Source of the DNA: Euryarchaeota archaeon
GTDB lineage: Archaea > Thermoplasmatota > SW-10-69-26 > JACQPN01
Direction: 5' to 3'
NCBI GenBank assembly: GCA_016207515.1
Contig: JACQPN010000025.1
Location: forward strand, 186,001-250,000
Length of the DNA: 64,000 nt
Part shown: piece by piece, positions 1-64,000 of the stretch
How positions within the stretch are numbered: position 1 is the first letter of the stretch
Layout: every line of letters starts with the position of its first letter
Translations under genes and position numbers: made by a program
Notes under the pieces: generated by a model
Seen by the model: only the letters and a program-made list of their open reading frames with translations
What the model was told of the DNA's origin: nothing
Databases searched by the model: none

Positions 1-2
1 AC

Positions 3-647
3 AACCCAATTCATGACGAAGCCCTTCGCCGGCACGAGAGTCGCGAGTTCCCGCCCCCCGGGCCCATGGATCGTCCCACGGTCTTCATATCCGGAAACAA
101 CGGGCACCTCGGCGAAAGCTTCGGCACTTTGGCGCGTGCTTTCGATCTTGTTGAGCGCCAAGTGGGCCGCAGACCTCTTCTAGTGGCGTCCGGGAATGTG
201 GCCAAAGGGGAGTTTCTTAGGTTTGGGTTCGAAGAGCGGGACATCAGGTTCCTTGGCAGGCTCAGAACCAAGGCAGACGTGATCCGCGCAGGGCAACAAG
301 CGTCGTGCGCGTTTATTGCAAGCACCTTCGCCGAAACGACCCGACAAAACAATTGCGGGTGCCCATCACGAGCGTCGGATTATCTCGTCGCAGGCGTACC
401 AATCCTGGCGCACGGTGGACCGGATACTGGCATTGTCGATTACATGGAAGCGAACGATCTTGATTATGTCTGTCAAAGCCTCGCCCCGAAAGATCTGGCC
501 GCCACGCTTTCCGAGGTCGTGTCACTGGGCCCTGACGACAGAGCCGCGCTGAGGCGGAAGTACCACGGCGTTGCGCGGCGCCAGTTGGCCAGCGTCCAAC
601 GAGCAAAGTTCCTGGGAATCGACAAAGCAGGGGTCAATGCGAGATGA
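3..647 (+). CDS. glycosyltransferase, C-terminal part (5' end outside window)
   Basis: The reading frame is open from the first bases of the window, so the N-terminal half is missing; the ATG at 66 is internal. The visible part has the layout of a GT-B C-terminal (donor nucleotide-sugar) domain: a strand near FISGNN, a middle segment with FLGRL, then a segment with SRASDYLVAGVPIL, the place where GT4-like enzymes carry the S-R-hydrophobic-D...AAG-P signature. The same signature, followed by an H-G/A-P-x-x-S/T stretch, recurs in the proteins at 935 and 11377, so these three look like a divergent paralogous family. Role: adding a sugar to a surface glycan (inferred from context). Acceptor and donor are unknown. 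Confidence 0.7.
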   Translation, partial: NPIHDEALRRHESREFPPPGPMDRPTVFISGNNGHLGESFGTLARAFDLVERQVGRRPLLVASGNVAKGEFLRFGFEERDIRFLGRLRTKADVIRAGQQASCAFIASTFAETTRQNNCGCPSRASDYLVAGVPILAHGGPDTGIVDYMEANDLDYVCQSLAPKDLAATLSEVVSLGPDDRAALRRKYHGVARRQLASVQRAKFLGIDKAGVNAR

Positions 648-934
648 AACGTTCGCGACTCACGGGCGGCCGTGTTCAAGCCATCCTGGGGGACACCACG
701 GATGCCATGCGGGGCCATGTGGGACAAACGGCACCGAGCCGCGGCGATTCTCCCGCGGCCCGTCGCACAATAACGCGCGCTCCATGGCTAAAGACGGCGG
801 CAACCTAGCTATCAGGAAAGTCGACGATGCGAGATAATTCGAAGGGATTGCCGACGAAGCCATGCGTATGGACAATCGGGCGCCGACGTTGGGCGAAATG
901 AGACCGCTTACGGATTCGTCGACGAGTCAAGGGG
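648..934. other. 287-base intergenic gap, no gene recognised
   Basis: No convincing small gene is seen on either strand. The only notable feature is a short repeated string, ATGCGAGAT, at about 637 and about 829, just past the end of the first gene and again near the end of this gap. A purine-rich GGGG sits immediately before the ATG at 935. Confidence 0.4.
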
Positions 935-2146
935 ATGAAAGTGGCAATTAGAAGTGCCGTCGTCGTCGGTGGGTATCCACCTTCGGAGTCGGGCAGCACC
1001 GGCAACGTCCTCAAGGCCCTGATTGGTGGAGCACCCACAAAGCCACGAATGGTCGCATACACGGTCAAACCTCGCAAGGCAGAGGAAGAATCGAAAACCA
1101 ACGGGATGAAGCTGGTGCACCTTTCATCGCGGCTTTCAACTCCGTGGATCGCCAGAGCTTTGGCATCGTTAGGAGCAGATGCCACGCTGGAGCCTTCGCC
1201 ACGGCGCCTCGCCCGCATGCTCGACGAGCACGAGATCGACCGTCTCCTCCTCCATCCGAACGGCGACGCCCTACTAGATTTCTACATGGCGGCCCTTTGT
1301 CGACGGCTTAACAAGCGCGTGGACCTCCGTTACTGGCTCGGCGACTACACCATTTGGCACTCTCGGACGTCAAAGAATCCGCTATTCCACCGCGCCAGGA
1401 TGGCTGCTCTTCGTTCCATTGCCAGCCGCGCCTCGGCGCGCTTTTCGGGAAGCAATGCCTCATCATTGCGCTATTCCGCTCAATTTGGGCACCCGGTTCG
1501 TGTTCAAAGCACGCCACTTCAGGATTCCGTGATTGATGCCGCGTGGAAATGGACGCCTTTCCCGCGGGACGTGAACGAACCGTTTCGAATATTCCTTCCA
1601 GGAACACCCCGCCCTCATTTTCGGCAAAACATTTCGATTTTGGGTGCAGCAATCGCAAAATTAAGGACAGCCAGTGCCAAGAAAATCGAGCTCGTGACCT
1701 GCGGCGATTGGACTCGAGACCTGTTGACTTCATGGGGGGTTCGAGACAGTCAGTTTGCGGTCCATGGCTGGGTGCGAGACCGCGATACCGTCCTCGAGTT
1801 GGCGTCGCAATGCGATTGCATCTATCTGCCGGATTCGCTGGACGAGTCGTACGAGACATCCATCGATGCGCCTTCACGCATGGTGGATTGCCTTGCAGCC
1901 GGCCCACCAATCGTGATCCATGGAAGCGCAAGTTCGTTCGTCATCCGGTATTTCAACGAGAACGCCTTGCGTTTTTGCGAGACGGGCAACGCTCCCGAAC
2001 GCCTCGCAGCCACGTTTCTCGACGTGTTAGCGCTGCCAATCCATGAGATCCAGGATCTTCACAAGAAGTACTTGACCATCGCCAACCGCAATCACCGGGC
2101 GTCCACGGCCTGGGCGAATCTAATGGGCGACCTTGTTGAATCGTGA
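935..2146 (+). CDS. divergent GT4-like glycosyltransferase
   Basis: 403 aa. It starts at an ATG directly preceded by AAGGGG. The N-terminus is a Rossmann-type start (VVVGGYPPSESGSTGN), the G-rich loop that GT-B enzymes use at the domain interface. The C-terminal half has a strand FRIFLPGTP, a middle VHGWVRD stretch and then SRMVDCLAAGPPIV near residue 310-325, followed by a conserved H-G-S-A-S pattern. It belongs to the same divergent subgroup as the truncated gene before it and the gene at 11377. It probably transfers a sugar to a lipid-linked oligosaccharide at the inner face of the membrane. There are no membrane segments. Donor specificity cannot be read. Confidence 0.72.
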   Translation: MKVAIRSAVVVGGYPPSESGSTGNVLKALIGGAPTKPRMVAYTVKPRKAEEESKTNGMKLVHLSSRLSTPWIARALASLGADATLEPSPRRLARMLDEHEIDRLLLHPNGDALLDFYMAALCRRLNKRVDLRYWLGDYTIWHSRTSKNPLFHRARMAALRSIASRASARFSGSNASSLRYSAQFGHPVRVQSTPLQDSVIDAAWKWTPFPRDVNEPFRIFLPGTPRPHFRQNISILGAAIAKLRTASAKKIELVTCGDWTRDLLTSWGVRDSQFAVHGWVRDRDTVLELASQCDCIYLPDSLDESYETSIDAPSRMVDCLAAGPPIVIHGSASSFVIRYFNENALRFCETGNAPERLAATFLDVLALPIHEIQDLHKKYLTIANRNHRASTAWANLMGDLVES

Positions 2147-2440
2147 CCCGGATCCAGATTCGTCGGCAATTCGGTAGATGCCGACCCGAGGGGTGGCCCG
2201 CGGTCGGGATGTCACATGGTTTCACGAATGGACACGGAGACGGGGCACTGACTCGACCGGCCATTCATGTCAATGCACTGGGAAGGCCATAAAAAGCACC
2301 TCGCGCCCATGCTGCTGTTCCGTCACTTTCCGACAAAGGATTAATATGGTCGGTGCTAGGGTCACAGGGCACCGCATGGTCAGAGAAAAACATGGCGGGC
2401 CGACCGGCGCCCGTTTTCCCAAATCGAAGGTTGTGACAAG
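2147..2440. other. 294-base intergenic region with a possible promoter
   Basis: No gene is seen. A TATA-like GATTAATATG lies near 2338-2347, about 95 bases before the ATG at 2441. It could start a transcript for the sugar-nucleotide module that follows, with a leader of roughly 70 nt. A short Shine-Dalgarno-like AAGGT precedes the ATG. This is the largest gap inside the polysaccharide locus, so it may separate two transcription units. Confidence 0.3.
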
Positions 2441-3412
2441 ATGAAAATCCTCATTACTGGAATCACGGGCATGGTCGGTAGCCACCTTGCCGAATACATT
2501 ACAAAGAACCACGCGACAGCCGAAGTACATGGGTTAGTGCGGTGGCGAAGCCCGCTCGAGAACCTCCGCCAGGTCATGCACAAAGTAACGTTGCATCAGG
2601 CAGAACTACGCGACTTGAATTCCCTCGTCCACCTATTGCGTGAGATCCGACCGGATCGGGTATTCCATCTAGCCGCGCAGTCTTACGTCTCGTCCAGTTT
2701 CATCGCCCCCGCCGACACACTGCAAACCAACGTCATTGGGACCACCAATCTTCTCGACGCTGTTCGCATCGCCGAGCAGGACCCGCTCATCCACATATGC
2801 AGTTCCTCAGAGGTGTACGGTCAGGTCCTACCTTCCGAAGTACCGATAAGCGAGAAAAACCCATTCCGACCCGCGAGCCCGTACGCGGTATCGAAAGTCG
2901 GCGAGGACATGATCGCATACCAGTATTTCTTAAGCTACGGACTCAAGACGATCCGTACGAGAATGTTCACGCACACAGGTCCCCGTCGCGGCGACGTATT
3001 CGCGGAAAGCGCTTTTGCCCAGCAGATTGCCGAGATTGAGTTGGGCCACAGGGAGAATCCCGTTCGGGTGGGAAACCTCGACAGCGTCCGCACAATGGCG
3101 GATGTGCGCGACACTGTTCGAGCCTATTGGTTGATGATGGAAAAGTGCTCACCGGGAGAGGTATATAACATCGGAGGAGAACGCGTCATGACTATCGGGG
3201 AGATCTTGGCGATGCTGAAAAAGATGGCGCGAGTGCCAATCGAACACGTCGTGGATCCGAAGTTGCTCCGGCCGTCCGACGTCACGTTGCAAGTACCCGA
3301 CATCTCCAAATTCAAGGCCGCGACCGGGTGGAGGGCAGAGATTCCCGTGGAAACCACCCTTCGCGATCTATTGGATTATCATCGCGAGCGAACACGCGCC
3401 CACAAAGGGTAG
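2441..3412 (+). CDS. GDP-mannose 4,6-dehydratase-like SDR enzyme
   Basis: 323 aa, an extended short-chain dehydrogenase. The NAD(P)-binding GITGMVGSH lies at residues 7-15, and catalytic Tyr148/Lys152 sit in SPYAVSK with the upstream SSSEVYG Ser/Glu region at 121-127. The R-T-R-M-F-T-H-T-G-P-R-R-G stretch matches the substrate-binding region of GDP-mannose 4,6-dehydratases, where the usual version is N-H-E-S-P-R-R-G (seen in the second copy at 30977). The expected reaction is conversion of a GDP-linked aldose to its 4-keto-6-deoxy form. The neighbours (GHMP heptose-type kinase, RmlC-like epimerase, GMER-like reductase) suggest the substrate may be GDP-manno-heptose rather than GDP-mannose, as in Campylobacter DmhA. 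That substrate is inference; the fold assignment is firm. Confidence 0.8.
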   Translation: MKILITGITGMVGSHLAEYITKNHATAEVHGLVRWRSPLENLRQVMHKVTLHQAELRDLNSLVHLLREIRPDRVFHLAAQSYVSSSFIAPADTLQTNVIGTTNLLDAVRIAEQDPLIHICSSSEVYGQVLPSEVPISEKNPFRPASPYAVSKVGEDMIAYQYFLSYGLKTIRTRMFTHTGPRRGDVFAESAFAQQIAEIELGHRENPVRVGNLDSVRTMADVRDTVRAYWLMMEKCSPGEVYNIGGERVMTIGEILAMLKKMARVPIEHVVDPKLLRPSDVTLQVPDISKFKAATGWRAEIPVETTLRDLLDYHRERTRAHKG

Positions 3413-3422
3413 CCACTGAACC

Positions 3423-4274
3423 TTGAACATTCAGAACCAAAACTTGATCGAGGAATCGCAGATGCAAACTCAAGCTCTTGTCCAGAAGGCCAAAGAAGTC
3501 CGACGCGACACATTCGAGATGGTGATGCGTGCCGGGAAAGGACACCTTGGAGGATCGCTATCTTGTGTCGAAATCTTAGTGGCACTGTACTATGGCAAGA
3601 TTCTCCGCTTCGACGCAGGGAATCCGCGTTGGGAAGGCCGCGATCGACTCGTATTCAGCAAGGCGCACGGCACCAACTCACTTTACGTCGTGCTCGCGGA
3701 CCTCGGGTTGTTTCCGAGAAGCGAATTGGAGCATTTTCTTGACGATGGAAGCATATTGAGTGGGCACACGGACAACAGGATCCCGGGAGTGGAAATCGTC
3801 GGGGGCTCGCTAGGCCACGGGCTTGGCGTCGCGTGCGGGATGGCATTGGCATCCAAGATCGACAAGAAGGAGCACCTCACGGTGGTGATTATCGGCGACG
3901 CGGAGACTCAGGAAGGATCGGTGTGGGAGGCCGCGATTTTCGCCCGGCAACAAAAATTGGGAAATCTCGTCGCAGTCACTGATTATAACAAATTGGGCTC
4001 TGAGGACTTCATTGAGAACACGGCCGGTCTCGCGCCCCTTGCCGAAAAATGGAAAGCCTTCGGGTGGGAAGTCATCGAGATAGACGGCCACTCATTCGCT
4101 GAGATTGAAGGGGCGTTGGCAGGCATCCACGGTCGAAGGTCCGATAGGCCGCTCATGATCATCGCCCACACCGTGAAAGGTAAGGGCATCTCGGCCCTCG
4201 CGAACACACCCCTTGCCCATCACACCTTGCCGCCCGCCGAGCGCATCCCGGAAATCAGGAGAGAACTGGCATGA
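3423..4274 (+). CDS. transketolase, N-terminal (TPP-binding) subunit
   Basis: Up to 283 aa. The longest frame opens with a TTG at 3423; an in-frame ATG at 3462, preceded by GAGGAA, is an equally good start. Family features are GKGHLGGSLS, SKAHGTNSLY and the thiamine diphosphate/Mg site GDAETQEGS...DYNK. Together with the next gene it makes a complete split transketolase, the usual archaeal arrangement. It moves two-carbon ketol units between sugar phosphates and can make sedoheptulose 7-phosphate from pentose phosphates. Its position between a sugar-nucleotide dehydratase and a GHMP heptose-type kinase suggests it supplies a C7 or branched sugar precursor for the glycan. It ends with an ATGA overlap to the C-terminal subunit gene. 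Confidence 0.9.
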   Translation: MNIQNQNLIEESQMQTQALVQKAKEVRRDTFEMVMRAGKGHLGGSLSCVEILVALYYGKILRFDAGNPRWEGRDRLVFSKAHGTNSLYVVLADLGLFPRSELEHFLDDGSILSGHTDNRIPGVEIVGGSLGHGLGVACGMALASKIDKKEHLTVVIIGDAETQEGSVWEAAIFARQQKLGNLVAVTDYNKLGSEDFIENTAGLAPLAEKWKAFGWEVIEIDGHSFAEIEGALAGIHGRRSDRPLMIIAHTVKGKGISALANTPLAHHTLPPAERIPEIRRELA

Positions 4275-5281
4275 AACCCGTCCGCACAATCTACACGGAG
4301 GCGCGGGACGCCACTTTTGAGGAGCTCTACAAAATAGCTGTGGCCGACCGCGATGTGGTCGTCATATCGGCCGACATGGGTGCACGCAAATTCAAGGAAT
4401 TCAAGCGGGATATTCCCGATCAATTCTACAACGTCGGTGTCTCTGAACAGAATGCGATTAGCGTGGCTGGCGGCCTGGCGGTCGAAGGCAAGATCCCGTT
4501 CGTTTACGGAATCGGAAACTTCGTCACGCTGCGGTGCTACGAACAACTCAAGGTGGACGTAGCTTGCATGAATTTGCCAGTGACCGTGATTGGGATGGGC
4601 GCCGGGTACGTATACAGTATCGACGGCCCGACCCACCACATCACTCAAGACATTGCCGTAATGCGGTGCCTGCCCGGCATGACCATCTGGAGCCCCTCAG
4701 ATTACACGATGGCAGGAGGCATAATCCCGCTCGCCTACAGGACACCGGGCCCCAAGTACATCCGCCTGGACAAGGGGCCCTTCACGCCGATGTACGAACC
4801 CGACTCCGCAGAGTTCACACAAGGATGCGGGATTGTACGAAACGGAACCGACCTCACGATTGTCGCCACCGGCGTGATGACCACACAAGCGCTTCAGGTG
4901 GCAGACGACCTTGAAGCGTCAGGGATCAGCGCGCGCGTCGTCGACGTGTACCGATTGAAACCCGTGGACGCACCAAGGCTGGCGTCACTTTTGGACGGGA
5001 CGGCGAGGATAGTGACGCTCGAGGAGCATTCCATCGTAGGCGGCCTTGGAAGCATCATCTTGGAGACCCTTTCGGACCATGGGATCCGAGTTCCCGTCCT
5101 ACGACTTGCCCTTCCTGACCAGTATCGATTCGAAGTTGGAAGCCGAGACTATCTTCGCCGTCTGGACGGCCTGGATCGGCATGGCGTCACGCGGAAAATC
5201 ATGGATTGGGCCAAGAATCCGACGAGCACTGCCGCGGAGAAATCCATGGGAGATGGACTTCGCGTCAGAATGTCTCGTTAA
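4271..5281 (+). CDS. transketolase, C-terminal subunit
   Basis: 336 aa; the ATG overlaps the stop of the N-terminal subunit gene (ATGA). It contains the pyrimidine-binding domain with the catalytic Glu in GVSEQNAIS, the GNFVTLRCYEQLKVD segment and the GPTHHITQD loop, followed by the transketolase C-terminal domain (LEEHSIVGGLGS). It pairs with the protein from 3423 to form the active site at the subunit interface. Length and domain order are normal for the split form. The 41-base gap to the next gene keeps it in the same transcription unit. Confidence 0.9.
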   Translation: MKPVRTIYTEARDATFEELYKIAVADRDVVVISADMGARKFKEFKRDIPDQFYNVGVSEQNAISVAGGLAVEGKIPFVYGIGNFVTLRCYEQLKVDVACMNLPVTVIGMGAGYVYSIDGPTHHITQDIAVMRCLPGMTIWSPSDYTMAGGIIPLAYRTPGPKYIRLDKGPFTPMYEPDSAEFTQGCGIVRNGTDLTIVATGVMTTQALQVADDLEASGISARVVDVYRLKPVDAPRLASLLDGTARIVTLEEHSIVGGLGSIILETLSDHGIRVPVLRLALPDQYRFEVGSRDYLRRLDGLDRHGVTRKIMDWAKNPTSTAAEKSMGDGLRVRMSR

Positions 5282-5321
5282 GCGGTAGCCGTCAATCGTT
5301 CGCCAGTGAGGAAGTTGATCA

Positions 5322-6314
5322 ATGATTATCTCGAGGACCCCGTATCGGATTTCGTTCTTCGGAGGTGGGAGTGATTACCCTGCCTGGTATCTCCGGGAAG
5401 GCGGCGTCGTCTTGTCAACAACGATAGACAAGTACTGCTACATTTCGTGCCGCTACCTGCCGCCCTTCTTCAACATAAAGCACAGGATCGTGTGGTCTCA
5501 TATCGAGACGGTGACGACACTTAAGGACATCTTGCATCCAGCCGTCCGCGAATGTCTGAAGTACATGGGTTTCGACGACGCGCTCGGTCTCGAAATTCAT
5601 CACCAAGGTGACCTCCCGGCGAGAAGCGGAATGGGCTCCAGCTCATCGTTTTCCGTGGGATTGATCCACGCGCTCACGGCCCTTCGCGGCCAGACGATTG
5701 GAAAGCACGAACTGGCGCTGAAAGCAATCGAGCTCGAGCAGAATGTGATGAAAGACAGCGTTGGGGCGCAAGATCAAGTCGCGGCCGCCCACGGTGGACT
5801 AAACCGGATACGGTTTCTCAAGTCAGGAAAGATCGACGTTGAACCTGTGAAGGTCGCCCAAGATCGCCACAAGGAACTTGAATCGAACTTGATCATGCTC
5901 TACACCGGCATGGTCCGCACGGCGTCGGACGTTGCCAAGGAGGTTTCGTCCAATCTCGAAAGGAAGAGCGAATCCGTGCTACGCATGATGGATATGGCGG
6001 AAGAGGGCGCAGCGATCCTTGCGGGCAAAGCCTCCGTCGATGACTTCGGGGCCCTGCTCGACGAGGCCTGGCAATTGAAACGAGGCCTCGCCGAAGCGGT
6101 ATCGAATGACGTCATCGACGGGGTGTACAGGACAGCAAAGGCAAACGGCGCGCTTGGCGGAAAACTGCTTGGCGCAGGCGCCGGAGGGTTCATGCTCTTC
6201 TACATTCCCCCTGGCAAGCAGAGGAACGTGCAACGAGCACTTAGTCAGTACCTATGGGTGCCTTTCTCGTTCGAGTCTACTGGAAGTTCGATCATCGCGA
6301 CCGACGGCGCCTAA
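5322..6314 (+). CDS. GHMP sugar kinase, heptose 7-phosphate kinase-like
   Basis: 330 aa. It begins RTPYRISFFGGGSDYP, the N-terminal signature of the GHMP kinases annotated as D-glycero-D-manno-heptose 7-phosphate kinase (HddA-like). The ATP-binding GHMP motif is LPARSGMGSSSS at residues 98-109, and the C-terminal substrate loop is LGGKLLGAGAGGF near residue 280. It would phosphorylate C1 of a sugar phosphate before nucleotide transfer. The companions normally needed for GDP-heptose (isomerase GmhA, phosphatase GmhB, guanylyltransferase HddC) are not in the window. The exact sugar is therefore unproven; another 6- or 7-carbon sugar phosphate remains possible. Confidence 0.78.
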   Translation: MIISRTPYRISFFGGGSDYPAWYLREGGVVLSTTIDKYCYISCRYLPPFFNIKHRIVWSHIETVTTLKDILHPAVRECLKYMGFDDALGLEIHHQGDLPARSGMGSSSSFSVGLIHALTALRGQTIGKHELALKAIELEQNVMKDSVGAQDQVAAAHGGLNRIRFLKSGKIDVEPVKVAQDRHKELESNLIMLYTGMVRTASDVAKEVSSNLERKSESVLRMMDMAEEGAAILAGKASVDDFGALLDEAWQLKRGLAEAVSNDVIDGVYRTAKANGALGGKLLGAGAGGFMLFYIPPGKQRNVQRALSQYLWVPFSFESTGSSIIATDGA

Positions 6315-6358
6315 CCGGCTGCGGTTTACACAAACTCACACTCTCCCGAGGAAAGAAA

Positions 6359-7360
6359 ATGACCCGATTCAAGAAAATCCTGGTGACTGGGGCGTCCGGC
6401 GTTGCGGGCAGCGGACTGAAAGCCATTGCCAAGGAATATGAGGAAAATGAATTCACCTTCCTCGCATCCCGCGATTGCGACCTGACGGACCCGCAGGCCG
6501 TGGACACCCTTTTCGCAAGGCTGAGACCCGACGCGGTTTTACACATGGCCGCAATCTCTGGTGGAATCGGCCTTAGCACAAAACACCCGGCTACCCTCCT
6601 TCGCGACAACGTCCTCATGAATGTCAACGTCGTCGAGGCGGCTCGGAAATACGAAATAGAAAAAACCGTCATGTCTCTGTCGACAGGGATGTACTCTCCC
6701 AATGCGCCATTGCCAATAAAGGAGGATTACATCCACGATGGCCCCCCCCATTCGTCCAACTATAGCTACGCATTCGCTAAGCGCTTGGTCGATCCGATGA
6801 TTCGTGCTTGGCGATCAGAATTCGGCATGAACTTGATCGGCGTTGTCCCGAACGGGATATTTGGGGAGCACGACAATTTCAATTACGATGACGCTACCCT
6901 GACGCCAACACTCATAAGGAGGTTTTACGAGAATCGCGGAGGGGATAAGGCAATCGTAATGTGGGGTGACGGCTCGCCGCTTCGCGAAGTCACGTACGGG
7001 AAGGACATTGCCCGCGCCTATATGTGGTGCCTAGAGCACTACGATGAACCTCAAATTCTGCACATAGGTACGACAGAGGAACATTCAGTTCGGGAAATCG
7101 CCGAAATGCTGGCCGACATGTACGGGATCTCCCGCGAACGTCTAGAGTTCGACACGAGCAAACCCGCGGGCGTTTCGAGGAAGAGCACCGACAATTCCCG
7201 ATTCGTCAGGCTTAGCGACTTCAAGTACACTGCATATCGGACCGCCTTGGAGAACACCGTGCGCTGGTACGTGGAGACAAGCGAACGAAATCCAGCCAAC
7301 ATTCGCAAGGGGAGCAAGTTGTTCGTTCGCCCCGAGGTCGCGACGGGGAGATTGAGATGA
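6359..7360 (+). CDS. GDP-L-fucose synthase-like epimerase/reductase
   Basis: 333 aa from the ATG at 6359, which follows the purine-rich GAGGAAAGAAA; the frame opens 35 codons upstream, but that part overlaps the previous gene and looks non-coding. It is an extended SDR with GASGVAGSG near the N-terminus and a catalytic Y-A-F-A-K. The overall pattern HMAAISGGIG...NVLMNVNVVEAARKY resembles GMER/Fcl, which epimerises C3/C5 and reduces C4 of GDP-4-keto-6-deoxy sugars. A canonical Fcl is present separately at 32013, so this copy probably acts on another substrate. In Campylobacter a GMER homologue (DdahC/MlghC) reduces GDP-4-keto-6-deoxy-heptose, and that role fits the neighbours here (inference). 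An ATGA overlap leads into the next gene. Confidence 0.78.
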   Translation: MTRFKKILVTGASGVAGSGLKAIAKEYEENEFTFLASRDCDLTDPQAVDTLFARLRPDAVLHMAAISGGIGLSTKHPATLLRDNVLMNVNVVEAARKYEIEKTVMSLSTGMYSPNAPLPIKEDYIHDGPPHSSNYSYAFAKRLVDPMIRAWRSEFGMNLIGVVPNGIFGEHDNFNYDDATLTPTLIRRFYENRGGDKAIVMWGDGSPLREVTYGKDIARAYMWCLEHYDEPQILHIGTTEEHSVREIAEMLADMYGISRERLEFDTSKPAGVSRKSTDNSRFVRLSDFKYTAYRTALENTVRWYVETSERNPANIRKGSKLFVRPEVATGRLR

Positions 7361-8328
7361 GGACACGCGACGTTGGAAAGAGTGGTCTTAAGGTTTCGGA
7401 GGTCGGATTCGGGACCTGGGGCATGGGCGACTCCTACGGACCGGTTGATGATGAAGAATCACGGGCGTCCCTTCGCCTAGGTTTCGAAAACGGAATCATC
7501 TTCTACGACACGGCAGACCTTTACGGAGATGGGCGAAGCGAAAGGCTGATCGGGGAAGCGCTTGGGGACGTCCGCGATGAGATTGTGATTTCATCGAAGA
7601 CAGGATACCTATCGCACGATGGCCACCAGTTGTTCACGCCCGCCCACATACTCAAATCTCTTGACGCCAGCCTCAACCGTCTGGGGACGGACCACCTCGA
7701 TATCTACATGCTCCACAGCCCACCTGTGGACCTATTGGTCAAAGAACCCGCGATACTCGATACCATGCGCGACCTCAAAGATCATGGAAAAATAACGGCA
7801 TTTGGGATTTCGGCGCGTTCGCCCGAAGACGCCGCTCTCGCAATCGCAAAGACCGATCTGGACGTCATGGAGATCAACCTGAACCTTATTGACCAAAGGT
7901 CGAGAAGGAGCGGGCTGTTTGAAGCAGCTTGTCAAGCTGGCGTAGGGCTAATCGCCCGGACACCGCTAGCATTCGGCTTCCTGACCGGTCGCTACGGTCC
8001 GAACGCTACCTTCCCCAATGACGACCATCGTTCATTTTGGCCAAGAGATCAAATCCGCATCTGGGCAGAGGCGCCAAAGAAATTCGAAGAAATCGCCAAT
8101 GCCCGTGGGTGCTCCATCACACAACTAGCCCTACTCTACTGCATTTCGGACCCGGCCGTCGCCAGCGTAATCCCAGGTATGTTGACTGCAAAGGAAGTTC
8201 ATGAGAACGTCGCCGCGGGCGGCCTTCCCGCATTGTCTCCGAAAGAACTCGAGCAAATCGAAAGAATCTATGACAACAATACGTTTTTCGTTGGTGGCCG
8301 GCGGCGAAGAAATGCGGATGACAATTGA
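7357..8328 (+). CDS. aldo/keto reductase
   Basis: 323 aa, a TIM-barrel NADPH-dependent oxidoreductase. The tetrad region is visible: Asp and Tyr in FYDTADLYGDGRSE, Lys in VISSKTGY, and His in YMLHSPPVD. The end carries a G-G-R-R-R-R tail. It probably reduces a keto or aldehyde sugar intermediate of the surrounding sugar pathway. The start overlaps the previous stop (ATGA), so it is translated with the GMER-like gene. Substrate unknown. Confidence 0.85.
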   Translation: MRTRDVGKSGLKVSEVGFGTWGMGDSYGPVDDEESRASLRLGFENGIIFYDTADLYGDGRSERLIGEALGDVRDEIVISSKTGYLSHDGHQLFTPAHILKSLDASLNRLGTDHLDIYMLHSPPVDLLVKEPAILDTMRDLKDHGKITAFGISARSPEDAALAIAKTDLDVMEINLNLIDQRSRRSGLFEAACQAGVGLIARTPLAFGFLTGRYGPNATFPNDDHRSFWPRDQIRIWAEAPKKFEEIANARGCSITQLALLYCISDPAVASVIPGMLTAKEVHENVAAGGLPALSPKELEQIERIYDNNTFFVGGRRRRNADDN

Positions 8329-8909
8329 ACCTTGTGCCTCCAGGCCAGGAAGCGGTTGACAGCATGCATACAGCGCGAACAGTATTCGAAACCAAATGGT
8401 TCCAGATCCTCGAGGAATCTTTTCCGGAACACCCAGAACTTGGGAGCGAACCGTACTATACTATCCGCGCCCCGCCGGGGGTGATCGTGCTTGCTTTGAC
8501 CCGCAGGCGCGAGGTTGTCCTCGTGAAGCAATTCCGACCCGCCGTGCGCGAATCGACATTGGAATTTCCGAGCGGGCAAATGAATGCCGATGAGATGCCG
8601 GAAGACGCCGCGGCCCGTGAACTTCTTGAAGAGACAGGTTACACCGCTCGAACCTACACGTACCTGGGCCGGTACAAAGCACTCACGAGTCGTAATGGCT
8701 CCAAGCAACACGTTTTCGTGGCGGAGGATGCCTCGCCTACGGGCCACCATGAACCAGAGCGCGGCATCCAAGTCATTCTTGCTACTCTACCGGAACTAAA
8801 GAATCGTGTGGCGTCGGGTGAATTTGACGTGTTTCAGTATCTCGGTGCGTTGGTTTTGGCAGACTGGAAAGCCGGTAAGGGCCTACTAGCCGCCGCTGGT
8901 GGAGGCTGA
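8325..8909 (+). CDS. Nudix hydrolase (ADP-ribose pyrophosphatase-like)
   Basis: Up to 194 aa. The longest frame starts with a TTG overlapping the previous stop codon; an in-frame ATG at 8364 (residue 14) is a plausible alternative. The Nudix box is complete: G, five residues, E, seven residues, then RELLEETGY. The upstream segment VVLVKQFRPAVRESTLEFPSG is typical of ADP-ribose/nucleotide-sugar pyrophosphatases. In this locus it could remove or recycle nucleotide sugars, or be a housekeeping ADP-ribose pyrophosphatase carried along. It is followed by a TGATG junction with the next gene. Confidence 0.85.
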   Translation: MNLVPPGQEAVDSMHTARTVFETKWFQILEESFPEHPELGSEPYYTIRAPPGVIVLALTRRREVVLVKQFRPAVRESTLEFPSGQMNADEMPEDAAARELLEETGYTARTYTYLGRYKALTSRNGSKQHVFVAEDASPTGHHEPERGIQVILATLPELKNRVASGEFDVFQYLGALVLADWKAGKGLLAAAGGG

Positions 8910-9904
8910 TGGCTATCAACGACCAGGAACGGACTTCCCATGTCGACGATGTGTCGACGCCGGCAAAGGACCGATCCCACCGACGCATAGACGTCAAAGA
9001 ATTTGCCCTTGCAGTGGGACGCAGCCCTAGTGAGATTCCGCCTGACGTGGTAGACCTCATCAATGCCACCCCGCTCCTTTACCAGAGACCTGATGAAAGC
9101 CTGCGACACGCCACGATGGATCGCGTGAGAGACGTTCTTCGTAAAGACGCCCTACCGAAGTCGAACGCGAGCCGAAAGGACGATTGGGAACGCGGGTGGG
9201 GCGAAAATCTCCAGGCGTACTCTGGCGGCGACGAAATTGAGAGCGCGCTGAGACCGCGTTATTTCCACCCCACAAACGTAATCCGTTGGCGCGGCGACTA
9301 CGCCGGTGTCCCGGATCCTGATTTCGAAATACGTCTGGTCGCAGCGTTTCGTCGATGGATCTATCATGCATACTTACGCGACGCCTCAAGAGTCTTCGAG
9401 TTCGGATGTGGCACCGGCCGAAACCTCGTTGATCTTGCCAAGGTTTTCCCGGAAAAGGAACTCGTTGGGCTCGATTGGGCCCAATCCGCGGTGAATCTTG
9501 TTAATGCCGTCGGCAAGGCCCAAGGTCTGCACCTCCGTGGTCGTCTCTTCGATTTCTTTGATCCAGACGATACCATCGTGATGGGGAAAGGCACCGCGAT
9601 ATTCACGCTGGCGGCGCTGGAACAAGTGGGAGCCCAGCATCGGAAATTCATCGATTTTCTTATCGGGCATGAACCCGATATCTGCGTCCACCTGGAGCCA
9701 CTGGTCGAACTGTACGAGCCGGATCATTCGTTCGATCAGATGGCCATCAAGTATCACCATATGCGAGGATACCTAGAAGGTTTCCTGCCTGCTATCCGTC
9801 GTCTGGAAAGCCAAGGGCAGGCCGAGATATTGGAAGTGCGCAGGTTCCAATTTGGAAGTCTTTTCCACGAGGCCTACTCTCTGCTCGTTTGGAGACCACG
9901 GTAG
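8909..9904 (+). CDS. SAM-dependent methyltransferase
   Basis: 331 aa, beginning at the ATG that shares its A with the previous stop. A roughly 150-residue N-terminal region with no recognised domain precedes a class I methyltransferase core: motif I VFEFGCGTGRN, the acidic end of strand 2 in VGLDWAQ, and a later FTLAALEQVG. The C-terminal part is Tyr/His rich. It probably methylates a sugar or a glycan intermediate, judged from position in the module. Acceptor unknown. Confidence 0.75.
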   Translation: MAINDQERTSHVDDVSTPAKDRSHRRIDVKEFALAVGRSPSEIPPDVVDLINATPLLYQRPDESLRHATMDRVRDVLRKDALPKSNASRKDDWERGWGENLQAYSGGDEIESALRPRYFHPTNVIRWRGDYAGVPDPDFEIRLVAAFRRWIYHAYLRDASRVFEFGCGTGRNLVDLAKVFPEKELVGLDWAQSAVNLVNAVGKAQGLHLRGRLFDFFDPDDTIVMGKGTAIFTLAALEQVGAQHRKFIDFLIGHEPDICVHLEPLVELYEPDHSFDQMAIKYHHMRGYLEGFLPAIRRLESQGQAEILEVRRFQFGSLFHEAYSLLVWRPR

Positions 9905-10009
9905 TGGGGAACGAGCTTTCTTCATCCGCATTCGGCCCCAGTCAACTTTGGCTTCCGATGACGGCCACGGACGACCCAATTTGATGAGACGATTCACGGG
10001 AGATGTGCT

Positions 10010-10510
10010 ATGGAAGTTGTAAAAACCAAACTGGATGGAGTCCTGATGATCACGCCCCCGACCGTATTCCACGATTTTCGCGGCTCGTATGTGGAAATAT
10101 ACAACGAGCAATTGTATCGACAATTTGGGATCCACGTGAACTTCGTGCAAGACGACATTTCCACTTCCACTCGACATGTGCTTCGAGGATTGCATGGGGA
10201 CAACGAGACCTGGAAGCTTATCAGCTGCCTGTACGGAAAAATCTACCAAGTAGTTACGAATAACGACCCGACCCACCCCCAATACCGCAAATGGGAAGCA
10301 TTCACCCTCTCCGACGAGAACCGATTGCAATTGCTCATTCCGCCAAGATTTGCTAACGGTCACGTTGTCATGAGCGATCGGGCCATATTCCACTACAAGC
10401 AAAACACGTACTACAACAGGAATGGCCAGTTCACCATCAAGTGGAACGACCCGGCGCTGAAAATCTGGTGGCCCGTCAAGGACCCGATTCTCAGCGAGCG
10501 CGATTCCTAG
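10010..10510 (+). CDS. RmlC-like sugar-nucleotide 3,5-epimerase
   Basis: 166 aa cupin protein of the dTDP-4-dehydrorhamnose 3,5-epimerase family. LRGLHGD at 58-64 carries the catalytic His62, Lys69 follows, and the second half has PPRFANGH at 111-118, the Tyr-rich stretch 129-135 and W-N-D-P near 145-148. The variant LRG-L/I-HGD and the ending PILSERD are, as I recall, features of Campylobacter DdahB/MlghB, which epimerise GDP-4-keto-6-deoxy-heptose, rather than of true RmlC (LRGLHYQ). No RmlA, RmlB or RmlD lies nearby, so a dTDP-rhamnose role is unlikely. The DNA of this gene is markedly AT-richer than genes further downstream. Confidence 0.82.
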   Translation: MEVVKTKLDGVLMITPPTVFHDFRGSYVEIYNEQLYRQFGIHVNFVQDDISTSTRHVLRGLHGDNETWKLISCLYGKIYQVVTNNDPTHPQYRKWEAFTLSDENRLQLLIPPRFANGHVVMSDRAIFHYKQNTYYNRNGQFTIKWNDPALKIWWPVKDPILSERDS

Positions 10511-10557
10511 TCTCATGGCGAGGAACACAACATGCCCGCTCGTCTGGATGTAGATTC

Positions 10558-11346
10558 ATGATCTCAAGATCCCTCGGCGCGTCGGTTCTTGGACCGTTGC
10601 GTGCAGTCAAGCGAGAAATCCGCGCTGCGTCGATGAAAGGCAACCGGTTCCGGTGCCCGATATGCCGCGGAAGGTTCCGAAGCTTCCTCCCACAGTACGA
10701 ACGTTTTTCCATCGACGGAGAAGTGGTCTGGGATGGTGTGCACCCCAATTCTGTGTGCCCGCGGTGTTATTCTCTCCCGAGACATCGATTCATGATGCAT
10801 GTCATGGAGAGACGAACCAACCTCATGCAACGCCCCGCCGACGTTCTTCACATTGCGCCCGAGGAAGCATTGGCTCGCGTGCTCAGGGATGTGCACAAAG
10901 GGCGCTACACTGCGGCCGATATTCAGCCGTGGACGCGTGAAATGGTGCAACTTGATATCACCTCGATGCAACTACCCGACCAGTCCCGCGACTTTATCGT
11001 GTGTTCGCACGTACTAGAGCACGTCACGGAGGATATCAAGGCCATGAAAGAGATACGACGGGTCTTGAGGCCTTCTGGCATCGCAGTCGTGGCCGTTCCG
11101 ATTTTTGCGAAGCAGACCATGGACGGTGCCGAACACATGGATCCCAAGGACCGGTTGGCCCAATTTGGCTCCGAGACGCACGTGCGACTTTACGGACCGG
11201 ACATCACGAATCGCCTAGCCCGGGCGGGATTGAGCGTGACCGCCGTCGACGAACGTCTTGAGACCGGAAACTTCAACGACACTGCGGTGCACATCCCTCA
11301 ACGGGAAGCAGAGCGGTTGGTTTTCCTCTGCGCCCGTAACGATTGA
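10558..11346 (+). CDS. zinc-ribbon class I methyltransferase
   Basis: 262 aa from the ATG at 10558; the frame is open upstream but overlaps the epimerase gene. An N-terminal C-P-I-C...C-P-R-C pair (residues about 27-63) makes a zinc ribbon, followed by a degenerate class I methyltransferase core (VLHIAPEE instead of a Gly-rich motif I, then AADIQPW, IVCSHVLEHV and the RRVLRPSG strand). This layout resembles methyltransferases found in lipopolysaccharide clusters. It probably modifies a sugar or glycan end. Specificity unknown. Confidence 0.72.
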   Translation: MISRSLGASVLGPLRAVKREIRAASMKGNRFRCPICRGRFRSFLPQYERFSIDGEVVWDGVHPNSVCPRCYSLPRHRFMMHVMERRTNLMQRPADVLHIAPEEALARVLRDVHKGRYTAADIQPWTREMVQLDITSMQLPDQSRDFIVCSHVLEHVTEDIKAMKEIRRVLRPSGIAVVAVPIFAKQTMDGAEHMDPKDRLAQFGSETHVRLYGPDITNRLARAGLSVTAVDERLETGNFNDTAVHIPQREAERLVFLCARND

Positions 11347-11376
11347 CAAGATTTCTTGTTACCAAGGGTGAGCTCG

Positions 11377-12612
11377 ATGAACGGAACGGGTAGTTTTGCC
11401 GTCTTTTGCGAGGGGTGGCCCCCGTGGGACGGGAGTGGCCTGGCAGGCCATGTTTACGGGCTTCTGTCGGATTTTCCAGAGCGGCCTGAGATCGTTGCAT
11501 GCACGCAGTCGGCCCGCGTCCCGCCTCCGCTGAGACCTTCCGAGTGGCTGAAGGTGTCGCGCGGATATGTGTTCCTGAATCTATCCGGGAATCCCGTGGT
11601 GGCGCCCGTCCACCGATTCCTGAGGCACGTGCAACTCCAGCATAGATTGGCTTATCCGACGCCAAAGGAACTTGCGCATTATCTTCGGCGGATCGGGTCG
11701 CCACGAATTCTCATTTTCATTGATTCCGACCACGATTCGGTAGTGTACGCGTCCCGACTGGTGGAGCGCCTGCCAGAAATCCCATCAACTTTGAGTATGG
11801 GATGCGACGTGCTGTGGTCCACCGCCCTCTACAAGAATCCCTGGACACGGCAGCTGGTTCGAAATTCCTTCTCTTCCCTTGTGAAGAATTCGGCCCTTCG
11901 TTTCACCCAAACCGCAAACCTAGCAAGACACTATTCGAACATTTTCGGCCTTGAATTTGGCGTTTCACCGCACGTGGTTAGGGATAGCACGTTCAATGCC
12001 CTCCAATCGTCGACTCGACTCCCGAACGGCCAAGACCCTCCGAGCGTCTTCCTGTCGGGCAGCATTCATCCATATGATCTCCCAAGCCTCTCGCTCTTGG
12101 CTCGGGCCCTACCCGACGTTGAGAGAAAACTTGGCCCCGTAAGGGTTCGGGTCGCTGGCTTTGCGACCGCGGATCAACTCGTGAGCCTCGGGTTCCGGAA
12201 AGACCGTTTGCAACTACTCGGTTGGATTCCCGACGAGGAGACGCTTCTTCGAGAGGCCGCCAGATCTTCCATTTGCTTCTTACCAACGGAGTTTGATCCG
12301 GGCCACCCGGGGCTTCCGTTCCTTCTTCCGTCTAGGCTCGTTGACTACATAGCCGCCGGAGTCCCTACTGTTGCACACGCACCACGTGGGTCGGCAGTGT
12401 CGACCTATTACCGGGACAATGAGCTTCCGTTCATTTGTACTGGTCTTGAGAACGCAGCGTTGGCATCCATTCTTCTGGACGCCCTGTCGTTGGATACCAA
12501 TGCGCGGACAACCTTGAGCAAGAAGTGCGCAACCTTGGTTCGCGAACGACACTTGGCAAGCAACAACATGGAACGACTTCTTGGACGGGGTTCAAGCGCA
12601 TCAACATCATGA
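11377..12612 (+). CDS. divergent GT4-like glycosyltransferase
   Basis: 411 aa from the ATG at 11377, which has GGTGAG upstream; a TTG at 11356 is possible. The N-terminus has the glycine loop PPWDGSGLAGHVYG. The C-terminal donor domain has SVFLSGSIH, LLGWIPD and SRLVDYIAAGVPTVAHAPRGS, the same signature as the genes at 3 and 935, so it is the third member of that divergent family. It is followed by an ATGA overlap with the next glycosyltransferase gene, which puts it in the operon. Confidence 0.72.
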   Translation: MNGTGSFAVFCEGWPPWDGSGLAGHVYGLLSDFPERPEIVACTQSARVPPPLRPSEWLKVSRGYVFLNLSGNPVVAPVHRFLRHVQLQHRLAYPTPKELAHYLRRIGSPRILIFIDSDHDSVVYASRLVERLPEIPSTLSMGCDVLWSTALYKNPWTRQLVRNSFSSLVKNSALRFTQTANLARHYSNIFGLEFGVSPHVVRDSTFNALQSSTRLPNGQDPPSVFLSGSIHPYDLPSLSLLARALPDVERKLGPVRVRVAGFATADQLVSLGFRKDRLQLLGWIPDEETLLREAARSSICFLPTEFDPGHPGLPFLLPSRLVDYIAAGVPTVAHAPRGSAVSTYYRDNELPFICTGLENAALASILLDALSLDTNARTTLSKKCATLVRERHLASNNMERLLGRGSSASTS

Positions 12613-13652
12613 AGATTGTACTTATCGCCTCGCCAGATCATCGACTACCTCCTATCGGGTACGGGGGGGTCGAACGGTGCGTTTGGTGGCTATTAAGCGG
12701 ACTCCATGCTCGTGGTCACGAGGTCCGCGTGATGGCCGGCAAGGACGCGCAGGCGCCCGTCCCCGTCCACGTCTATCGCCAGGGCAATGCCAACGAAAAC
12801 CCCTTGGTCCGCTGGTCACTGAAGAAATCGTTCAAACGGGCGCTCCGGCACCTTTCCTTGGACGCAGATGTCGTAAATTCACATCATCGCCCCGACTACC
12901 TCGATCCGAAGGCGTTCACTGCCACGCCGACCGCCTTGTCCTTTCACGGACCGCTTGCGAGGGAAGATATTGGCCGCCTTTCCAAGCGGGCGCGTCGGCA
13001 TCTGTGGTTCACCGGCTTGAGCCGGAACCACATCCGGGGTGTGAGCGGGTTCGGGCAATGGCAAGCCATGCCATATGCCGTGGATTCGCGGCTGTACCGA
13101 CCAGCCCATGCAACAGACCAAAGCGCCCACCTTGCCTTCCTTGGGCGCATATGGCGACCAAAGGGCGTCCATACGGCGATCCGAGTCGCCAAAGCGACGG
13201 GTAACAAACTAGTGGTCGCAGGCAACGTCGTGGATCATCCCGATAGCCGGAGCTTGCCCTACTGGGAAAATGAGATCAGACCCCAGATTGACGGGAGACA
13301 AATCGTCTATGTCGGGGAAGTTGACGACGCCAAGAAGAACGAAATCTTATCGGGGGCCAAAGCACTTCTTTTTCCGATTGAATGGGAAGAACCCTTCGGG
13401 CTCGTCATGCTCGAAGCTCTCGCCTGCGGCACGCCCGTAATCGCCTTTCGCCGGGGCGCTGTGCCCGAGGTCATCACGGACGGCGTGGACGGTTTCATCT
13501 GCGATGATTTCGAGGGAATGGTGGAGGCCGTAAAGCGGGTCGAAAGCATCGACCGGCGGGCGTGCCGTCGGACCGTGGAGACGCGGTTCACGGTCGATCA
13601 TATGGTAGACCGCTACGAGGCGCTGTATCGATCCATGCTGGAGGCAAGATGA
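12609..13652 (+). CDS. GT4 family glycosyltransferase
   Basis: 347 aa. The start at 12609 is fixed by the ATGA overlap with the previous stop; the longer open frame upstream is overlap. It begins MKIVLIASPDHRLPP with the acceptor-side loop GYGGVER. The donor domain has LAFLGRIWRPKGVHTAI, the ALLFPIEWEEPFGLVMLEAL segment holding the E-x7-E catalytic motif, and GTPVIAFRRGAVPEV. It is highly similar to the next gene, indicating tandem duplication. A retaining sugar transferase acting on a polyprenyl-linked glycan is the expected role. Confidence 0.85.
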   Translation: MKIVLIASPDHRLPPIGYGGVERCVWWLLSGLHARGHEVRVMAGKDAQAPVPVHVYRQGNANENPLVRWSLKKSFKRALRHLSLDADVVNSHHRPDYLDPKAFTATPTALSFHGPLAREDIGRLSKRARRHLWFTGLSRNHIRGVSGFGQWQAMPYAVDSRLYRPAHATDQSAHLAFLGRIWRPKGVHTAIRVAKATGNKLVVAGNVVDHPDSRSLPYWENEIRPQIDGRQIVYVGEVDDAKKNEILSGAKALLFPIEWEEPFGLVMLEALACGTPVIAFRRGAVPEVITDGVDGFICDDFEGMVEAVKRVESIDRRACRRTVETRFTVDHMVDRYEALYRSMLEAR

Positions 13653-14734
13653 CGAACCTCGAAGTCGCCGCTCCCGTGGCCGCAAAGCGCCTCAAGATCC
13701 TCGTCGTCACATCGAGTCTCATCCCCGTCCCCCCGCCGCGTTACGGCGGAATCGAGCGCGAGGTCGCACAACTTGTGTCGGGACTCCACGCGCGCGGACA
13801 TGATGTCACGCTAATGGCGGGCACCGGCTCGAAAGTCCCGTGTCGCCTCGTTACCTACTCCGAGCAACAGAAGGGATCAAAGGCCCAACGCGCGTGGGCG
13901 AAGGCGGCCTTTTGGGCCCGCCTTGCCGGAATGTTGCCGCACTATGACGTTCTCCACTGGCACGGGCGCGCCGACTACTTCGAACCGGCCGCGTTGAGGC
14001 CACGGATGGCTAAGGTCGTCACGTTCCACAACCCGATAATCGGCAAGGACGTCGAACACTTCCGGCGTCTTGGCGGCCGAAACCTCGCGTTCGTCAGTAT
14101 CAGCGACGCCCAATCGAGACACGTACGGAACGTTGGCCGCTGGATCACGATACACAACGGAATCGAGACGAACGGCGGTTCCGCTACCAAGGACCAGGGG
14201 GGGGCCCAATACCTGCTTTTCCTCGGCAGACTTTCTCGCGACAAGGGAGCGCACACCGCGATCAAGCTGGCCAAGGCCACCGGCGAAAGACTTCTCATCG
14301 TGGGAAAGGCAAATCCGGATCCGCAAAGCGCGGGGTATTTCGAAAGCGAGATCGCGCCTCACCTTAAGGACGGGCAGATTGAGTACTTGGGCGAAGTCGA
14401 CAACGACAGAAAGGAGACCCTACTCGCAAAAGCGAAGGCGCTGCTCTTCCCTATCGAATGGGACGAGCCCTTCGGCCGCGTCGTCGTCGAAGCGCTCGCG
14501 CATGGCACCCCCGTTATCGCCTCCAAACGGGGAGCCGTACCGGAGATAATCACGCACGGCGTGGAGGGATTCATCTGCGAATCGGAGCGCGAGATGGTCC
14601 AAGCCGTGGGAATGATCGACAAGATCGATCGAAGCGCCTGCCGCCACCGGGCTGAAACCGCCTTCTCAGTCGATGCCCTGGTCACAAACTACGAGCGCCT
14701 TTACGCCTCGATGATGGAAAACGGGGGAACTTAG
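13649..14734 (+). CDS. GT4 family glycosyltransferase (tandem paralogue)
   Basis: 361 aa from the ATG at 13649, overlapping the previous stop by ATGA. It shares with the preceding protein the YGGIER acceptor loop, LFLGRLSRDKGAHTAIK, ALLFPIEWDEPFGRV with the E-x7-E motif, and GTPVIASKRGAVPEI, including matching C-terminal ends (RYEALYRSM versus NYERLYASM). The two arose by tandem duplication and probably add related sugars in consecutive steps. No membrane segments. Confidence 0.85.
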   Translation: MTNLEVAAPVAAKRLKILVVTSSLIPVPPPRYGGIEREVAQLVSGLHARGHDVTLMAGTGSKVPCRLVTYSEQQKGSKAQRAWAKAAFWARLAGMLPHYDVLHWHGRADYFEPAALRPRMAKVVTFHNPIIGKDVEHFRRLGGRNLAFVSISDAQSRHVRNVGRWITIHNGIETNGGSATKDQGGAQYLLFLGRLSRDKGAHTAIKLAKATGERLLIVGKANPDPQSAGYFESEIAPHLKDGQIEYLGEVDNDRKETLLAKAKALLFPIEWDEPFGRVVVEALAHGTPVIASKRGAVPEIITHGVEGFICESEREMVQAVGMIDKIDRSACRHRAETAFSVDALVTNYERLYASMMENGGT

Positions 14735-14747
14735 AACGAAGATCCTG

Positions 14748-16106
14748 ATGCTCCCTAGCGACTACTTGCCCCACTCGGTCGGAGGGCGAGAGAACTTTAC
14801 ACATGGCCTCGCCACCAACCTGGTGAAGCGAGGCCACGACGTCCGTGTGGCCTTCCACGTGTGCTACGGGCGACCCGACCCGGGAATCTACGAGATGGAT
14901 GGCGTCCAGGTGCACGCACTTGCATCTCTTCCGGACGTGGAACGGGCTGACGTGTACGCCTGCCGTCCGAAAGCAACCCCCGGTTACGGCGAACTCCTCG
15001 ATTCCTTCCAGCCCGACATCGTGCACCTACACGATTTTGGGTTCAGCGCATCTCTGACGCACATCGAATTGGCGAAGAAGCGGGGCGCCAAGGTCGTCAT
15101 GACCTATCATAGCCCTGGCCAATCGTGTCTTCAACGTAGTCTTCTTCTCCGCGGCAAGACGCCATGCGACGGCGAGATCCTGGAAAAACGATGCACGTCG
15201 TGCAGGCTGGAATCCAATGGGGCGCCGGCGCCGATCGCGCGCCTCGCGAGCGAGGTCGATCTTTCGGGCGTCGCGCGTTTGTTGCCGGGCCAGGCGGGAC
15301 GACTTTTCTCGGCGCGCGAAATGACAAAGAGGTTCGCTTCAGCGTGGCAAGAGATGACGTCATCGATCGATCTCATGCACGTGTACGCCCGCTGGGTCCG
15401 CGATCTGGTGCTGACCAACGGCGTCCCGGAATCCAATGTGTTCCTTACGTCCACGGGCAACCCCTCCGATCCGACCGTTACGCCGGACGAGAGCCTCTGG
15501 CAGAATGGATCGATGGAAAGGGGACTACGCGTCCTTTACATGGGGCGCATTACCAAAGTGAAGGGTGTTGACGTGCTTGTGCGCGCCGTCAAGTCTCTTC
15601 CGAGAGGTCTGGGGATACGAGTCGTAATCGCGGGCGGCGGCTCGCCCGACCAGGATGCAATGCTCGACGCAATGCGCCGACTTGCGGCAGGCGACAAGCG
15701 AATCTTTTTCGCAGGCCCCATGGAGCGCCAAGCTCTCATCGGGATCACGTCGACGGCCGACGTATGCGTCGTCCCGTCCACATGGCTTGAAACGGGCCCA
15801 CTAACCGTCCTTGAGTCGTGGTCCGTGGGCATTCCGGTAATCGGGTCGAGGCTTGGTGGCATCGAAGAACTCGTAAGCGAACGAAACGGCGGCCTCCTCT
15901 TTCCTCCTGGGGACCACGCGGCGCTTGCGAGAATCCTCGACACTCTAGCCACCGACCATGAAGCTTTGGCAGAGCTGAGGGCTACGGTCCCCGCGCCACC
16001 CACTATGGCGCATGTCGCAACCGAGATTGAACGCGCGTACCAACACCTCCTCGGCCAAGAGGCCCCGCGTAGGCGCGAAATCACGCAAGAGGCCGCGACC
16101 GAATGA
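14748..16106 (+). CDS. GT4 family glycosyltransferase
   Basis: 452 aa. The N-terminus MLPSDYLPHSVGGRENF contains the GGRE loop typical of GT4. A Cys-containing insert in the acceptor domain (C-L-Q-R...C-D-G...C-T-S-C, about residues 125-160) is also seen in exopolysaccharide glycosyltransferases and may bind metal. The donor domain shows LYMGRITKVKGVDVLV and VPSTWLETGPLTVLE (E-x7-E region), then GIPVIGSRLGGI. No ATG, GTG or TTG is available upstream in frame. It overlaps the long open frame of the next gene. Confidence 0.84.
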   Translation: MLPSDYLPHSVGGRENFTHGLATNLVKRGHDVRVAFHVCYGRPDPGIYEMDGVQVHALASLPDVERADVYACRPKATPGYGELLDSFQPDIVHLHDFGFSASLTHIELAKKRGAKVVMTYHSPGQSCLQRSLLLRGKTPCDGEILEKRCTSCRLESNGAPAPIARLASEVDLSGVARLLPGQAGRLFSAREMTKRFASAWQEMTSSIDLMHVYARWVRDLVLTNGVPESNVFLTSTGNPSDPTVTPDESLWQNGSMERGLRVLYMGRITKVKGVDVLVRAVKSLPRGLGIRVVIAGGGSPDQDAMLDAMRRLAAGDKRIFFAGPMERQALIGITSTADVCVVPSTWLETGPLTVLESWSVGIPVIGSRLGGIEELVSERNGGLLFPPGDHAALARILDTLATDHEALAELRATVPAPPTMAHVATEIERAYQHLLGQEAPRRREITQEAATE

Positions 16107-16188
16107 CCGCACCGAGGCAAGGGGGTCGTGCGCCGGGGCCGCACTTACGCCACGACGCGTTGAAACGCGCACGATCAGAGGGGCCCCA

Positions 16189-17370
16189 TTGAAGGTGGAG
16201 GCCGCCGGCCCATCGACAGGGCCCGGCATCGAACCCGGAACCGCCAGCGCAAAATGGGATTCTGTGAGAAAGTCGCGGATCGTTCACGTCCTCGGTGCGC
16301 CGAACATCGGCGGTGTTGAGACCCATGCACTGGCAATCATCAAGAACCACGATTCCCGACGAGTGGAACCCCATGTCGTGTTCCTCACCTCCCCGAAGGG
16401 ACGTCTCGAAAGCGATTTCCGCGCTATCGCGCAGGTTCATTTTTGTGAATACCGGCCTGGAAGAAGAGCGTCGTTCATCCTTCGCCTGGCTTATCTCCTC
16501 CTTAGACTCCGGGCCAGTGCGGTACTCTGTCACGCATTCGGCTTGCACGCGCTCGTTTCCGTCGCGGCCCGGATAGCTCTCGTGAGAAAGGTCGTCGTCA
16601 CGATCCAAAACGCCCGACCCGAACGGTCGCGCCTCGTGGTGGCGCGCAAGGCCGCGCGCATCGCACGCGCGTTCGGCGTCGTGGAAGTGGCACCGTCCAT
16701 GCACGTCCGTCGCGAGATCAGGACCCTCTACGGCGCCGGACGCGATGACGCCTTGATCCCCAACGGCCTTGATCTTTTGCCCCGATCGGCTCCAAACGCG
16801 TCACAATCGATAGCTGCTGCCCACCGAGCCGGACCCTTGATAGGGACGATTGCCAGGATGGATCCAATCAAGGATCACGAAAATCTGATTAGGGCCTTTG
16901 CGCACGTGGCAATGGCCGTGCCCACCGCGCGTCTTGTCCTTGTCGGGGACGGGCCCACGCGCACCGAGATCGAGAGGCTTCTCGCTAAATTCGGCCTGCG
17001 AGAGAGCGTCGACCTGCTTGGAGACGTGAGAGATGCGAAGGCACTTCTCCCGCAATGGGACATCTTCGCATTCGCGACCAGTGAGGACGAAGGATTTGGC
17101 GTGGCGATAACCGAAGCCATGGCCGCAGGCCTTCCCATCGTCGCCACGGACATCGGCCCATGCCGCGAAGTCCTTGGTAACGGCGAATGCGGAGTCTTGG
17201 TGCCCCCGCGCGATCCCCAGGCGATGGCCGCGGCCATGATCGCCCTTTGGAAGGATGAGGAACGACGCATGGAATTGGGAAAACGAGCGCGCGAGTTCGC
17301 GTTGGCGAACTACGACGCAAAGATCACGACCCGCAAATACGAGGCCCTGCTTGGCATCAACGGCGCTTGA
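16189..17370 (+). CDS. GT4 family glycosyltransferase
   Basis: The recognisable protein begins at RIVHVLGAPNIGGVETH (about 16279). The frame is open back to 16012, but those codons overlap the previous gene and translate to Arg-rich filler. The TTG at 16189 has an AGAGG at good distance; the GTG at 16264 is an alternative. GT4 features are the GGVE loop, GTIARMDPIKDHENLI, LVGDGP, FAFATSEDEGFGVAITEAM (E-x7-E) and GLPIVATDIGPCREV. It is one of the clearest GT4 members of the locus. Confidence 0.85.
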   Translation: MKVEAAGPSTGPGIEPGTASAKWDSVRKSRIVHVLGAPNIGGVETHALAIIKNHDSRRVEPHVVFLTSPKGRLESDFRAIAQVHFCEYRPGRRASFILRLAYLLLRLRASAVLCHAFGLHALVSVAARIALVRKVVVTIQNARPERSRLVVARKAARIARAFGVVEVAPSMHVRREIRTLYGAGRDDALIPNGLDLLPRSAPNASQSIAAAHRAGPLIGTIARMDPIKDHENLIRAFAHVAMAVPTARLVLVGDGPTRTEIERLLAKFGLRESVDLLGDVRDAKALLPQWDIFAFATSEDEGFGVAITEAMAAGLPIVATDIGPCREVLGNGECGVLVPPRDPQAMAAAMIALWKDEERRMELGKRAREFALANYDAKITTRKYEALLGINGA

Positions 17371-18538
17371 ATCGCGATCAGACGAGACGGCCCCGAAGGC
17401 GTCGCAGGGGCGGGCAATTGCGGTCCTCGGCAATGCTGGCGATCCAGCGGCCTGGAGCGGCATCCCGTACCACTTCTTCAAGGCGGCCCACGAGATTGGC
17501 TTCGCCAGTTCGGCGCTCAACCTCCATCTGGAGCGCGTCAAATGGCGACGATTCGCCTGGAACGCGGGCCGTGTCCTTTCCGGCGACCGACCGGGCGGCT
17601 TCCAATACTCGCCCTCGTGCCTTGAGAAGCTGTATCGGGCCGCCGGCACCCAAATCGAAGGAAACGAATTGGTCAGTCATTTCCAGCTTTTTCCACCGCC
17701 GCGCCTGGCGAAAGACGCCGACGTGCGCTATGGACATTACATCGACATGCCCTTGAAGCCACTGTTCGACGAGTACGGCGAGGGCTCGCGGATCGGCCGA
17801 CGCATCCGACAAGAGGCGCTCGAATCCGAACGCCAAGCCTACTCGGGCGCACATCGTGTCGTTTGCATGTCGCGTTGGGCCGCCGACGCCGTTCGACATG
17901 GCTGTGGCATAGAAGGTGCCAAGGTCAAAGTCGTACTCCCGGGCGCAAATCTGGACGAGAGTGTCGTGGAGCGTCTTACCGCCGGCATCGACGGCTCCCC
18001 GGTCGAGGCCGATCTCGCGAAGCGCCCGTTCCGCCTCGGTTTCACGGGAAAACACCCGGAACGAAAGGGATTGAGGCGACTTGTCGGAGCGGCCGAGCTA
18101 CTGGCCAAACGAGGCCATGGGGTTGAAGTACGCGTCATCGGCGAGGTCCCCGCCGATCTCCGGAAACATCGACTGTTAAGATCTTTTGGCTTCATCGACA
18201 AACGAGGGGAAATGGAACGCTTCGTGCGCGAAGTGTCAGGTTTCGACCTGGGCTGTCTCCCCTCTTACGCGGAGGGCCTCGGCATCTCGACCCTTGAATC
18301 TTTGAGGCTAGGAGTCCCAGTGCTCGGCACGGCCGTAGGTGGGATACCGGACGCGATTCCAGCCGGCGCCGGGATCCTCGTGGAACGAGACGTGACGCCC
18401 GATGGCCTCGCGGATGCCATCGAACCCTTGATCGTGGACGCCTCGAGATATACCCGCATGCGGCAAGAAGCACGCCGTCTCCGACATCACTACGCATGGA
18501 AACGTGCCGCGCAAGAATTCGAAAAGTCGTGGACATAG
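17351..18538 (+). CDS. GT4 family glycosyltransferase
   Basis: The first clearly conserved stretch is AIAVLGNAGDP (about 17411). No ATG or GTG fits; a TTG at 17351 with GAGG just upstream, overlapping the previous gene by 20 bases, is my choice. The acceptor domain contains WSGIPYHFFKA and the donor domain FTGKHPERKGLRRLV, LPSYAEGLGISTLESLRLG (E-x7-E equivalent) and GVPVLGTAVGGIPDAI. It ends just before the polymerase gene, whose start codon overlaps its stop region by two bases plus a spacer. Confidence 0.8.
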   Translation: MASTALESRSDETAPKASQGRAIAVLGNAGDPAAWSGIPYHFFKAAHEIGFASSALNLHLERVKWRRFAWNAGRVLSGDRPGGFQYSPSCLEKLYRAAGTQIEGNELVSHFQLFPPPRLAKDADVRYGHYIDMPLKPLFDEYGEGSRIGRRIRQEALESERQAYSGAHRVVCMSRWAADAVRHGCGIEGAKVKVVLPGANLDESVVERLTAGIDGSPVEADLAKRPFRLGFTGKHPERKGLRRLVGAAELLAKRGHGVEVRVIGEVPADLRKHRLLRSFGFIDKRGEMERFVREVSGFDLGCLPSYAEGLGISTLESLRLGVPVLGTAVGGIPDAIPAGAGILVERDVTPDGLADAIEPLIVDASRYTRMRQEARRLRHHYAWKRAAQEFEKSWT

Positions 18539-18539
18539 T

Positions 18540-19994
18540 ATGAGCGAGGACCAATTGTCAAAAGAGCCGCCGCGCGTCGCCCACGCGCAGTGGGCGCTCT
18601 GCATCCTGATGCTGATACTCGCATCACTTGCACCGACGACGACCGACGTCGAGATGCGGACCGCCGTCACGATTCTGGCCGGCCTATCGATAGCCTTGGT
18701 GATCTCGTGTGGGATCGAGGCGTTACACACGCGTTCCCTCGGAAAAACGCTGCTCATGGCCTCCGTGTTCCTCTTTTTTTGGATTGACGCCCTCACCATG
18801 GCGTATGAGGCGTTGCCTTTCGCCACGCCTCGTGGCGGCCCCACGATCCTCATCGGATCCCAATATCCGGGGACGCTGGTCTCCACGGGCCTTTTCTATG
18901 TGGCCCTTTTCCAGGTCATGCTTCTCGCCGGATACTCTTACCGACCTGACCTTGGTCGCGTTGGTGGATTCGTGCGGGCGCGCGTTGACTCTCTTTCAGA
19001 CAGCAAGCGGAACCTCAAGATTGCGCTGGTGGCGCTTGCGATCCTCCCGTGGCTAGCGGGGTATCGCTTCGATGTGATCGAAGGCGTGACGGACCTGATA
19101 GAATCCCGGAGCCACGACGAGGCGATGGCCCAAGGTGATTGGGGTCGTTACCTGTACCCCTTCGGCATGTTTGGCATGGCGCTCGTGTTCGCCGAAGCGG
19201 TCGTTTCGAAACCTGCGAGGCGCCCACCCTGGTTAGGGCTCGCGGGTCTTGGCATCATGATCGCGATATTCGGTGGGGCAAGGCACATCCTATTGTTTGT
19301 CTTGCTGCCCGCCCTCGCGCTTGGGCTACTGTCGTTTCGGGCCATGACCCGCAAGCGGGCGCTCACAGTCATCGCAGCCGCCGTCGTGGTGCTATTGCTT
19401 TTCCAGGCGCAGTTCGCCTACCGACAATACGGTTGGGACAAGATCGGCACATACGTGCCGAACGAACTGGGGAAGCTTTCAAGCGTGGACCAGTTCAGCG
19501 CGCTCCTCTTCGCCGAGTACCTGGTGCCCAGTCAGCACCCCTATTTCCTCGAACCCACCATCCACTACTTCGCGTTGCATTGGATCCCGAGGATGTTCTG
19601 GGCCGACAAACCAATCGTGGAGACGTGGCAATATTTCAATTCTCAATACACCCAAGGTGATCCAGGCTACAACGTCACACCGTCGATCATAGGCCAGTAC
19701 TACATGAGTTGGGGGATACTGGGAATCGTGTTCATCGCGCTGTGGCTTGGGTTTCTCATGGTATTCGCCGAGCGGTTGCTTCGATCGCTCGACCTCCAAC
19801 GGCAGCGTTGCATGGCGGTCTCGCTCGTCATGCTGATGGCATTCGTGATAGCGTCCTTCCGCCTTTACGCGCCGGTATATTTCGGGTACTTCGCGTACGG
19901 GTTCCTGGCGACGATCCTCCTCACGTACCCCATCCCGACCAGGGCCCCATCGATAAACGCTGCGGTCGGCGCCACCGCTCCCGAAACAACGTGA
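18540..19994 (+). CDS. Wzy-like oligosaccharide repeat-unit polymerase
   Basis: 484 aa from the ATG at 18540; earlier codons overlap the previous gene. An integral membrane protein with about ten or eleven hydrophobic segments and a large loop between the later ones, as in O-antigen polymerases. The segments HWIPRMFWADKP and YNVTPSIIGQYYMSWGILG resemble the conserved loop of the oligosaccharide repeat-unit polymerase family. It would join lipid-linked repeat units on the outer face of the membrane. Its presence argues that the locus makes a repeating polymer. The flippase that should precede it is not in the window. Confidence 0.75.
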   Translation: MSEDQLSKEPPRVAHAQWALCILMLILASLAPTTTDVEMRTAVTILAGLSIALVISCGIEALHTRSLGKTLLMASVFLFFWIDALTMAYEALPFATPRGGPTILIGSQYPGTLVSTGLFYVALFQVMLLAGYSYRPDLGRVGGFVRARVDSLSDSKRNLKIALVALAILPWLAGYRFDVIEGVTDLIESRSHDEAMAQGDWGRYLYPFGMFGMALVFAEAVVSKPARRPPWLGLAGLGIMIAIFGGARHILLFVLLPALALGLLSFRAMTRKRALTVIAAAVVVLLLFQAQFAYRQYGWDKIGTYVPNELGKLSSVDQFSALLFAEYLVPSQHPYFLEPTIHYFALHWIPRMFWADKPIVETWQYFNSQYTQGDPGYNVTPSIIGQYYMSWGILGIVFIALWLGFLMVFAERLLRSLDLQRQRCMAVSLVMLMAFVIASFRLYAPVYFGYFAYGFLATILLTYPIPTRAPSINAAVGATAPETT

Positions 19995-20018
19995 CGCCCA
20001 CCCAAATAGGAGACCAAC

Positions 20019-21029
20019 TTGCGACCGGAACTGATCGAAATCCTTGCGTGCCCAAAATGCGACGCCGGCCTTTCGATTTCGACCAGGCAGGAAAAGACCG
20101 GCGAAATAGAGAGCGGTCAGCTGAACTGCCAAGGATGTAACCAGACATACCCGATAGTTCACGGAATCCCTCGTTTCGTCGTAGGCGGAGATGACTACGC
20201 ATCGAATTTTGGTATCCAGTGGGAAAAATTCAACCGGACCCAGATCGACGCTTTCAACCGCACCAAGGAATCGGAGAAACGATTCCGGGCCGAGACTGGA
20301 TGGGATGAAAACGATCTCCAACGCAGGCTCGTACTGGACGCCGGCTGTGGCGCCGGTCGGTTCACGGCGATCGCCGCCTCTTGGGGCGCAATGGTCGTGG
20401 CGGTCGATTTGACCGCCAGAGCCATCGAGGCATGTGCACGGAACACGAAGGAACTCGGCCTGCAGGTGGATTGCATCCAGGCCTCCATCTACGCCTTGCC
20501 ATTCCGGCGCGGCGTGTTTGACAAACTATTCTCCCTCGGCGTGCTCCAGCACACGCCCGACCCCGCCAAAGCCATGCGAACGCTCCCCATCTATCTGAGA
20601 CCAGGCGGTGAGATCGCTTACTGGATCTACGAACGCCGATGGACGCGTTTCTTGATGGCCCGGACGTACCTTCGTCCCATCACACGCCGGTTGCCTCCCC
20701 GAGCCAACTACATCTTGAGCCTTTTCCTGACCGCGATCTTCTTTCCGATCACCCTCGTCATCTCGCTTCTACCCGGCGGACAGACCGTCGTCAAGTGTTT
20801 TCCCATATCTGCGCGCCACTACTGGAGGCGCCTGAGTATTCGCGAACAGTGGCATTGGACCGTCCTCGACACGTTCGACACGTATGCCCCGGCCTACGAG
20901 TTCGTCCAGAGCGAGGCCGATGTCGTTTCGTCGCTTGAGGCCGCGAGCGTCGAGGGCATTTCCCGGCGACCCGCCCGGGGCATGGCGATAGTCGGCCGGA
21001 AAGCGGCGACCGGCGGTGCCCTGCAATGA
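20019..21029 (+). CDS. methyltransferase with Trm112-like zinc domain
   Basis: 336 aa, TTG start at 20019 with AGGAGA eleven bases upstream. The N-terminus is a Trm112-type ribbon (LACPKCDAGL...CQGCNQTYPIVHGIPRF), then a class I methyltransferase core with motif I VLDAGCGAGRFT, VAVDLT, and LGVLQHTPDP. The C-terminal part has a hydrophobic stretch around ILSLFLTAIFFPITLVISLL that could bind or cross the membrane. It fits sugar O-methylation of a lipid-linked glycan. The next gene starts within its stop (ATGA). Confidence 0.8.
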   Translation: MRPELIEILACPKCDAGLSISTRQEKTGEIESGQLNCQGCNQTYPIVHGIPRFVVGGDDYASNFGIQWEKFNRTQIDAFNRTKESEKRFRAETGWDENDLQRRLVLDAGCGAGRFTAIAASWGAMVVAVDLTARAIEACARNTKELGLQVDCIQASIYALPFRRGVFDKLFSLGVLQHTPDPAKAMRTLPIYLRPGGEIAYWIYERRWTRFLMARTYLRPITRRLPPRANYILSLFLTAIFFPITLVISLLPGGQTVVKCFPISARHYWRRLSIREQWHWTVLDTFDTYAPAYEFVQSEADVVSSLEAASVEGISRRPARGMAIVGRKAATGGALQ

Positions 21030-22198
21030 AAGTCGCCGTCCTGTGCGCCAAGTTCGGGCCCTACCACGAGGCGCAGTTGAGGCAGGCCGCCCGGTCGGGC
21101 GAGGCTTCCGGCGATGAGCTGACAGGCATCGAGATAGCGGGGTCTCAAAGTGACTACGGCTGGACCAACGCGACATCGGGACGGAGCGGCTTCGACAGAA
21201 GGACGCTCTTCCCGGAGGCCGATTATTGGCAACTACGGGGAAACGAGAAGCGGGAGGCGCTCCAGCACGAGCTTGGCCGAATGAAGCCAGACGTCGTTTT
21301 CATTCCAGGCTGGGCATTTGACGAGGCTCGCGCGGGCCTATCATGGGCGATGAAGACACGAACGCCGCGAGTAATCATTTCGGACAGCCAACCCATGGAT
21401 GCAAGCCAAGGCATCCGCAAGTCGCTCTACCGGCGCACGATCCTCGCCCGTTTCGACGCTGCATTCGTCGCCGGCTCGCCCCATGTTCGCTACATGGAGA
21501 CGCTTGGCGTCCCGCGCGACAGGTGCGTGACCGGTTGCGATGTGGTCGACAATTCCCGGTTCGCGAGCCGATCTGCAAGTGATTCGCAGGGGCAAGACCC
21601 AGACCGTCGACCGAGATTACTAAGTTGCCTACGACTCATCGATCGGAAGAATGTGCCTGCCGTCATCGAGGCCCTTCACCGTGCCAAAGCCGATTGGACG
21701 TGGACCATCACGGGTGAAGGACCAACACGACCGGCAATCGAGGCAAAGATACGCGAACTCGGAATGACCGAGAAGATCCGGTTGACGGGCCGAGTCGACG
21801 AGGATGCGTTGGTCGAGGAGTACCATCGTGCCGACGTCTACATCCAACCGAGTCTTGCGGAACCATGGGGCCTCGCGGTGAACGAGGCGATGGCCGCTGG
21901 CCTGCCGGTCATGGTGTCAGACCCCTGCGGTTGTGCGGAGGATCTGGTTTCAGACGGCGTGAATGGTCTAAGATTCGACCCGCGCGATCCCGTGGCGATA
22001 CGCGAGGCGCTAGACCGCATGTCCGATGAGCGCAAGCGGTGGCCCGATATGGGAAAGGCGTCCTCGAAGATCATTGCCGATTGGGACCTTCCACGATACT
22101 CGGACGGGTTCTGGAAGGCCGCGGCAATCGCGACCGGCGTTCGGGGCCGGAAAGGCACAGGGGGATTCGGCGACTTCTTGTTACGACGAGTTCTGTGA
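21026..22198 (+). CDS. GT4 family glycosyltransferase
   Basis: 390 aa, ATGA overlap with the previous stop. It begins MKVAVLCAKFGPYHEAQL. The donor domain shows SCLRLIDRKNVPAVIEAL, TGEGPTRPAIEAK, IQPSLAEPWGLAVNEAM with E-x7-E, and GLPVMVSDPCGCAEDLV. The acceptor half is less typical (VVFIPGWAFDEARAGLSWA). It probably transfers a hexose or deoxyhexose to the growing glycan. It ends at a GTGA/ATG junction with the next glycosyltransferase. Confidence 0.85.
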   Translation: MKVAVLCAKFGPYHEAQLRQAARSGEASGDELTGIEIAGSQSDYGWTNATSGRSGFDRRTLFPEADYWQLRGNEKREALQHELGRMKPDVVFIPGWAFDEARAGLSWAMKTRTPRVIISDSQPMDASQGIRKSLYRRTILARFDAAFVAGSPHVRYMETLGVPRDRCVTGCDVVDNSRFASRSASDSQGQDPDRRPRLLSCLRLIDRKNVPAVIEALHRAKADWTWTITGEGPTRPAIEAKIRELGMTEKIRLTGRVDEDALVEEYHRADVYIQPSLAEPWGLAVNEAMAAGLPVMVSDPCGCAEDLVSDGVNGLRFDPRDPVAIREALDRMSDERKRWPDMGKASSKIIADWDLPRYSDGFWKAAAIATGVRGRKGTGGFGDFLLRRVL

Positions 22199-22203
22199 AC
22201 GAG

Positions 22204-23388
22204 ATGAAGGTCCTTCACGTAGTTCCATGTCTCGACCCGCGTACGGGAGGGCCGGCGCGAAGTGTCCCGGCGCTATGTTCCGCGCTCGAAGGCGCGGGAG
22301 CCGAGATCGACCTTTGGACGTTCCGCGCGCCCGGCTCGGCGACAACCGTCCCGGATTCCGGGAACGGCTTTGACGTACGTTGGTTTGCGCCCGCATGGAG
22401 AACACGCGAGATGCCGACGCGAGATTTCCGCGACGCCTTACGTGCATCGGCCAAGGACTACGATCTCATCCACCTTCACAGCCTGTGGGGGCCCGCGATC
22501 ACGTTGGCCGCGAGGGAATCCTCGCGAGCGGGAGTACCATACGTCATCTCCCCGCGCGGGATGCTTCAGACGGCATCGAGGCGCAGAAACGGGTTCGTGA
22601 AGGCGGCGTACTTCGAACTCTTGGAAAAATCGACTGTACGACGGGCACGCGCCATCCATTTCTTCAACGAGTACGAGGCGGCAGACTCGAAAACGAGCGT
22701 GGGTGACCACACCGAGACGTTCGTGGTCCCAAATGGCATCGATCTGCCCACCACCATCCCCGCCAAAGGCGGCTTCCGCGCCGCCTTCCCCCAGGTGGCG
22801 CAAAGGCGGATGCTGCTTTTCCTCGGCCGACTCCACTGGAGCAAAGGGCTCGATCTCCAATTGATGGCGCTCCAACGTGTCCTAAGGACGCGCGGCGACG
22901 TGGTGCTCGTCTTCGCGGGCCCCGATGGAGGCGAACGACGCGGCCTCGAGACATTGTCGCAGGAACTCGGAATCGCGGACCACGTGTGTTTCACCGGCCC
23001 GCTTTCCACGGTCCAGGCGATGGAGGCGATCGTCGATGCAGACACCTTCCTCCTCACTTCGCTCCACGAGGCGCATTCCGTCGCGATGAACGAGGCGCTT
23101 GCCCTCGGCACGCCGCTTGTGATCACGGAAAACATCTGTTTCGGATTGCTCAACGAGTACGCCGCCGCCCGTGTCGTGGCGTGGGACCCGGACGCGCTCG
23201 CGAATGGAATCACGGATGTCCTTTCGGACCTACCGGTCGCAAGCGCCCTGTCGGCCGGTGGGCGCCGCCTGGCGACGGAGCGCCTCGCATGGCCGAAGGT
23301 CGCCCGGGCGATGCACTCGGCCTATGAGCGGCTTCTGTCCGGCGAAAAACGGGAACGAACCCCCACGGAGGTGGTCGTGGCGCGATGA
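22204..23388 (+). CDS. GT4 family glycosyltransferase
   Basis: 394 aa from the ATG at 22204 (MKVLHVVPCLDPRTGGPARS); a GTG at 22195 that overlaps the previous stop is equally possible. The longer frame from 22039 only reads through the preceding gene. It carries the GGPARS acceptor loop, the YVISPRGMLQ segment seen in WcaI/ExoL-like transferases, LLFLGRLHWSKGLDLQL, LTSLHEAHSVAMNEAL (E-x7-E) and GTPLVITENICF. It is followed by an ATGA overlap. Confidence 0.85.
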   Translation: MKVLHVVPCLDPRTGGPARSVPALCSALEGAGAEIDLWTFRAPGSATTVPDSGNGFDVRWFAPAWRTREMPTRDFRDALRASAKDYDLIHLHSLWGPAITLAARESSRAGVPYVISPRGMLQTASRRRNGFVKAAYFELLEKSTVRRARAIHFFNEYEAADSKTSVGDHTETFVVPNGIDLPTTIPAKGGFRAAFPQVAQRRMLLFLGRLHWSKGLDLQLMALQRVLRTRGDVVLVFAGPDGGERRGLETLSQELGIADHVCFTGPLSTVQAMEAIVDADTFLLTSLHEAHSVAMNEALALGTPLVITENICFGLLNEYAAARVVAWDPDALANGITDVLSDLPVASALSAGGRRLATERLAWPKVARAMHSAYERLLSGEKRERTPTEVVVAR

Positions 23389-24395
23389 TCGATGCAGAGG
23401 ATCACGAATGGTTCGAGAGGCTCCTAGTCTGCCCGCGCGACCGCCTCGACGTGACGCTCGACAAGGATTCCTTGGCGTGCAGCAAGGACCATCGGTACCC
23501 CGTGGTGGCCGGCGTTCCAGTGATGCTCATCGGCGAAACCGAACCGACCCATTCAACGATCACGACGTCGCTCGCGCTGGCCGACGAATGGAAACGGGAA
23601 AAGAACGAGGACCAAACGATCGATCGCCTGCTCTCACCCGGCGAAATCGACCCGTTCGTCCAAAAGGAGATCGCGGCCACCAACGGGTACATGTACCGCC
23701 CATTGATCGGGCGGCTCAAGCGTTATCCCATCCCTCGACTCCCGCTCGAGCCCGGGCAGGGGAAGACCTTTCTGGAGATCGGGTCAAATTGGGGCCGCTG
23801 GTGTGTCGCGGCCGAACGCCAAGGATATGCCGCCATAGGACTCGACCCGTCGCTTCCCGCCGTAATGGCCGCCAACCGCGTCGCGAAGCAATTGGGCGTT
23901 TCTCCACGATTTGTGGTCGGCGACGGAAGGGCCCTGCCATTTCGCGACGCCAGCTTCGACACGTGCTTCTCCTACAGTGTCTTGCAGCATTTTTCGAAGA
24001 AAGACGCGACAAATGCCCTTCAAGACATGGGCCGGGTGCTTCGGCCGGGAGGGACGTCCCTCGTGCAACTGCCGAACCGCTACGGAGTGCGAAACGTCTT
24101 GCATCAGGCGCGCCAGGGCTTCAAGGAGGCCACTGGCTTTGGGGTCCGTTATTGGACGGCCGGCGAGATGAGGGCCGTCTTCGGTAAGGCAATAGGAAAG
24201 ACCCGCATAATGATCGATGGATTCTTCACCCTGAACCCGCAGACGACCGACCTCGACCTACTTCGACCAGAACATCGCGCGGTCGTGCGCGTTTCCGAGA
24301 CGCTGAAATCGCTCAGCAAGTTGGCTCCGCCGCTGATGGGACTGGCGGACAGCCTCTATGCACTCTCGACGCGCGACAGGAAAACCATAGCCTAG
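23385..24395 (+). CDS. methyltransferase with N-terminal zinc-ribbon-like domain
   Basis: 336 aa; start fixed by the ATGA overlap. The N-terminal region (LLVCPRDRLDVTL...YPVVAGVPVMLIGE) is a Trm112-like domain that has only part of the usual Cys set. The methyltransferase core follows: FLEIGSNWGRW (motif I), IGLDPS, then CFSYSVLQHFSK and a conserved LRPGGTSLVQLPN. It is similar in plan to the enzyme at 20019, so the locus has at least two Trm112-fused sugar methyltransferases. Acceptor unknown. Confidence 0.78.
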   Translation: MIDAEDHEWFERLLVCPRDRLDVTLDKDSLACSKDHRYPVVAGVPVMLIGETEPTHSTITTSLALADEWKREKNEDQTIDRLLSPGEIDPFVQKEIAATNGYMYRPLIGRLKRYPIPRLPLEPGQGKTFLEIGSNWGRWCVAAERQGYAAIGLDPSLPAVMAANRVAKQLGVSPRFVVGDGRALPFRDASFDTCFSYSVLQHFSKKDATNALQDMGRVLRPGGTSLVQLPNRYGVRNVLHQARQGFKEATGFGVRYWTAGEMRAVFGKAIGKTRIMIDGFFTLNPQTTDLDLLRPEHRAVVRVSETLKSLSKLAPPLMGLADSLYALSTRDRKTIA

Positions 24396-24410
24396 GCTCA
24401 GGGACCTAAG

Positions 24411-26321
24411 ATGTGCGGAATCTGCGGTGTGATCGGGAATATCCGGCGCGGCGAAGCCTCGGAGGCGACGTCCCGGATGCTGGCTGCGCAGGTCCACCGC
24501 GGTCCCGACGGTTCCGGCGCGGCGATCGTGGCGGAGAATCCGGCCGCTTGCATCGGGAACCGGCGACTGGCGATCGTGGATCTCTCCAAGACCGGCGACC
24601 AACCCATGGTGGGAAAGAGCGGCGCCACGATGGTCTACAATGGCGAACTTTACAATGCACCCCAAATCCGGTCAGAGCTCGAAGCGGCCGGAGCATCGTT
24701 TACAGGCACGAGCGATACGGAGGTCGCGCTACAGGCATTCGAACGTTGGGGCCCGGACGCGTTCTCCAGGTTTTCGGGAATGTTCGCCCTTGCGATCTGG
24801 GACCCGGACAAACACCGGCTGACCCTGGCCCGCGATCCCCTAGGCATCAAACCGCTGTACTATTCTTCCACGACCGGAGGCCAATTTGTTTTCGCCTCCG
24901 AAGTCAAGGCCATGACCGCCAGCGGCCTCGTTCGGCCCACAATCAGTCGCGCCGGCCTCGCTTCATTCCTGGCCTACGGATCGGTCCAGGAACCCCTTAC
25001 GATCCTTGAAGGCGTCCGGTGCCTCCCGCCGGCCACCTGGCTCGCCGTCGGTAATGACGGGGGCATTCACGGACCCCACAGGTATTGGGATTTCCCATCG
25101 CCCGTTCTAGGGCACTCGTCGATTCAAGAAAACGTCATTGAGGCCCGTCGCCTCCTTGAAGCGGCCGTCGGCCGCCACCTCATGAGCGACGTCCCAGTGG
25201 GCGTGTTCTTGAGCTCAGGACTCGACTCGACCGCCGTCGCGGGCCTTGCCGCCAAGGCCTCGAAGACTAGCGTGAACACCTTCACCGTGACTTTCCCCGA
25301 CGAAGAGACGTTCGACGAAGGCGTGATCGCTCGCGAGACGGCGACCCGTCTCGGAACAGATCACCACGAGAAGCCCATCACGTCCGCGACGGCCTGCAAA
25401 TGGATCGAAAAGGCTCTTGACTCGATGGACCAACCGAGCATGGACGGTGCGAACTCGTACCTTGTCTCCAAGGCCGTCCATGAAGGGGGCATCAAGGTGG
25501 CTCTATCCGGCCAAGGCGGCGACGAGGTCTTCGGAGGCTACAGCTCGTTCAGGGACGTCCCCAGTTGGAACCGTGGCATGGCACTTACTGCGGCTGTCCC
25601 GCAACGCGTGCGATCCCAGGCGCTCGCATTCGTCGGCGGGATGAGAAGCGAGGTGGCGAGGCGCAAGGCCGCCGACATCGGCATGAACGGCGCCGAAGTG
25701 CGCGGGCTCTACCTCCACTACCGCCGACTCATGTCGGATTCCGAGATGGGCGAACTCGTAACGACCCCGAGCCGTCTCGGACTCGACGATGATTACCAAC
25801 CGACGCCGGAAAGTGGACCGCCTGCGACCCTGCCAAGGGATGCGCAGGCCGCTGTCCGGATGCTCGAATGCTCCTACTACATGAGAAACACGCTGCTTCG
25901 GGACGGGGACGTCTTCGGAATGGCGAACTCCCTGGAGATTCGCGTACCGCTACTTGACCGGGAATTGGTGGAATGGGCCTGCGGCCTGCCGGGACCTTCT
26001 TTCATGCCGCGCGGAAAACCGGCGAAATTCCTTCTGCGAGAGGCGTGCCGCGAGTTTTATTCGCCGGAACAGCTTCGGCGGCCAAAGCGCGGTTTCACGC
26101 TTCCGATCAGCAGATGGCTCCAAGGACCGCTTTCCGCCACGATGGACAGGAACGTCAGGGTGGTCAAAGACGCCAAACTCGTCGATTCGACCTCTGTGGA
26201 CCGATTGGTCCAACGGTTCGAGCGACAACCCGATAGTGCCGCATGGTCCCGGGTCTGGGCGGTCGTGGCCCTTGGGGCGTGGCTTTCCAAGAACGAGGCG
26301 ATGCTGGAGGGTAACCAGTGA
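24411..26321 (+). CDS. asnB: asparagine synthase (glutamine-hydrolysing) family amidotransferase
   Basis: 636 aa. It begins MCGICGVIG, so Cys2 is the N-terminal nucleophile of the class II glutaminase domain; RLAIVDLS and the YNGELYN motif follow. The C-terminal synthetase domain has the ATP PP-loop FLSSGLDSTA near residue 270 and LSGQGGDEVFGGY. Family enzymes in capsule and O-antigen loci amidate uronic acids or other carboxylated sugars; that role is likelier here than asparagine supply because it is embedded between a methyltransferase and a glycosyltransferase (inference from context). Length is normal. Confidence 0.85.
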   Translation: MCGICGVIGNIRRGEASEATSRMLAAQVHRGPDGSGAAIVAENPAACIGNRRLAIVDLSKTGDQPMVGKSGATMVYNGELYNAPQIRSELEAAGASFTGTSDTEVALQAFERWGPDAFSRFSGMFALAIWDPDKHRLTLARDPLGIKPLYYSSTTGGQFVFASEVKAMTASGLVRPTISRAGLASFLAYGSVQEPLTILEGVRCLPPATWLAVGNDGGIHGPHRYWDFPSPVLGHSSIQENVIEARRLLEAAVGRHLMSDVPVGVFLSSGLDSTAVAGLAAKASKTSVNTFTVTFPDEETFDEGVIARETATRLGTDHHEKPITSATACKWIEKALDSMDQPSMDGANSYLVSKAVHEGGIKVALSGQGGDEVFGGYSSFRDVPSWNRGMALTAAVPQRVRSQALAFVGGMRSEVARRKAADIGMNGAEVRGLYLHYRRLMSDSEMGELVTTPSRLGLDDDYQPTPESGPPATLPRDAQAAVRMLECSYYMRNTLLRDGDVFGMANSLEIRVPLLDRELVEWACGLPGPSFMPRGKPAKFLLREACREFYSPEQLRRPKRGFTLPISRWLQGPLSATMDRNVRVVKDAKLVDSTSVDRLVQRFERQPDSAAWSRVWAVVALGAWLSKNEAMLEGNQ

Positions 26322-27184
26322 TGGGGCGATCCTCCACACCCCTCGGCGTCATCGTCTTGACGCAGGACGAGGAACGGTTGCTCCCGGCCTGTCTTCACAG
26401 CCTAGAAGGGCTCGAGTGCGACGTATTCGTCGTCGATTCGGGAAGCCGGGACTCCACCGTGGCGCTTGCCGAAAAGGCGGGCGCCTCGGTCGTAAGCCAT
26501 CCCTTCGAAAATTATGCCGCCCAGCGCAATTGGGCGCAAGACAACGTGGCGCTTGAAAACCCGTGGTTGCTGCACCTGGACGCGGACGAGCGGCTGACAC
26601 CGCAACTCGTGGAGGAGATCAACTCCATCTTGGAGAAACCCCGCGCCGAAACGGCCGCGTATCTGCTTTGTAAACGCACCATCTTCATGGGCCGCTGGAT
26701 CCGCCACGGCGGACATTACCCTTCTTTCCATCTGCGCCTGTACAAACGTGGTGCAGGCCGGTGCGAGGACCGCGGCTACGATCAACACTTCGTCGTGGAT
26801 GGCGATGTCGGACGACTCAAGAACGATTACGTGGACGTCCTGACAAGCGACATTGACCGGTTCGTCGCGCGACACCTCCGCTGGGCCACGCTTGAGGCCG
26901 ATGAATACCGCGCGCGGGCCGACCAACCTAGGACCGTCCAAGCGCGGGCGAGCGGCACGCCCGTCGAAAGGAAACGGTGGCTGCGTTCACGGCTCTATGA
27001 TCGGGCACCGCTTTTCCTTCGGGCCTTCCTTTACTGGTTCTACCGTTACTTCCTGAGGCTCGGGTTTGTTGATGGGCGAGAAGGATTGATCTTCCACTTC
27101 ATGCAGGGACTCTGGTTCAGGTTCATGGTGGATGTGAAGATATGGCAGTCACGACGGCGAATTGGCCGAAGTACCGCGGATTGA
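26321..27184 (+). CDS. GT2 family glycosyltransferase (WaaE/KdtX-like)
   Basis: 287 aa from the ATG at 26321, which shares bases with the previous stop (TGATG); a GTG three bases earlier is possible. GGAGGG precedes it. It is a GT-A fold enzyme with VIVLTQDEERLLPACLHSL, VVDSGSRDST and LHLDADERLT (D-x-D-type metal site). The C-terminal region has the paired aromatic stretch FLYWFYRYFLRLGFVDG that is typical of the lipopolysaccharide core glycosyltransferase WaaE/KdtX family. It inverts configuration and probably adds a sugar near the membrane. Confidence 0.85.
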   Translation: MGRSSTPLGVIVLTQDEERLLPACLHSLEGLECDVFVVDSGSRDSTVALAEKAGASVVSHPFENYAAQRNWAQDNVALENPWLLHLDADERLTPQLVEEINSILEKPRAETAAYLLCKRTIFMGRWIRHGGHYPSFHLRLYKRGAGRCEDRGYDQHFVVDGDVGRLKNDYVDVLTSDIDRFVARHLRWATLEADEYRARADQPRTVQARASGTPVERKRWLRSRLYDRAPLFLRAFLYWFYRYFLRLGFVDGREGLIFHFMQGLWFRFMVDVKIWQSRRRIGRSTAD

Positions 27185-27888
27185 GAACGCCGGCGCAACG
27201 GCGACGCGGCCTGGCAAACCGGATCCTCAGCGCCGTCCTCACGCCCGTGCGGTTCGCGCTGGAAACCGGACATGCGCATAGCGCCCTCGTCGGGCGCGCG
27301 GAAAATGCGGCCCATGACCCAATTCCATGGTACACCTATGGTGCGACGGCGTTCTTGGCGGGCCTCGAAACGGCCCCGCTTGCCATCCTGGAATTCGGCG
27401 GCGGCCAATCCACCATTTGGTGGGCGCACCGCGCTGCAAGGGTCACGACGATTGAGGACGATCCATCCTGGGAGAAACTCTTAAGGCGCGATTTGGCCGC
27501 ACTCCCGAATGTCGAGATTCGCATCGCCGCGGATACCGGCTCGTTCCCAAATCTGGCAAATGGTGGCCCTTTCGACATCACGATTGTCGACGGCGGCCCT
27601 AGGTTCGAGTGCGTCGAGACCGCGCTTACCGTGACGAAACCGACCGGCTTGATAGTGGTCGACGACACGGATTACCCGTGGGACCCCCGGGGGGAAGGGA
27701 AGTACCGGATGCTCGATGCTATTGATGACGCGGGCTGGGGCCGCGTCGACTTCCACGGGTTCGCGCCGGGCGTTTGGACCCCCCATTGTACGTCTGTGTT
27801 TTTCAAGCCTGAGTGCGACCTTTTCAGGGCCCGTGGCGCCCCCCGACCCGGACTCGGCCTCAAGGACGAGCCGCCGCGGCGCGTGTGA
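27142..27888 (+). CDS. SAM-dependent methyltransferase-like protein
   Basis: 248 aa; overlaps the end of the GT2 gene by 43 bases. After a basic N-terminus it has a Rossmann-like region with ILEFGGGQSTIWWA as the likely cofactor loop, TTIEDDPSW at the end of strand 2, FDITIVDGGP and LIVVDDTDYPWD. The order fits a class I methyltransferase with an acidic metal-binding set (D-G-G, D-D-T-D), as in O-methyltransferases. Substrate unknown; probably glycan modification. Confidence 0.65.
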   Translation: MAVTTANWPKYRGLRTPAQRRRGLANRILSAVLTPVRFALETGHAHSALVGRAENAAHDPIPWYTYGATAFLAGLETAPLAILEFGGGQSTIWWAHRAARVTTIEDDPSWEKLLRRDLAALPNVEIRIAADTGSFPNLANGGPFDITIVDGGPRFECVETALTVTKPTGLIVVDDTDYPWDPRGEGKYRMLDAIDDAGWGRVDFHGFAPGVWTPHCTSVFFKPECDLFRARGAPRPGLGLKDEPPRRV

Positions 27889-27920
27889 ATCCAAGCCCGT
27901 GACTAGAAGGAGAATCCCCC

Positions 27921-29681
27921 ATGAAGCGCGTCATCCTCGGCATCTCCGCATTCCACGGCGACTCTTCAGCCGCGCTGGTCGTTGACGGCCAACTGGTGGC
28001 AGCCGTCGAGGAGGAGCGGTTCCGCCGCATCAAGCATTGGGCAGGGTTCCCGAGTGAGTCGATCAAGAGGTGTCTGGAGATCGGAGGCGTTTCTCCTGCC
28101 GCGGTCACGGATTTCGCTATCGCGCGAGACCCCAACGCCCACCTCCTGCGCAAGGCATTGTTCGTCGCGTCGCGGCTCCCCAGCCCAAGGCTCGTGGGTG
28201 ACCGCGCCCGAAACTCCGGCCGCATTAGGAACGTTCCCGGTCGGGTGGCGGAGACGCTTGGGCTCGACTCAAAAAGCGTGTCAAGCCGGACCCATTGGGT
28301 CGAACACCATCCGGCGCATCTCGCCAGCGCCTACTATGCATCACCGTTCGAGGAGGCAGCGGTCTGCGCAATAGACGGCTTCGGGGATTTCGTCAGCACT
28401 TCGTACGCCGTTGGACGCGGGCCCCGCCTCGACGTGGTCGATCGTGTGCATTTCCCCCACTCTCTTGGGATGCTCTATCTCGCGATCACGCAATTCCTCG
28501 GCTTCACGAAGTACGGCGATGAGTACAAGGTCATGGGCCTTGCCCCGTACGGCTCGCCGGAACACGCCGAAAAGATCCGAAAGCTCCTCCGCCTCCGGCC
28601 GAAGGGTCGCTTCGAATTGGATCTGTCCTACTTCCGCCACCACACGGGCGGCGTGAACATGACGTGGGACGAAGGTGAGCCCACGATGGGCGCCGTCTAC
28701 TCGAAGAGGATGGAGGAGCTCCTCGGAAAACGACGAGATCCCAAGGAGGCCGTGGCAAAGAAGCACGAGGACCTCGCCGCTTCCTTGCAAGTCGTGTTCG
28801 AGGAGGCGCAGGCGCACGTGCTCAATGGCTTGGCGGAACGTACGCGGATGTCGAGGCTCGCCTTTGCCGGAGGATGCGCGATGAACAGCGTCGCGAACGG
28901 CAAGATCCGTGAAAGGACCGATTTCAAAGAGGTCTTCATCCAACCCGCGGCCGGCGACGCCGGCACTTCGCTTGGCGCAGCGCTCTACGTCCATAACATG
29001 AAGGGCGGAACCGGACCGCGGTTCGTGATGCACCATTCCTATTGGGGGCCCTCGTTCGACGACGCTTCCCACGGGGCAGCCATCAAAGCGCGGGAGACTG
29101 ACCTCCTGGGCCAACATTGCACTTTCAAGGAATTCCCCGAAGAGGAGGCGCTTTGCTCGTATGTGGCCGGCCGGATATCAGAGGGCGCCATCGTCGGCTG
29201 GTTCCAGGGCCGCATGGAATGGGGCGCGCGCGCCCTTGGGAACAGGAGCATCCTCGCGGATCCACGAAGAGCGGACATGCGCGAGATCATCAACACGAAG
29301 ATCAAGTTCCGGGAGAGGTTCCGACCGTTCGCACCATCGATCCTGAAGGAATCTCTTAGCGACTTCTTCGTGGACGCCGTCCCGGATCCTTTCATGATCC
29401 AAGTCTACCCCGTCCGTGCGGACAAAAGGACGATCATCCCGGCCGTGACACACGTCGACGAATCGGGGCGGCTCCAGACCGTGGACCGGGCCGCCAATCC
29501 CCGCTATTGGCTCTTACTGAAGCACTTTGAGAAGCGCACCGGTGTGCCGGTACTCTTGAACACCTCATTCAACGAGAACGAACCGATCGTGCACAGGCCG
29601 GAGGAGGCGCTGGATTGTTTCCTGCGCACAAAGATGGACGTCCTGGCGCTCGGGAACCGCGTCCTGGAAAAGAGAACTTGA
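27921..29681 (+). CDS. NodU/CmcH-type O-carbamoyltransferase
   Basis: 586 aa. GISAFHGDSSAALVVDG begins the N-terminal ASKHA-type domain; the metal-site histidines lie in EHHPAHLASAYY, followed by AIDGFGDF. The C-terminal YrdC-like/Kae1-like part has FAGGCAMNSVANGKI, GDAGTSLGAAL, WGARALGNRSILADPR and RFRPFAPSI. It transfers a carbamoyl group from carbamoyl phosphate to a hydroxyl on a sugar, as in Nod factors and antibiotics. It is preceded by GAAGGAG. Full length, with all characteristic motifs. It decorates the polymer made by this locus (inferred from context). Confidence 0.9.
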   Translation: MKRVILGISAFHGDSSAALVVDGQLVAAVEEERFRRIKHWAGFPSESIKRCLEIGGVSPAAVTDFAIARDPNAHLLRKALFVASRLPSPRLVGDRARNSGRIRNVPGRVAETLGLDSKSVSSRTHWVEHHPAHLASAYYASPFEEAAVCAIDGFGDFVSTSYAVGRGPRLDVVDRVHFPHSLGMLYLAITQFLGFTKYGDEYKVMGLAPYGSPEHAEKIRKLLRLRPKGRFELDLSYFRHHTGGVNMTWDEGEPTMGAVYSKRMEELLGKRRDPKEAVAKKHEDLAASLQVVFEEAQAHVLNGLAERTRMSRLAFAGGCAMNSVANGKIRERTDFKEVFIQPAAGDAGTSLGAALYVHNMKGGTGPRFVMHHSYWGPSFDDASHGAAIKARETDLLGQHCTFKEFPEEEALCSYVAGRISEGAIVGWFQGRMEWGARALGNRSILADPRRADMREIINTKIKFRERFRPFAPSILKESLSDFFVDAVPDPFMIQVYPVRADKRTIIPAVTHVDESGRLQTVDRAANPRYWLLLKHFEKRTGVPVLLNTSFNENEPIVHRPEEALDCFLRTKMDVLALGNRVLEKRT

Positions 29682-29692
29682 AGGCCCGTCCA

Positions 29693-30973
29693 ATGCGCCT
29701 GCTTTTCATCAACAACCATTACCCGCCGGACGCGAACCCCACCGGGAACCTTGTCGCTCAAGTTGCAGAAGGCCTAGTGGAACGAGGGCACGCCGTGACC
29801 GTCGTCACGGCCGTTCCCCATTATGCGCGCTTCGAGACGGAGCCAGAGTGGCGAGGCCGTTTCTCTTATCGAACCAACGAGAAAGGCGTCGATATCATCC
29901 GCGTATACGTGCACGCTCGCGGCGGGAAGGAGAAGCGGACCCGGCGTATCCTCAACTACCTCACGTTCAACCTGTTCGCCCTCTGGGCTTCGTTGACGGC
30001 GAAAGGCCCATACGATGCCGTGTTCGCGCCGAACGGCTCCTTCTTCGTGGGACTCACCGCGTGGTTGGCCGCGTCACGGTTCGGCGCACCCTGGATATAC
30101 AACGTACAAGACCTCTACCCGGATGTTCCCATCCGGATGGGCATGGTCCGCGGCCGGGGCACCATCACCTTGCTTCGCCGCCTCGAACGGTTCATGTACG
30201 ACAGGGCCTCGCGGATCACGGTGATCGCCCCGTCGTTCAAGACCAACATCGAGAGGAAAGGAGTGCCTTCTGGACGGGTAGTGGTGGTCCCGAATTTCGT
30301 TGACACCCGCTTCATCCGGCCCCTTGCGCGCATCAACGCATTCTCGACCGAACATGGGCTCGACGGAAGGTTCGCCGTGGGTTACGCCGGCAACCTCGGT
30401 TACGCCTCCGAGCTCGAGACCCTCCTCAAGGCCGCAAAGGCGGTCGAAGGCCTGTCGGAAATGCGGTTCGTCATAGTCGGAGAGGGGATTTCGAAACCAG
30501 GGCTCGTGGCCGAAGCCGGGCGCCTTGGTCTTCGTAACATACTTTTCCTCCCATTCCAACCCCGCGAACGGTTGCCCGAAATGCGCGCCGCCATGGACGT
30601 GCACCTTTCACTCTACAAGCGGGGCGCGTCAAGCGATTCGTTGCCGTCGAAGACGTACGAGATAATGGCCAGCGGGCGGCCGATCGTCCTGGCGGCGGAT
30701 CCTGGGAGCGATGTCTGGAACCTCGTCCAATCGGCTGGATGTGGCATATGCCTCGAACCCGGGGACGCAAAGGGACTTGCCGAAGCCCTTCTTTCGCTTG
30801 AGAAGGACGCGACGATGCGCACGGAGATGGGAAGGCGCGGCCGCCTCGAGGCGGACGGATCCTTCTCCAAGAACACCGCAATAGACTCCTACGAGCGGCT
30901 CTTTCAAGACGTCTCAGGCACGCCTCACCAACGGCTTAAGACGTCCACGGCCATGTCGGAGAGTGTGCGATAG
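29693..30973 (+). CDS. GT4 family glycosyltransferase (WbuB-like)
   Basis: 426 aa from the ATG at 29693; a TTG at 29678 overlapping the previous stop is possible. It begins MRLLFINNHYPPDANPTGN, and has the IYNVQDLYPDVPIRMG segment that is typical of WbuB-type fucosamine/deoxyhexose transferases. The donor domain has VGYAGNLGYASELETLL, VGEGISKPGL, LYKRGASSDSLPSKTYEIMASG and RPIVLAADPGS. It sits immediately before the GDP-fucose genes, so it may use GDP-L-fucose or a related deoxy sugar (inference). Confidence 0.85.
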   Translation: MRLLFINNHYPPDANPTGNLVAQVAEGLVERGHAVTVVTAVPHYARFETEPEWRGRFSYRTNEKGVDIIRVYVHARGGKEKRTRRILNYLTFNLFALWASLTAKGPYDAVFAPNGSFFVGLTAWLAASRFGAPWIYNVQDLYPDVPIRMGMVRGRGTITLLRRLERFMYDRASRITVIAPSFKTNIERKGVPSGRVVVVPNFVDTRFIRPLARINAFSTEHGLDGRFAVGYAGNLGYASELETLLKAAKAVEGLSEMRFVIVGEGISKPGLVAEAGRLGLRNILFLPFQPRERLPEMRAAMDVHLSLYKRGASSDSLPSKTYEIMASGRPIVLAADPGSDVWNLVQSAGCGICLEPGDAKGLAEALLSLEKDATMRTEMGRRGRLEADGSFSKNTAIDSYERLFQDVSGTPHQRLKTSTAMSESVR

Positions 30974-30976
30974 GGA

Positions 30977-32020
30977 ATGAAGAAAGCGCTAGTGACCGGG
31001 GTGACGGGCCAAGACGGGTCCTACCTCACCGAACTGCTCCTAGGGAAAGGCTACGAGGTCCATGGGATCATCCGGCGCGCTTCGAGTTTCAACACGGGTA
31101 GGCTCGACCACCTCTATCATGACCCGCACGAGAAGGGGACCCGCCTCTTCCTCCATCACGGCGACATGACGGACGGGACGAGCCTACGACGCATCATGGA
31201 GACGGTGCGGCCAGACGAGGTCTACAACCTCGGCGCCCAATCGCACGTCAAGGTGAGTTTCGACCTGCCGGAGTACACGGCCGATACGGTCGCCATGGGC
31301 ACGCTACGGATGCTGGAGACCCTTCGAGACCACGCCGCGACGACGGGTCGGCAAGTGAAGTACTATCAGGCTGGATCCTCCGAGATGTTCGGATCGACGC
31401 CTCCGGCGCAGTCCGAGACCAGCCCTTTCCTTCCTCGTAGCCCATACGCGGCGAGCAAGGTCGCTGCCCACCACTACGCTGTGAACTACCGCGAGGCGTA
31501 CGGGCTTTTCATCGCGAATGGCATCCTGTTCAACCACGAATCACCTCGACGTGGAGAGACTTTCGTGACAAGGAAGATCACGAGGGCTGTGGGCAGGATC
31601 AAGTTAGGCCTCCAGAAAACACTGTACTTGGGCAACCTCGAAGCGCAGCGCGATTGGGGATTCGCGGGGGATTACGTCGAGGCCATGTGGTCGATGCTCC
31701 AAGCAACGACCGCGGGGGATTTCGTCGTCGCCACGGGCCGCTCGCACTCGGTGACCGAGTTCGTGGAGGCGGCGTTCTCTCATGCCAAACTGGATTGGAA
31801 GGCCCACGTCAAGGTGGACAAGAGATACCTTCGCCCCACGGAGACCGATCACCTGCGCGGCGACGCATCCAAAGCCGCGCGCACGCTCGGTTGGAAGCCG
31901 CGTATCGGCTTCGAGGAACTCGTCCAGATGATGGTCGATCACGATCTTGAGCTCGCCCAGCAGGAAAAGACGCTAAGACTAGCGGGCCACAAAGTGGGCG
32001 GAGGCAAGGCCAATGAATAG
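30977..32020 (+). CDS. gmd: GDP-mannose 4,6-dehydratase
   Basis: 347 aa, near-canonical. [19 protein letters not shown] binds NADP, followed by [17 protein letters not shown]; the catalytic set is in QAGSSEMFG and SPYAASK; the substrate region is [16 protein letters not shown]; and the C-terminal [13 protein letters not shown] is diagnostic. It converts GDP-D-mannose to GDP-4-keto-6-deoxy-D-mannose. The next gene encodes GDP-L-fucose synthase and overlaps it by 8 bases, so the two make GDP-L-fucose for the locus. The second, shorter dehydratase at 2441 is more divergent. Confidence 0.95.
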
Positions 32021-32972
32021 GGGGTCGAAGATCTTCGTCGCTGGGCACCGCGGCCTGGTCGGCTCCGCGATAACGAGACGATTACAATCCGCCGGCCACA
32101 CCAACCTCGTCACGAGGACGCGAAACGAGCTCGACTTGACGGACCAGGCCCGGGTACGCGGGTTCTTCGACGAGGAGCGACCCGAATTCGTGTTCGTCGC
32201 GGCCGCAAAGGTCGGCGGCATCCATGCCAACAACACGCTCCCGGCCGAGTTCATCTGGAACAACCTGATGATACAATCCAATGTAATCGATGCCGCTTAC
32301 AGGTCGGGTGTGACGAAGCTCCTATTCCTAGGTTCTTCCTGCATCTACCCGCGCCTCGCTCCGCAGCCGATGAAAGAGGAACACCTGCTGACTGGTAGCC
32401 TCGAACCCACGAACGAATGGTATGCCGTGGCGAAGATCGCCGGCATCAAGACGTGCCAGGCCTACCGGCGGCAATACGGGTTCGATGCGATAAGCGCCAT
32501 GCCGGCGAACCTCTACGGGCCCGGCGACAACTTCCACCCCTTGTATTCCCACGTGCTTCCGGCATTGATGAGACGATTCCACGAAGCCAAGAAGGCGGGC
32601 GCCAAGGATGTCGTGATTTGGGGGACTGGCGCACCGCGGCGCGAGTTCCTGCACTGCGACGACTTGGCCGATGCCGCGCTTTTCCTGATGGAGACGTACG
32701 AGGACGAACGGACCATCAACGTCGGCGCCGGCACCGACATGACCATCGGCGAAGCGGCACGCACCATGGCCGAAGTCGTCGGATACCATGGCCAAGTCAT
32801 GTTCGATCCGAGTAAGCCCGACGGCCAACCGAAGAAATTGCTCGACACGACGCGCCTCTCGAACCTGGGTTGGCGGCCAAAGATCCCCTTCCGCAAAGGC
32901 CTGGAAGACACCTACCGCTGGTTCCTCGAGAACGAGTCGTCCATCCTGGCGGAGCCAGCTCTTGCACCCTGA
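32013..32972 (+). CDS. fcl: GDP-L-fucose synthase
   Basis: 319 aa. [13 protein letters not shown] is the NADP loop. [23 protein letters not shown] and the catalytic [11 protein letters not shown] (Y-x3-K) all match GMER/Fcl, and the substrate motif NLYGPGDNF follows. It epimerises C3 and C5 and reduces C4 of the Gmd product to give GDP-L-fucose. It overlaps the gmd stop codon region, so it is co-translated. Normal length. Confidence 0.95.
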
Positions 32973-33066
32973 TCCGCGGGCGCGCGTCCGTTTCGGCTGA
33001 TGGCGTGTTTATGCCACCTGGCCCTTTTCTTCGCGCCAGCGTGGGCTCCGTTTCCGCCTATTTCAA

Positions 33067-34110
33067 ATGCCCATCTACCATAATCGGCGACTGTTACCGT
33101 TGACTAAGACAGCGCTCGTCACAGGGGCCACCGGTGTGGTCGGACCCACACTCATCAAGCTGCTCATAGACCAGGGTTGGAACGTCCGCGCGGTCGCCCG
33201 ACGCCTTCCGCCTCAAGCCTCCTTCCGCCAAGGCCAAGAGTGCGTGGCCGCCGACGTCTCCGATCCTGAAGCGATGAAGCGTGTTACAAGAGGCGTTGAG
33301 GCGGTTTTCCACTTGGCGGCGACGTTACACGAGCGCGCACCAATCGCGGTGCCGCGTGAGAGATACGCGGCCGTCAACGTGGACGGCGCGAGAAACGTCG
33401 CGCGTGCCGCGCGAGATGCCGGCGTGGAGACGATCGTCCACGCCAGCACCATCAACGTCCTCGGGCCGACGCGCCGCGGCGAAACATGGGACGACGAGAC
33501 CCCGCCACGACCCCCTGACCCCTACTCCAGGAGCAAACTAGAGGGGGAGCTTGCCGTCCGGGAGGCGAGGCCCGATTCAGTGGTGATCCGCCTCGGCGCC
33601 GTCTACGGTGGCCGCATGAAAGGGAATTATCTCCGCATGTTGGATTACATCCGGAAGGGACGGTTCGTCCACGTGGGGCGAGCCGACAACCGCAGAAGCC
33701 TCGTTTTCGAAGACGATGCCGCGGCGGCCCTCGCGGCCGCCGCCCACAACAAAGAGACCCGTGGCCGGACCTACATCGTGACGGACGGCGAACCGCACAC
33801 CATGAAAGAGATCGCGGACGCAATGGCCAATGCCCTCGGAAGACCGCGCCCCACCCTGCATGTGCCGGCGGCGGCAGCCGGAATCGCATTTGCTTCCGTC
33901 GGGGCCTGGAGGCGTCTAAAGGGTGACGCCGTCGGTTGGAACCGCGAGACGCTGGCGAAGATCACCGAGGACATGTCGGTCGTAGGCCACGCCGCTCGCC
34001 GGGATTTTGGCTACGTACCGAAGTGGCCCCTCGGTGAAGGCTGGCGGGAAACGTTGAAGAGATTATCGATTGAGGGCGGCAAAGCCCCGGTCCCGGAGCG
34101 GAGAATGTGA
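33067..34110 (+). CDS. NAD-dependent sugar epimerase/dehydratase
   Basis: 347 aa from the ATG at 33067; a TTG at 33100 would start directly before TKTALVTGATGVVGPTL, the NAD-binding loop, and is possible. The catalytic Y-S-R-S-K is in PDPYSRSKLEGE. RLGAVYGGRMKGN and DGEPHTMKEIADAM follow. It is typical of extended SDR epimerases that work next to WecA-like transferases. A weak TATA-like TGTTTATG near 33005 may give it its own start of transcription. The stop overlaps the start of the next gene (GTGA). Substrate is probably a UDP- or GDP-hexose. Confidence 0.82.
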   Translation: MPIYHNRRLLPLTKTALVTGATGVVGPTLIKLLIDQGWNVRAVARRLPPQASFRQGQECVAADVSDPEAMKRVTRGVEAVFHLAATLHERAPIAVPRERYAAVNVDGARNVARAARDAGVETIVHASTINVLGPTRRGETWDDETPPRPPDPYSRSKLEGELAVREARPDSVVIRLGAVYGGRMKGNYLRMLDYIRKGRFVHVGRADNRRSLVFEDDAAAALAAAAHNKETRGRTYIVTDGEPHTMKEIADAMANALGRPRPTLHVPAAAAGIAFASVGAWRRLKGDAVGWNRETLAKITEDMSVVGHAARRDFGYVPKWPLGEGWRETLKRLSIEGGKAPVPERRM

Positions 34111-35120
34111 CACCGGATTGGGGCCTCATTGCCGCGGCGGCGCTCTTGAGCTTCGTACTGGCCGGGGCGATGATCCATGTCGCCAAACGGATCGGCCTCG
34201 TCGACCGCCCAAACGACCGGAGCCTGCACACGGCCCCGAAGCTTCGCGGCGGCGGCGTCGCCATCGTCGTGACTTTTGAGTGTGTCTTGTACCTGTTGTA
34301 CAACTCATCCGCAATAGGACCATTGCCCGCCTTGGTCCTGGGCGCGGGCGGTGGCATCGTCGCCATCATCGGTTTCCTCGATGACGTGAAGAGTCGCGGG
34401 AACACCGTCCGAATGGCGGTCTGGACAAGCGTGGCGGTGGGGTCGCTTCTCGCCCTCGGTGGTCTTCAGGTCCTACGCGTGGGCGCCGGGTCGTGGACGC
34501 TTGGCGTTTTTGGCACGACGATCGCCATCATCGGCGTCATCTGGATGATTAACCTCTACAATTTCATGGACGGGATCGATGGCCTCGCGGCGGCTCAAGG
34601 TGTCTTCGTGGCCGGCGTAGGCGCGGCGTTACTATATGCCTCCGGTTCAGAGGCGCTTGCGACCCTTTCCGCGGCGCTCGGGGCGGCCTGCCTCGGATTT
34701 CTTGCGTGGAACAAGTCCCCGGCGCGGATCTTCATGGGAGACGTCGGCAGCGGTTTTCTCGGCTTCTCCTTCGCCGCCTTGGCCATCCTGTCGGAGGTGA
34801 CGAACGGCCCGCCGCTCACCGTATGGGCGATCCTTCTTGCGCCATTCATCGGGGACGCGACGCTCACCGTCATCAGGAGAATCGGCAACCGAGAGCCGTT
34901 CTGGGTCGCTCACCGGTCACATGCCTATCAGCGGCTCGTCCAGGGGGGGTGGTCGCACTCGGCGGTCGTTGGTGCCGTTCTTGCGTTGGATGTCCTTCTT
35001 GCTCTCGCGGCGTTCCTCGCCTATTCGAGCCCCGACACCGCGGTGCCGATGGTGGCCCTTGCGTACATCGTGGTGATCGGCGCTTGGGCGGCGGTCAAAC
35101 CCAGACCCGCCCGATCGTGA
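34107..35120 (+). CDS. MraY/WecA-like polyprenyl-phosphate glycosyl-1-phosphate transferase
   Basis: 337 aa integral membrane protein, GTG start overlapping the previous stop. The family motifs are all visible: RSLHTAPKLRGGG, GFLDDVKSR (the Asp pair), NLYNFMDGIDGLA, MGDVGSGFLGF, and AHRSHAYQRLV, the last being typical of WbpL-like bacterial-type enzymes. About ten membrane segments. It starts the glycan by moving a sugar-1-phosphate from a UDP sugar to the polyprenyl (dolichyl) phosphate carrier on the cytoplasmic face. Its presence with a Wzy-like polymerase supports a lipid-linked repeat-unit pathway. Confidence 0.9.
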   Translation: MTPDWGLIAAAALLSFVLAGAMIHVAKRIGLVDRPNDRSLHTAPKLRGGGVAIVVTFECVLYLLYNSSAIGPLPALVLGAGGGIVAIIGFLDDVKSRGNTVRMAVWTSVAVGSLLALGGLQVLRVGAGSWTLGVFGTTIAIIGVIWMINLYNFMDGIDGLAAAQGVFVAGVGAALLYASGSEALATLSAALGAACLGFLAWNKSPARIFMGDVGSGFLGFSFAALAILSEVTNGPPLTVWAILLAPFIGDATLTVIRRIGNREPFWVAHRSHAYQRLVQGGWSHSAVVGAVLALDVLLALAAFLAYSSPDTAVPMVALAYIVVIGAWAAVKPRPARS

Positions 35121-35186
35121 TTCGAGCCCCGGTCGAGGCACCCCCTCGTACCATGAAAGAAGTCAAGACGCGGCCGTCATGGAACC

Positions 35187-35198
35187 TCTATATATACC
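35187..35198 (+). promoter_or_regulatory. TATA box for the FlaA1/CapD-type gene
   Basis: TCTATATATACC lies in the 129-base gap before the gene at 35250. A start about 25 bases downstream gives a leader of some 35 nt. It is the clearest TATA element on the plus strand of the polysaccharide locus, suggesting the last gene is also transcribed alone. Confidence 0.6.
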
Positions 35199-35249
35199 TA
35201 CGTCTCTGTGTCGGATTCGTAGGACCGGGGCAGAACGCACGGGCTTCCC

Positions 35250-37202
35250 ATGGCGGACGATTTGGGACGGAAAGGCGACGAGGCGCGCCTAATTCACGGC
35301 TTGCGGGTGACGCCACGCCGTCGGTTGGCGTTTTTCATCGGGGTGGACGGGATCCTCGTCAGTACCGCGGTCCTCGTCACCTTCCTCCTCCGTTTCCAAG
35401 GCAACTTGGGCACGATCGGCCTCGACCGCGTCGCGATCGTCGCCGGACTCTGCGCGGCCGCGACCGTCTCGACTTTCATTGCATTCGGCCTCTACCGCAT
35501 CAGTTGGGCGTTTTTCGGGCTCCGGGACGCGGTGAAGCTCACCCTGGCGATGCTCGCCGCCACCGCCGTGGTCGCTACCGTCGCCCAGGCTTGGTACGTC
35601 GTAGACCCGGCGACCGCCTTCCCGCGGACCCTAGTCCTGATCCAGGCACCCTTGTCGCTACTTTTCATCGCGTCTTTCCGGCTGGCCAAGCGATTGAGGC
35701 GGATCGTCGTGAGCGGGGCGCTCCAGGAAGGAACGCGCACGTTGATCGTCGGAGCCGGCGAAGCGGGCGTGCAGGTCCTGAAAAGCATCCAGGAATCGAC
35801 GACGCGCACTGATTACCACGTCGTCGGTTTCATTGAGGACGATGCACTCGCCCATTCTACCGCGATCCTCGGCGTCCCCGTCCTTGGACCCACCTCCGCC
35901 CTTGGGCAGAAACTGCGCGAGACGGGCGCCTCGGCAGTCGTCATATGCGTCCCGGACGCAAGCGGGGAGTTCGTCGCAGACGTCGTCGAGACGTGCCGGG
36001 CGAACGGCATCCAAAAGGTGCGCATCGTCCCGACGCTGCGGGAACTCATGGACGACTCGTTCACTATCGAATCCACGAGGGACGTCCGCGTAGAGGATCT
36101 GATAGGCCGGGACCCGGTCAAGATCAACCCGGACGACCTGCACGGTCTCATCGCGGGCAAACGTGTCCTCGTGACGGGCGCGGCCGGGACCATAGGCGCA
36201 GAATTGTGCCGACAAGTGGTGGCCTTCGGCCCCTCGACGATCACCGTCCTGGACACTGACGAGAGCCGGCTCCACGACCTCGGCATGGAGCTTCGGACAA
36301 TCGCGACTACGGTCCGAATACACGAGGCGCTCGTCGACGTACGAAATGCCCGCGCATTGGAAGGCCTTCTACACCGCGAAAGGCCACAACTCGTCTTCCA
36401 TGCGGCCGCCTACAAGCACGTTCCAATGATGGAGGCTTGGCCCATCCAGGCCCTCGACGTGAACGTCCTCGGCACGGCAAACGTCATGTACGCCGCCCAG
36501 GGCGCGGGTTGCGAAAGTTTTGTCCTCATCTCCACCGACAAGGCCGTAGACCCGTCGAGCGTGATGGGCGCGTCGAAGCGCCTCGCCGAACTGGTGGTGT
36601 TCTCCGCAGTCGGAAAGACACAGGGATCGATGAAGAAGGCCGCGGTCCGCTTCGGCAACGTCCTTGGTTCGCGCGGATCCGTACTGACCATATTCGAAAA
36701 ACAGATACAACGGGGAGGGCCCGTGACGGTGACCCATCCGGACGTCGAACGCTATTTCATGGTGACCAGCGAAGCCGTCTCCTTGGTCCTCCAAGCGGCC
36801 GCGATGGGCGACGGAGAGGAACTCTTCGTTCTCGAGATGGGCAAGCCCGTGAGGATACTACGGATCGCGGAAGGTTTCATCCGCCTCCATGGCTTGGAGC
36901 CTGGAAAGGACATCAAGGTCGAATTCACCGGCCTAAGGCCCGGCGAGAGGCTTCAGGAGACTCTTACCTACCCATCGGAACCCTTGTCGGCCACGAAACA
37001 CCCGTTTGTTCTTCGCGCCCGGGCCGAGGCCGCGGCGAACCCGGACGAGATCCTGGAACCAGTCAGGAAGATCGTGCTCGCGGGCGACGAAGAAGCTGCG
37101 CGGTCGTTCCTCCTCTCGCACTTTCCACGCATGGGGCAGGCCGCTTTGGCACCGGCACCATCTGCCGGAGCTCCGACCGCCGATCAACGCCTGACCCGCT
37201 AG
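35250..37202 (+). CDS. membrane nucleotide-sugar 4,6-dehydratase (FlaA1/CapD/WbpM family)
   Basis: 650 aa. Four N-terminal membrane segments (residues about 30-150) precede a CoA-binding-like Rossmann domain (LIVGAGEAGVQVL) and the catalytic SDR domain (VLVTGAAGTIGAEL, near residue 305). The active site has the Ser-Met-Lys form seen in WbpM/PglF (STDKAVDPSSVMGASKR) instead of Ser-Tyr-Lys, followed by RFGNVLGSRGSV. It probably converts UDP-GlcNAc to the 4-keto-6-deoxy sugar for the first sugar of the repeat. It has its own TATA box at 35187. This is the end of the long co-directional run; the next recognisable sequence, an aIF1A remnant, lies on the opposite strand. Confidence 0.9.
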   Translation: MADDLGRKGDEARLIHGLRVTPRRRLAFFIGVDGILVSTAVLVTFLLRFQGNLGTIGLDRVAIVAGLCAAATVSTFIAFGLYRISWAFFGLRDAVKLTLAMLAATAVVATVAQAWYVVDPATAFPRTLVLIQAPLSLLFIASFRLAKRLRRIVVSGALQEGTRTLIVGAGEAGVQVLKSIQESTTRTDYHVVGFIEDDALAHSTAILGVPVLGPTSALGQKLRETGASAVVICVPDASGEFVADVVETCRANGIQKVRIVPTLRELMDDSFTIESTRDVRVEDLIGRDPVKINPDDLHGLIAGKRVLVTGAAGTIGAELCRQVVAFGPSTITVLDTDESRLHDLGMELRTIATTVRIHEALVDVRNARALEGLLHRERPQLVFHAAAYKHVPMMEAWPIQALDVNVLGTANVMYAAQGAGCESFVLISTDKAVDPSSVMGASKRLAELVVFSAVGKTQGSMKKAAVRFGNVLGSRGSVLTIFEKQIQRGGPVTVTHPDVERYFMVTSEAVSLVLQAAAMGDGEELFVLEMGKPVRILRIAEGFIRLHGLEPGKDIKVEFTGLRPGERLQETLTYPSEPLSATKHPFVLRARAEAAANPDEILEPVRKIVLAGDEEAARSFLLSHFPRMGQAALAPAPSAGAPTADQRLTR

Positions 37203-37219
37203 GACGCCGTCGCCCACAT

Positions 37220-37501
37220 CTAAAAAAATACACGCGTCTGCTTCGGTTTCATCCCTTTCCTCGAAAGGCAAAGCCCTTGCCCTTCGTGTATCTCCACACG
37301 ATTTCGGCCTTCTCATCCTGGATCGCCCGCGGCTTCACGATGACGAGATCGACATCGCCTTTCCACATCCGGCGCTTCAGCGTTTCCTGGCTTTCGGCAC
37401 CTCCGAACCTTCCGGCCCTCCCGTATGATCGTCAGTTCGGATTATGCGACATGATGCGCCGCGATGCCGAACAGCGGCCTTTTCTCCTGACCGTGCCACA
37501 T
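37220..37501 (-). pseudogene. degenerate second copy of translation initiation factor aIF1A
   Basis: Reading the minus strand, three frames in turn match the intact aIF1A encoded at 38258-38674. From an ATG at 37501 the first frame gives LFGIA, then an in-frame TAA, then a stretch aligned without gaps ending in C-R-K-P-G. One extra base moves to a second frame with LKRRMW, DLVIVKP, QDEKAEIVWRYTK. One missing base moves to a third frame with RKGMKPKQ and a TAG at 37220. The intact protein has KRRMW, DLVIVKP, QDEKADIVWRYTK and RKGMIPKQ at the same places. The part equivalent to the intact protein's first residues is absent. One stop and two frameshifts indicate a decayed duplicate. Confidence 0.85.
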
Positions 37502-37513
37502 CGAAAACCAAAC

Positions 37514-37523
37514 ACATAAATAC
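37514..37523 (+). promoter_or_regulatory. TATA box of vapBC-1
   Basis: ACATAAATAC is centred 28 bases upstream of the ATG at 37547, which predicts a leaderless or nearly leaderless transcript. It lies just upstream of the aIF1A remnant, where the missing N-terminal part of that copy should be. Confidence 0.55.
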
Positions 37524-37546
37524 TAAAACGTTACCTACTGTTACCT

Positions 37547-37783
37547 ATGGCCCGCACAACGACCCTTAGCGACGACGCCTTCGCCATGCTTCGGCGCGAA
37601 AAAAGGGAGGGCGAGAGCGACAGCGACGTAGTGATCCGTCTTGTCCAGGCACTCCATTGGGAAAAAGACCCGATGAAATTCCTCGATACCCCTATCGAAT
37701 TCGACATGTCCCGCGAGGAGCATCTCGAGTTCATCCGAAAGATGAGGCAAGCGGATTCCGTCGATGGCGAGAAGGAGGAGTGA
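37547..37783 (+). CDS. vapB: VapB-type antitoxin
   Basis: 78 aa. The start TTTLSDDAFAMLRREKREGESDSDVVIRLV matches the archaeal VapB family (DUF217-like), whose N-terminus forms a ribbon-helix-helix DNA-binding and dimer region; the acidic C-terminal tail should neutralise the toxin. It is followed 3 bases later by the PIN-domain toxin. Such antitoxins normally repress their own promoter, here the TATA at 37514. Confidence 0.85.
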   Translation: MARTTTLSDDAFAMLRREKREGESDSDVVIRLVQALHWEKDPMKFLDTPIEFDMSREEHLEFIRKMRQADSVDGEKEE

Positions 37784-37786
37784 GAC

Positions 37787-38200
37787 GTGCCGGTCCTCGA
37801 CGCGACTTTCCTCATCGATTCCAAGCACAGGCCCGCATCCATCCGGCCCGCCCTGGCGCGCCTTCGCCAGTTGCCAGGCCCAATCTTCGTCCCCATGCAG
37901 GCGGCGATCGAGTATTGCGTCGGAGCGAGCGACGCCAACGCGGCGATCACAGACCTCGCGCTCTTTTTCGAACTCGTTCCCTGCGACACGCAGATTGTAC
38001 GCGAGGCCGCCAGCGTGGCAAGGGAGGCGCGAGAGCGCGGAAAAAACCTTTCCTGGTCGGACCTTCAGGTCGCAGCAACCGCCCGCTACTTCGGGACCTT
38101 CGTCGTAAGCACCGACAGGCGGGCATTCGGCCCGGATTCGGTGGTTCCCGCGTGGGACTATGAACGCGAAAAGGATCTGCCCGGAACCCACGAATCGTGA
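37787..38200 (+). CDS. vapC: VapC-type PIN-domain ribonuclease toxin
   Basis: 137 aa, GTG start with GGAGGAGTG directly upstream. PIN-domain acidic residues are in place: Asp5 in VLDATFLID, Glu near residue 42 (AAIEYCVG), Asp in LSWSDLQVAATA (about 94) and Asp in VSTDRRAFG (about 112). These bind Mg for RNA cleavage. It pairs with the antitoxin gene just before it. The module lies between the aIF1A remnant and the intact aIF1A gene and is transcribed against both. Confidence 0.88.
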   Translation: MPVLDATFLIDSKHRPASIRPALARLRQLPGPIFVPMQAAIEYCVGASDANAAITDLALFFELVPCDTQIVREAASVAREARERGKNLSWSDLQVAATARYFGTFVVSTDRRAFGPDSVVPAWDYEREKDLPGTHES

Positions 38201-38257
38201 GGGGGCCGCGCAAATTGTTGCCAGGCACCGGCACGAGGGGCCTCTGATCCGATTCGC

Positions 38258-38674
38258 CTAGAAAACATCAATCTGCTTCGGAATCATCCCTTTCCTCGAG
38301 AGGTACGCGCCCTGCGTCTTCGTGTACCTCCAGACGATGTCGGCCTTTTCGTCCTGGAAAGACCACGGCTTCACGATGACGAGGTCGCCTTCGCGTATCC
38401 ACATGCGCCGCTTCATCTTGCCCGGTATGCGGCACATGCGGGCCTTCCCGTCCTCGCACATGACCTTGAGGCGTGACCCGCCGAGCAGCTGATCCGCGAT
38501 CCCGAAAAGTTGTCCCTGTTTCTTGTCCGGCATCTTGACGCGGATGTAGCCTCCTTCGGAGGCCAATCCATCTTTGTCGAATTCGGCGAGCTGTTGTTCC
38601 GAGAGTTCTGGTTCCTCTGGTTCCGCCGGGGCGCCCGTGCCTTCCTCCCCTTCCTTTTCGTCGTCGCCAGCCAA
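38258..38674 (-). CDS. eif1a: translation initiation factor aIF1A
   Basis: 138 aa, TTG start at 38674; a TATA box at 38702-38712 is placed for a very short leader. An acidic, disordered N-terminal extension of about 40 residues (Glu/Pro rich) precedes the S1-like OB fold: YIRVKMPDK, LFGIADQLLGG, CRIPGKMKRRMW, DLVIVKPWSFQ, DIVWRYTK. It binds the 30S A-site and helps start-codon selection. The core is standard; the acidic extension is longer than in many archaea. A degraded paralogue lies about 750 bases away. Confidence 0.95.
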   Translation of the reverse strand: MAGDDEKEGEEGTGAPAEPEEPELSEQQLAEFDKDGLASEGGYIRVKMPDKKQGQLFGIADQLLGGSRLKVMCEDGKARMCRIPGKMKRRMWIREGDLVIVKPWSFQDEKADIVWRYTKTQGAYLSRKGMIPKQIDVF

Positions 38675-39007
38675 GTTGTCGGGCTGCCAATGTGGACAGC
38701 CGTATTTATATGCTGTCAGGTAGGGGAACGCCTATCGCCCGGCCTGCCACGAAGGGCCAGCGCCATCGATTTTCTCGGTCGTCGGCCGGCGTCGCCATGC
38801 GGATCGTGCCAGAACGACCATTTTCGACCACGGTCAAGCACGGTGAGCGGCTTGGCCGAGCAATCTTCACCCACGGTTTCGCGGCCACGTGCCGGGGCCG
38901 CTAGAGCGCCACACCGCAGACTTTTGAGCAACTCGTCACGCGCACGTCGCGGCCAAAGAAAGCGCTCGCCTAAGAGCGCCGTCCATGCGGCGAATAGGCA
39001 CACGCCA
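38675..39007. other. 333-base gap between aIF1A and the winged-helix gene
   Basis: The aIF1A end of this gap holds its promoter. The remaining roughly 290 bases show no coding sequence or RNA gene that I can recognise on either strand; the open frames there are short and Arg-rich. Confidence 0.5.
38702..38712 (-). promoter_or_regulatory. TATA box of aIF1A
   Basis: On the minus strand CATATAAATAC is centred 32 bases upstream of the TTG start at 38674, so transcription should begin a few bases before the start codon. This placement supports the TTG as the true start. Confidence 0.65.
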
Positions 39008-40594
39008 TCAGACGATAGAAGGCGTAGACGCATCGCCCTTGGCCGGCACCGAACGCGCGCTCGCAGTCTCCGCCACCGTGACGAGGGCGTCGATGACCTT
39101 GTTACGGATCTCCGAAGCCACCACATAACCCGTCGGCCGCTCCGGGTGCGCCTTGACGATCCCACTCGACGCCAACCGCGACACGTGGAAGTTCACCGTG
39201 CTCTTCGCGAAATCGAGACGGCCCCGCATCTCCGCTTGCGTGATGCCGGGCTCAAGAAGCACAAGCTTCGCGATCTTGCGCCGGACCTCCGAATCGAAAG
39301 CGAGGATGTACCCCTTCTCATTGACACCAAACGAATTGTGGTTCTCGAAGAGACGAAGGAAACGACCCTTCCTCGCCAACTCGACATGGGCGTAATCGGC
39401 AAGCACACGAGAGTGATGAAGAGCGGTCTTGAAGTCGACGCCCAACAGACGCGCCGTGTCAGACACGGAGATTCCGGGGCTCTTCTTGATCAAGGCCAAC
39501 ATCTCTTGACGGATAGGGTTGTCCAGAATCTTGCGCTCATGGAGACGGCGGTAGAGGGCGAGAATCACGAGTGGAAAGCCCAACGTTGCGAAGAATACCA
39601 AGATTGGGGAAACCTGATCCGGTGAGCCCGGGGACACGGGGGCTCCGGCATTCGTGAATGGCACCAAAGCGGCCGTGTCTGACGCGACGGCCGGAGACCG
39701 AAATCGGTCATGCGACTGTGGAGCGACAGCCAAACCCTGCCGCGGTGGAATAGGCCATTTTCCGCCCTTGACATCGTCCCGAGAATCGGCGAAGATTGCG
39801 CCGTGACCAGAATCGTATTTCGCGGTGGAATCAGACGGCGCCGTGGAAACAGCCAGACCCACCTCATCGTACAGGACTGTCGCCGTTACATTTGGAAGAG
39901 CGGTTTGGGACGCGTTCTCCATCGCGGCCAGAGTTCGATCATTGCAACTGACCCATTCAGGTCCGACAGCTTCGCATAGCACATCCTCTGTTGCCGGGAG
40001 GAGGTCAAGATATGTGTCAGATGGACCGACGACGAACCCGTAGATCGGAAATGATACTCGCGTGTAGTTGATTGCGTGATCGTCATCATCCCACGCGGCG
40101 AAGTGCCAACGCGCGAACGCGGCGTCCTCTAGGGCGGAAGGCGAGTCGATCCACAATCCCGATCGATTCGTCGTTACATCCAAACCTGAATTAGCGCGTA
40201 TTGTTGACCTTCTCACATCATCCGAGGTCGCATATGTCATAAAGAGCGGGTTTCCAGTTCCCGCGTGTTCGAGGTCGATCTCCTTCGATACTTGGACCGC
40301 TGGGATTAACGGGGCCGCAACGAATCCCTTCATGGCATTAACGTCGTGAGATGCCTCTAGCTCGTCGTCGCCGGGCTCACTGGTTTCACGCCCCGCGTAC
40401 GAAAACAGGCAATCTGACCGGACGTCTTCGATTGAGCAATCGCCCGGGCGCCCGTTTTCGACCTCCAATCCGAGGACTCCCGCAATGCCAGCGGAGACTT
40501 CACCAAAGGCCGTTCCTTGTGCCATGAGGAACAAACCGACAACAAGGGCGAGGGAGCGCACGATGAAAACCCCTAGAATTGCGGGCGTTTGCAT
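39008..40594 (-). CDS. membrane-anchored winged-helix regulator with extracellular domain
   Basis: 528 aa. An N-terminal hydrophobic segment (residues 6-26) is followed by about 320 residues of predicted extracellular sequence with no recognised domain, one membrane segment at about 338-355 (VFFATLGFPLVILALY), and a cytoplasmic tail with two winged-helix domains (MLALIKKSPGISVSDTARLLGVDFKTALHHSRVL, and LVLLEPGITQAEMRGRLDFAKSTVNFHVSRL; each split here only for reference). Such one-component sensor-regulators are common in Thermoplasmata. It probably reads an outside signal and controls transcription directly from the membrane. Its start overlaps the end of the small secreted-protein gene by 22 bases, pointing to one operon. 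Targets unknown. Confidence 0.75.
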   Translation of the reverse strand: MQTPAILGVFIVRSLALVVGLFLMAQGTAFGEVSAGIAGVLGLEVENGRPGDCSIEDVRSDCLFSYAGRETSEPGDDELEASHDVNAMKGFVAAPLIPAVQVSKEIDLEHAGTGNPLFMTYATSDDVRRSTIRANSGLDVTTNRSGLWIDSPSALEDAAFARWHFAAWDDDDHAINYTRVSFPIYGFVVGPSDTYLDLLPATEDVLCEAVGPEWVSCNDRTLAAMENASQTALPNVTATVLYDEVGLAVSTAPSDSTAKYDSGHGAIFADSRDDVKGGKWPIPPRQGLAVAPQSHDRFRSPAVASDTAALVPFTNAGAPVSPGSPDQVSPILVFFATLGFPLVILALYRRLHERKILDNPIRQEMLALIKKSPGISVSDTARLLGVDFKTALHHSRVLADYAHVELARKGRFLRLFENHNSFGVNEKGYILAFDSEVRRKIAKLVLLEPGITQAEMRGRLDFAKSTVNFHVSRLASSGIVKAHPERPTGYVVASEIRNKVIDALVTVAETASARSVPAKGDASTPSIV

Positions 40595-40830
40595 TCTTCA
40601 TTAAGTTTACAAGGCACGTAAACCGGGCAGGGACGTGAAATGTCCTTGGCGCATGCCGCGGCCGCCTTGACGCATGCCGCAGGATTGAAAGCAGGAATCT
40701 TGCCGACGCCACACGTGGAGGCGACCGAACCCGTGTTTCGCCCGTCTTCTGCCGTCGCCGGTGGCGCTACAGCCGCAAGAACGATTAACAAACATGCCAC
40801 ACTGCTCCAAACCAGCGTTCCTCCCGACAT
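40573..40830 (-). CDS. small Cys-rich secreted protein
   Basis: 85 aa from the ATG at 40830; the 14 codons upstream are less likely. It has a signal peptide (residues about 5-27, VWSSVACLLIVLAAVAPPATA) with a mature part of about 60 residues bearing six cysteines (STCGVG, PAACVK, AAACAK, RPCPV, VPCKL, EECKR), enough for three disulfides. No family is recognised. The gene overlaps the start of the winged-helix sensor gene on the same strand, so it could be a ligand or partner of its outer domain. The evidence is composition, signal peptide and position only. Confidence 0.5.
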   Translation of the reverse strand: MSGGTLVWSSVACLLIVLAAVAPPATAEDGRNTGSVASTCGVGKIPAFNPAACVKAAAACAKDISRPCPVYVPCKLNEECKRPQF

Positions 40831-40914
40831 AGAACCAACCACGACACCAGGCGTCGTATCACGCCAAAACACTTTCGTCTACACAGGGCCCAAGGTTCGA
40901 CCCGTTTGGGGAAA

Positions 40915-40923
40915 AGTTTAAAT
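40915..40923 (+). promoter_or_regulatory. TATA box of the subtilase lipoprotein gene
   Basis: AGTTTAAAT, with a purine-rich GGGGAAA just upstream as a candidate BRE, is centred 20 bases before the ATG at 40939. This predicts a leaderless transcript and fixes that ATG over the longer upstream frame. Confidence 0.6.
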
Positions 40924-40938
40924 GCCCTTCCTCTGGAC

Positions 40939-42309
40939 ATGAACCGTTCCATAATGCCGATAAGCGCGAAGGCTCATCGACGCAGGATGAGGCACCCGAC
41001 AGCGGCGCTTCTAGCCGTCCTAATCATATCTGGATGCGTGGCCCCTGGTACACCAACGTCAGACGCGCCTTCGGGGGTCACCGTAGGCGCGATCAGGGAG
41101 GTCGGCCCGATTGTAGTAGCAATTCTCGACACCGGCATCGTACCGTACCACGAATTCTTCTCGGCTTCCTACTCGCCGGCGGCCGCGTCGGGGGCGCGAG
41201 CGCGGGCCGTCCTTTCCGGCGCGAACGCAACCACGCTGGAAGTGTCGCTCGATTCGACGCTTACGTTCGAGCAACGATTAGAAAAAGATCGCGATTTGTG
41301 GAACAGCCTAAAGAATGACACCTTGTATGAATTCGCCGGAACCGGGATTTTCGCCATTTCACTGCCGTCGATTTACAACCCTAGCGACGCCCAGCGACCC
41401 GTGTATCCGCCGGAATACCGGCCGGTGTTCGACGAAAACGGCCACGGCACTGCTATGAGCTATCTGGCACGCACGGCGTTTCCGAACGCAACCGTAGTCA
41501 TGATCAAGATCCCAAACGCCTACGCGACAAACCTCCCGGAGGTCATCGGCAACACGGCGGCGGCCCTACGGTGGGTGAGGGACCAGCAATGGATCGACAT
41601 AGCCTCGTTATCATTCGCCATCCCAGGGAATCCATCGACGCCGTGGGATTCCGAGCTTCGTGATTCCATCCAATCGTTAGGCGAGAGCGGAAAACTTCTC
41701 TTCGTCGCGGCCGGGAACGATCCTTCGCCGTCATACGCATCGGTCTACCACGCGCCACCTGCAATCATTGTGGGCGGAGTTCACACTAATCAGAGCGGCG
41801 ATGACGCCACAACGTCTAGAGCGACGAGTTTCGTCGCAGAGGACGTCGCCCTCGTAGTGGACGCGTATTCTGCGAACAGATTCGTCTTGGTTTCCGGCAC
41901 CAGCATCGCCACCCCGTTGGTCGCCGGAACCGCTGCGCTGCTCCTACAGGAAATTCATGCGAACGCGACAAGGGGCCATGCCCAAGAGGGTGCGATGGTC
42001 CTTGAAGCGTTAAACGTCACCGCGAACTACTGGGGGCCACGCGACTGGACGCCTCGACCGGGGGCCTATGAAGATCCCATCGACACTGTCTTTAGTGGGA
42101 CTAGTGCCCCCATCCTCCCCACGCCCTGGGTCCAGATGGGCTGGGGCTACGTCGGTCCCGAGATCGTCCCCGCTGCCGTCGCCTACCTCAAGGGTGAGTC
42201 GACACCCGCGCCGAAGCCATCGGAGGCCATCCAGTACATGGAGACGACGTACGCGCTTCGTGAGGCGTATTGGTCTCAACGGGGCGGCGAATCGCCCATT
42301 TCTTGGTAG
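40939..42309 (+). CDS. subtilisin-like serine protease, lipoprotein
   Basis: 456 aa. Start set by the TATA at 40915 (leaderless). After a basic N-terminus there is a lipoprotein signal ending in a lipobox (LIISGC, Cys about residue 33). The peptidase S8 triad is complete: Asp in VAILDTGIV, His in ENGHGTAMS, Ser in SGTSIATPLVAG; the oxyanion Asn is in VAAGNDPS. There is no clear propeptide of the usual length between lipobox and catalytic domain. It should be tethered outside the cell and cleave proteins or peptides. It stands alone on the plus strand, with the VapBC-2 module following. Confidence 0.88.
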   Translation: MNRSIMPISAKAHRRRMRHPTAALLAVLIISGCVAPGTPTSDAPSGVTVGAIREVGPIVVAILDTGIVPYHEFFSASYSPAAASGARARAVLSGANATTLEVSLDSTLTFEQRLEKDRDLWNSLKNDTLYEFAGTGIFAISLPSIYNPSDAQRPVYPPEYRPVFDENGHGTAMSYLARTAFPNATVVMIKIPNAYATNLPEVIGNTAAALRWVRDQQWIDIASLSFAIPGNPSTPWDSELRDSIQSLGESGKLLFVAAGNDPSPSYASVYHAPPAIIVGGVHTNQSGDDATTSRATSFVAEDVALVVDAYSANRFVLVSGTSIATPLVAGTAALLLQEIHANATRGHAQEGAMVLEALNVTANYWGPRDWTPRPGAYEDPIDTVFSGTSAPILPTPWVQMGWGYVGPEIVPAAVAYLKGESTPAPKPSEAIQYMETTYALREAYWSQRGGESPISW

Positions 42310-42343
42310 GGTTTGAGTATTGCTTGGGTCGAAGTAATATTTC

Positions 42344-42613
42344 ATGGCAAGTAATAATCCCGAGGTTGTCCGAGTCACGGAGAAGGGCCAGGCGATCATC
42401 CCGTCAAGGTTTGGAGCCCTCTTCGGCATCGGGGCACCTGGCTTCGTGAGTTTTCGGATCGTCAGCGGAAGATTGGTTGTCGAGCCGCTGCCGACTCCTG
42501 CCAAGATGAAGGGCTTCATGAAGGCCGACTTTGGCCGAGAGTCGGGCGTGGCACTGCTTCGAAGGGAACGCGGCGACGATGAGGCGCGCGCCAGGCGGAA
42601 GTTCCGCCTGTGA
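42344..42613 (+). CDS. vapB: AbrB/MazE-type antitoxin of a VapBC module
   Basis: 89 aa. The core VVRVTEKGQAIIPSRFGALFGI is a swapped-hairpin AbrB (SpoVT) DNA-binding domain, in which the phrase T-x-K-G-Q-x-x-I-P is diagnostic. The C-terminal tail is charged and would bind the toxin. The stop overlaps the GTG of the PIN-domain gene. Antitoxin class differs from the ribbon-helix-helix antitoxin of the module at 37547. Confidence 0.85.
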   Translation: MASNNPEVVRVTEKGQAIIPSRFGALFGIGAPGFVSFRIVSGRLVVEPLPTPAKMKGFMKADFGRESGVALLRRERGDDEARARRKFRL

Positions 42614-43002
42614 TCGTCTTCGACGCGGAGCCGCTTGTTGCGTTCTTTCTCGACGAGCCGGGGGCCGATCGGATCGAGACTTTCCTCGACGAGGTGCGTG
42701 CCGGCAGGGCCAGCGCGGCCTGCAGTGTCGTGAACCTGAGCGAAGTCAGATACGTGCTTGCGCGGAAGAACAAGGGGAGAGCGCGTGAGGCGCTCACGTG
42801 GCTCCAGGCGGCTGGTGTAGAGGCCGCCGACGCCATTGAAACTTGGGACCATGCTGCCGACATCAAGGCGGAGCACGCTTCGATCAGTCTCGGCGACGCT
42901 TTTGCCCTCGCCACGGCAGCCGAACGTGGGGCCACTCTCATCGCCTGGGACGAGGACCAGACGTCGGTCGCCAAGGCCATCGGCGTCAAGGTCCGGAAGT
43001 GA
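42610..43002 (+). CDS. vapC: VapC-type PIN-domain ribonuclease toxin
   Basis: 130 aa, GTG start overlapping the antitoxin stop (GTGA). The catalytic acids are Asp5 (VFDAEPLV), Glu45 (NLSEVRY), Asp96 (SLGDAFALA) and Asp114-116 (AWDEDQ). It matches the usual VapC length and motif spacing. It would cleave tRNA or rRNA when unbound. Confidence 0.88.
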   Translation: MIVFDAEPLVAFFLDEPGADRIETFLDEVRAGRASAACSVVNLSEVRYVLARKNKGRAREALTWLQAAGVEAADAIETWDHAADIKAEHASISLGDAFALATAAERGATLIAWDEDQTSVAKAIGVKVRK

Positions 43003-43043
43003 GTTAGCCGGCGCAGGCGCGAAGTCCTCTCGGCGCCACGATC

Positions 43044-45602
43044 TCAATCCACGCCCCGGTAAAAATGCCCCGTCGTGAACGGCAGGCTGCTGTTCGCCTT
43101 CATCGATTCCCACAACGAGTCGTTGAACCGGTAGCTTTCCCGCTGCAGGATGAGTTCGTCGAGGGCGGTGCGGTACGTGCGAAGTATCGGCCCCACCGTC
43201 TCGGGCTTCAGCCCTTCCGTGTCCATGCGCAAGGTCGCTATCCCGGCGTTCACGAGGTCGGGGAGTTTGTTCAACATCGCGAGTTCTCGCGAGTTCATGA
43301 GGTGCATCCTGCATTTTCCGTCGGTGACGAGTTGGAACCTGAATCCCTTCTCGTCGACGAGTTCATAGTCGTGGCGCCTGCACGGGACGTGTTTTCCCTT
43401 CGTGTAGCAGCCTTCGACGGCGCCGATCGCGCAGTGCTCCGACACCATGAGGTGCAACTGGCCGTGCGAGACCGCTTCGATCGGTATCGGTGATTCTTTC
43501 GCCACGGCCGCCATCTCGGCAAGCGTCATCTCGGGGGAGAGGCACGCGGATTCGAAGCCCATCTCCTTCATCACGGAGAGCGCGTGGCTGTTGTACGTGT
43601 TCATCGGGTAATCGGCGCGCGCCTTGAGCCCGAACTCCTTCACTAGTTCCAAGGCTCCGAGGTTTCCAACGACCGCGCCCGCAGGCTTCATGGCGGCAAG
43701 GTCGGGCATTATCGTGCGGATGTACTCAAGGTCGGCGTCTCGCGTGATGTACGGGAAGTGTATCCAGAACGGCACGTTGTGTGATCTCGCGACTTCTGCG
43801 GATTCGCGGATCCGTTCGAGGTTCCACTCGTCCTTGTCGCCTCCCCAATCTAGTCCAGCGTAGTAGACCGCATCCGCGCCGTTCTCGCAAGCTGCCGTCG
43901 TCAACTTCACGCCTTGCACCGTGACGGCGAGGCGCGGCCTGTCGACGACGTGGGCCGGCCCCGGCGATGGATCTTCGGCCGGCAAGGCCGCGGGCGCTCT
44001 CTTGTACCTACTTGTACGTACCTGTTTCAGCGCTGCCACCGCGGCGCGTCGCGCGGCGTTCACCTGCGACAGACTCACGTGTAGGCCCGGCGCCACGTCT
44101 ATCTCGAACTGGCGCGGCTTGAACGGCGTGTCCCCGAGTTTCTTCAGCTGGTGCTTCAACGCCTCCGCAGTCATTCCTTCGCCACGCGCGCCTTCCGCGG
44201 GAGACGACCCGACACCGGTGTTCCCGTCATCATCCGCTATCGTGACCACGAGCCCGGCCGCGTTGAGACTTGCCCGGACGGAGACGCCGATACGCCGTTG
44301 TCGATCGGTGTAAGAAAGTTGTGCGTCGGTGAAAAGAATGATGTCTAGCGTCTTGTTCACTTTCGAGCCCTCGACGACCCAACCCTTTTTCGGCACAGCC
44401 ACCAACGTGCCCGCCGACGCCTCCTGGACGGGGCGTCCATCGACATACATCGCCTCCACGGCCTGACCAAAGCCCGTGCCTCCGTCCGGGTTCTCGACTT
44501 CGACGCCATCGCCGACGTGAAGCGGTTGGTTCAAGCGGATGAGCATGTACCCGTGACGCGCCCCGTAGGGCGCGTCCGGCCCGGCGGAACCTCCGGTTCC
44601 GCCAGGGTGTCCGCGCCCACCTTCGATGACACCGAGTTCCGTGCCACGATTGTCGGGCCGGTCGTGGACAACGAACGAAACGCCGGGGTTTCCAGCGTAA
44701 TAACCGGGCGTGAACTTGCGGTTGTACGCCTGCATGAGGTCCAACCGTTCTTTGTCTGTGAGATGGAAATTGCCCTTCACCATGCGATCGATGGCGCGGC
44801 GGTAGATGGAGACCACGGTGGCGACGTACTCGGGACGGCGCATCCTGCCCTCGATCTTGAACGATTCAACACCCGCATCCCAGAGGGCCGGGAGGTGATC
44901 GATGGCGTTGAGGTCGCGGCTCGAAAGGAAATGCATCCCGTCGTCGAAGGCGACCGTCTCGCCGTCGCGAACGAGTTGAAATGGAAGTCGGCACGTGTAA
45001 GCACACGCTCCCCGATTTCCGCTTCGCCCGCCGACAAGGCTTGAGGCAAGGCACTGGCCTGAGTAGGAGAAGCACAAGGCCCCGTGCACGAAGGTCTCGA
45101 GCGGAATCTCCGTTTTTTCCCGCATCTTCTTTATCTCTTCCAGCGTGAGCTCTCGTGGAAGGATCACGCGCTCGGCGCCCATCCTTTTCATGAGGTTCGC
45201 CGAGATCGAATTGTGGACGCACGCCTGTGTGGACATGTGGATCGGCAGGTCGGGCGCGTAGTGGCGCGCGAACTTGACCACACCGAGGTCCTGCACGATT
45301 ATCGCGTCCGCGCCGAGGTCGCGTAGCTCTTTCAGGTACGGCCCCAATCCGCCGAACTCGGTGTTTCGCACAAGCGTGTTGACGGTTACGTAGACTTTGG
45401 TCCCTTTGAGGTGGGCGTAGTCGATCGCCGTGGCAAGTTCATCGTCCTGGAAATTCACGGCCCGCGCTCTAGCGTGGAAGCCTCTGCCGCCGAGGTACAC
45501 GGCGTCCGCGCCGTTCTCGACGGCGGCGCGTAGCGAATCAAAAGAACCAGCAGGAGCGAGTAACTCGGGCTTCTCTACCATCGACACATCAGTCCAATTC
45601 AC
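43044..45602 (-). CDS. U32 family protein with two U32-type domains
   Basis: 852 aa, GTG at 45602; the ATG at 45581 (MVEKPELLAPAG) is an alternative start. The first half is a full U32 unit: ELLAPAGSFDSLRAAVENGADAVYLGG (split here only in naming), GTKVYVTVNTL, and the signature FVHGALCFSYSGQC with further cysteines at GACAYTC. A middle region includes a Pro/Gly-rich low-complexity insert. The second half repeats the plan (TAACENGADAVYYAGLDW, VSHGQLHLMVSEHC...GC...PC). Family members hydroxylate or modify tRNA/rRNA (RlhA, TrhP) or act in ubiquinone synthesis; the original peptidase label is doubtful. A tRNA/rRNA hydroxylation role is possible but unproven here. Confidence 0.82.
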   Translation of the reverse strand: MNWTDVSMVEKPELLAPAGSFDSLRAAVENGADAVYLGGRGFHARARAVNFQDDELATAIDYAHLKGTKVYVTVNTLVRNTEFGGLGPYLKELRDLGADAIIVQDLGVVKFARHYAPDLPIHMSTQACVHNSISANLMKRMGAERVILPRELTLEEIKKMREKTEIPLETFVHGALCFSYSGQCLASSLVGGRSGNRGACAYTCRLPFQLVRDGETVAFDDGMHFLSSRDLNAIDHLPALWDAGVESFKIEGRMRRPEYVATVVSIYRRAIDRMVKGNFHLTDKERLDLMQAYNRKFTPGYYAGNPGVSFVVHDRPDNRGTELGVIEGGRGHPGGTGGSAGPDAPYGARHGYMLIRLNQPLHVGDGVEVENPDGGTGFGQAVEAMYVDGRPVQEASAGTLVAVPKKGWVVEGSKVNKTLDIILFTDAQLSYTDRQRRIGVSVRASLNAAGLVVTIADDDGNTGVGSSPAEGARGEGMTAEALKHQLKKLGDTPFKPRQFEIDVAPGLHVSLSQVNAARRAAVAALKQVRTSRYKRAPAALPAEDPSPGPAHVVDRPRLAVTVQGVKLTTAACENGADAVYYAGLDWGGDKDEWNLERIRESAEVARSHNVPFWIHFPYITRDADLEYIRTIMPDLAAMKPAGAVVGNLGALELVKEFGLKARADYPMNTYNSHALSVMKEMGFESACLSPEMTLAEMAAVAKESPIPIEAVSHGQLHLMVSEHCAIGAVEGCYTKGKHVPCRRHDYELVDEKGFRFQLVTDGKCRMHLMNSRELAMLNKLPDLVNAGIATLRMDTEGLKPETVGPILRTYRTALDELILQRESYRFNDSLWESMKANSSLPFTTGHFYRGVD

Positions 45603-45661
45603 GCGTTGTCCGTGGCGCGCCTTGAGTCAGACGCTTCACGGCACGCGCCAGTATCCTTGAG

Positions 45662-45671
45662 CCTATATGAA
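45662..45671 (-). promoter_or_regulatory. possible TATA box of the U32 gene
   Basis: On the minus strand TTTCATATAG lies about 60 bases upstream of the GTG at 45602. A start 25 bases downstream would leave a leader of about 40-60 nt. Weak on its own; listed because nothing better lies in this 259-base divergent region. Confidence 0.35.
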
Positions 45672-45835
45672 ACTTCGCCCGACCAGGACCAGCCGGCGGC
45701 ACGGTGCCCGTTCTTGGCGCCCGTCGGAATTGCTCGCGCGTGCGGGCGGGGCCTGGATCAGCCTCCCTTTGGCGACGAAAACGGGCACGGATCGGTCCCA
45801 GGCGGCGGCACTCCGAGGCCGACCGGCTTCAATAA

Positions 45836-45843
45836 GGTATAAG
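45836..45843 (+). promoter_or_regulatory. TATA box of the M28 peptidase gene
   Basis: GGTATAAG is centred about 23 bases before the ATG at 45862, so a leaderless transcript is expected. It lies inside the longest open frame, showing that the true start is at 45862 and not 65 codons upstream. Confidence 0.6.
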
Positions 45844-45861
45844 AACCCTCAGGGCGGCTTC

Positions 45862-46956
45862 ATGGTGATGAAGGGGGAAGCTGGATTCGTGCTTCTGACC
45901 TTGGCTACTGCAGCCCTTTCCGGGTGCGTAGCCCCGCCGGTGGCCCCTAGCGATGGCATAGGGCCCGCCGCCGCGACCCAAATCCCGATTCTCCCGATCG
46001 ACGTCTCCGGCTCCTCCGCCTACGATTTCGTCGTGAGTTTTGCCATGGGCTTCCCGTTGCGGATGCGTAACCTCGTGACCCATGAAGATTCTCGCGACTA
46101 CCTCGAGCGGGAATTGAAATCGTTCGGTCTGGAGGTGGTCCGCGAGCCCTACACGCCCGGAGGCGACACGCCCATCCCCGGCGTGAACATCATCGGTTAC
46201 AAACGCGGCACCGAGTTCCCGGGACACGTGATCGTCCTCTCCGCCCACTACGACACGGCGGACAGCACCGTCTACGGCGCGTGGGACGATGGCGCCGGAA
46301 GCGCTGCACTCCTCGAACTTGCGCGGTCGTTGTCGAAGGGTTCCTGGCGCCACACCATCGCCTTCGCTTTCTTCGACGGCGAAGAACGAGGCCTTCAGGG
46401 CTCCGCGGCCTACGTCGAGGAGCACATCAAGACGGAGGACATGGAGTTCATCGCCGACATCACGCTAGACCCTCCCGGCATCAACTACCCGTGCAAAGAC
46501 CCGGACGGACAGTTCCTCCCGATCACCATCCTCAGGAGCAACAACACGACGGGCCCGAACCAGCTCATACAGGACCACGTGCGCTCGACTTTCAAGGAGC
46601 TCGGTTTCCCGGCATCGGCCTACGAGGAGTACGTCGTCAACATTTACGTGACCCGCGTCGAGGGCACGCCGGTCAATCGCGGCGGCACGTCGGATCATCG
46701 CAGTTTCGACCGCGCGGACATCGCCAACCTCTTCATCGGGGGTTCGGTCGGGAAGATCCTCGGGCCGGCGAAGGTCATGTCATATGGCCTTCACACGCCG
46801 ATTGACACCCTTCAACAGATGGAGGCGCGTTGCATCGGGGGCGCCCCGGTCCTCAAGGAAGCGTTCCAGAACATCCTCGACCTGACTTTGAAGACCGTCG
46901 AGAAGATCGACGCGGACGGGTTGGGGCTAACGGGAACCGACGAGACGATGGCCTGA
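45862..46956 (+). CDS. M28 family zinc metallopeptidase, lipoprotein
   Basis: 364 aa from the ATG at 45862. A lipoprotein signal ends at LSGC (Cys about residue 22). The peptidase M28 zinc set is visible: His and Asp in LSAHYDTADS, the bridging Asp in AWDDGAGSAALLELA, Glu pair in FFDGEERGL, and His in SDHRSFDRADI. It is a co-catalytic two-zinc aminopeptidase expected outside the membrane, suited to peptide scavenging along with the subtilase at 40939. Length and motif order are normal. Confidence 0.88.
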   Translation: MVMKGEAGFVLLTLATAALSGCVAPPVAPSDGIGPAAATQIPILPIDVSGSSAYDFVVSFAMGFPLRMRNLVTHEDSRDYLERELKSFGLEVVREPYTPGGDTPIPGVNIIGYKRGTEFPGHVIVLSAHYDTADSTVYGAWDDGAGSAALLELARSLSKGSWRHTIAFAFFDGEERGLQGSAAYVEEHIKTEDMEFIADITLDPPGINYPCKDPDGQFLPITILRSNNTTGPNQLIQDHVRSTFKELGFPASAYEEYVVNIYVTRVEGTPVNRGGTSDHRSFDRADIANLFIGGSVGKILGPAKVMSYGLHTPIDTLQQMEARCIGGAPVLKEAFQNILDLTLKTVEKIDADGLGLTGTDETMA

Positions 46957-46999
46957 GCCACACGGATTTCGACCCGCACAGGGCGCGCGGGCCCAAGAC

Positions 47000-47006
47000 G
47001 TTTATC
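47000..47006 (+). promoter_or_regulatory. possible TATA box of the cytosine methyltransferase gene
   Basis: GTTTATC is centred 23 bases before the TTG start at 47026, consistent with leaderless transcription. A moderate match only. Confidence 0.4.
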
Positions 47007-47025
47007 GGGGGGCCGGCGCATCCCG

Positions 47026-47970
47026 TTGACATTGCACTCCCTCATCGACGTGTTCTCAGGCTCCGGCGGCTTCAGTCGCGGCTTCGCGGCCCTCCGCTTC
47101 ACGCCGACTTTCGCCGTTGAGGCTTTTCCACCGCACGCCGTCGCCTACGCGACGAATTTTCCGGGGTCGCGCGTCGAGGTACTTCGCGTCGAGGAGATCA
47201 GGGATTGGCCGAAGTGCGACGTTCTCATCGGAGGCCCGCCGTGCGAACCGTTCACGGGAGCGAACCCCAACAGGTCGCAAGATGCCGCGAAACGGCTCAA
47301 CGAGGATCCCGTCGGGAGGCTTGTCCTCGAATTCGCCCGAATCGCCGGAATCGTGAAGCCGCGCGTTTTCGTGATGGAGAACGTTCCCGGTGTCGCGGCC
47401 GGCGCGGCGGAGAAGATCCTACGCGAGTCATTTTCCGCTGCGGGCTATGGGCGGATCTGGATCAACCGTTTGCACGCCGAGGAACATGGGACGCCATCGA
47501 GAAGGACGCGCGTCTTCATTTCGAACATACCGATCTCTCCACGAAAGGTCCCGGTGGTCGTCACGGTCTCGGAGGCCCTTGCAGGGCTGCCGCCGCCCGA
47601 CACGGGTCTTTCGAACCACGAGACGACGACGGTGAGTCCTGAAAAGGCCGAAAAGATCCGGCGACTCCGGCCCGGTTCGTCGCTCGTCAAGTACAGAGGA
47701 GCAAGCGGCCGCGGCCACTCGAATTGGACTAGGCTCTACGCCGACCAATTAGCTCCGCCGGTCATGGGGAAGAGCCGCTTCGTCCACCCGGTGGAGGACC
47801 GACTCTTGACGGTTCGCGAGAATGCGCGTCTCATGGGCTTTCCCGACGAGCACGTTTTTTCAGGCGGGCGCGATACGCAGTACGAGCAGGCTGGGGAAGC
47901 GGTGCCGCCGCCGTTGGCCCGCGCCGTCGCATCGGAAGTCCTTGCGTACCTTGACGCGACCAAGGGATAA
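47026..47970 (+). CDS. DNA (cytosine-5) methyltransferase
   Basis: 314 aa, TTG start at 47026. m5C motifs are in order: I (DVFSGSGGFSRGF), IV (GGPPCEPFTGAN, catalytic Cys), VI (MENVPG), VIII (PSRRTRVFI), IX (LTVRENARLMGFPD) and X (EQAGEAVPPPLA). The target-recognition region between VIII and IX is short, as in single-domain enzymes such as M.HhaI. There is no restriction endonuclease or Vsr next to it, so it is an orphan methyltransferase that may mark the chromosome or counter restriction. Target sequence unknown. Confidence 0.9.
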   Translation: MTLHSLIDVFSGSGGFSRGFAALRFTPTFAVEAFPPHAVAYATNFPGSRVEVLRVEEIRDWPKCDVLIGGPPCEPFTGANPNRSQDAAKRLNEDPVGRLVLEFARIAGIVKPRVFVMENVPGVAAGAAEKILRESFSAAGYGRIWINRLHAEEHGTPSRRTRVFISNIPISPRKVPVVVTVSEALAGLPPPDTGLSNHETTTVSPEKAEKIRRLRPGSSLVKYRGASGRGHSNWTRLYADQLAPPVMGKSRFVHPVEDRLLTVRENARLMGFPDEHVFSGGRDTQYEQAGEAVPPPLARAVASEVLAYLDATKG

Positions 47971-48026
47971 GCCCGAAATGGGGGGCGCCTCACCCGGTTC
48001 ACTCGTCTCGACTGGTGCGTCCGCCC

Positions 48027-48049
48027 CGCTTGAATACTCGATTCAAGCG
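48027..48049. repeat. inverted repeat upstream of a lipoprotein gene
   Basis: CGCTTGAAT, a 5-base spacer (ACTCG), then ATTCAAGCG: a perfect 9-bp palindrome arm pair. It lies between the methyltransferase stop and a TATA-like CATAAAGT at 48057, so it could be a regulator-binding site for the next gene or a terminator hairpin for the previous one. Confidence 0.55.
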
Positions 48050-48056
48050 AGCAATC

Positions 48057-48064
48057 CATAAAGT
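48057..48064 (+). promoter_or_regulatory. TATA-like element of the 242-aa lipoprotein gene
   Basis: CATAAAGT is centred 33 bases upstream of the ATG at 48094. A second short inverted repeat (CCGCCC, six bases, GGGCGG; 48073-48090) lies between it and the start codon, covering the predicted transcription start. Confidence 0.45.
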
Positions 48065-48093
48065 TTTAGCCACCGCCCGGACTAGGGCGGACG

Positions 48094-48822
48094 ATGACGG
48101 GGCCACACCTTCCCGGATTCGCAGTAGCGAGCCTGCTCGTACTCACCCTTTCTCTTGGCGGCTGCGTCAACCAGGACTCCGGCGACGTGCGGCTCGTCCT
48201 TAACGCTCCCCAGACCGGCGACGCGCTCCAAGTGGGTGTGTTCGTCGACAAGGCGGACGCGTCGGCGGCCGAGTTCCAGATCCTGTTCGAGGGCGTCCAG
48301 GCGTACCCGAAATCGGGCAAGGCGAAGATGACCCTCGTAAGCGGCGCAGGCGACGCCAAGACGAACTATGCCGAGTTCGTGCGCGGGAACGGCGACTACA
48401 CGGTCAAGGCCTCTTCGGGGTCGAAGTCGTCGGAGAAGAGCGTCGAGATCGTGAAGTTCGTCGAGAGCGTGCGCGTACAGATCAGTTACAACCCGGACGC
48501 GGCTCGCGTACAAGTGCAGGCGGGGCTCCTCGCGGCGAAGGCGCATTCGGGTCTTGCCTCGCCCGGCACCGTCGTCACCAAGGGCGACGGTGAGCTCAAC
48601 TTCTACAAGGAGGATTCGAGCGCGCCGTCGAACCCGCAACCATTCAGGTTATCGCTCGCGGACGCGCAATCGGCGCTGACCTGGCAGGTCTCGACGAGTG
48701 AATTCGACCAGGGCCGGGGGAATTACACGGGCGTCGTGACCTTCAAGAATAAGCTGGCCGTCGGCAACACCGCGTCTAACGACCCGTATTTCGCGGCGAC
48801 GGCGAAGTTTGAGTTGCAATAA
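48094..48822 (+). CDS. hypothetical lipoprotein
   Basis: 242 aa. A lipoprotein signal (VASLLVLTLSLGGC, Cys about residue 24) precedes about 215 residues of mostly beta-type sequence with alternating hydrophobic residues (QVGVFVD, KAKMTLVSG, DYTVKASSG, VRVQISYNP) that suggest one or two beta-sandwich domains. No family is recognised. It stands alone between convergent genes, with inverted repeats around its promoter suggesting regulation. Probably surface anchored. Confidence 0.65.
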   Translation: MTGPHLPGFAVASLLVLTLSLGGCVNQDSGDVRLVLNAPQTGDALQVGVFVDKADASAAEFQILFEGVQAYPKSGKAKMTLVSGAGDAKTNYAEFVRGNGDYTVKASSGSKSSEKSVEIVKFVESVRVQISYNPDAARVQVQAGLLAAKAHSGLASPGTVVTKGDGELNFYKEDSSAPSNPQPFRLSLADAQSALTWQVSTSEFDQGRGNYTGVVTFKNKLAVGNTASNDPYFAATAKFELQ

Positions 48823-48916
48823 GCGCCCCTGCCGATGGGACCCATTGGATCCCGCAATGGCCCGTGACGATGCTGCCGCTCAGAGAAGCGGTCGGTCCGA
48901 GGTCAGGAAGACCCGA

Positions 48917-49066
48917 CTATGCGCCGCGGCCTTCGAGCGCCTTCACTCTTAGTTGTTCAGCGTGGCACTTTCGGCAGCGAGTCGCTCTCATGGGGTTCCT
49001 GGCGTAGCACTTCATGCAGATTTTCTTGCGAAGGAGCCGCGCTTCGGCCTCAGGAAACTTGCCCAT
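48917..49066 (-). CDS. rpl40e: 50S ribosomal protein L40e
   Basis: 49 aa, shorter than usual ORF-calling limits. The minus strand from the ATG at 49066 begins [12 protein letters not shown], then [12 protein letters not shown] and RATRCRKC, which are the L40e hallmarks with the four zinc-binding cysteines (C17, C20, C31, C34). The TAG is at 48917. The C-terminal tail is shorter and more altered than the usual LRPK ending. A TATA (CTTAATATAG on the minus strand, 49101-49110) lies about 40 bases upstream, giving a short leader. Single-copy ribosomal gene. Confidence 0.9.
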
Positions 49067-49100
49067 GATATGACCCGGGGTTTCAAGGATGCCGGAACCC

Positions 49101-49110
49101 CTATATTAAG
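49101..49110. promoter_or_regulatory. near-palindromic TATA between L40e and a small plus-strand ORF
   Basis: CTATATTAAG reads as a TATA-type element on both strands. On the minus strand it is well placed for L40e; on the plus strand it could serve the 58-codon frame starting at 49196 with a leader of about 65 nt. Confidence 0.5.
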
Positions 49111-49195
49111 CTTGTTCGCTCGTTTGGGGCGGGTCCACTTCGGCCAAGTAGCATTCGCGCGGGTCCCATAAGCGGGGACTCGAAGACCCTTTCCC

Positions 49196-49372
49196 ATGGG
49201 TGCCATCGGCAACTGGTTGCGAACGCGGCACGGGCGGGTCCGCGAGTTCGAGGAGATCCTTTCTGACCTCCCGGACCACGCCGCACGGGACGCCGTTTCG
49301 CGTGACGCGTCGCATTTCGAGCCGCCGACCCAACCGCGAGGCGACGAGCCCCGGCCGTGGGAACGGCACTGA
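49196..49372 (+). CDS. hypothetical 58-aa protein
   Basis: Starts MGAIGNWLRTRHGRVREFEEILSD and ends in a Pro/Arg-rich tail. Codons have the G/C third-position bias of the neighbouring genes, and the first 35 residues could form an amphipathic helix. It lies between L40e (divergent) and tsr3 (convergent, 8-base gap to its stop). No family recognised. Chance open frame cannot be excluded. Confidence 0.4.
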   Translation: MGAIGNWLRTRHGRVREFEEILSDLPDHAARDAVSRDASHFEPPTQPRGDEPRPWERH

Positions 49373-49379
49373 TAGGCTT

Positions 49380-49889
49380 TCAGACGAAGAGAGCCTGCTT
49401 CTCCACCACTTCCCTGCTGGTAGCGGCTGAGGCGTATTCCCTCAACGGTTCCGCATTGAGTTTCAGAAAACCCTCGCCCCACTTGAACTTGGACATGAGG
49501 ACCGCGGCCTGTTCCTCTTCACCAAGGATCCACAAGGCACCTGCCAAGGCCTCCGCCGTCGACAACCGGAACGGTTTGCCATAGTTCACGGGGTTCGCCG
49601 CGACGAGGAACGGCAGGGCCCGCGCCATGAGCGCCCGAGGGAGTGCTTCGAAATCCTTCTCGGCCTGCATCCATGAACAATCGAGGGCCATGAGGCAACC
49701 CGTCATTGCCATCGGGTAATCGGCCTTCGAGATGGCCTGGGGCGACATGGGCGACAGGAGGACACCGTTACGCGGCACTTTCTTGATGTTCGTCTCAAGG
49801 GTCGCAAGGCGGAAGCGGGCGAGGCGGCGAGCGGTGTTGCGGCGCGGATTGTCTTCGGGAACGTGGTAGATGAACACCGGGACTGGCAT
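49380..49889 (-). CDS. tsr3: Tsr3 (DUF367) rRNA aminocarboxypropyltransferase
   Basis: 169 aa from the ATG at 49889, chosen over an upstream in-frame ATG because the protein then begins with the family start (MPVPVFIYHVPEDNP). The signature ALDCSWMQAEKDF, the LPFLVAANPVNYGKPFRLSTAEALA stretch (named here in parts) and a W-G-E-G-F near the C-terminus are typical of Tsr3. It transfers the 3-amino-3-carboxypropyl group of SAM to a hypermodified uridine/pseudouridine in the small-subunit rRNA decoding region. Its gene starts 26 bases after the end of taw2, so both are probably co-transcribed. Confidence 0.9.
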   Translation of the reverse strand: MPVPVFIYHVPEDNPRRNTARRLARFRLATLETNIKKVPRNGVLLSPMSPQAISKADYPMAMTGCLMALDCSWMQAEKDFEALPRALMARALPFLVAANPVNYGKPFRLSTAEALAGALWILGEEEQAAVLMSKFKWGEGFLKLNAEPLREYASAATSREVVEKQALFV

Positions 49890-49914
49890 CAGACGCACTC
49901 CGCATTGACCGGTT

Positions 49915-50973
49915 TCATTCGAGCTCCGCGTCCGCGACCACATGGCTGACGCCCGGCGAGAAGGATTTCACGCGCCTCACCGCGATCGATCGGATTCTTC
50001 GGCCGTTTCTTGCCGCGGCCTGCGACACTCGAGTCGCGGGCCTGGTCGAAACCAATTCCTCTGGACACGATTCATGATAATGGATGGTGCCGCCTCGTTC
50101 CGAGAGTATGGTCATGGCCTTGTCGAGATACTCGTGCGTTGTCCCGACGAACCCCATGATGACCCGGTCGGCAATGCCGTCCGGCAAGATCGCCCGGTTA
50201 TCGCCAAGACGGGCATCGATCGTGGCCTCGACCGCGTTCAAGCGAGAGTTCTCCTTCAAGTAAGAATGCGCGGTCGGATTCATTTCCGCAGCGACCACTT
50301 GATCGGCTTTGGCGAACTTCGCGACGGGGATCGCGAAATACCCTATCCCTGCGAACATGTCGACCACGGTCTCCCCGGCGCAGTCGAGTTCGCCCATGCG
50401 TCGGCGCTCCTCCTTGTTGCCGGAAGCGAACATGACCCGCGCGACATCGAACTTGTAGAGGACGCCATGCTCGCGATGGATCGTCTCGGTATCGTGGCCA
50501 TGGAGAATCCTGACGGCCGGTTCCCGCGCCGTGCCGCCGATGGCGGTGAAATCGTCGAGCACCGTTTCGACGCCGAGCGCGTCGGCGATCGCCCGTCCGA
50601 CGACCTCGCCCTTCGGGACGAGGCGCGGGTGGAGTTTGACCACGGCGACGTGCCCGTAGAGTTCCCAACGGTCGGGTAAGAGCGTCAATTCCTCGGGAGA
50701 AAGCGTCGAGGCCAATATGTCGAAAATGGCGTCGAACGGCGCCTCTTGACCGACGGCGTCGTCCAGGGCGGACGCGCCGATGAGAACGCCGCCGAACTCC
50801 CTCACGGCACCAAGCGCTCCTTCCGCGTCGAGGACCGGGACAAGTACCCGTCCCGCCTCAAGCCTCGGCCGGAAGCGCGTGTCCACGAGGCCCAATGCAA
50901 GTAACCTCCGGCGCCCGCGCTCCGCCTCCTCGCCCGGGAGGCCGATGCAGATGTGGTCGCTCGAAGAATGCAT
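49915..50973 (-). CDS. taw2: Taw2-type tRNA wyosine aminocarboxypropyltransferase (Trm5 family)
   Basis: 352 aa, ATG at 50973 with GGAGG ten bases upstream. The N-terminal part resembles the Trm5 D1/D2 region; the methyltransferase-fold core has VVDMFAGIGYFAIP, VVAAEMNPTAH and RVIMGFVG. The position where Trm5 has N-L-P instead carries the GTIHYHESC motif typical of TYW2/Taw2. It would transfer the aminocarboxypropyl group of SAM to 4-demethylwyosine at position 37 of tRNA-Phe. The other enzyme of this chemistry, Tsr3, follows directly. The start region overlaps a longer frame of the PrcB-like lipoprotein gene. Confidence 0.85.
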   Translation of the reverse strand: MHSSSDHICIGLPGEEAERGRRRLLALGLVDTRFRPRLEAGRVLVPVLDAEGALGAVREFGGVLIGASALDDAVGQEAPFDAIFDILASTLSPEELTLLPDRWELYGHVAVVKLHPRLVPKGEVVGRAIADALGVETVLDDFTAIGGTAREPAVRILHGHDTETIHREHGVLYKFDVARVMFASGNKEERRRMGELDCAGETVVDMFAGIGYFAIPVAKFAKADQVVAAEMNPTAHSYLKENSRLNAVEATIDARLGDNRAILPDGIADRVIMGFVGTTHEYLDKAMTILSERGGTIHYHESCPEELVSTRPATRVSQAAARNGRRIRSIAVRRVKSFSPGVSHVVADAELE

Positions 50974-51755
50974 GGGACGCCGCCTCCATCCGGGAGGACC
51001 CTCATGTTACTTTCCATGGGGAAAACCAGGCCGCGACCGGGGTTGGACAAGATGGGCTTGGTCGCGCCAAGACGGCATGGCTTGACCGCCCCAGGACGTG
51101 GCTCCTCCCAAGATCGACCGCGCGGAGGCCCGGCCGCAACGAGGGTCGAGCCGAGCCCCGGCCGCCCGCAACTGGCGTCACTTGCACCCCCGGGGACCGA
51201 TCGACTCCGAGCGGCCGTCGAATCAATTGACTCGGGGCAATCGTGGACGAGATCGAGGAACACAAACCGGGGCTTTGCCGTGAGATTCGTCCGAGCGATT
51301 GCGACCGGGTACGTGATGACGGCCGGCGATGCGCACGACTCGCCAGGAGTGCCGCGCGTCACGGCCACGAAGGCACCCGATGCATTCCCTGTGACGTTGG
51401 TTATCGCGATGCCGAATCCGCCGTTTGGTTTCTCGCCCCAGGAGGCGATGATCACGGATTCGTTTCCGAAACCGATGTCGGGCCGTTCGGGTGGCGGGAT
51501 GACGCCCGCCTGGCAGTACTTCGCCCACCATTCGCTCCACGTCTCGGCGTCGGTCGCGAGTTCATACCCTTCATGGGCACGGCTCGCAGTGCAGCCCTCG
51601 ATCTTTTCAAAGGAATACTCGACGATAACGGGCGTCTTCGGCGGCGTCGTAGGGTCACCGCCCTGGCTCGTGGAGTCATTCCCATGGGGCGGGCCACGCT
51701 CAAGGCACCCGGCAAGAAGGATCGAGGAGACGACAAGGAGCGACAAATGACGCAT
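50802..51755 (-). CDS. PrcB-like lipoprotein, 3' end uncertain
   Basis: 317 codons, but only about the first 175 look like real protein. MRHLSLLVVSSILLAGC is a lipoprotein signal (Cys17). TWSEWWAKY, FGNESVIIASWGEKPNGGF and PAVITYPVAIARTN resemble the PrcB C-terminal domain fold. After FVFLDLVHDC (about 51230) the sequence becomes Arg/Gly/Pro-rich and runs 172 bases into taw2 on the same strand, which suggests a lost stop or a frameshift; a frame change near 51220 would give a nearby TGA. The true product is probably about 175-180 aa and surface anchored. Confidence 0.6.
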   Translation of the reverse strand: MRHLSLLVVSSILLAGCLERGPPHGNDSTSQGGDPTTPPKTPVIVEYSFEKIEGCTASRAHEGYELATDAETWSEWWAKYCQAGVIPPPERPDIGFGNESVIIASWGEKPNGGFGIAITNVTGNASGAFVAVTRGTPGESCASPAVITYPVAIARTNLTAKPRFVFLDLVHDCPESIDSTAARSRSVPGGASDASCGRPGLGSTLVAAGPPRGRSWEEPRPGAVKPCRLGATKPILSNPGRGLVFPMESNMRVLPDGGGVPCILRATTSASASRARRRSAGAGGYLHWASWTRASGRGLRRDGYLSRSSTRKERLVP

Positions 51756-51804
51756 GGGTGGCCTAGCGCCCGTCGATTGAAAAACGTTTTGGGCCTGGCA
51801 GCCG

Positions 51805-53607
51805 CTACTTTTCTATTGCCACCCAGTTGTCGGCAAGTTTCGTCGCACCCGTCTCGTCGCAGACCTTCTTCGGATCTTGATGCGCGGGGTCGCACCCATC
51901 GGTGTACGCGATGTAGAACCTGCCATCAGGCCCTGTCACTATGTCGATGAAGTCCAGAAGGTTCCTGGTACCGGGGTTGCAAGACGAACCCGTTGTGCAT
52001 ATCGAACCGCGTTGCGCCGGGTCACTATCGGGCGTAACTTGGACGTGGCGCATCGCCGGCGACGCGGTGTCGGCACCGTCGACTATCGTCGCGAAGAGGT
52101 GCCACTCGGTCCAGCCGGGCGCGTTGTCCGAATAAAGGGGCGTTTGCGCCGTCCCATAATAAGTCACCGCGAGCTTTCCCTTGACCGAGCCGACAGCCGC
52201 CGGGAACGTTATCGAAGGGATCTCCGGCGGATTTATCCGCACGGGCGCGCCCCACGTCTTCCCGTGATCTTTTGACATCGAATAGTAAAGCGTCGTGTTC
52301 CCTTGCCACACGTAGTACGTGTTCCCCGCGTCGTCGAACGCGAAATCCGCATCGTTGAAAGACCAATAATCCCAGCCCTCGCCGAAGACGCTCATCTCGT
52401 AGTTCGCGCCGTAGTCGTTGCTCACGGAGATGTAATTCTTGCCGCCCTCCTTGGCCTCGGCCCAACTTATGAACACGTTCCCCGCCCGGTCTGCTTCCAC
52501 AGTCCCCGTCCATAACCCCTGGTAGTTGTCACGCGTGCTTATCCCCGCGAAGACCGGTTGGAAGACAAGCCCGCCATCAAGGCTTCGCGAAACGAACACC
52601 GAATCCGTCGTCGTGTCGTGGGCGGCATAGTAGAGGATCCCATCCCACGGGGCCATCGGGACGCTTGTGGAGCCCACGGTGAGCTTCTGGTGGTCGCCCG
52701 AGGGCCAACCGCACCCAGCGGGGTTCGTCACCCACGTCGCCCCGCCATCGTCCGAGTAGGAAAGGGTGCTGCAAAGGATACCGACGACCGCCGCCTGGAG
52801 TTGGCTCACCCAGATGCGATCCGTGTACGGGTCGACGCGCATCATGGGGTCGGCCGACCCGGCCGTATTCGCGATCTGTGGCGAAACGTCCCTCCACGTC
52901 GCACCTTTGTCGCTCGACTTGTAAAGGGCAAGTCCCGAGAGCACGAAGATGTTCCCCTTGGAATCGACGCCCATCGTGGGCTCACCCACGCGGCCGCCGG
53001 TCTTGTGGGTGGAAAAAGAAATGGTCGTGTCCAATACTGTCGTGAGGTCCTTTGGTTGGAAAGGCAATCCGGCGACTAAGCCCGCATCGACGCTGAACGC
53101 GGTGCCTGCGGCGTCGGGGACGTCCACGGCCGTGACGTTCGCTTTCCACCATTGCGGCGCCTCCAATCCAGGAGGAGGATCGATCGCGCAAGCGAGGGTT
53201 TGCGCTCCAGAGAGGTCCTTGCATGCGATGCCCCCGGCTGCGTCGTAGACACGTAACGCCAGCGACGACGCCGCATCAGCGACCTTGACGGCGATGATCA
53301 CCGCGCCGACACCCGGGCCGACCTCGAACTCGAAAGTCTTCGTGGCGGGTGCTGGAGAGCCGGGTTGCGGGACGGAAACCAGGACACCATCGATCCTTTG
53401 GGTCTGCGGCATCGTGTCGGTCCACTGGAAGACGACCACCTGCGGCGAGGCCATGACGTTCGCCGGACTCTTCGCGGTGAGGCCTGCGATCGGTGGCGCC
53501 GAGACGATCATGCCGGCTCCACCGACGTCCGACGGTTGGCCGACGCAGCCCGAGAGGGCGATTGCGAGAAGAAGAACGGCAGCGGAGAATGCATTCCTAC
53601 TGTGCAC
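51805..53607 (-). CDS. Asp-box beta-propeller (sialidase-like) lipoprotein
   Basis: 600 aa from a GTG at 53607. The frame is open further upstream, but a TATA box at 53636-53644 falls within that part. A lipoprotein signal ends at ALSGC. The C-terminal half has repeated Asp-box motifs (S-x-D-x-G-x-T/N-W/F): YKSSDKGATW, YSDDGGATW, SRSLDGG, SVSNDYGANY, SMSKDHGKTW, indicating a six-bladed propeller related to exo-sialidases. The catalytic Arg triad cannot be confirmed, so it may be a binding or other glycosidase-like propeller. Tethered outside the cell, it could bind or trim sugars. Confidence 0.75.
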   Translation of the reverse strand: MHSRNAFSAAVLLLAIALSGCVGQPSDVGGAGMIVSAPPIAGLTAKSPANVMASPQVVVFQWTDTMPQTQRIDGVLVSVPQPGSPAPATKTFEFEVGPGVGAVIIAVKVADAASSLALRVYDAAGGIACKDLSGAQTLACAIDPPPGLEAPQWWKANVTAVDVPDAAGTAFSVDAGLVAGLPFQPKDLTTVLDTTISFSTHKTGGRVGEPTMGVDSKGNIFVLSGLALYKSSDKGATWRDVSPQIANTAGSADPMMRVDPYTDRIWVSQLQAAVVGILCSTLSYSDDGGATWVTNPAGCGWPSGDHQKLTVGSTSVPMAPWDGILYYAAHDTTTDSVFVSRSLDGGLVFQPVFAGISTRDNYQGLWTGTVEADRAGNVFISWAEAKEGGKNYISVSNDYGANYEMSVFGEGWDYWSFNDADFAFDDAGNTYYVWQGNTTLYYSMSKDHGKTWGAPVRINPPEIPSITFPAAVGSVKGKLAVTYYGTAQTPLYSDNAPGWTEWHLFATIVDGADTASPAMRHVQVTPDSDPAQRGSICTTGSSCNPGTRNLLDFIDIVTGPDGRFYIAYTDGCDPAHQDPKKVCDETGATKLADNWVAIEK

Positions 53608-53635
53608 AGGGATCAATCCAAACTGACCGGTTCCA

Positions 53636-53644
53636 CTTAAATAG
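53636..53644 (-). promoter_or_regulatory. TATA box of the Asp-box lipoprotein gene
   Basis: On the minus strand CTATTTAAG is centred 33 bases upstream of the GTG at 53607, giving a leader of about 8 nt and showing that the upstream in-frame ATGs are not used. Confidence 0.6.
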
Positions 53645-53740
53645 ATTGTTGCGTGGATAGTGACCATCATCACGGCGTATATCCGCTGGCCTCACCGCTC
53701 CTCGTACGTGAGGGCTTCCAATCCTGCCGCCCTTCGAAGG

Positions 53741-53748
53741 CTTTATCC
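53741..53748 (+). promoter_or_regulatory. TATA-like element of pth2
   Basis: CTTTATCC is centred 27 bases before the GTG at 53771. It supports that GTG as start of a leaderless transcript. Confidence 0.4.
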
Positions 53749-53770
53749 ATCGTCGCCGGAATCGAAGAAC

Positions 53771-54133
53771 GTGCCCGACTTCGAATACAAGATGGTCATC
53801 GTCGTCCGAAAGGACTTGAAGCTATCGCCGGGGAAGATGGCCGCGCAAGTCGGCCACGCCGCCGTGAACCTCGCGCTAGCAGGTGCAAGGCGAAAGGACA
53901 AGGCGTACGAAGCGTGGCTGTCGGAGGGGCAGAAGAAGGTGGTCGTCAAGGGAGAGGGCCTCCGCCAGCTTTACGAGCTCAAGGAACAAGCGGAAGCCCT
54001 TGGCCTCGCCACGACACTCGTATCCGACGCTGGACTCACGGAGGTCGAGCCCGGGACGACGACGTGCCTTGGCGTCGGGCCTGCCAAGGCCAAAGACGTC
54101 GACCGCGTGACCGGCGGCCTCGCTTTGGCATGA
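53771..54133 (+). CDS. pth2: peptidyl-tRNA hydrolase Pth2
   Basis: 120 aa from the GTG at 53771, the usual Pth2 size; the longer frame from 53660 includes the promoter. The family pattern is clear: YKMVIVVRKDLKLSPGKMAAQVGHAAV near the N-terminus (named in parts), KVVVKG, TTLVSDAGLTEVEPGTTT, and LGVGPAKAKDVDRVTGGL. It recycles peptidyl-tRNAs that drop off ribosomes. Catalytic Lys, Asp and Thr positions are present. Stands alone, divergent from the Asp-box lipoprotein gene. Confidence 0.95.
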   Translation: MPDFEYKMVIVVRKDLKLSPGKMAAQVGHAAVNLALAGARRKDKAYEAWLSEGQKKVVVKGEGLRQLYELKEQAEALGLATTLVSDAGLTEVEPGTTTCLGVGPAKAKDVDRVTGGLALA

Positions 54134-54255
54134 TCGGCCCCTTGTGAAGCGCCAATACTTTTCGGACACCACGACGCCGAAGTTAGAGTCACACGGGAAA
54201 ATCCTGATGACGACGTTGGAGCAAGATCGTAGCTCGTACGCGGAGCCTACAATCC

Positions 54256-56289
54256 ATGCGCGTCAAGAACCTGACCCTCGTTGTCCTCGTGATCGCGATC
54301 GTCGTGGAACCCGCCATCGCGAGTCACCATCGATCGTTTTATGAAAACGACACTGGAGCACACGAAACGAAAGAACCGGACTTCGAGACAAGCCGCGTCC
54401 TTGCGAGTTTTGGTGGCCCAGACGAGTCGCAACGGGTGATCGACTACGACCACGACGAAACGGGAGACGATGGCTCGACCCGTCTCGACCTCGGTAACGC
54501 CGCGCTATTCCTCGATGCCAGGATATCGCAGGCGCCCCTTTCTCCGGCACGTTCGTACGCCATCGATGGCGGCTTCTACGTGTCGGCGATCACGGGCTGG
54601 TCCGCAAACACGTTGCCGCCGGGCGAGAACCTGCTCTTCGCCTGGTTCGGCTGGTTCAACGACCTGAACCTCGACGGACGCATCGACGATGATTGCATGC
54701 AACGGCCCGGATATGTTGCCGGGGCCGATGAATTCGTTTGGGCCGGGATAATGGAGGAAAGGCCGCATCGGCTGGTTGCGTGGATCCTCCCTGGAAACCA
54801 CACGGCGGGCCAGATGCCCGATCCATTAGGCTCCTCGGGCCCCTCGGAGCCGATCGACGCCTTGCCGCTCATGGGCTTTCCCGGCTCGCTTTCCCCGGAT
54901 CTTTCATTGGACGATCGTAGTGGAAACCAGTACGGCGTCTACCCCCAAGCTTGCCCTGCGGACACGTTCCAGGTGGCAGGATCCGGTTTCGCCTCCATGT
55001 ACTACGATTCTGCGCTTCTTTCGGAAACGGAGATCGTTGTAGCGGCATTCCCGATGGATGGCTCGGCCGTCGTCGGGCTCGACCCGTTCGCGCCACTCGG
55101 GTACGACCTCGGCGAGGCGCGGTTCATCGACGTCGATCATTACGAGGCATTGAACCCCTCGATAGCGGACCTGTGGCAAGGGCTTCGCGATGCCGGTCGC
55201 TCCGAGTACCTTCAACTCAAGGAGATGACGATCGCAAAGGTCGGGGAGAGCGAGGGCAAGGTGGACGAAACCGCTGCCGCCGCGGGGCATGAACGCGACG
55301 TCTTGGTCGAGTCGTTTTTCTCTGTTGCCCGGACCGCCCAGGACACTTTCCGCAACGAGACGGGGATCGAGCCACCCAGCGGCGATCCTTCGGATATGAC
55401 GGATGAGGTCGCGGTCTTGATCGGAGACGGCGTCAACCGTTCCTTGGAGGCGTTCGATCGTACGACCAACATTTCGCGCCGGTTCTTCGCCGTCGACCCG
55501 AGGGAGCCGAACACCGAATGGGATGTCCTACCGGGCGCCTCGTATGGCGCGCGTTCGGACGAGGTGGGGCCGTCATGCACCGACCGGCGGGCCTACCATG
55601 CGGACGGCGATTGTAACGATTACTCTGGCTATCTGGATGGAAGGCACGCCTGGGCGGACTTGACGGCGCGAGGAAGCGTCCCATATCCCCACGTGTACCA
55701 GATCGGTGGCCCCTATGGCACTCTTCTAAGGATCGTTGTGGACCCGCTTGTCTTCGACGCGAGCGACGCCCCGCAGCACCGTTCGCTGGCACCGGGAGTA
55801 CCCTACCAATTCAATGCGAGGGTGGGAAGCTGGCACGACAAGGATAATGACCTACACGTCTCGATGGCAACGGGGGCCGGCGCCGAGTTCCGAGGCGCTT
55901 GCGGAGACGACCATGCCGGTAATTCCGGTGCTCTGAACCTCACGATGGAATCGCTCGAGGCCGAGGGTGCCTGGCCCGGCGGCCTCTGGGTCTTCAAGGA
56001 TTTCGAACGAACGGGAAAAGCGTCCGCAGAAGGGGAATCCATCGTCGATCTTTACATGAGCGGGCCCGTTAGCATCCGCATCGGGTGCGAACCCGGACAG
56101 CGCGAAGCGGGGGCCGCGAGTGCCCGCGACTGGGTCGTGTTCTCCGAGGGTGCCTTTTCCGGGAGCATGGTCAAGACGACGCTGGAGGTCGCGGTGAGCT
56201 TTGTGCTCGATGATCTGAGTCTCGCTCGCGAGCTTGTCCGTGACGTCGATATCTGGAGCCCGCAATCGATCACGCTGGACTCCGTGTGA
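54256..56289 (+). CDS. hypothetical secreted 677-aa protein
   Basis: An N-terminal signal peptide (VKNLTLVVLVIAIVVEPAIA) precedes a large acidic extracellular protein. A region with N-D-L-N-L-D-G-R-I-D-D-D (about residues 134-145) resembles a Ca-binding loop, and another Asp-rich stretch lies at about 62-70. The middle part (about 310-420) is helical and Glu/Lys-rich, possibly coiled coil; the C-terminal third has several cysteines (C-T-D-R, C-N-D-Y, C-G-D-D, C-E-P-G). It has no C-terminal anchor. No family recognised. Confidence 0.7.
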   Translation: MRVKNLTLVVLVIAIVVEPAIASHHRSFYENDTGAHETKEPDFETSRVLASFGGPDESQRVIDYDHDETGDDGSTRLDLGNAALFLDARISQAPLSPARSYAIDGGFYVSAITGWSANTLPPGENLLFAWFGWFNDLNLDGRIDDDCMQRPGYVAGADEFVWAGIMEERPHRLVAWILPGNHTAGQMPDPLGSSGPSEPIDALPLMGFPGSLSPDLSLDDRSGNQYGVYPQACPADTFQVAGSGFASMYYDSALLSETEIVVAAFPMDGSAVVGLDPFAPLGYDLGEARFIDVDHYEALNPSIADLWQGLRDAGRSEYLQLKEMTIAKVGESEGKVDETAAAAGHERDVLVESFFSVARTAQDTFRNETGIEPPSGDPSDMTDEVAVLIGDGVNRSLEAFDRTTNISRRFFAVDPREPNTEWDVLPGASYGARSDEVGPSCTDRRAYHADGDCNDYSGYLDGRHAWADLTARGSVPYPHVYQIGGPYGTLLRIVVDPLVFDASDAPQHRSLAPGVPYQFNARVGSWHDKDNDLHVSMATGAGAEFRGACGDDHAGNSGALNLTMESLEAEGAWPGGLWVFKDFERTGKASAEGESIVDLYMSGPVSIRIGCEPGQREAGAASARDWVVFSEGAFSGSMVKTTLEVAVSFVLDDLSLARELVRDVDIWSPQSITLDSV

Positions 56290-56376
56290 GTCGCGGCCGA
56301 CGGCCTGGTCGCGTGGGGCCACGCCCCACGCCTGGGCCCGTTACGTTCATATCGAGTGTCAGACTAACCGACCACC

Positions 56377-56574
56377 TTGAGCCCGACGGAGAGCGCGCCC
56401 GACCCGGTTTTCATTCACTGTGGGAAATGCCGCCACTTCGCTCCATCGATCGTCGGCCGCCATTCCTGCCAACTTGGGCTTGTTCTTGTGGATGGAGTGC
56501 ACCGGAGAACGTGCAACCAGTACGAGCCGTTTCCATCGATGCAGGGCGAAAGCGAGCTCGACCTCTCTGAATAG
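56377..56574 (+). CDS. small CxxC zinc-binding-type protein
   Basis: 65 aa, TTG start. FIHCGKCRHF gives a C-x2-C and later Cys residues (SCQLG and RTCNQYEP) complete a four-Cys set spaced like a single zinc knuckle. A weak TATA (GTTCATATCG) lies near 56344. No family recognised; similar Cys-patterned small proteins are common in archaea. Confidence 0.5.
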   Translation: MSPTESAPDPVFIHCGKCRHFAPSIVGRHSCQLGLVLVDGVHRRTCNQYEPFPSMQGESELDLSE

Positions 56575-56862
56575 GGAAGAACGCGAGCCGGCGCAACCTG
56601 AAATGGCACCACGGCCGTGTCGTGTTGCTTTTGACGCCGAAGATGGTTCAAGGGAGAAGATCTGTCGAGCGGGGTGGCGCTGGCCTGGATGAGCAAGACA
56701 AATCCCGTCCACCTGGATGCCCGTCGGCGCCGTCGCTTTCCTCGCGGGCACCCCGGGCGATCACTGGCCGGCGACGCGCCATGCGCGCCGCGACGCGGAT
56801 AGGCGGTTTTGCCCCGTCGTTCGATTTGACCGGGGAAAACGAGCTGACCTCTGGCGTCCCTC
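56575..56862. other. 288-base gap, no gene recognised
   Basis: Open frames on both strands here are Arg/Pro-rich and lack start-signal support. No TATA box is obvious before the Gly-rich gene at 56863. Confidence 0.4.
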
Positions 56863-58440
56863 GTGGGTCCGGTGTCAAACGTGCGCCGAGGCATCCACAC
56901 GATCGCGATGGTGCTCGTTCTTGCAACCGCCCTCACCCCCCCTCCCGCTTCGGCCTATGAAGCGGGCCATGCACCCGATGCGGGGCCTGCAGGATGGCAC
57001 GAGGTCAATGTCGAGGCGTTCGTTCTAGCCTCCGATGAGACTCTCGACATTGACCGTGACACCATCATCCGGGCGAAGGAGCAGATCGTGTTGGCCGGCG
57101 ACTTGCTGCTACGCCGTGCCTCCGGGTCCCTTTCTGGCCCCTCGCTCGCACTCGTCGCAGGCGGCGACGTATCGATCCTCGGGCGGATAATCGCCGCTGC
57201 GGGAGGAGGTGGACGCCCCGGGTCGCCGGACGGCGGCGACGGAAGCGATGTCATCATCATCACGGTCGAAGGACACGTCGGATTCGGACCTGATTCCCTG
57301 GTCGCGACGGGACATGGCGGACACGGCCTCGACGTTCGGACTTCAGATCAGGCGCCATCACCCACGGACAGATTCATCCGTGGGGGCGACGGCGGGGACG
57401 CAGGAACGCTCTTCGTGAACGCCCGTTGGTTCTCATCGACAGGCGGCGTCCACTACGGCGCTGGAGGCAAAGGTGGGTTCGCACTGGGGGACGGGTTTTC
57501 CTCTCCCTTTGACGGCCCAGCTATCCTACGTGGCGGCGATGGCGGGACGGGCGGGTACGGAATCTACGTCAACGACACGGAAGGGTTCCTGATCCCGGCC
57601 CGAGACGGACCAGACGCCCTTGCGGCGCGATCAGCGCCTCGGGAGAATGGACCTGCGTCCGCGCCCGCCGCCGGCGCCGGGCCTTGCGTCTCCCACGGCG
57701 TCGACGGCACACCGTCCGTGATCGGCGACGGCGGAGCCGGCGGCGATGCGTGCAGCCTCGGTCTGGACGGAACAGATGGGGCAAACGGCGCCAATGGCAC
57801 GGGCGCCCCCTTGAGTTGCAGCCCTGGCGCCCCCGGAAGTGCCGGCACCGCCGGCGCGGGCGCCGCCGCCGCTCTCGGTGGAAACGGTGGTTTTGCCCTC
57901 GTTGGCAACGGTGGGCCCGGCGGCTCGGCCACAACGAGAGCCGGAAGCGGCGGGAACGGGGGCTCAGGCGGCAATGGCGGCAGCTCGTGGGTTGGTGCCG
58001 GCTGCGCGGGCGGCAATGGGGGAGCCGGCGGGCCAGCCGGCGCGTCCGCGAACGCCACGGGCGGGGGCGGCGGCACATCCGTTTGCGGAATCGGCGGCAG
58101 CGGCGGCACCGCGTCGACCGTCGGGGGCGTCGGCGGCGCCGGCGGAGCAGGCGGGGCCGGCGGTTCCGGAATGCCAAGCGGCGGGCCGCCCGGCGAACCC
58201 GGCCTCCCCGGAGGCTCGACGCCTGCCGGGGTACCTCTCGCGGGGCCCGCGGGGGCAGGCCTTCAGGCTTGCGGCGCCCTCTTGGTCCCTGTGAAACCGA
58301 TCGTTGACAGGGTCAGCAACGCCGATGAGACGTTGATCCCTTGGTCCGCCCTTCCACCGATGCCCTACATCAATCCGAATTCCCCAGAGGTGCCAAGCGT
58401 TTGCACCTACCTCGAGGCCCTATGCGGGCCCAATACGTGA
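56863..58440 (+). CDS. glycine-rich secreted surface protein (PE_PGRS-like composition)
   Basis: 525 aa, GTG start; a signal peptide ends about PPPASA (residue 31). About 120 residues of beta-type sequence (VLAGDLLLRRASG, LALVAGGDVSILGRI) are followed by Gly-rich repeats with G-G-x-G-G, G-N-G-G and G-G-A-G patterns for about 250 residues. A collagen-like Gly-x-y stretch (PSGGPPGEPGLPGGS) and a C-terminal domain with cysteines end it. Such repeats can form polyglycine-II-type bundles. No C-terminal membrane anchor. It is a paralogue of the next gene, which begins 13 bases later. Cell-surface or matrix role inferred. Confidence 0.75.
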   Translation: MGPVSNVRRGIHTIAMVLVLATALTPPPASAYEAGHAPDAGPAGWHEVNVEAFVLASDETLDIDRDTIIRAKEQIVLAGDLLLRRASGSLSGPSLALVAGGDVSILGRIIAAAGGGGRPGSPDGGDGSDVIIITVEGHVGFGPDSLVATGHGGHGLDVRTSDQAPSPTDRFIRGGDGGDAGTLFVNARWFSSTGGVHYGAGGKGGFALGDGFSSPFDGPAILRGGDGGTGGYGIYVNDTEGFLIPARDGPDALAARSAPRENGPASAPAAGAGPCVSHGVDGTPSVIGDGGAGGDACSLGLDGTDGANGANGTGAPLSCSPGAPGSAGTAGAGAAAALGGNGGFALVGNGGPGGSATTRAGSGGNGGSGGNGGSSWVGAGCAGGNGGAGGPAGASANATGGGGGTSVCGIGGSGGTASTVGGVGGAGGAGGAGGSGMPSGGPPGEPGLPGGSTPAGVPLAGPAGAGLQACGALLVPVKPIVDRVSNADETLIPWSALPPMPYINPNSPEVPSVCTYLEALCGPNT

Positions 58441-58453
58441 TGGAGTCACCACA

Positions 58454-59878
58454 ATGTCCGCCCCGGCCACTGCTCGCTACTTCACCGTTTGCTTGATCAT
58501 GGGACTCGTCGGCGCCACGCCCGTTCACGCGTCGCTCGACCTTAGGGTCAACGACATCGTGACGTGGCCGGCTCCGAGCGAACCACCGGAGGTCTCCGCT
58601 CCGATCCTTTCGCCAGGTCCGGAGCTCCGCATCGAATTCGACGGGCCATTGACCATCGATCGGGCGATAGTGCCCATGCGTATCGACGGGGAGCCGGTCA
58701 CGGTGCGGGTACGTGTAACGGACGATTTGATGATCGGTGCCGACATCCGAGTCTCCGACGGAAACGCGGGGAACGCTTCCTGGCGGAATGGAACAGATGG
58801 TGCGAACATCATCCTTGAGTCGACGTCGGGCCGCATCATCCTTGCCGGCTATGCCCTCACGGCCGGCGACGGCGGGGCCGGTCTCGGATCAAGGGAGACA
58901 AATGCCATCGGCGGAAACGGGGGCCGTGGTGGGGGCATCTGGCTCCTGGCAGAGGAAGTGGTCGGTCCAGCGATCATCAACGTCGGGAACGGCGGCCCCG
59001 GCGGAGACGCCCTCTCGAGCGGCCCAAAAGACGTGTGGAACCGCGGGGGCGATGGAGGCGATTCGGGGCGGGTGTTTCCCGCGCATCTTGCGTCGATCTC
59101 CACCGGCGGCGTCGGCGGCAAGGGCGGAAACGCCGGATTGCAGGACCCCCAATACGGGGATCCTGAATGGGCCGCAAGGAGCGATTCCAATCCCTACGCA
59201 GATGACCGCGTGTGCGTCGACGACCCGGAAGCCTTCCCAAGCGCAAACACGTCAGCCCTAGTCGCGAATCCCCTCGTTCCCGTAGGTGACGACAGCGGCC
59301 GCCAGGGCGGAAACGCCAGCGCAGTCGCCCGGGCCGGAATCGCGTCCTGTCGACCTGGCTTTGACGCGGGAAACGGTGGAAACGCGACATCGATCGCGGG
59401 CAGCGGGGGAAACGGCATGCGGCGCGGAGGAAACGGCGGACTTGCCTACGCTCGCGCCGGCGCCGGCGCCAATGTGACCGTCCCGCACTGCGCGGGGACG
59501 GCCGGTAACGGCGGCTGGGGTGGAAACGCCACCGCTCAAGCTGGCGATGGTGGCGCCGCCACCAACGGGCCCGGGGGCGACGGCGGAGCTGCCATCGCCT
59601 GGGCAGGAAGCGCGGGAGATGGCGGCACCGGAGCCCGCCCTGGGACTGGAGGAACCGGTGGCTGGGCGAATGCCACGGCAGGCGACGGCGGCCTAGGGCT
59701 CACGGGCGGAGGTAGCGGCGGCGACGCGACAAGCCTCAATGGGGGCGGAGGCGCCGGCGGGGCCGGATGCGCCCTACCCCTCGCCTCTCGCACATCGACC
59801 ATCGGCTACGAAGGGGCCGCAATAACGACGTTGCTTCTCCTTGGTTTGGCTGCCTGGGCGCGTAGACGCGTACGTTGA
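58454..59878 (+). CDS. glycine-rich surface protein with C-terminal membrane anchor
   Basis: 474 aa. Signal peptide (CLIMGLVGATPVHA), an N-terminal beta-type domain, then a long Gly-rich region (GGDGGDSG, GGVGGKGGNAG, GNGGNATSIAGSGGNG) with G-N-G-G-x repeats, and at the C-terminus a hydrophobic segment (AAITTLLLLGLAAWA) followed by RRRVR. This is the layout of an archaeal protein anchored by its C-terminus, but no PGF-CTERM motif is seen. It shares GGDGGDxG and STGGVxxxGGKGG with the preceding protein. The two may assemble together, with this one tethering the complex. Ends 5 bases from convergent topA. Confidence 0.75.
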   Translation: MSAPATARYFTVCLIMGLVGATPVHASLDLRVNDIVTWPAPSEPPEVSAPILSPGPELRIEFDGPLTIDRAIVPMRIDGEPVTVRVRVTDDLMIGADIRVSDGNAGNASWRNGTDGANIILESTSGRIILAGYALTAGDGGAGLGSRETNAIGGNGGRGGGIWLLAEEVVGPAIINVGNGGPGGDALSSGPKDVWNRGGDGGDSGRVFPAHLASISTGGVGGKGGNAGLQDPQYGDPEWAARSDSNPYADDRVCVDDPEAFPSANTSALVANPLVPVGDDSGRQGGNASAVARAGIASCRPGFDAGNGGNATSIAGSGGNGMRRGGNGGLAYARAGAGANVTVPHCAGTAGNGGWGGNATAQAGDGGAATNGPGGDGGAAIAWAGSAGDGGTGARPGTGGTGGWANATAGDGGLGLTGGGSGGDATSLNGGGGAGGAGCALPLASRTSTIGYEGAAITTLLLLGLAAWARRRVR

Positions 59879-59883
59879 GCGCC

Positions 59884-62025
59884 TCAATTGCCCTGTTCCG
59901 GGCCGGGCGCGCGCGCAGGTTCCTCGGTGGAATCGGTCTCCGCGGCGTGCCCGTCAGCTTGCGGCTCCGGGCTCGCCTCGGCCGGTTTTTGCGGCATGCT
60001 TCGTCCCGGGCACTGCATGTTGACGCAGATTATCCAAGGTCGTCTGCCCTTGTTGAGCAGCTTGATGACCGGCGCTTGACAATGTTCGCAGGCCCGTCCC
60101 TCTGGAACGATTTTCCCGTACTGCGGCAAGGGATAGGTCTGGGTGCAGTTGGGGTAATTCGAGCAACCCAGGAACCGCTTTCCCGTGCGGCCCTTTCGTA
60201 TCATCAGGTTGCCGCCGTCCTTGTTGCACTTGCCGATCGTGTTCTGCTCGTCCATGGCCTTGCGGATCGAGCCGCCGATCTCCTTCTTGTTCTCCTCCAT
60301 GACGGCCACCACGGAATCGAGGAGTTCCCGGCTCTCCTTCACGACATCGTCGAGTTTCTTCCTGCCTTCGGCGATCTCGTCCATCTCGCGCTCCAATCGT
60401 GACGTCATGTCCGATTTCACGATCTGGTTACCGAGTTTTGCGAGAGCGTCGGTCACGGCGAAAGCAGTCTCCGTGGGCTCGATGGGGCTGTTTCGCATGT
60501 AGCCGCGGCTGTAGAGCTTGTTGATTATCTCGTGGCGCGTCGACTTCGTCCCGAGGCCGAGCTTTTCCATCTCCTCGATGAGGCGCCCCTGGCTGTAGCG
60601 TTTCGGGGGTTGCGTCTCCTTGGAGAGGAGCTCGGTGCCGACGACGTCGACGGAATCGCCGACCGCAAGCGGCGGCAACATGTTCTCCTTCGCGTGGAGG
60701 TACGGGTAGAACTCGCGCCAGCCCGGGGTCTTCAGGTGTTGGCCCCGCGACTTGAACTTCTCGCCGGCGATGTCGATGCCCACTTCCATCACGTCGGATA
60801 TCGCGTGGCCGCCGAGCGTTGCTAGGAACCGGCGTACGACGAGTTCGTAGATCTTCCAATGGTCCCTGTCGAGATCCCCTCGAGACACAGGTTCTCCCGG
60901 GTGGATGGGCGGGTGGTCGGTCGTGCTCTTCTTGCCCTTGCTCGGCACGATCTGTTTTTGCGAAAGTACCTTCGCCGCATCCTTCCCGAATTCGGTGCGC
61001 TCGAGGCGCTGGAGGATCTCCCTGAGGTCAAGGCTCTCGGGGTAGACCGTGTTGTCCGTCCTCGGGTAGGAGATGTAACCGTTGGTGTAGAGGTCTTCCG
61101 CGAGCGACATTGCACGGGCAGCCGAGAAACCGATGGAGGTGGCGGCCGTGAGGAAGTGCGTCGTGTTGAAGGGATCGGGCGGGCGTTCCCTCTTCTCCGT
61201 AAGATCCGCGGAGAGCACTTTCCCGGCGGTCGCCATCCTGATCTTGTCGTTGACCGTCGTCGCCTCGGCGCTTTCCCAGAAACGGCCGTGCTCGTGCTTT
61301 GCGGCGAATTCTTCACGCTTCGAGAGTCGGGCGTCGATCTCCCAATAGGGCTTGCTCACGAACGCCTTGATCTCCTTCTCCTTCTCCACGATGAGCGCCA
61401 AAGTCGGGCTCTGGACGCGGCCGATGGAAAGGAAGTCGCTTCCCACTTGGCCCGACGCGAGGCTGATGAAACGCGTGAGGGTCGCGCCCCATGCGAGGTC
61501 GATCAACTGGCGCGTCTCGGCGCTTGCCGCGAGGTTGAAGTCGAGTGGGGAGAGATTCGAGAAGGCGCGTTTCACCTCCGAAGTCGTGAGGGCAGAGTAA
61601 CGCGCACGCTTCACGTCGATGTCGGGCTTGATGGCGCGCACGATCTCAAGCGCCTCGGCGCCGATGAGCTCGCCTTCCCGGTCGTAGTCGGTCGCGATGA
61701 TGACTGAGTCGGCGTCCTTCGAGAGCTTCTTGATCGCCTCGGCGATCGCCTTCTCCTCGACACGCTTCACCGGTTCGGCCCAGATGAGTTCACGGGGCTT
61801 GACCTTGAACCACTGGTTGTACTTGGAGGGGTAGTCGACGGCAATGATGTGGCCTTTGAGGCCAATGACGGCGTACTCGTGCCCGTCGTCCTTGAATTCG
61901 TACACCGGGACAGTCTTGACTTTCGTGGTCTTCGCCTTGCCGCCGGAGAGCGCGGCGGCGATTTTTCCGCCCGTGATGTTCTTTTCGGAGATGATGAGGA
62001 TCTGCAATCTTGCCACCTTTGACAA
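59884..62025 (-). CDS. topA: type IA DNA topoisomerase I
   Basis: 713 aa, TTG start. The TOPRIM domain has SEKNITGGKIA and the Mg-binding DYDREGE at residues 113-119. The catalytic Tyr region is YISYPRTDNTVYP near residue 320, with SIGRVQSPTLAL upstream. The C-terminus has two zinc ribbons (CNKDGG...CSNYPNC and CEHC...CVNMQC) for DNA binding, then a Pro/Glu-rich tail. It relaxes negative supercoils by single-strand passage. The promoter at 62084 carries a palindrome, so its expression may be feedback controlled. Common domain order for archaeal enzymes of this type. Confidence 0.93.
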   Translation of the reverse strand: MSKVARLQILIISEKNITGGKIAAALSGGKAKTTKVKTVPVYEFKDDGHEYAVIGLKGHIIAVDYPSKYNQWFKVKPRELIWAEPVKRVEEKAIAEAIKKLSKDADSVIIATDYDREGELIGAEALEIVRAIKPDIDVKRARYSALTTSEVKRAFSNLSPLDFNLAASAETRQLIDLAWGATLTRFISLASGQVGSDFLSIGRVQSPTLALIVEKEKEIKAFVSKPYWEIDARLSKREEFAAKHEHGRFWESAEATTVNDKIRMATAGKVLSADLTEKRERPPDPFNTTHFLTAATSIGFSAARAMSLAEDLYTNGYISYPRTDNTVYPESLDLREILQRLERTEFGKDAAKVLSQKQIVPSKGKKSTTDHPPIHPGEPVSRGDLDRDHWKIYELVVRRFLATLGGHAISDVMEVGIDIAGEKFKSRGQHLKTPGWREFYPYLHAKENMLPPLAVGDSVDVVGTELLSKETQPPKRYSQGRLIEEMEKLGLGTKSTRHEIINKLYSRGYMRNSPIEPTETAFAVTDALAKLGNQIVKSDMTSRLEREMDEIAEGRKKLDDVVKESRELLDSVVAVMEENKKEIGGSIRKAMDEQNTIGKCNKDGGNLMIRKGRTGKRFLGCSNYPNCTQTYPLPQYGKIVPEGRACEHCQAPVIKLLNKGRRPWIICVNMQCPGRSMPQKPAEASPEPQADGHAAETDSTEEPARAPGPEQGN

Positions 62026-62070
62026 TAATACTAGTTTGTTTGTGCTTCGGCATGTGCCGGGAGTCGTTCG

Positions 62071-62085
62071 ATTGGGTAACCCAAT
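62071..62085. promoter_or_regulatory. perfect 15-bp palindrome at the topA promoter (operator candidate)
   Basis: ATTGGGTAACCCAAT (7+1+7 bases) abuts the TATA element at 62084 on the downstream side, where RNA polymerase and TFB would sit. Binding of a dimeric regulator there would block topA transcription. Confidence 0.6.
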
Positions 62086-62094
62086 ATTTAAACG
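62084..62094 (-). promoter_or_regulatory. TATA box of topA
   Basis: On the minus strand the GTTTAAATATT core is about 60 bases upstream of the TTG start, giving a leader of about 40 nt. It overlaps the end of the palindrome at 62071-62085. Confidence 0.6.
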
Positions 62095-62317
62095 CGACCA
62101 AAGTCGCTTGTGACTATCAGTGCATCAGCGACGATAACTGGTCGTCAAAGTATATTTCAATACTGGCCGGTCTACCAAGCCACGGGTTGGGCCCGCGTCC
62201 CTCACATGGCGATAGTCGAGGGTGCCACGTCAAGCCACCGGCATGTGATGCGCTGGCCGTGGACGGCGGACGGCCCAAAGGCGCCGCTTTCCGTCGCGGT
62301 GCTCGACCACACCCCCT
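62095..62317. other. gap upstream of topA
   Basis: No gene is seen. A TATA-like GTATATTTC near 62148, inside a short inverted repeat (AGTAT, six bases, ATACT), may be an additional promoter element. No tRNA fold was found in this stretch. Confidence 0.35.
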
Positions 62318-63055
62318 CTACTCGCACGGGACCATGACCAGTCGCGACCGGACGTGCCCAGCGCTTTCCGCGACCGCGTCCTCGCACTGGTCCGCGCTCG
62401 ACACGAAAGCGAAACCCGCCGTGAAGCCGTAACTCGATCCCGAGACGTTCAGCGTCCCTTGAGAGGCCGCGCGCCACGTCTGTTCGGGCCACGAGGCTCC
62501 GGCGCGGTGCTGTAAGTCGGGGAAGGCCGCTTCTACGAAGGCGAGGCGGCCAAGACCCGGCTTCGACGGCGGTTGATCCGGGAACCCGAGACGTAGCGGG
62601 TGGACCATGTCGAAATCGTCCACGTACCAGAGGACCTCATCACCATCCTGTAACGGCGGCCCGTAACGGATCCACTGTTTGTGCACGCCGTAGTACGTTG
62701 CCACATAGTTTACCCGGTATTCCCACCAATGGGACCCATCATCCCAGTATTCTTCCCCGACTTTTGCCACCGTGAAGTCCAAGTCCACGTTCCAATCGCT
62801 CACGCCGAGTCGGAATCCGCCCGATCGCGAGGCGGCAACGAGCGCCGCCAAGGGCGTTGTCGGCTCCAACGAGTAGTTTGTGCCACCGGTCGCCGTGACG
62901 TTCACAGGTCCTTCGAGAAAGACGAAGCCGTCCCAGATGTGGCTGTTCCTCCCCTCGACGCGCACGTGAAGTGCCAGGCCGGACTCGGACATTGAGGGCG
63001 CGGCGCTGGCGTGAAGCGCGAGGGCGACCACGGCGACGAACAGACCCATCTTCAC
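62318..63055 (-). CDS. secreted DUF4430-like protein
   Basis: 245 aa, GTG start directly after the stop of the preceding gene. A signal peptide (MGLFVAVVALALHASAA) is followed by beta-rich sequence. HWWEYRVNYVATYYGVHKQW (named in parts) then LQDGDEVLWYVDDFD match the DUF4430 beta-domain pattern (W-x-Y-x-V-N ... G-D-x-V-x-W). DUF4430 occurs at the C-terminus of transcobalamin and intrinsic factor, where it covers the cobalamin, and in bacterial secreted or surface proteins. The gene lies immediately after one encoding an alpha/alpha-barrel protein, suggesting they work together. No C-terminal anchor. Confidence 0.7.
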   Translation of the reverse strand: MKMGLFVAVVALALHASAAPSMSESGLALHVRVEGRNSHIWDGFVFLEGPVNVTATGGTNYSLEPTTPLAALVAASRSGGFRLGVSDWNVDLDFTVAKVGEEYWDDGSHWWEYRVNYVATYYGVHKQWIRYGPPLQDGDEVLWYVDDFDMVHPLRLGFPDQPPSKPGLGRLAFVEAAFPDLQHRAGASWPEQTWRAASQGTLNVSGSSYGFTAGFAFVSSADQCEDAVAESAGHVRSRLVMVPCE

Positions 63056-64000
63056 TTAGACCACGACTAGCGGCGTTCCCGTGAGGCCGATGACGGCAAA
63101 GGCGGTGAGTGTCGTCGATGGTCCACCGAATCCGGGGTTGTCTCTCATCCAATCGAAATGGCCGTCGCTGCCTTGGAGCGCCAAGAGGAATTGTACAGGG
63201 TCCTCGCCGGCGGGGGTCGTCCATGTGGAGCTTCTGGCGTCGCCGCCCAAGGCGCGGATGGCGCTTACGGCCCAGGCCGTGCTTGCACTGTTCGCCGTCG
63301 AGGCGGAGCCGTACCAAACGGGGTCGAGCACTGTGGAGCCACACCCGCCCGATGTCTTGTCCTGGAACGACGACATGTAGTTCAACCCGGTCAACGATGC
63401 GACGGAGTCCGGGCTTTCCCCTACGAGACGTAAGCCCATGAGAGCGGCGGCGGTATCGTCGACATCCGCGCCGCCTCCTAACACGAAGCCCGACGGCTCC
63501 GTTGCGCGGGCGTACCCCCAGCCACCGTGGGGCAATTGGTTCGCCAAGACCCAATCCCTCGTCTTCTCGAGGACCTGGGCGTCCACCGAATACCCCTTCT
63601 GCCACGCCGCGCCAAGCGCGATCAACGCGAAATAATCGTCGTTCAAAAGATCCGGAGAGCCGACCTGGGTCCCGTCAAAATACGTTTCGACACCTGCCAC
63701 GTAGTCGATACCGCAGAAACCGCGCGGATCGCCACCTATGCTCACGACGGCCGCGAGGGCGAGTTCGCGGTTCGTGGCGGTCGGCGGGATGCCCGCTCCG
63801 CTCGAGCAGAGGTGGTCGCCAAGGCTCGGTGCGGTCGGCGAGCTTCTCACCTCGAAGACGTCTTCGCCTGCGGCGGCGAGGGCGATGGCGGCCCAGTACG
63901 AATCGCCGAGCCCCCCGATCGAGCCGTCGGGGGAGATCCGCCCTTTGATGTACGAGACGCCGAGCGCCACCGCATCATCTTCCGCCGTGGCCGCAGCGCC
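63056..64000 (-). CDS. alpha/alpha-barrel protein (squalene/prenyltransferase repeat type), 5' end outside window
   Basis: The frame is open to the window end; at least 314 codons are seen and the start is not in the window (a GTG at 63970 is internal). Repeats of the squalene-cyclase/prenyltransferase type appear several times: SPDGSIGGLGDSYWAAIALAAAG, LLNDDYFALIALGAAW, GGWGYARATE...DVDDTAAALMGL and DGHFDWMRDN...TTLTAFAVIGL (each named by its ends). This toroid is also the fold of the transcobalamin N-terminal domain. Its stop directly precedes the DUF4430-like gene. It may bind a ligand such as a cobamide, or a sugar or lipid; proposed from fold only. Confidence 0.7.
   Translation of the reverse strand, partial: GAAATAEDDAVALGVSYIKGRISPDGSIGGLGDSYWAAIALAAAGEDVFEVRSSPTAPSLGDHLCSSGAGIPPTATNRELALAAVVSIGGDPRGFCGIDYVAGVETYFDGTQVGSPDLLNDDYFALIALGAAWQKGYSVDAQVLEKTRDWVLANQLPHGGWGYARATEPSGFVLGGGADVDDTAAALMGLRLVGESPDSVASLTGLNYMSSFQDKTSGGCGSTVLDPVWYGSASTANSASTAWAVSAIRALGGDARSSTWTTPAGEDPVQFLLALQGSDGHFDWMRDNPGFGGPSTTLTAFAVIGLTGTPLVVV

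Follow-up and report, generated by a model that had tools for sequence, protein, structure and literature searches.

The intact aIF1A gene of this archaeon lies in a 64,000-nucleotide stretch of DNA (the window, positions 186001-250000 of contig C25) from a genome of 2.67 Mb in 25 contigs (G000, 98% complete). A second, truncated sequence resembling the 3' end of the same gene (the relic) is found nearby on the same strand, and a vapBC toxin-antitoxin pair (37547-38200) occupies the space between the two. The features of the locus, in window coordinates, are:

35250-37202, plus strand: polysaccharide biosynthesis epimerase (PF02719), the native downstream neighbour, in convergent orientation
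37220-37508, minus strand: relic of aIF1A
37515-37522, plus strand: TATA-like CATAAATA upstream of vapB, approximately 7 bp away from where the relic is cut off; putative function, from its position
37530-37547, plus strand: two direct GTTACCTA repeats immediately before the vapB start, as read from the sequence
37547-37783, plus strand: vapB antitoxin, 78 aa (VAPB_antitox PF02697, 32.5 bits, cut-off 27.9)
37787-38200, plus strand: vapC toxin, 137 aa (PIN PF01850, 32.8 bits, cut-off 23.6)
38258-38674, minus strand: intact aIF1A, 138 aa, TTG start (eIF-1a PF01176, 85.4 bits)
38703-38710, minus strand: TATA-like TATAAATA upstream of aIF1A, with a putative function

The two genes of the toxin-antitoxin pair are separated by 3 bp, look intact, and are predicted to be active, and the GTTACCTA repeats in front of them are a possible operator of vapB. 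The vapC stop lies 57 bp from the aIF1A stop, and the epimerase stop 18 bp from that of the relic. The relic has no counterpart of the TATA-like TATAAATA. Homologs of this VapC were detected in 5 of 292 genomes of the phylum, this genome included; in one of the same order (G004), the VapC homolog and aIF1A are on different contigs. Taken together, the locus suggests that vapBC and the relic derive from one event. As a separate observation (38258-38710), aIF1A seems to start at a TTG approximately 30 bp downstream of its TATA-like box, and the acidic N-terminus is longer than in relatives; initiation at another TTG in the same frame, at codon 37, would yield the usual length.

Extent, kinship, and decay of the relic

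The earlier note on this DNA described a minus-strand relic in three frames, carrying one stop and two single-base frameshifts, and this is what frame-by-frame translation and DNA alignment show. A gap-poor match in three successive frames links the relic to aIF1A from approximately codon 48-51 through the stop, whereby the frame segments QEKRPLFGIAAHHVA-stop-SELTIIREGRKVRRCRKPG, LKRRMWKGDVDLVIVKPRAIQDEKAEIVWRYTK, and LSRKGMKPKQTRVFF correspond to aIF1A residues 51-138, and the disabling changes are one in-frame TAA, one +1 frameshift, and one -1 frameshift. Homology extends to approximately 37508 (codon 48) once one more 1-nt gap is allowed, and no similarity to codons 1 to ~48 is left beside vapBC. 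When the reverse complement of the relic was aligned with the gene, the local DNA score was 222, compared with a mean of 22.9 (s.d. 2.9, maximum 38) for 1000 dinucleotide shuffles, and chance similarity was rejected on these grounds. Over 82 comparable codons, the two are 72% identical in DNA and 60% in amino acids. In a tblastn search of the whole genome, aIF1A matched at the gene itself (E 1.8e-91), at the relic (E 2.6e-11), and nowhere else. The read-through piece of the relic reaches 19.6 bits with Pfam eIF-1a, below the cut-off of 30.2, which bears out the remark that it is invisible to gene calling.

In a DNA tree of 41 sequences, the relic and the aIF1A of its own genome form one clade (support 99/99), with a long branch for the relic (0.40) and a short one for the gene (0.029). 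The relatives of aIF1A are Thermoplasmatota, represented mainly by metagenome genomes, and the nearest comparison genomes belong to the same order, none of them to the same genus. Given the clade of relic and gene, an ancient or foreign paralog was rejected as the source of the relic. At sites where three same-order relatives agree, changes private to the relic number 11/66, 15/71, and 11/49 at first, second, and third codon positions, while those private to the intact gene number 0, 0, and 4. The relic pattern is uniform over codon positions (P = 0.76) and differs from that of a constrained gene (P = 2e-5), and a functional phase is compatible with up to approximately 70% of the relic branch. 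A functional second aIF1A was rejected on account of the stop, the frameshifts, and this flat pattern. These results support a neutrally decaying 3' fragment and no proven second gene. The claim of a decayed second copy is partly supported: the relic is a decayed aIF1A copy of the same lineage, but a former complete second gene, of which codons 1-48 would have been lost, is a less likely origin.

The statement that aIF1A is normally single-copy is broadly borne out. A match was found in 366 of 389 Thermoplasmatota genomes, and nine besides this one have two matches, in different places, with one of the second matches being partial. None of the nine is from the order of this genome. In Haloferax volcanii, two aIF1A paralogs are present, and deletion of both was impossible (PMC8576121).

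The same anatomy at other genes

The arrangement seen at aIF1A, an intact gene followed by inserted genes and then by a second, truncated version of its own 3' end on the same strand, recurs in this genome at atpA (twice) and at genes for a Cys/Met PLP enzyme, serS, a pilin, and a MATE transporter. These sister cases come from a survey of local repeats over ~1.25 Mb of the genome (~47%), from which tandem paralogs and minisatellites were removed before listing. The survey was partly picked around PIN genes, so we make no claim that toxin-antitoxin pairs are enriched among the inserts; genes were called as the longest ORF, which makes counts of 5'-end versus 3'-end copies rough. The duplicated stretches measure 85-295 bp.

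At atpA (A-type ATP synthase subunit A), the gene is followed by a HepT and an AbrB-nucleotidyltransferase protein and then by a 295-bp atpA tail. Past this tail lie a TPR protein, a nucleotidyltransferase and HEPN pair, and a second atpA tail with an in-frame TAG, and beyond these are PIN genes and the next ATP synthase gene. Several toxin-antitoxin pairs (HepT/nucleotidyltransferase, HEPN/nucleotidyltransferase, and PIN genes) and two displaced atpA 3' ends are thereby stacked between two ATP synthase subunit genes (L199, G000:C12:100000-119999, positions 13820-19942, continuing into L080). The insert consists of HEPN and nucleotidyltransferase genes at the Cys/Met PLP enzyme locus, a weakly BNR-like protein at serS, a winged-helix protein and an unknown one at the pilin locus, and a Kelch protein with a sub-threshold GIY-YIG-like protein at the MATE transporter locus. 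A comparable case was found in a relative (G006), where a vapBC pair separates intact ridA from a 166-bp repeat of its 3' end, which carries a frameshift and is 90% identical; this 3'-end sequence is absent elsewhere in G006, and genome G005 has one copy.

For 16 other PIN genes of this genome, comparison of the two flanks revealed no gene-insert-tail structure directly around the gene. Local repeats around PIN genes were no commoner than at random positions, and the idea that PIN genes are generally associated with flanking repeats was rejected for that reason. In 398 kb of G004, no clear case was found. Repeats on contig C57 of G006 (L137, L180) were set aside as a multi-copy low-complexity family, and four further candidates (L119, L251, L188, L206) as tandem paralogs or ambiguous.

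The survey yielded several additional observations. Over the first 855 kb (L186-L225 and the window), repeats of at least 50 nt within 8 kb were all direct, with 0 inverted. A mirror-image candidate (L231, G000:C25:100000-119999, positions 10662-10748 and 12409-12575) involves a Methyltransf_28 gene whose 5' end has a second copy upstream, with a DUF2204 nucleotidyltransferase and a partner gene as the insert. In L210 (G000:C22:80000-99999, positions 13365-13496 and 16703-16769), a 3.2-kb island is bordered by the 3' end of a tRNA-Met gene and a perfect direct repeat of 47 bp. The island encodes an HNH protein and a pair that looks RelE-like but has no Pfam match, and the repeat is likely a classical tRNA attachment site. 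At least five paralogous proteins of ~400 aa are encoded in tandem in L188 (G000:C2:40000-59999, positions 9389-17767), with patchy 80-92% DNA identity, as if under gene conversion. Two adjacent paralogous genes in the window (12525-14734) are 43% identical in amino acids and contain a common 149-nt stretch with a DNA identity of 76%. In the same-order relative G004, a vapC lies between two similar small secreted-looking genes with no Pfam match (L119, G004:C38, positions 1005-2365).

Boundaries and divergence of the tails

The resemblance of tail to gene breaks off at +2, 0, -2, +2, -15, and -10 nt relative to the ORF end, and at -49 nt for serS. Of the seven sister copies (the six of this genome and ridA of G006, without aIF1A), six thus lose similarity no more than 15 nt from the stop codon. 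Such endings would follow if the DNA downstream of the two tails is unrelated; under target duplication, they would be coincidental. Pooled over the seven copies, differences number 21, 17, and 68 at first, second, and third codon positions. A neutral relic beside a constrained gene would place at most about half of the differences at third positions, and the observed number exceeds this maximum for in-genome duplication (P = 0.0023). From this excess, it appears that the sister gene ends had already diverged as functional sequences when they were brought together, one of them probably being foreign.

At aIF1A itself, the differences from the relic (16/16/37 over 82 codons) show no such excess, with 37 of 69 at third positions (P = 0.32), and a foreign tail is hence suggested there by analogy only. 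Moreover, a weak match between aIF1A and the relic runs approximately 30 nt beyond the stop (P = 0.005), for which plain duplication would account and which counts against a single crossover. The two atpA tails add a further complication, as the distal one resembles the gene more closely (94%) than the proximal one does (86%), a pattern not predicted by simple stepwise insertion.

Origin of the relic

Most likely, vapBC was inserted with the 3' end of aIF1A as its anchor and left the relic as a scar, one of several similar scars in this genome. What we observe is the anatomy and its return at other genes with other inserts, together with the neutral decay of the relic and a kinship that links its sequence exclusively to the gene. 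As the source of the relic, a displaced 3' end is more plausible than a duplicate gene that failed, given the abrupt start of the relic at the edge of vapBC, its flat codon-position pattern, and an anatomy that recurs at unrelated genes. As for the route, we lean slightly towards a one-sided, homology-anchored insertion, namely a single crossover of circularised foreign DNA that carried a gene end together with cargo. The donor would have been DNA from a related archaeon with an aIF1A 3' end and a downstream vapBC pair, the ends of which were joined into a circle. One recombination between this circle and the resident aIF1A 3' end would then have produced, in order, a full-length and possibly hybrid aIF1A, vapBC, and the displaced native 3' end, cut off where the circle had been closed. 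Having neither promoter nor start, the displaced end would have drifted neutrally and acquired the stop and the two frameshifts. We infer both the foreign origin of the 3' end of the intact gene and the choice of a single crossover over other one-sided routes.

The same geometry would arise if the vapBC cassette had been inserted with a long target duplication, so that the aIF1A 3' end was copied on both sides and the copy without a 5' end decayed. Restriction-modification (RM) units are reported with duplications of the order of 100 bp (PMC3874152), the codon-position differences at aIF1A fit a neutral duplicate beside a constrained gene, and the weak match passes the stop codon. However, similarity ends near the stop in most sister cases, their third-position differences lie above the level of a simple duplicate, and the cargo includes genes other than toxin-antitoxin genes, so no shared element is seen. 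Because of the first two of these points, a single crossover is preferred, and long target duplication seems to us rather unlikely. It is also improbable, to a greater degree, that aIF1A was duplicated in full and in tandem, as an extension of the earlier note's view would have it, with one copy decaying and vapBC landing between the two and removing the 5' half. The sister relationship of relic and gene, the room for a functional phase on the relic branch, and the tandem paralogs common in this genome are in its favor, but codons 1-48 are without trace, several independent events would be needed, and the repeated 3'-end pattern at other genes would be left unexplained.

Archaeal elements are known from 3'-distal regions of protein genes (PMC6563490), and a larger element might have integrated site-specifically at the aIF1A 3' end, in the manner of integrases that target tRNA genes and certain protein genes, before shrinking to vapBC. 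We nonetheless deem this very improbable: no integrase was found among the insert proteins scanned at the aIF1A locus and sister loci, several unrelated genes were targeted, the duplicated stretches are long in comparison with short attachment sites, and the copies are not near-identical cores. An assembly artefact or a strain-variant chimera in a metagenome-derived contig would be conceivable in view of near relatives that are themselves metagenome assemblies. Its probability is close to negligible, however, since a divergence of 28%, together with a stop and two frameshifts, is the mark of old sequence, the repeated cases agree in orientation and gene-end position, and the genome is in 25 contigs at 98% completeness.

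Extending insertion by single crossover beyond this locus, we propose tentatively, at somewhat less than even confidence, that toxin-antitoxin pairs and other small gene sets spread in this archaeal lineage without transposase or integrase, using the homologous 3' ends of conserved genes. Each insertion would restore the gene and displace its old tail, and cassettes would stack behind essential genes, as at atpA. Once an old tail has decayed, recombination could not undo the insertion, so that cassettes would pile up at such places. A decayed gene tail is a scar from which one can read that an insertion took place, on which side and in which gene, and possibly from which donor, and it therefore bears on how toxin-antitoxin pairs without a mobility gene move. 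The search for such scars is simple enough for all prokaryote genomes. If the proposal is true, conserved genes such as atpA, serS, and aIF1A can have mosaic 3' ends, a point of relevance to phylogenies based on them.

Comparison with known systems

In the literature searched, we found no paper joining toxin-antitoxin systems with homology-facilitated illegitimate recombination, which is no proof of newness. The insert at aIF1A resembles other vapBC pairs in being a VAPB_antitox/PIN unit of ordinary size and order, and is unusual only in its position between a gene and that gene's displaced tail. In Thaumarchaeota, integrated elements can occupy the 3' ends of protein genes through short sites (PMC6563490); there too insertion is at the 3' end and the gene stays whole, but those elements use integrases or casposases, neither of which was seen in the inserts here, which follow different genes. 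RM units are reported to insert with long target duplications (reviewed in PMC3874152) and are likewise selfish two-gene units flanked by direct target copies of the order of 100 bp. Here, in contrast, the insert is vapBC, and the sister copies end near the stop and look pre-diverged, not freshly duplicated.

For the effector-immunity arrays of the Vibrio cholerae type VI secretion system (T6SS), stepwise displacement by one-sided homology has been proposed (PMC5361080). As in the route proposed for our cases, a module anchors on an upstream homologous stretch and old 3' material is pushed downstream, although the anchor there is the variable effector itself, whereas here conserved housekeeping genes would serve as anchors and unrelated cassettes as cargo. 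In Escherichia coli, fragments with a lacZ end and a marker mostly gave single crossovers of recircularised molecules, resulting in partial lacZ duplications of 109-950 bp (PMC3240628). Likewise, in the route proposed here, a gene end and cargo would enter by homology and leave a partial duplicate of the gene end beyond the cargo. The lacZ events were made in the laboratory with a marker, while cases of the aIF1A type are natural, old, and decayed, involve several archaeal genes, and carry toxin-antitoxin pairs and other small gene sets as their cargo.

Follow-up and report, generated by a model that had tools for sequence, protein, structure and literature searches.

Is a small cysteine-rich open frame that runs into the start of a gene for a membrane-bound winged-helix regulator a true gene, and could its product be the ligand of that regulator? 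The question is raised by a locus in a 64,000-nucleotide stretch of DNA from an archaeon of the Thermoplasmatota (the window). An earlier note had described, on the minus strand, a small secreted cysteine-rich protein gene that overlaps the regulator gene by 22 bases and had suggested that the two products form a signal–receptor pair; both genes and the overlap are present in the sequence exactly where it had put them (Table 1). A third part, absent from the earlier note, lies head-to-head with the small gene: a subtilase gene for which 40906 or 40954 are alternative starts. The three genes are one instance of a recurring unit that consists of a divergent lipoprotein-type S8 subtilase, a small peptide with an even number of cysteines and a membrane regulator with a double winged helix. 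The anatomy of this three-gene module is near certain.

Table 1. Parts of the module in the window and further copies in the same genome and in two genomes of the same order (G001 and G004).
Feature	Position	Strand	Basis or remark
Small secreted Cys-rich peptide gene (85 aa)	40573..40830	-	ATG at 40830; paralogue in L028, equivalents in 11/11 related loci
Overlap of peptide and regulator reading frames, 22 bases	40573..40594	-	Sequence
Predicted mature peptide (58 aa, 6 Cys, net charge +3)	40576..40749	-	ATA/E signal-peptidase site, simple rule
Membrane winged-helix regulator (528 aa)	39008..40594	-	ATG at 40594; Pfam and hydropathy
Regulator ectodomain, about residues 28-328, variable between copies	39611..40513	-	No Pfam match; family of 11 loci
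Regulator cytoplasmic double winged helix, residues 348-505	39080..39553	-	89-95% identity across four copies (window, L028, L029, L030 fragment)
Divergent S8 subtilase, lipobox-like SGC	40939..42309	+	Pfam Peptidase_S8, E 2e-20
Constant C-terminal 59 residues of subtilase	42103..42279	+	92-95% identity across four copies (window, L028, L029, L048)
Shared element GGRAAAAGYTTAWA	40909..40922	+	Four perfect genome copies, one per close module
L028	C19: 70-74 kb		Complete module
L029	C19: 117-120 kb		Complete module
L048	C12		Protease and peptide; regulator frame has its stop within the ectodomain, close to the end of the contig
L030	Start of C19		Regulator fragment
L049	C5		Fifth, more distant module
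L051	Genome G001, same order		One module
L063, L075, L076	Genome G004, same order		Three modules
L077, L078	Genome G004		Peptide-regulator pairs, no protease nearby

According to hydropathy and Pfam, the regulator begins with a hydrophobic stretch, followed by an ectodomain of about 300 residues, one transmembrane helix near residues 329–347 and two winged helices. The latter match HTH_24 in two stretches (E 1.1e-9) and HTH_20 slightly short of its curated cut-off (E 1.8e-5), and ten ectodomains compared with Pfam gave no match. The small protein has a hydrophobic N-terminus followed by its predicted signal-peptidase site, with all six cysteines named in the table behind it; an alternative in-frame GTG at 40872 would extend it to 99 aa.

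That the small frame is open merely by chance was considered because its sequence is poorly conserved. Apart from the paralogue in L028 (E 6e-8, homology search), a search of 60 relatives with the window peptide gave a single weak match beyond its own genome (G008, E 0.003), which is loose, belongs to a different family and was not accepted as a homologue. A further match in its own genome (C23, E 0.08) was rejected, as that frame lies inside a large unrelated protein. Pfam, NCBIfam and PADLOC returned nothing usable for the peptide, a profile search of the PDB with the peptides gave only chance-level matches, and both structure predictions were of low confidence. Frames of this kind are rare, however. 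The small gene is the sole frame in the window with a signal-like start, a length of 55–130 aa and at least four cysteines behind the signal; the same rule yields a mean of 0.6 frames per 64 kb in 20 dinucleotide shuffles of the window and four frames in 137,016 bases of 17 other loci. Together with the even cysteine number and the pairing with the regulator described below, this makes a chance frame so improbable that it is rejected.

Across the module family, the predicted mature peptides are about 42–62 aa long and contain four or six cysteines, never an odd number, at all 11 loci, each behind a predicted signal-peptidase site of the form A/V/G-x-A (11/11). Their predicted net charge is −3 or lower in eight of the 11 and positive in only two. 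Identity with the window copy is 24–32%, and the peptides have little else in common. Conservation of the peptide thus lies in its size, its export signal and its even number of cysteines; its sequence is not conserved.

Conservation of the pair in relatives was among the checks that the earlier note had proposed. A small secreted cysteine-rich gene adjoins the regulator at every one of the 11 loci of the ectodomain family (ten identified by script, L063 by direct reading), always directly upstream of it or overlapping it; at L075 a longer open frame ends in the peptide sequence. Among other membrane winged-helix regulators, a small secreted gene with at least four cysteines was found at 0/18 and 0/41, in total 0/59, these controls being higher-scoring relatives from related genomes and not a random sample. 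The set of 41 regulators comes from the regions around 40 listed places, two more having been left out as too near a contig end. The contrast is not entirely clean, since two controls have a larger secreted frame upstream (L086, 179 aa with four cysteines; L094, 178 aa with eight), and small secreted frames with zero to two cysteines occur at the controls L080, L081, L090, L121 and L150. The pairing described in the earlier note is therefore conserved, but the unit is larger than a pair: the peptide is present at 11/11 loci and a divergent S8 subtilase at 9/11.

The larger secreted frames (L086, 3125–3661; L094, 3083–3616) lie immediately 5′ of membrane winged-helix regulators. Those at L080 (3195–4961) and L081 (719–2347), both in genome G003, have a small secreted frame with two cysteines just upstream and perhaps represent a second, two-cysteine type of pair.

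A profile of the ectodomain finds the family in three of 389 genomes of the phylum, at a minimum of 11 places when the best five candidates per genome are scored; on that basis, five lie in the window genome, one in G001 and five in G004. Three further places in the window genome (2.67 Mb, 25 contigs) encode close paralogues of the half of the regulator that binds DNA. A single gene split by the assembly was considered as the origin of the cut regulator on C12 and the L030 fragment on C19, and was rejected; their ends do not overlap and both contain stops, so they are counted as two incomplete copies. The L048 regulator (6068–6544) has its stop inside the ectodomain about 100 bases from the contig end, which may reflect decay, truncation or an assembly effect. 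In a search for the regulator class in seven genomes, membrane winged-helix regulators were strongly expanded in G001 and G004, with 59 and 54 profile matches compared with 23 in the window genome.

S8 subtilases of the Thermoplasmatota are also close to the module: its protease belongs to S8, and its C-terminal end is shared with homologues in 28 of 97 genomes. Motifs for the catalytic Asp and His are present in 9/9 module proteases and that for Ser in 8/9, the pattern having missed L076. No regulator with the ectodomain stands beside S8 homologues at the loci examined outside the order. At L054, L055 and L070, also outside the order, protease homologues occur in tandem pairs and have neither peptide nor regulator. 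Related proteases in named records belong, bar one, to Thermoplasmata or other archaeal metagenome-assembled genomes. The L068 record (Centralia_MAG_189) is titled Proteobacteria yet bears the module of the archaeal genome G004, and its title is apparently wrong. In viral contigs, none of 45 pattern-matching stretches encodes a relative of the protease.

Among the close copies, the two outer ends of the module are nearly constant (Table 1) and the centre is not: identity is 17–29% for the ectodomains, 28–33% for the mature peptides and 29–44% for the catalytic parts. Silent sites of the peptide, ectodomain and catalytic domain are saturated in these copies. To tell this pattern apart from protein-level selection, the comparison was confined to four-fold degenerate sites whose amino acid is unchanged between copies. 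A lower fraction of these sites differs in the protease end than in its catalytic part in all six pairs (p 0.04 to 4e-13); in the strongest pair, 5 of 33 four-fold sites differ in the end and 54 of 60 in the catalytic part (p 4e-13). In the regulator, the winged helices likewise differ less than the ectodomain in 6/6 pairs, with p<0.05 in only two of the six. The C5 module, which has winged helices of another kind, shows no significant four-fold contrast in either gene when compared with each of the four close copies. DNA outside both gene ends is unrelated between close modules. Within G004 the contrast between constant ends and variable centre is absent, so that it is seen in the window genome only.

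In the window copy, the winged helices have a GC content at third codon positions (GC3) of 0.76 and the protease end one of 0.79, compared with 0.56–0.67 in the centre and an average of 0.72 in 40 long frames of the window; this contrast is weaker in L028 and L029. Across eight modules, the distance matrix of the ectodomain agrees with that of the catalytic part (rho 0.45, p 0.017) and also with that of the winged helices (rho 0.46, p 0.009), whereas the catalytic part shows no agreement with the protease end (rho 0.03). Most simply, the ends would be kept alike by gene conversion or used as crossover sites, and the centre would be exchanged or evolve fast.

The four close modules also share a 14-base element, GGRAAAAGYTTAWA, located between peptide and protease and oriented toward the protease. 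It has exactly four perfect copies in the 2.67 Mb genome, and the reversed element, used as a control, has zero matches. The pattern was derived from the module sites, which makes those four matches a matter of construction but not its absence from the rest of the genome. The element is missing from the C5 module. Core promoters of archaea have a BRE/TATA layout. With one mismatch, five further copies of GGRAAAAGYTTAWA are found in the genome, partly before ordinary genes, and the element is therefore at least partly a core promoter and may be nothing beyond one. It could also be the site that the winged helices common to these modules recognise.

A ligand–receptor mechanism, in which the peptide would be the ligand of the regulator ectodomain and the protease would serve in peptide processing or turnover, is the favoured reading, at a probability that comes close to an even chance without reaching it. 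The small peptide would be exported and disulfide-bonded, and the surface subtilase would perhaps trim or clear it. As cognate ligand, the peptide would bind the ectodomain, and binding would be passed on to the winged helices by the regulator's only transmembrane helix. These in turn may target the shared element, which lies between the two divergent genes, in which case the module would control itself and several modules would feed one output. Protease, peptide and ectodomain would together form a specificity cassette, and exchange or gene conversion at the ends would keep the output the same. For this mechanism speak the pairing at 11/11 loci as opposed to 0/59 controls, the near contact or overlap of peptide and regulator genes in all loci, the even cysteine number and predicted signal-peptidase site at 11/11, the constant ends around a variable centre, the four-fold comparison in the protease, the presence of the shared element once per close module, and a layout that is the same as in the agr hypervariable region as described in PMC3673130. 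Against it stand the low confidence of both structure predictions, the restriction of the contrast to one genome, the regulator four-fold comparison with p<0.05 in 2/6 pairs, the possibility that the element is a core promoter, and the non-random controls. A wider version is tentative and somewhat unlikely: an archaeal peptide-pheromone system in which several protease–peptide–ectodomain cassettes would control one regulon via the near-identical winged helices and recombine at the constant ends, as a one-component, subtilase-based counterpart of agr and ComQXPA of independent origin.

Secreted Cys-rich peptides are commonly protease inhibitors. The unit could thus instead control its protease, with the peptide acting as inhibitor, chaperone or test substrate of the subtilase and the regulator sensing free peptide or protease activity and tuning protease production in envelope quality control or nutrient scavenging. 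The divergent subtilase at 9/11 loci and the direction of the shared element toward the protease gene fit this explanation. It is nevertheless unlikely, as two G004 peptide–regulator pairs have no subtilase nearby, relatives of the subtilase in other parts of the phylum are accompanied by neither peptide nor regulator, and the peptides match no inhibitor family. The tighter association of peptide with ectodomain (11/11) than with protease (9/11) favours ligand–receptor over protease–inhibitor.

A variable secreted peptide with a variable partner in several copies is also reminiscent of conflict systems, and hypervariable modules of archaea have been discussed in that sense (PMC8416519). The peptide might then be a secreted toxin that the subtilase matures and the ectodomain detects or protects against, in antimicrobial activity or kin discrimination. 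This seems quite improbable: the mostly acidic charge of the mature peptides argues against a typical membrane-active antimicrobial, no separate immunity gene is seen at the module, and PADLOC gave no match, although a new toxin would escape matching. Still more doubtful is a non-diffusible peptide that would serve the ectodomain permanently as a small subunit, either co-receptor or folding partner, with something else as the ligand. In its favour, the peptide gene strictly adjoins or overlaps that of the regulator, and the peptide varies together with the ectodomain; however, each peptide is predicted to carry a signal-peptidase site and lacks a second membrane segment, and fusion or higher conservation would presumably be seen more often.

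The module offers a candidate ligand–receptor–protease set with 11 candidate cognate pairs, predicted ectodomain specificity and one shared DNA site, and it would make archaeal peptide communication, or a new kind of protease control, directly testable. To our knowledge, no receptor has been identified for any ribosomally made peptide signal of archaea. A literature search, with subscription journals and preprints mostly outside its scope, found no description of such an archaeal module or of an archaeal peptide signal with its receptor.

The constant–variable–constant layout is that of bacterial pherotype loci, here within one genome and with unrelated parts. In staphylococcal agr (AgrB–AgrD–AgrC), the hypervariable region is described as running from the 3′ part of agrB through agrD into the 5′ part of agrC (PMC3673130). 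The module resembles it in having an exported peptide (here predicted) and a variable centre of enzyme, peptide and sensor half next to a constant output half (PMC3673130), in this case in one genome only. It differs in its one-component winged-helix receptor, S8 subtilase and Cys-rich peptide, without AgrB, kinase or response regulator, and its copies stand side by side in one genome, whereas agr variants are alleles between strains. ComQXPA of Bacillus is described as a polymorphic signal–receptor locus with specificity groups (PMC4408185), and the module is similarly polymorphic in enzyme, peptide and receptor, as reported for ComQXPA in that source. Unlike ComQXPA, it contains neither the prenyltransferase ComQ nor a two-component pair, and the parts are unrelated as far as tested. 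In Pfam and NCBIfam, the regulator has no kinase match, and the enzyme encoded next to the peptide is classed as an S8 subtilase, not as an AgrB-type protease or ComQ. The lack of histidine kinase, AgrB and ComQ means that the module is not a member of the agr or ComQXPA systems.

Closer in architecture are the transmembrane transcription regulators (TTRs), which are defined in the cited text by a DNA-binding domain and at least one transmembrane region in one protein (PMC10269533). With its winged helices (Pfam) and transmembrane segment (hydropathy), the regulator falls under this definition, and like TTRs such as the archaeal ArnR, as presented in the cited sources, it is a one-component membrane-anchored regulator (PMC10269533; PMC6396743). 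Unlike these, the module has a dedicated secreted peptide gene, a divergent subtilase and a large variable ectodomain. The nearest archaeal hypervariable module among those compared is VARTIG of the Thermococcales, likewise a gene module with a hypervariable part, which is attributed to recombination in the source as cited (PMC8416519). The VARTIG core, as outlined there, is a large Ig-domain protein, of which the module has none, and includes no peptide, S8 protease or membrane regulator.

VapBC-like toxin–antitoxin pairs lie on both flanks of the module in the window, at 37547–38200 (+) and 42344–43002 (+). The PIN domain at 37787–38200 is confirmed by Pfam, and the pair at 42344–43002 is named from sequence alone.
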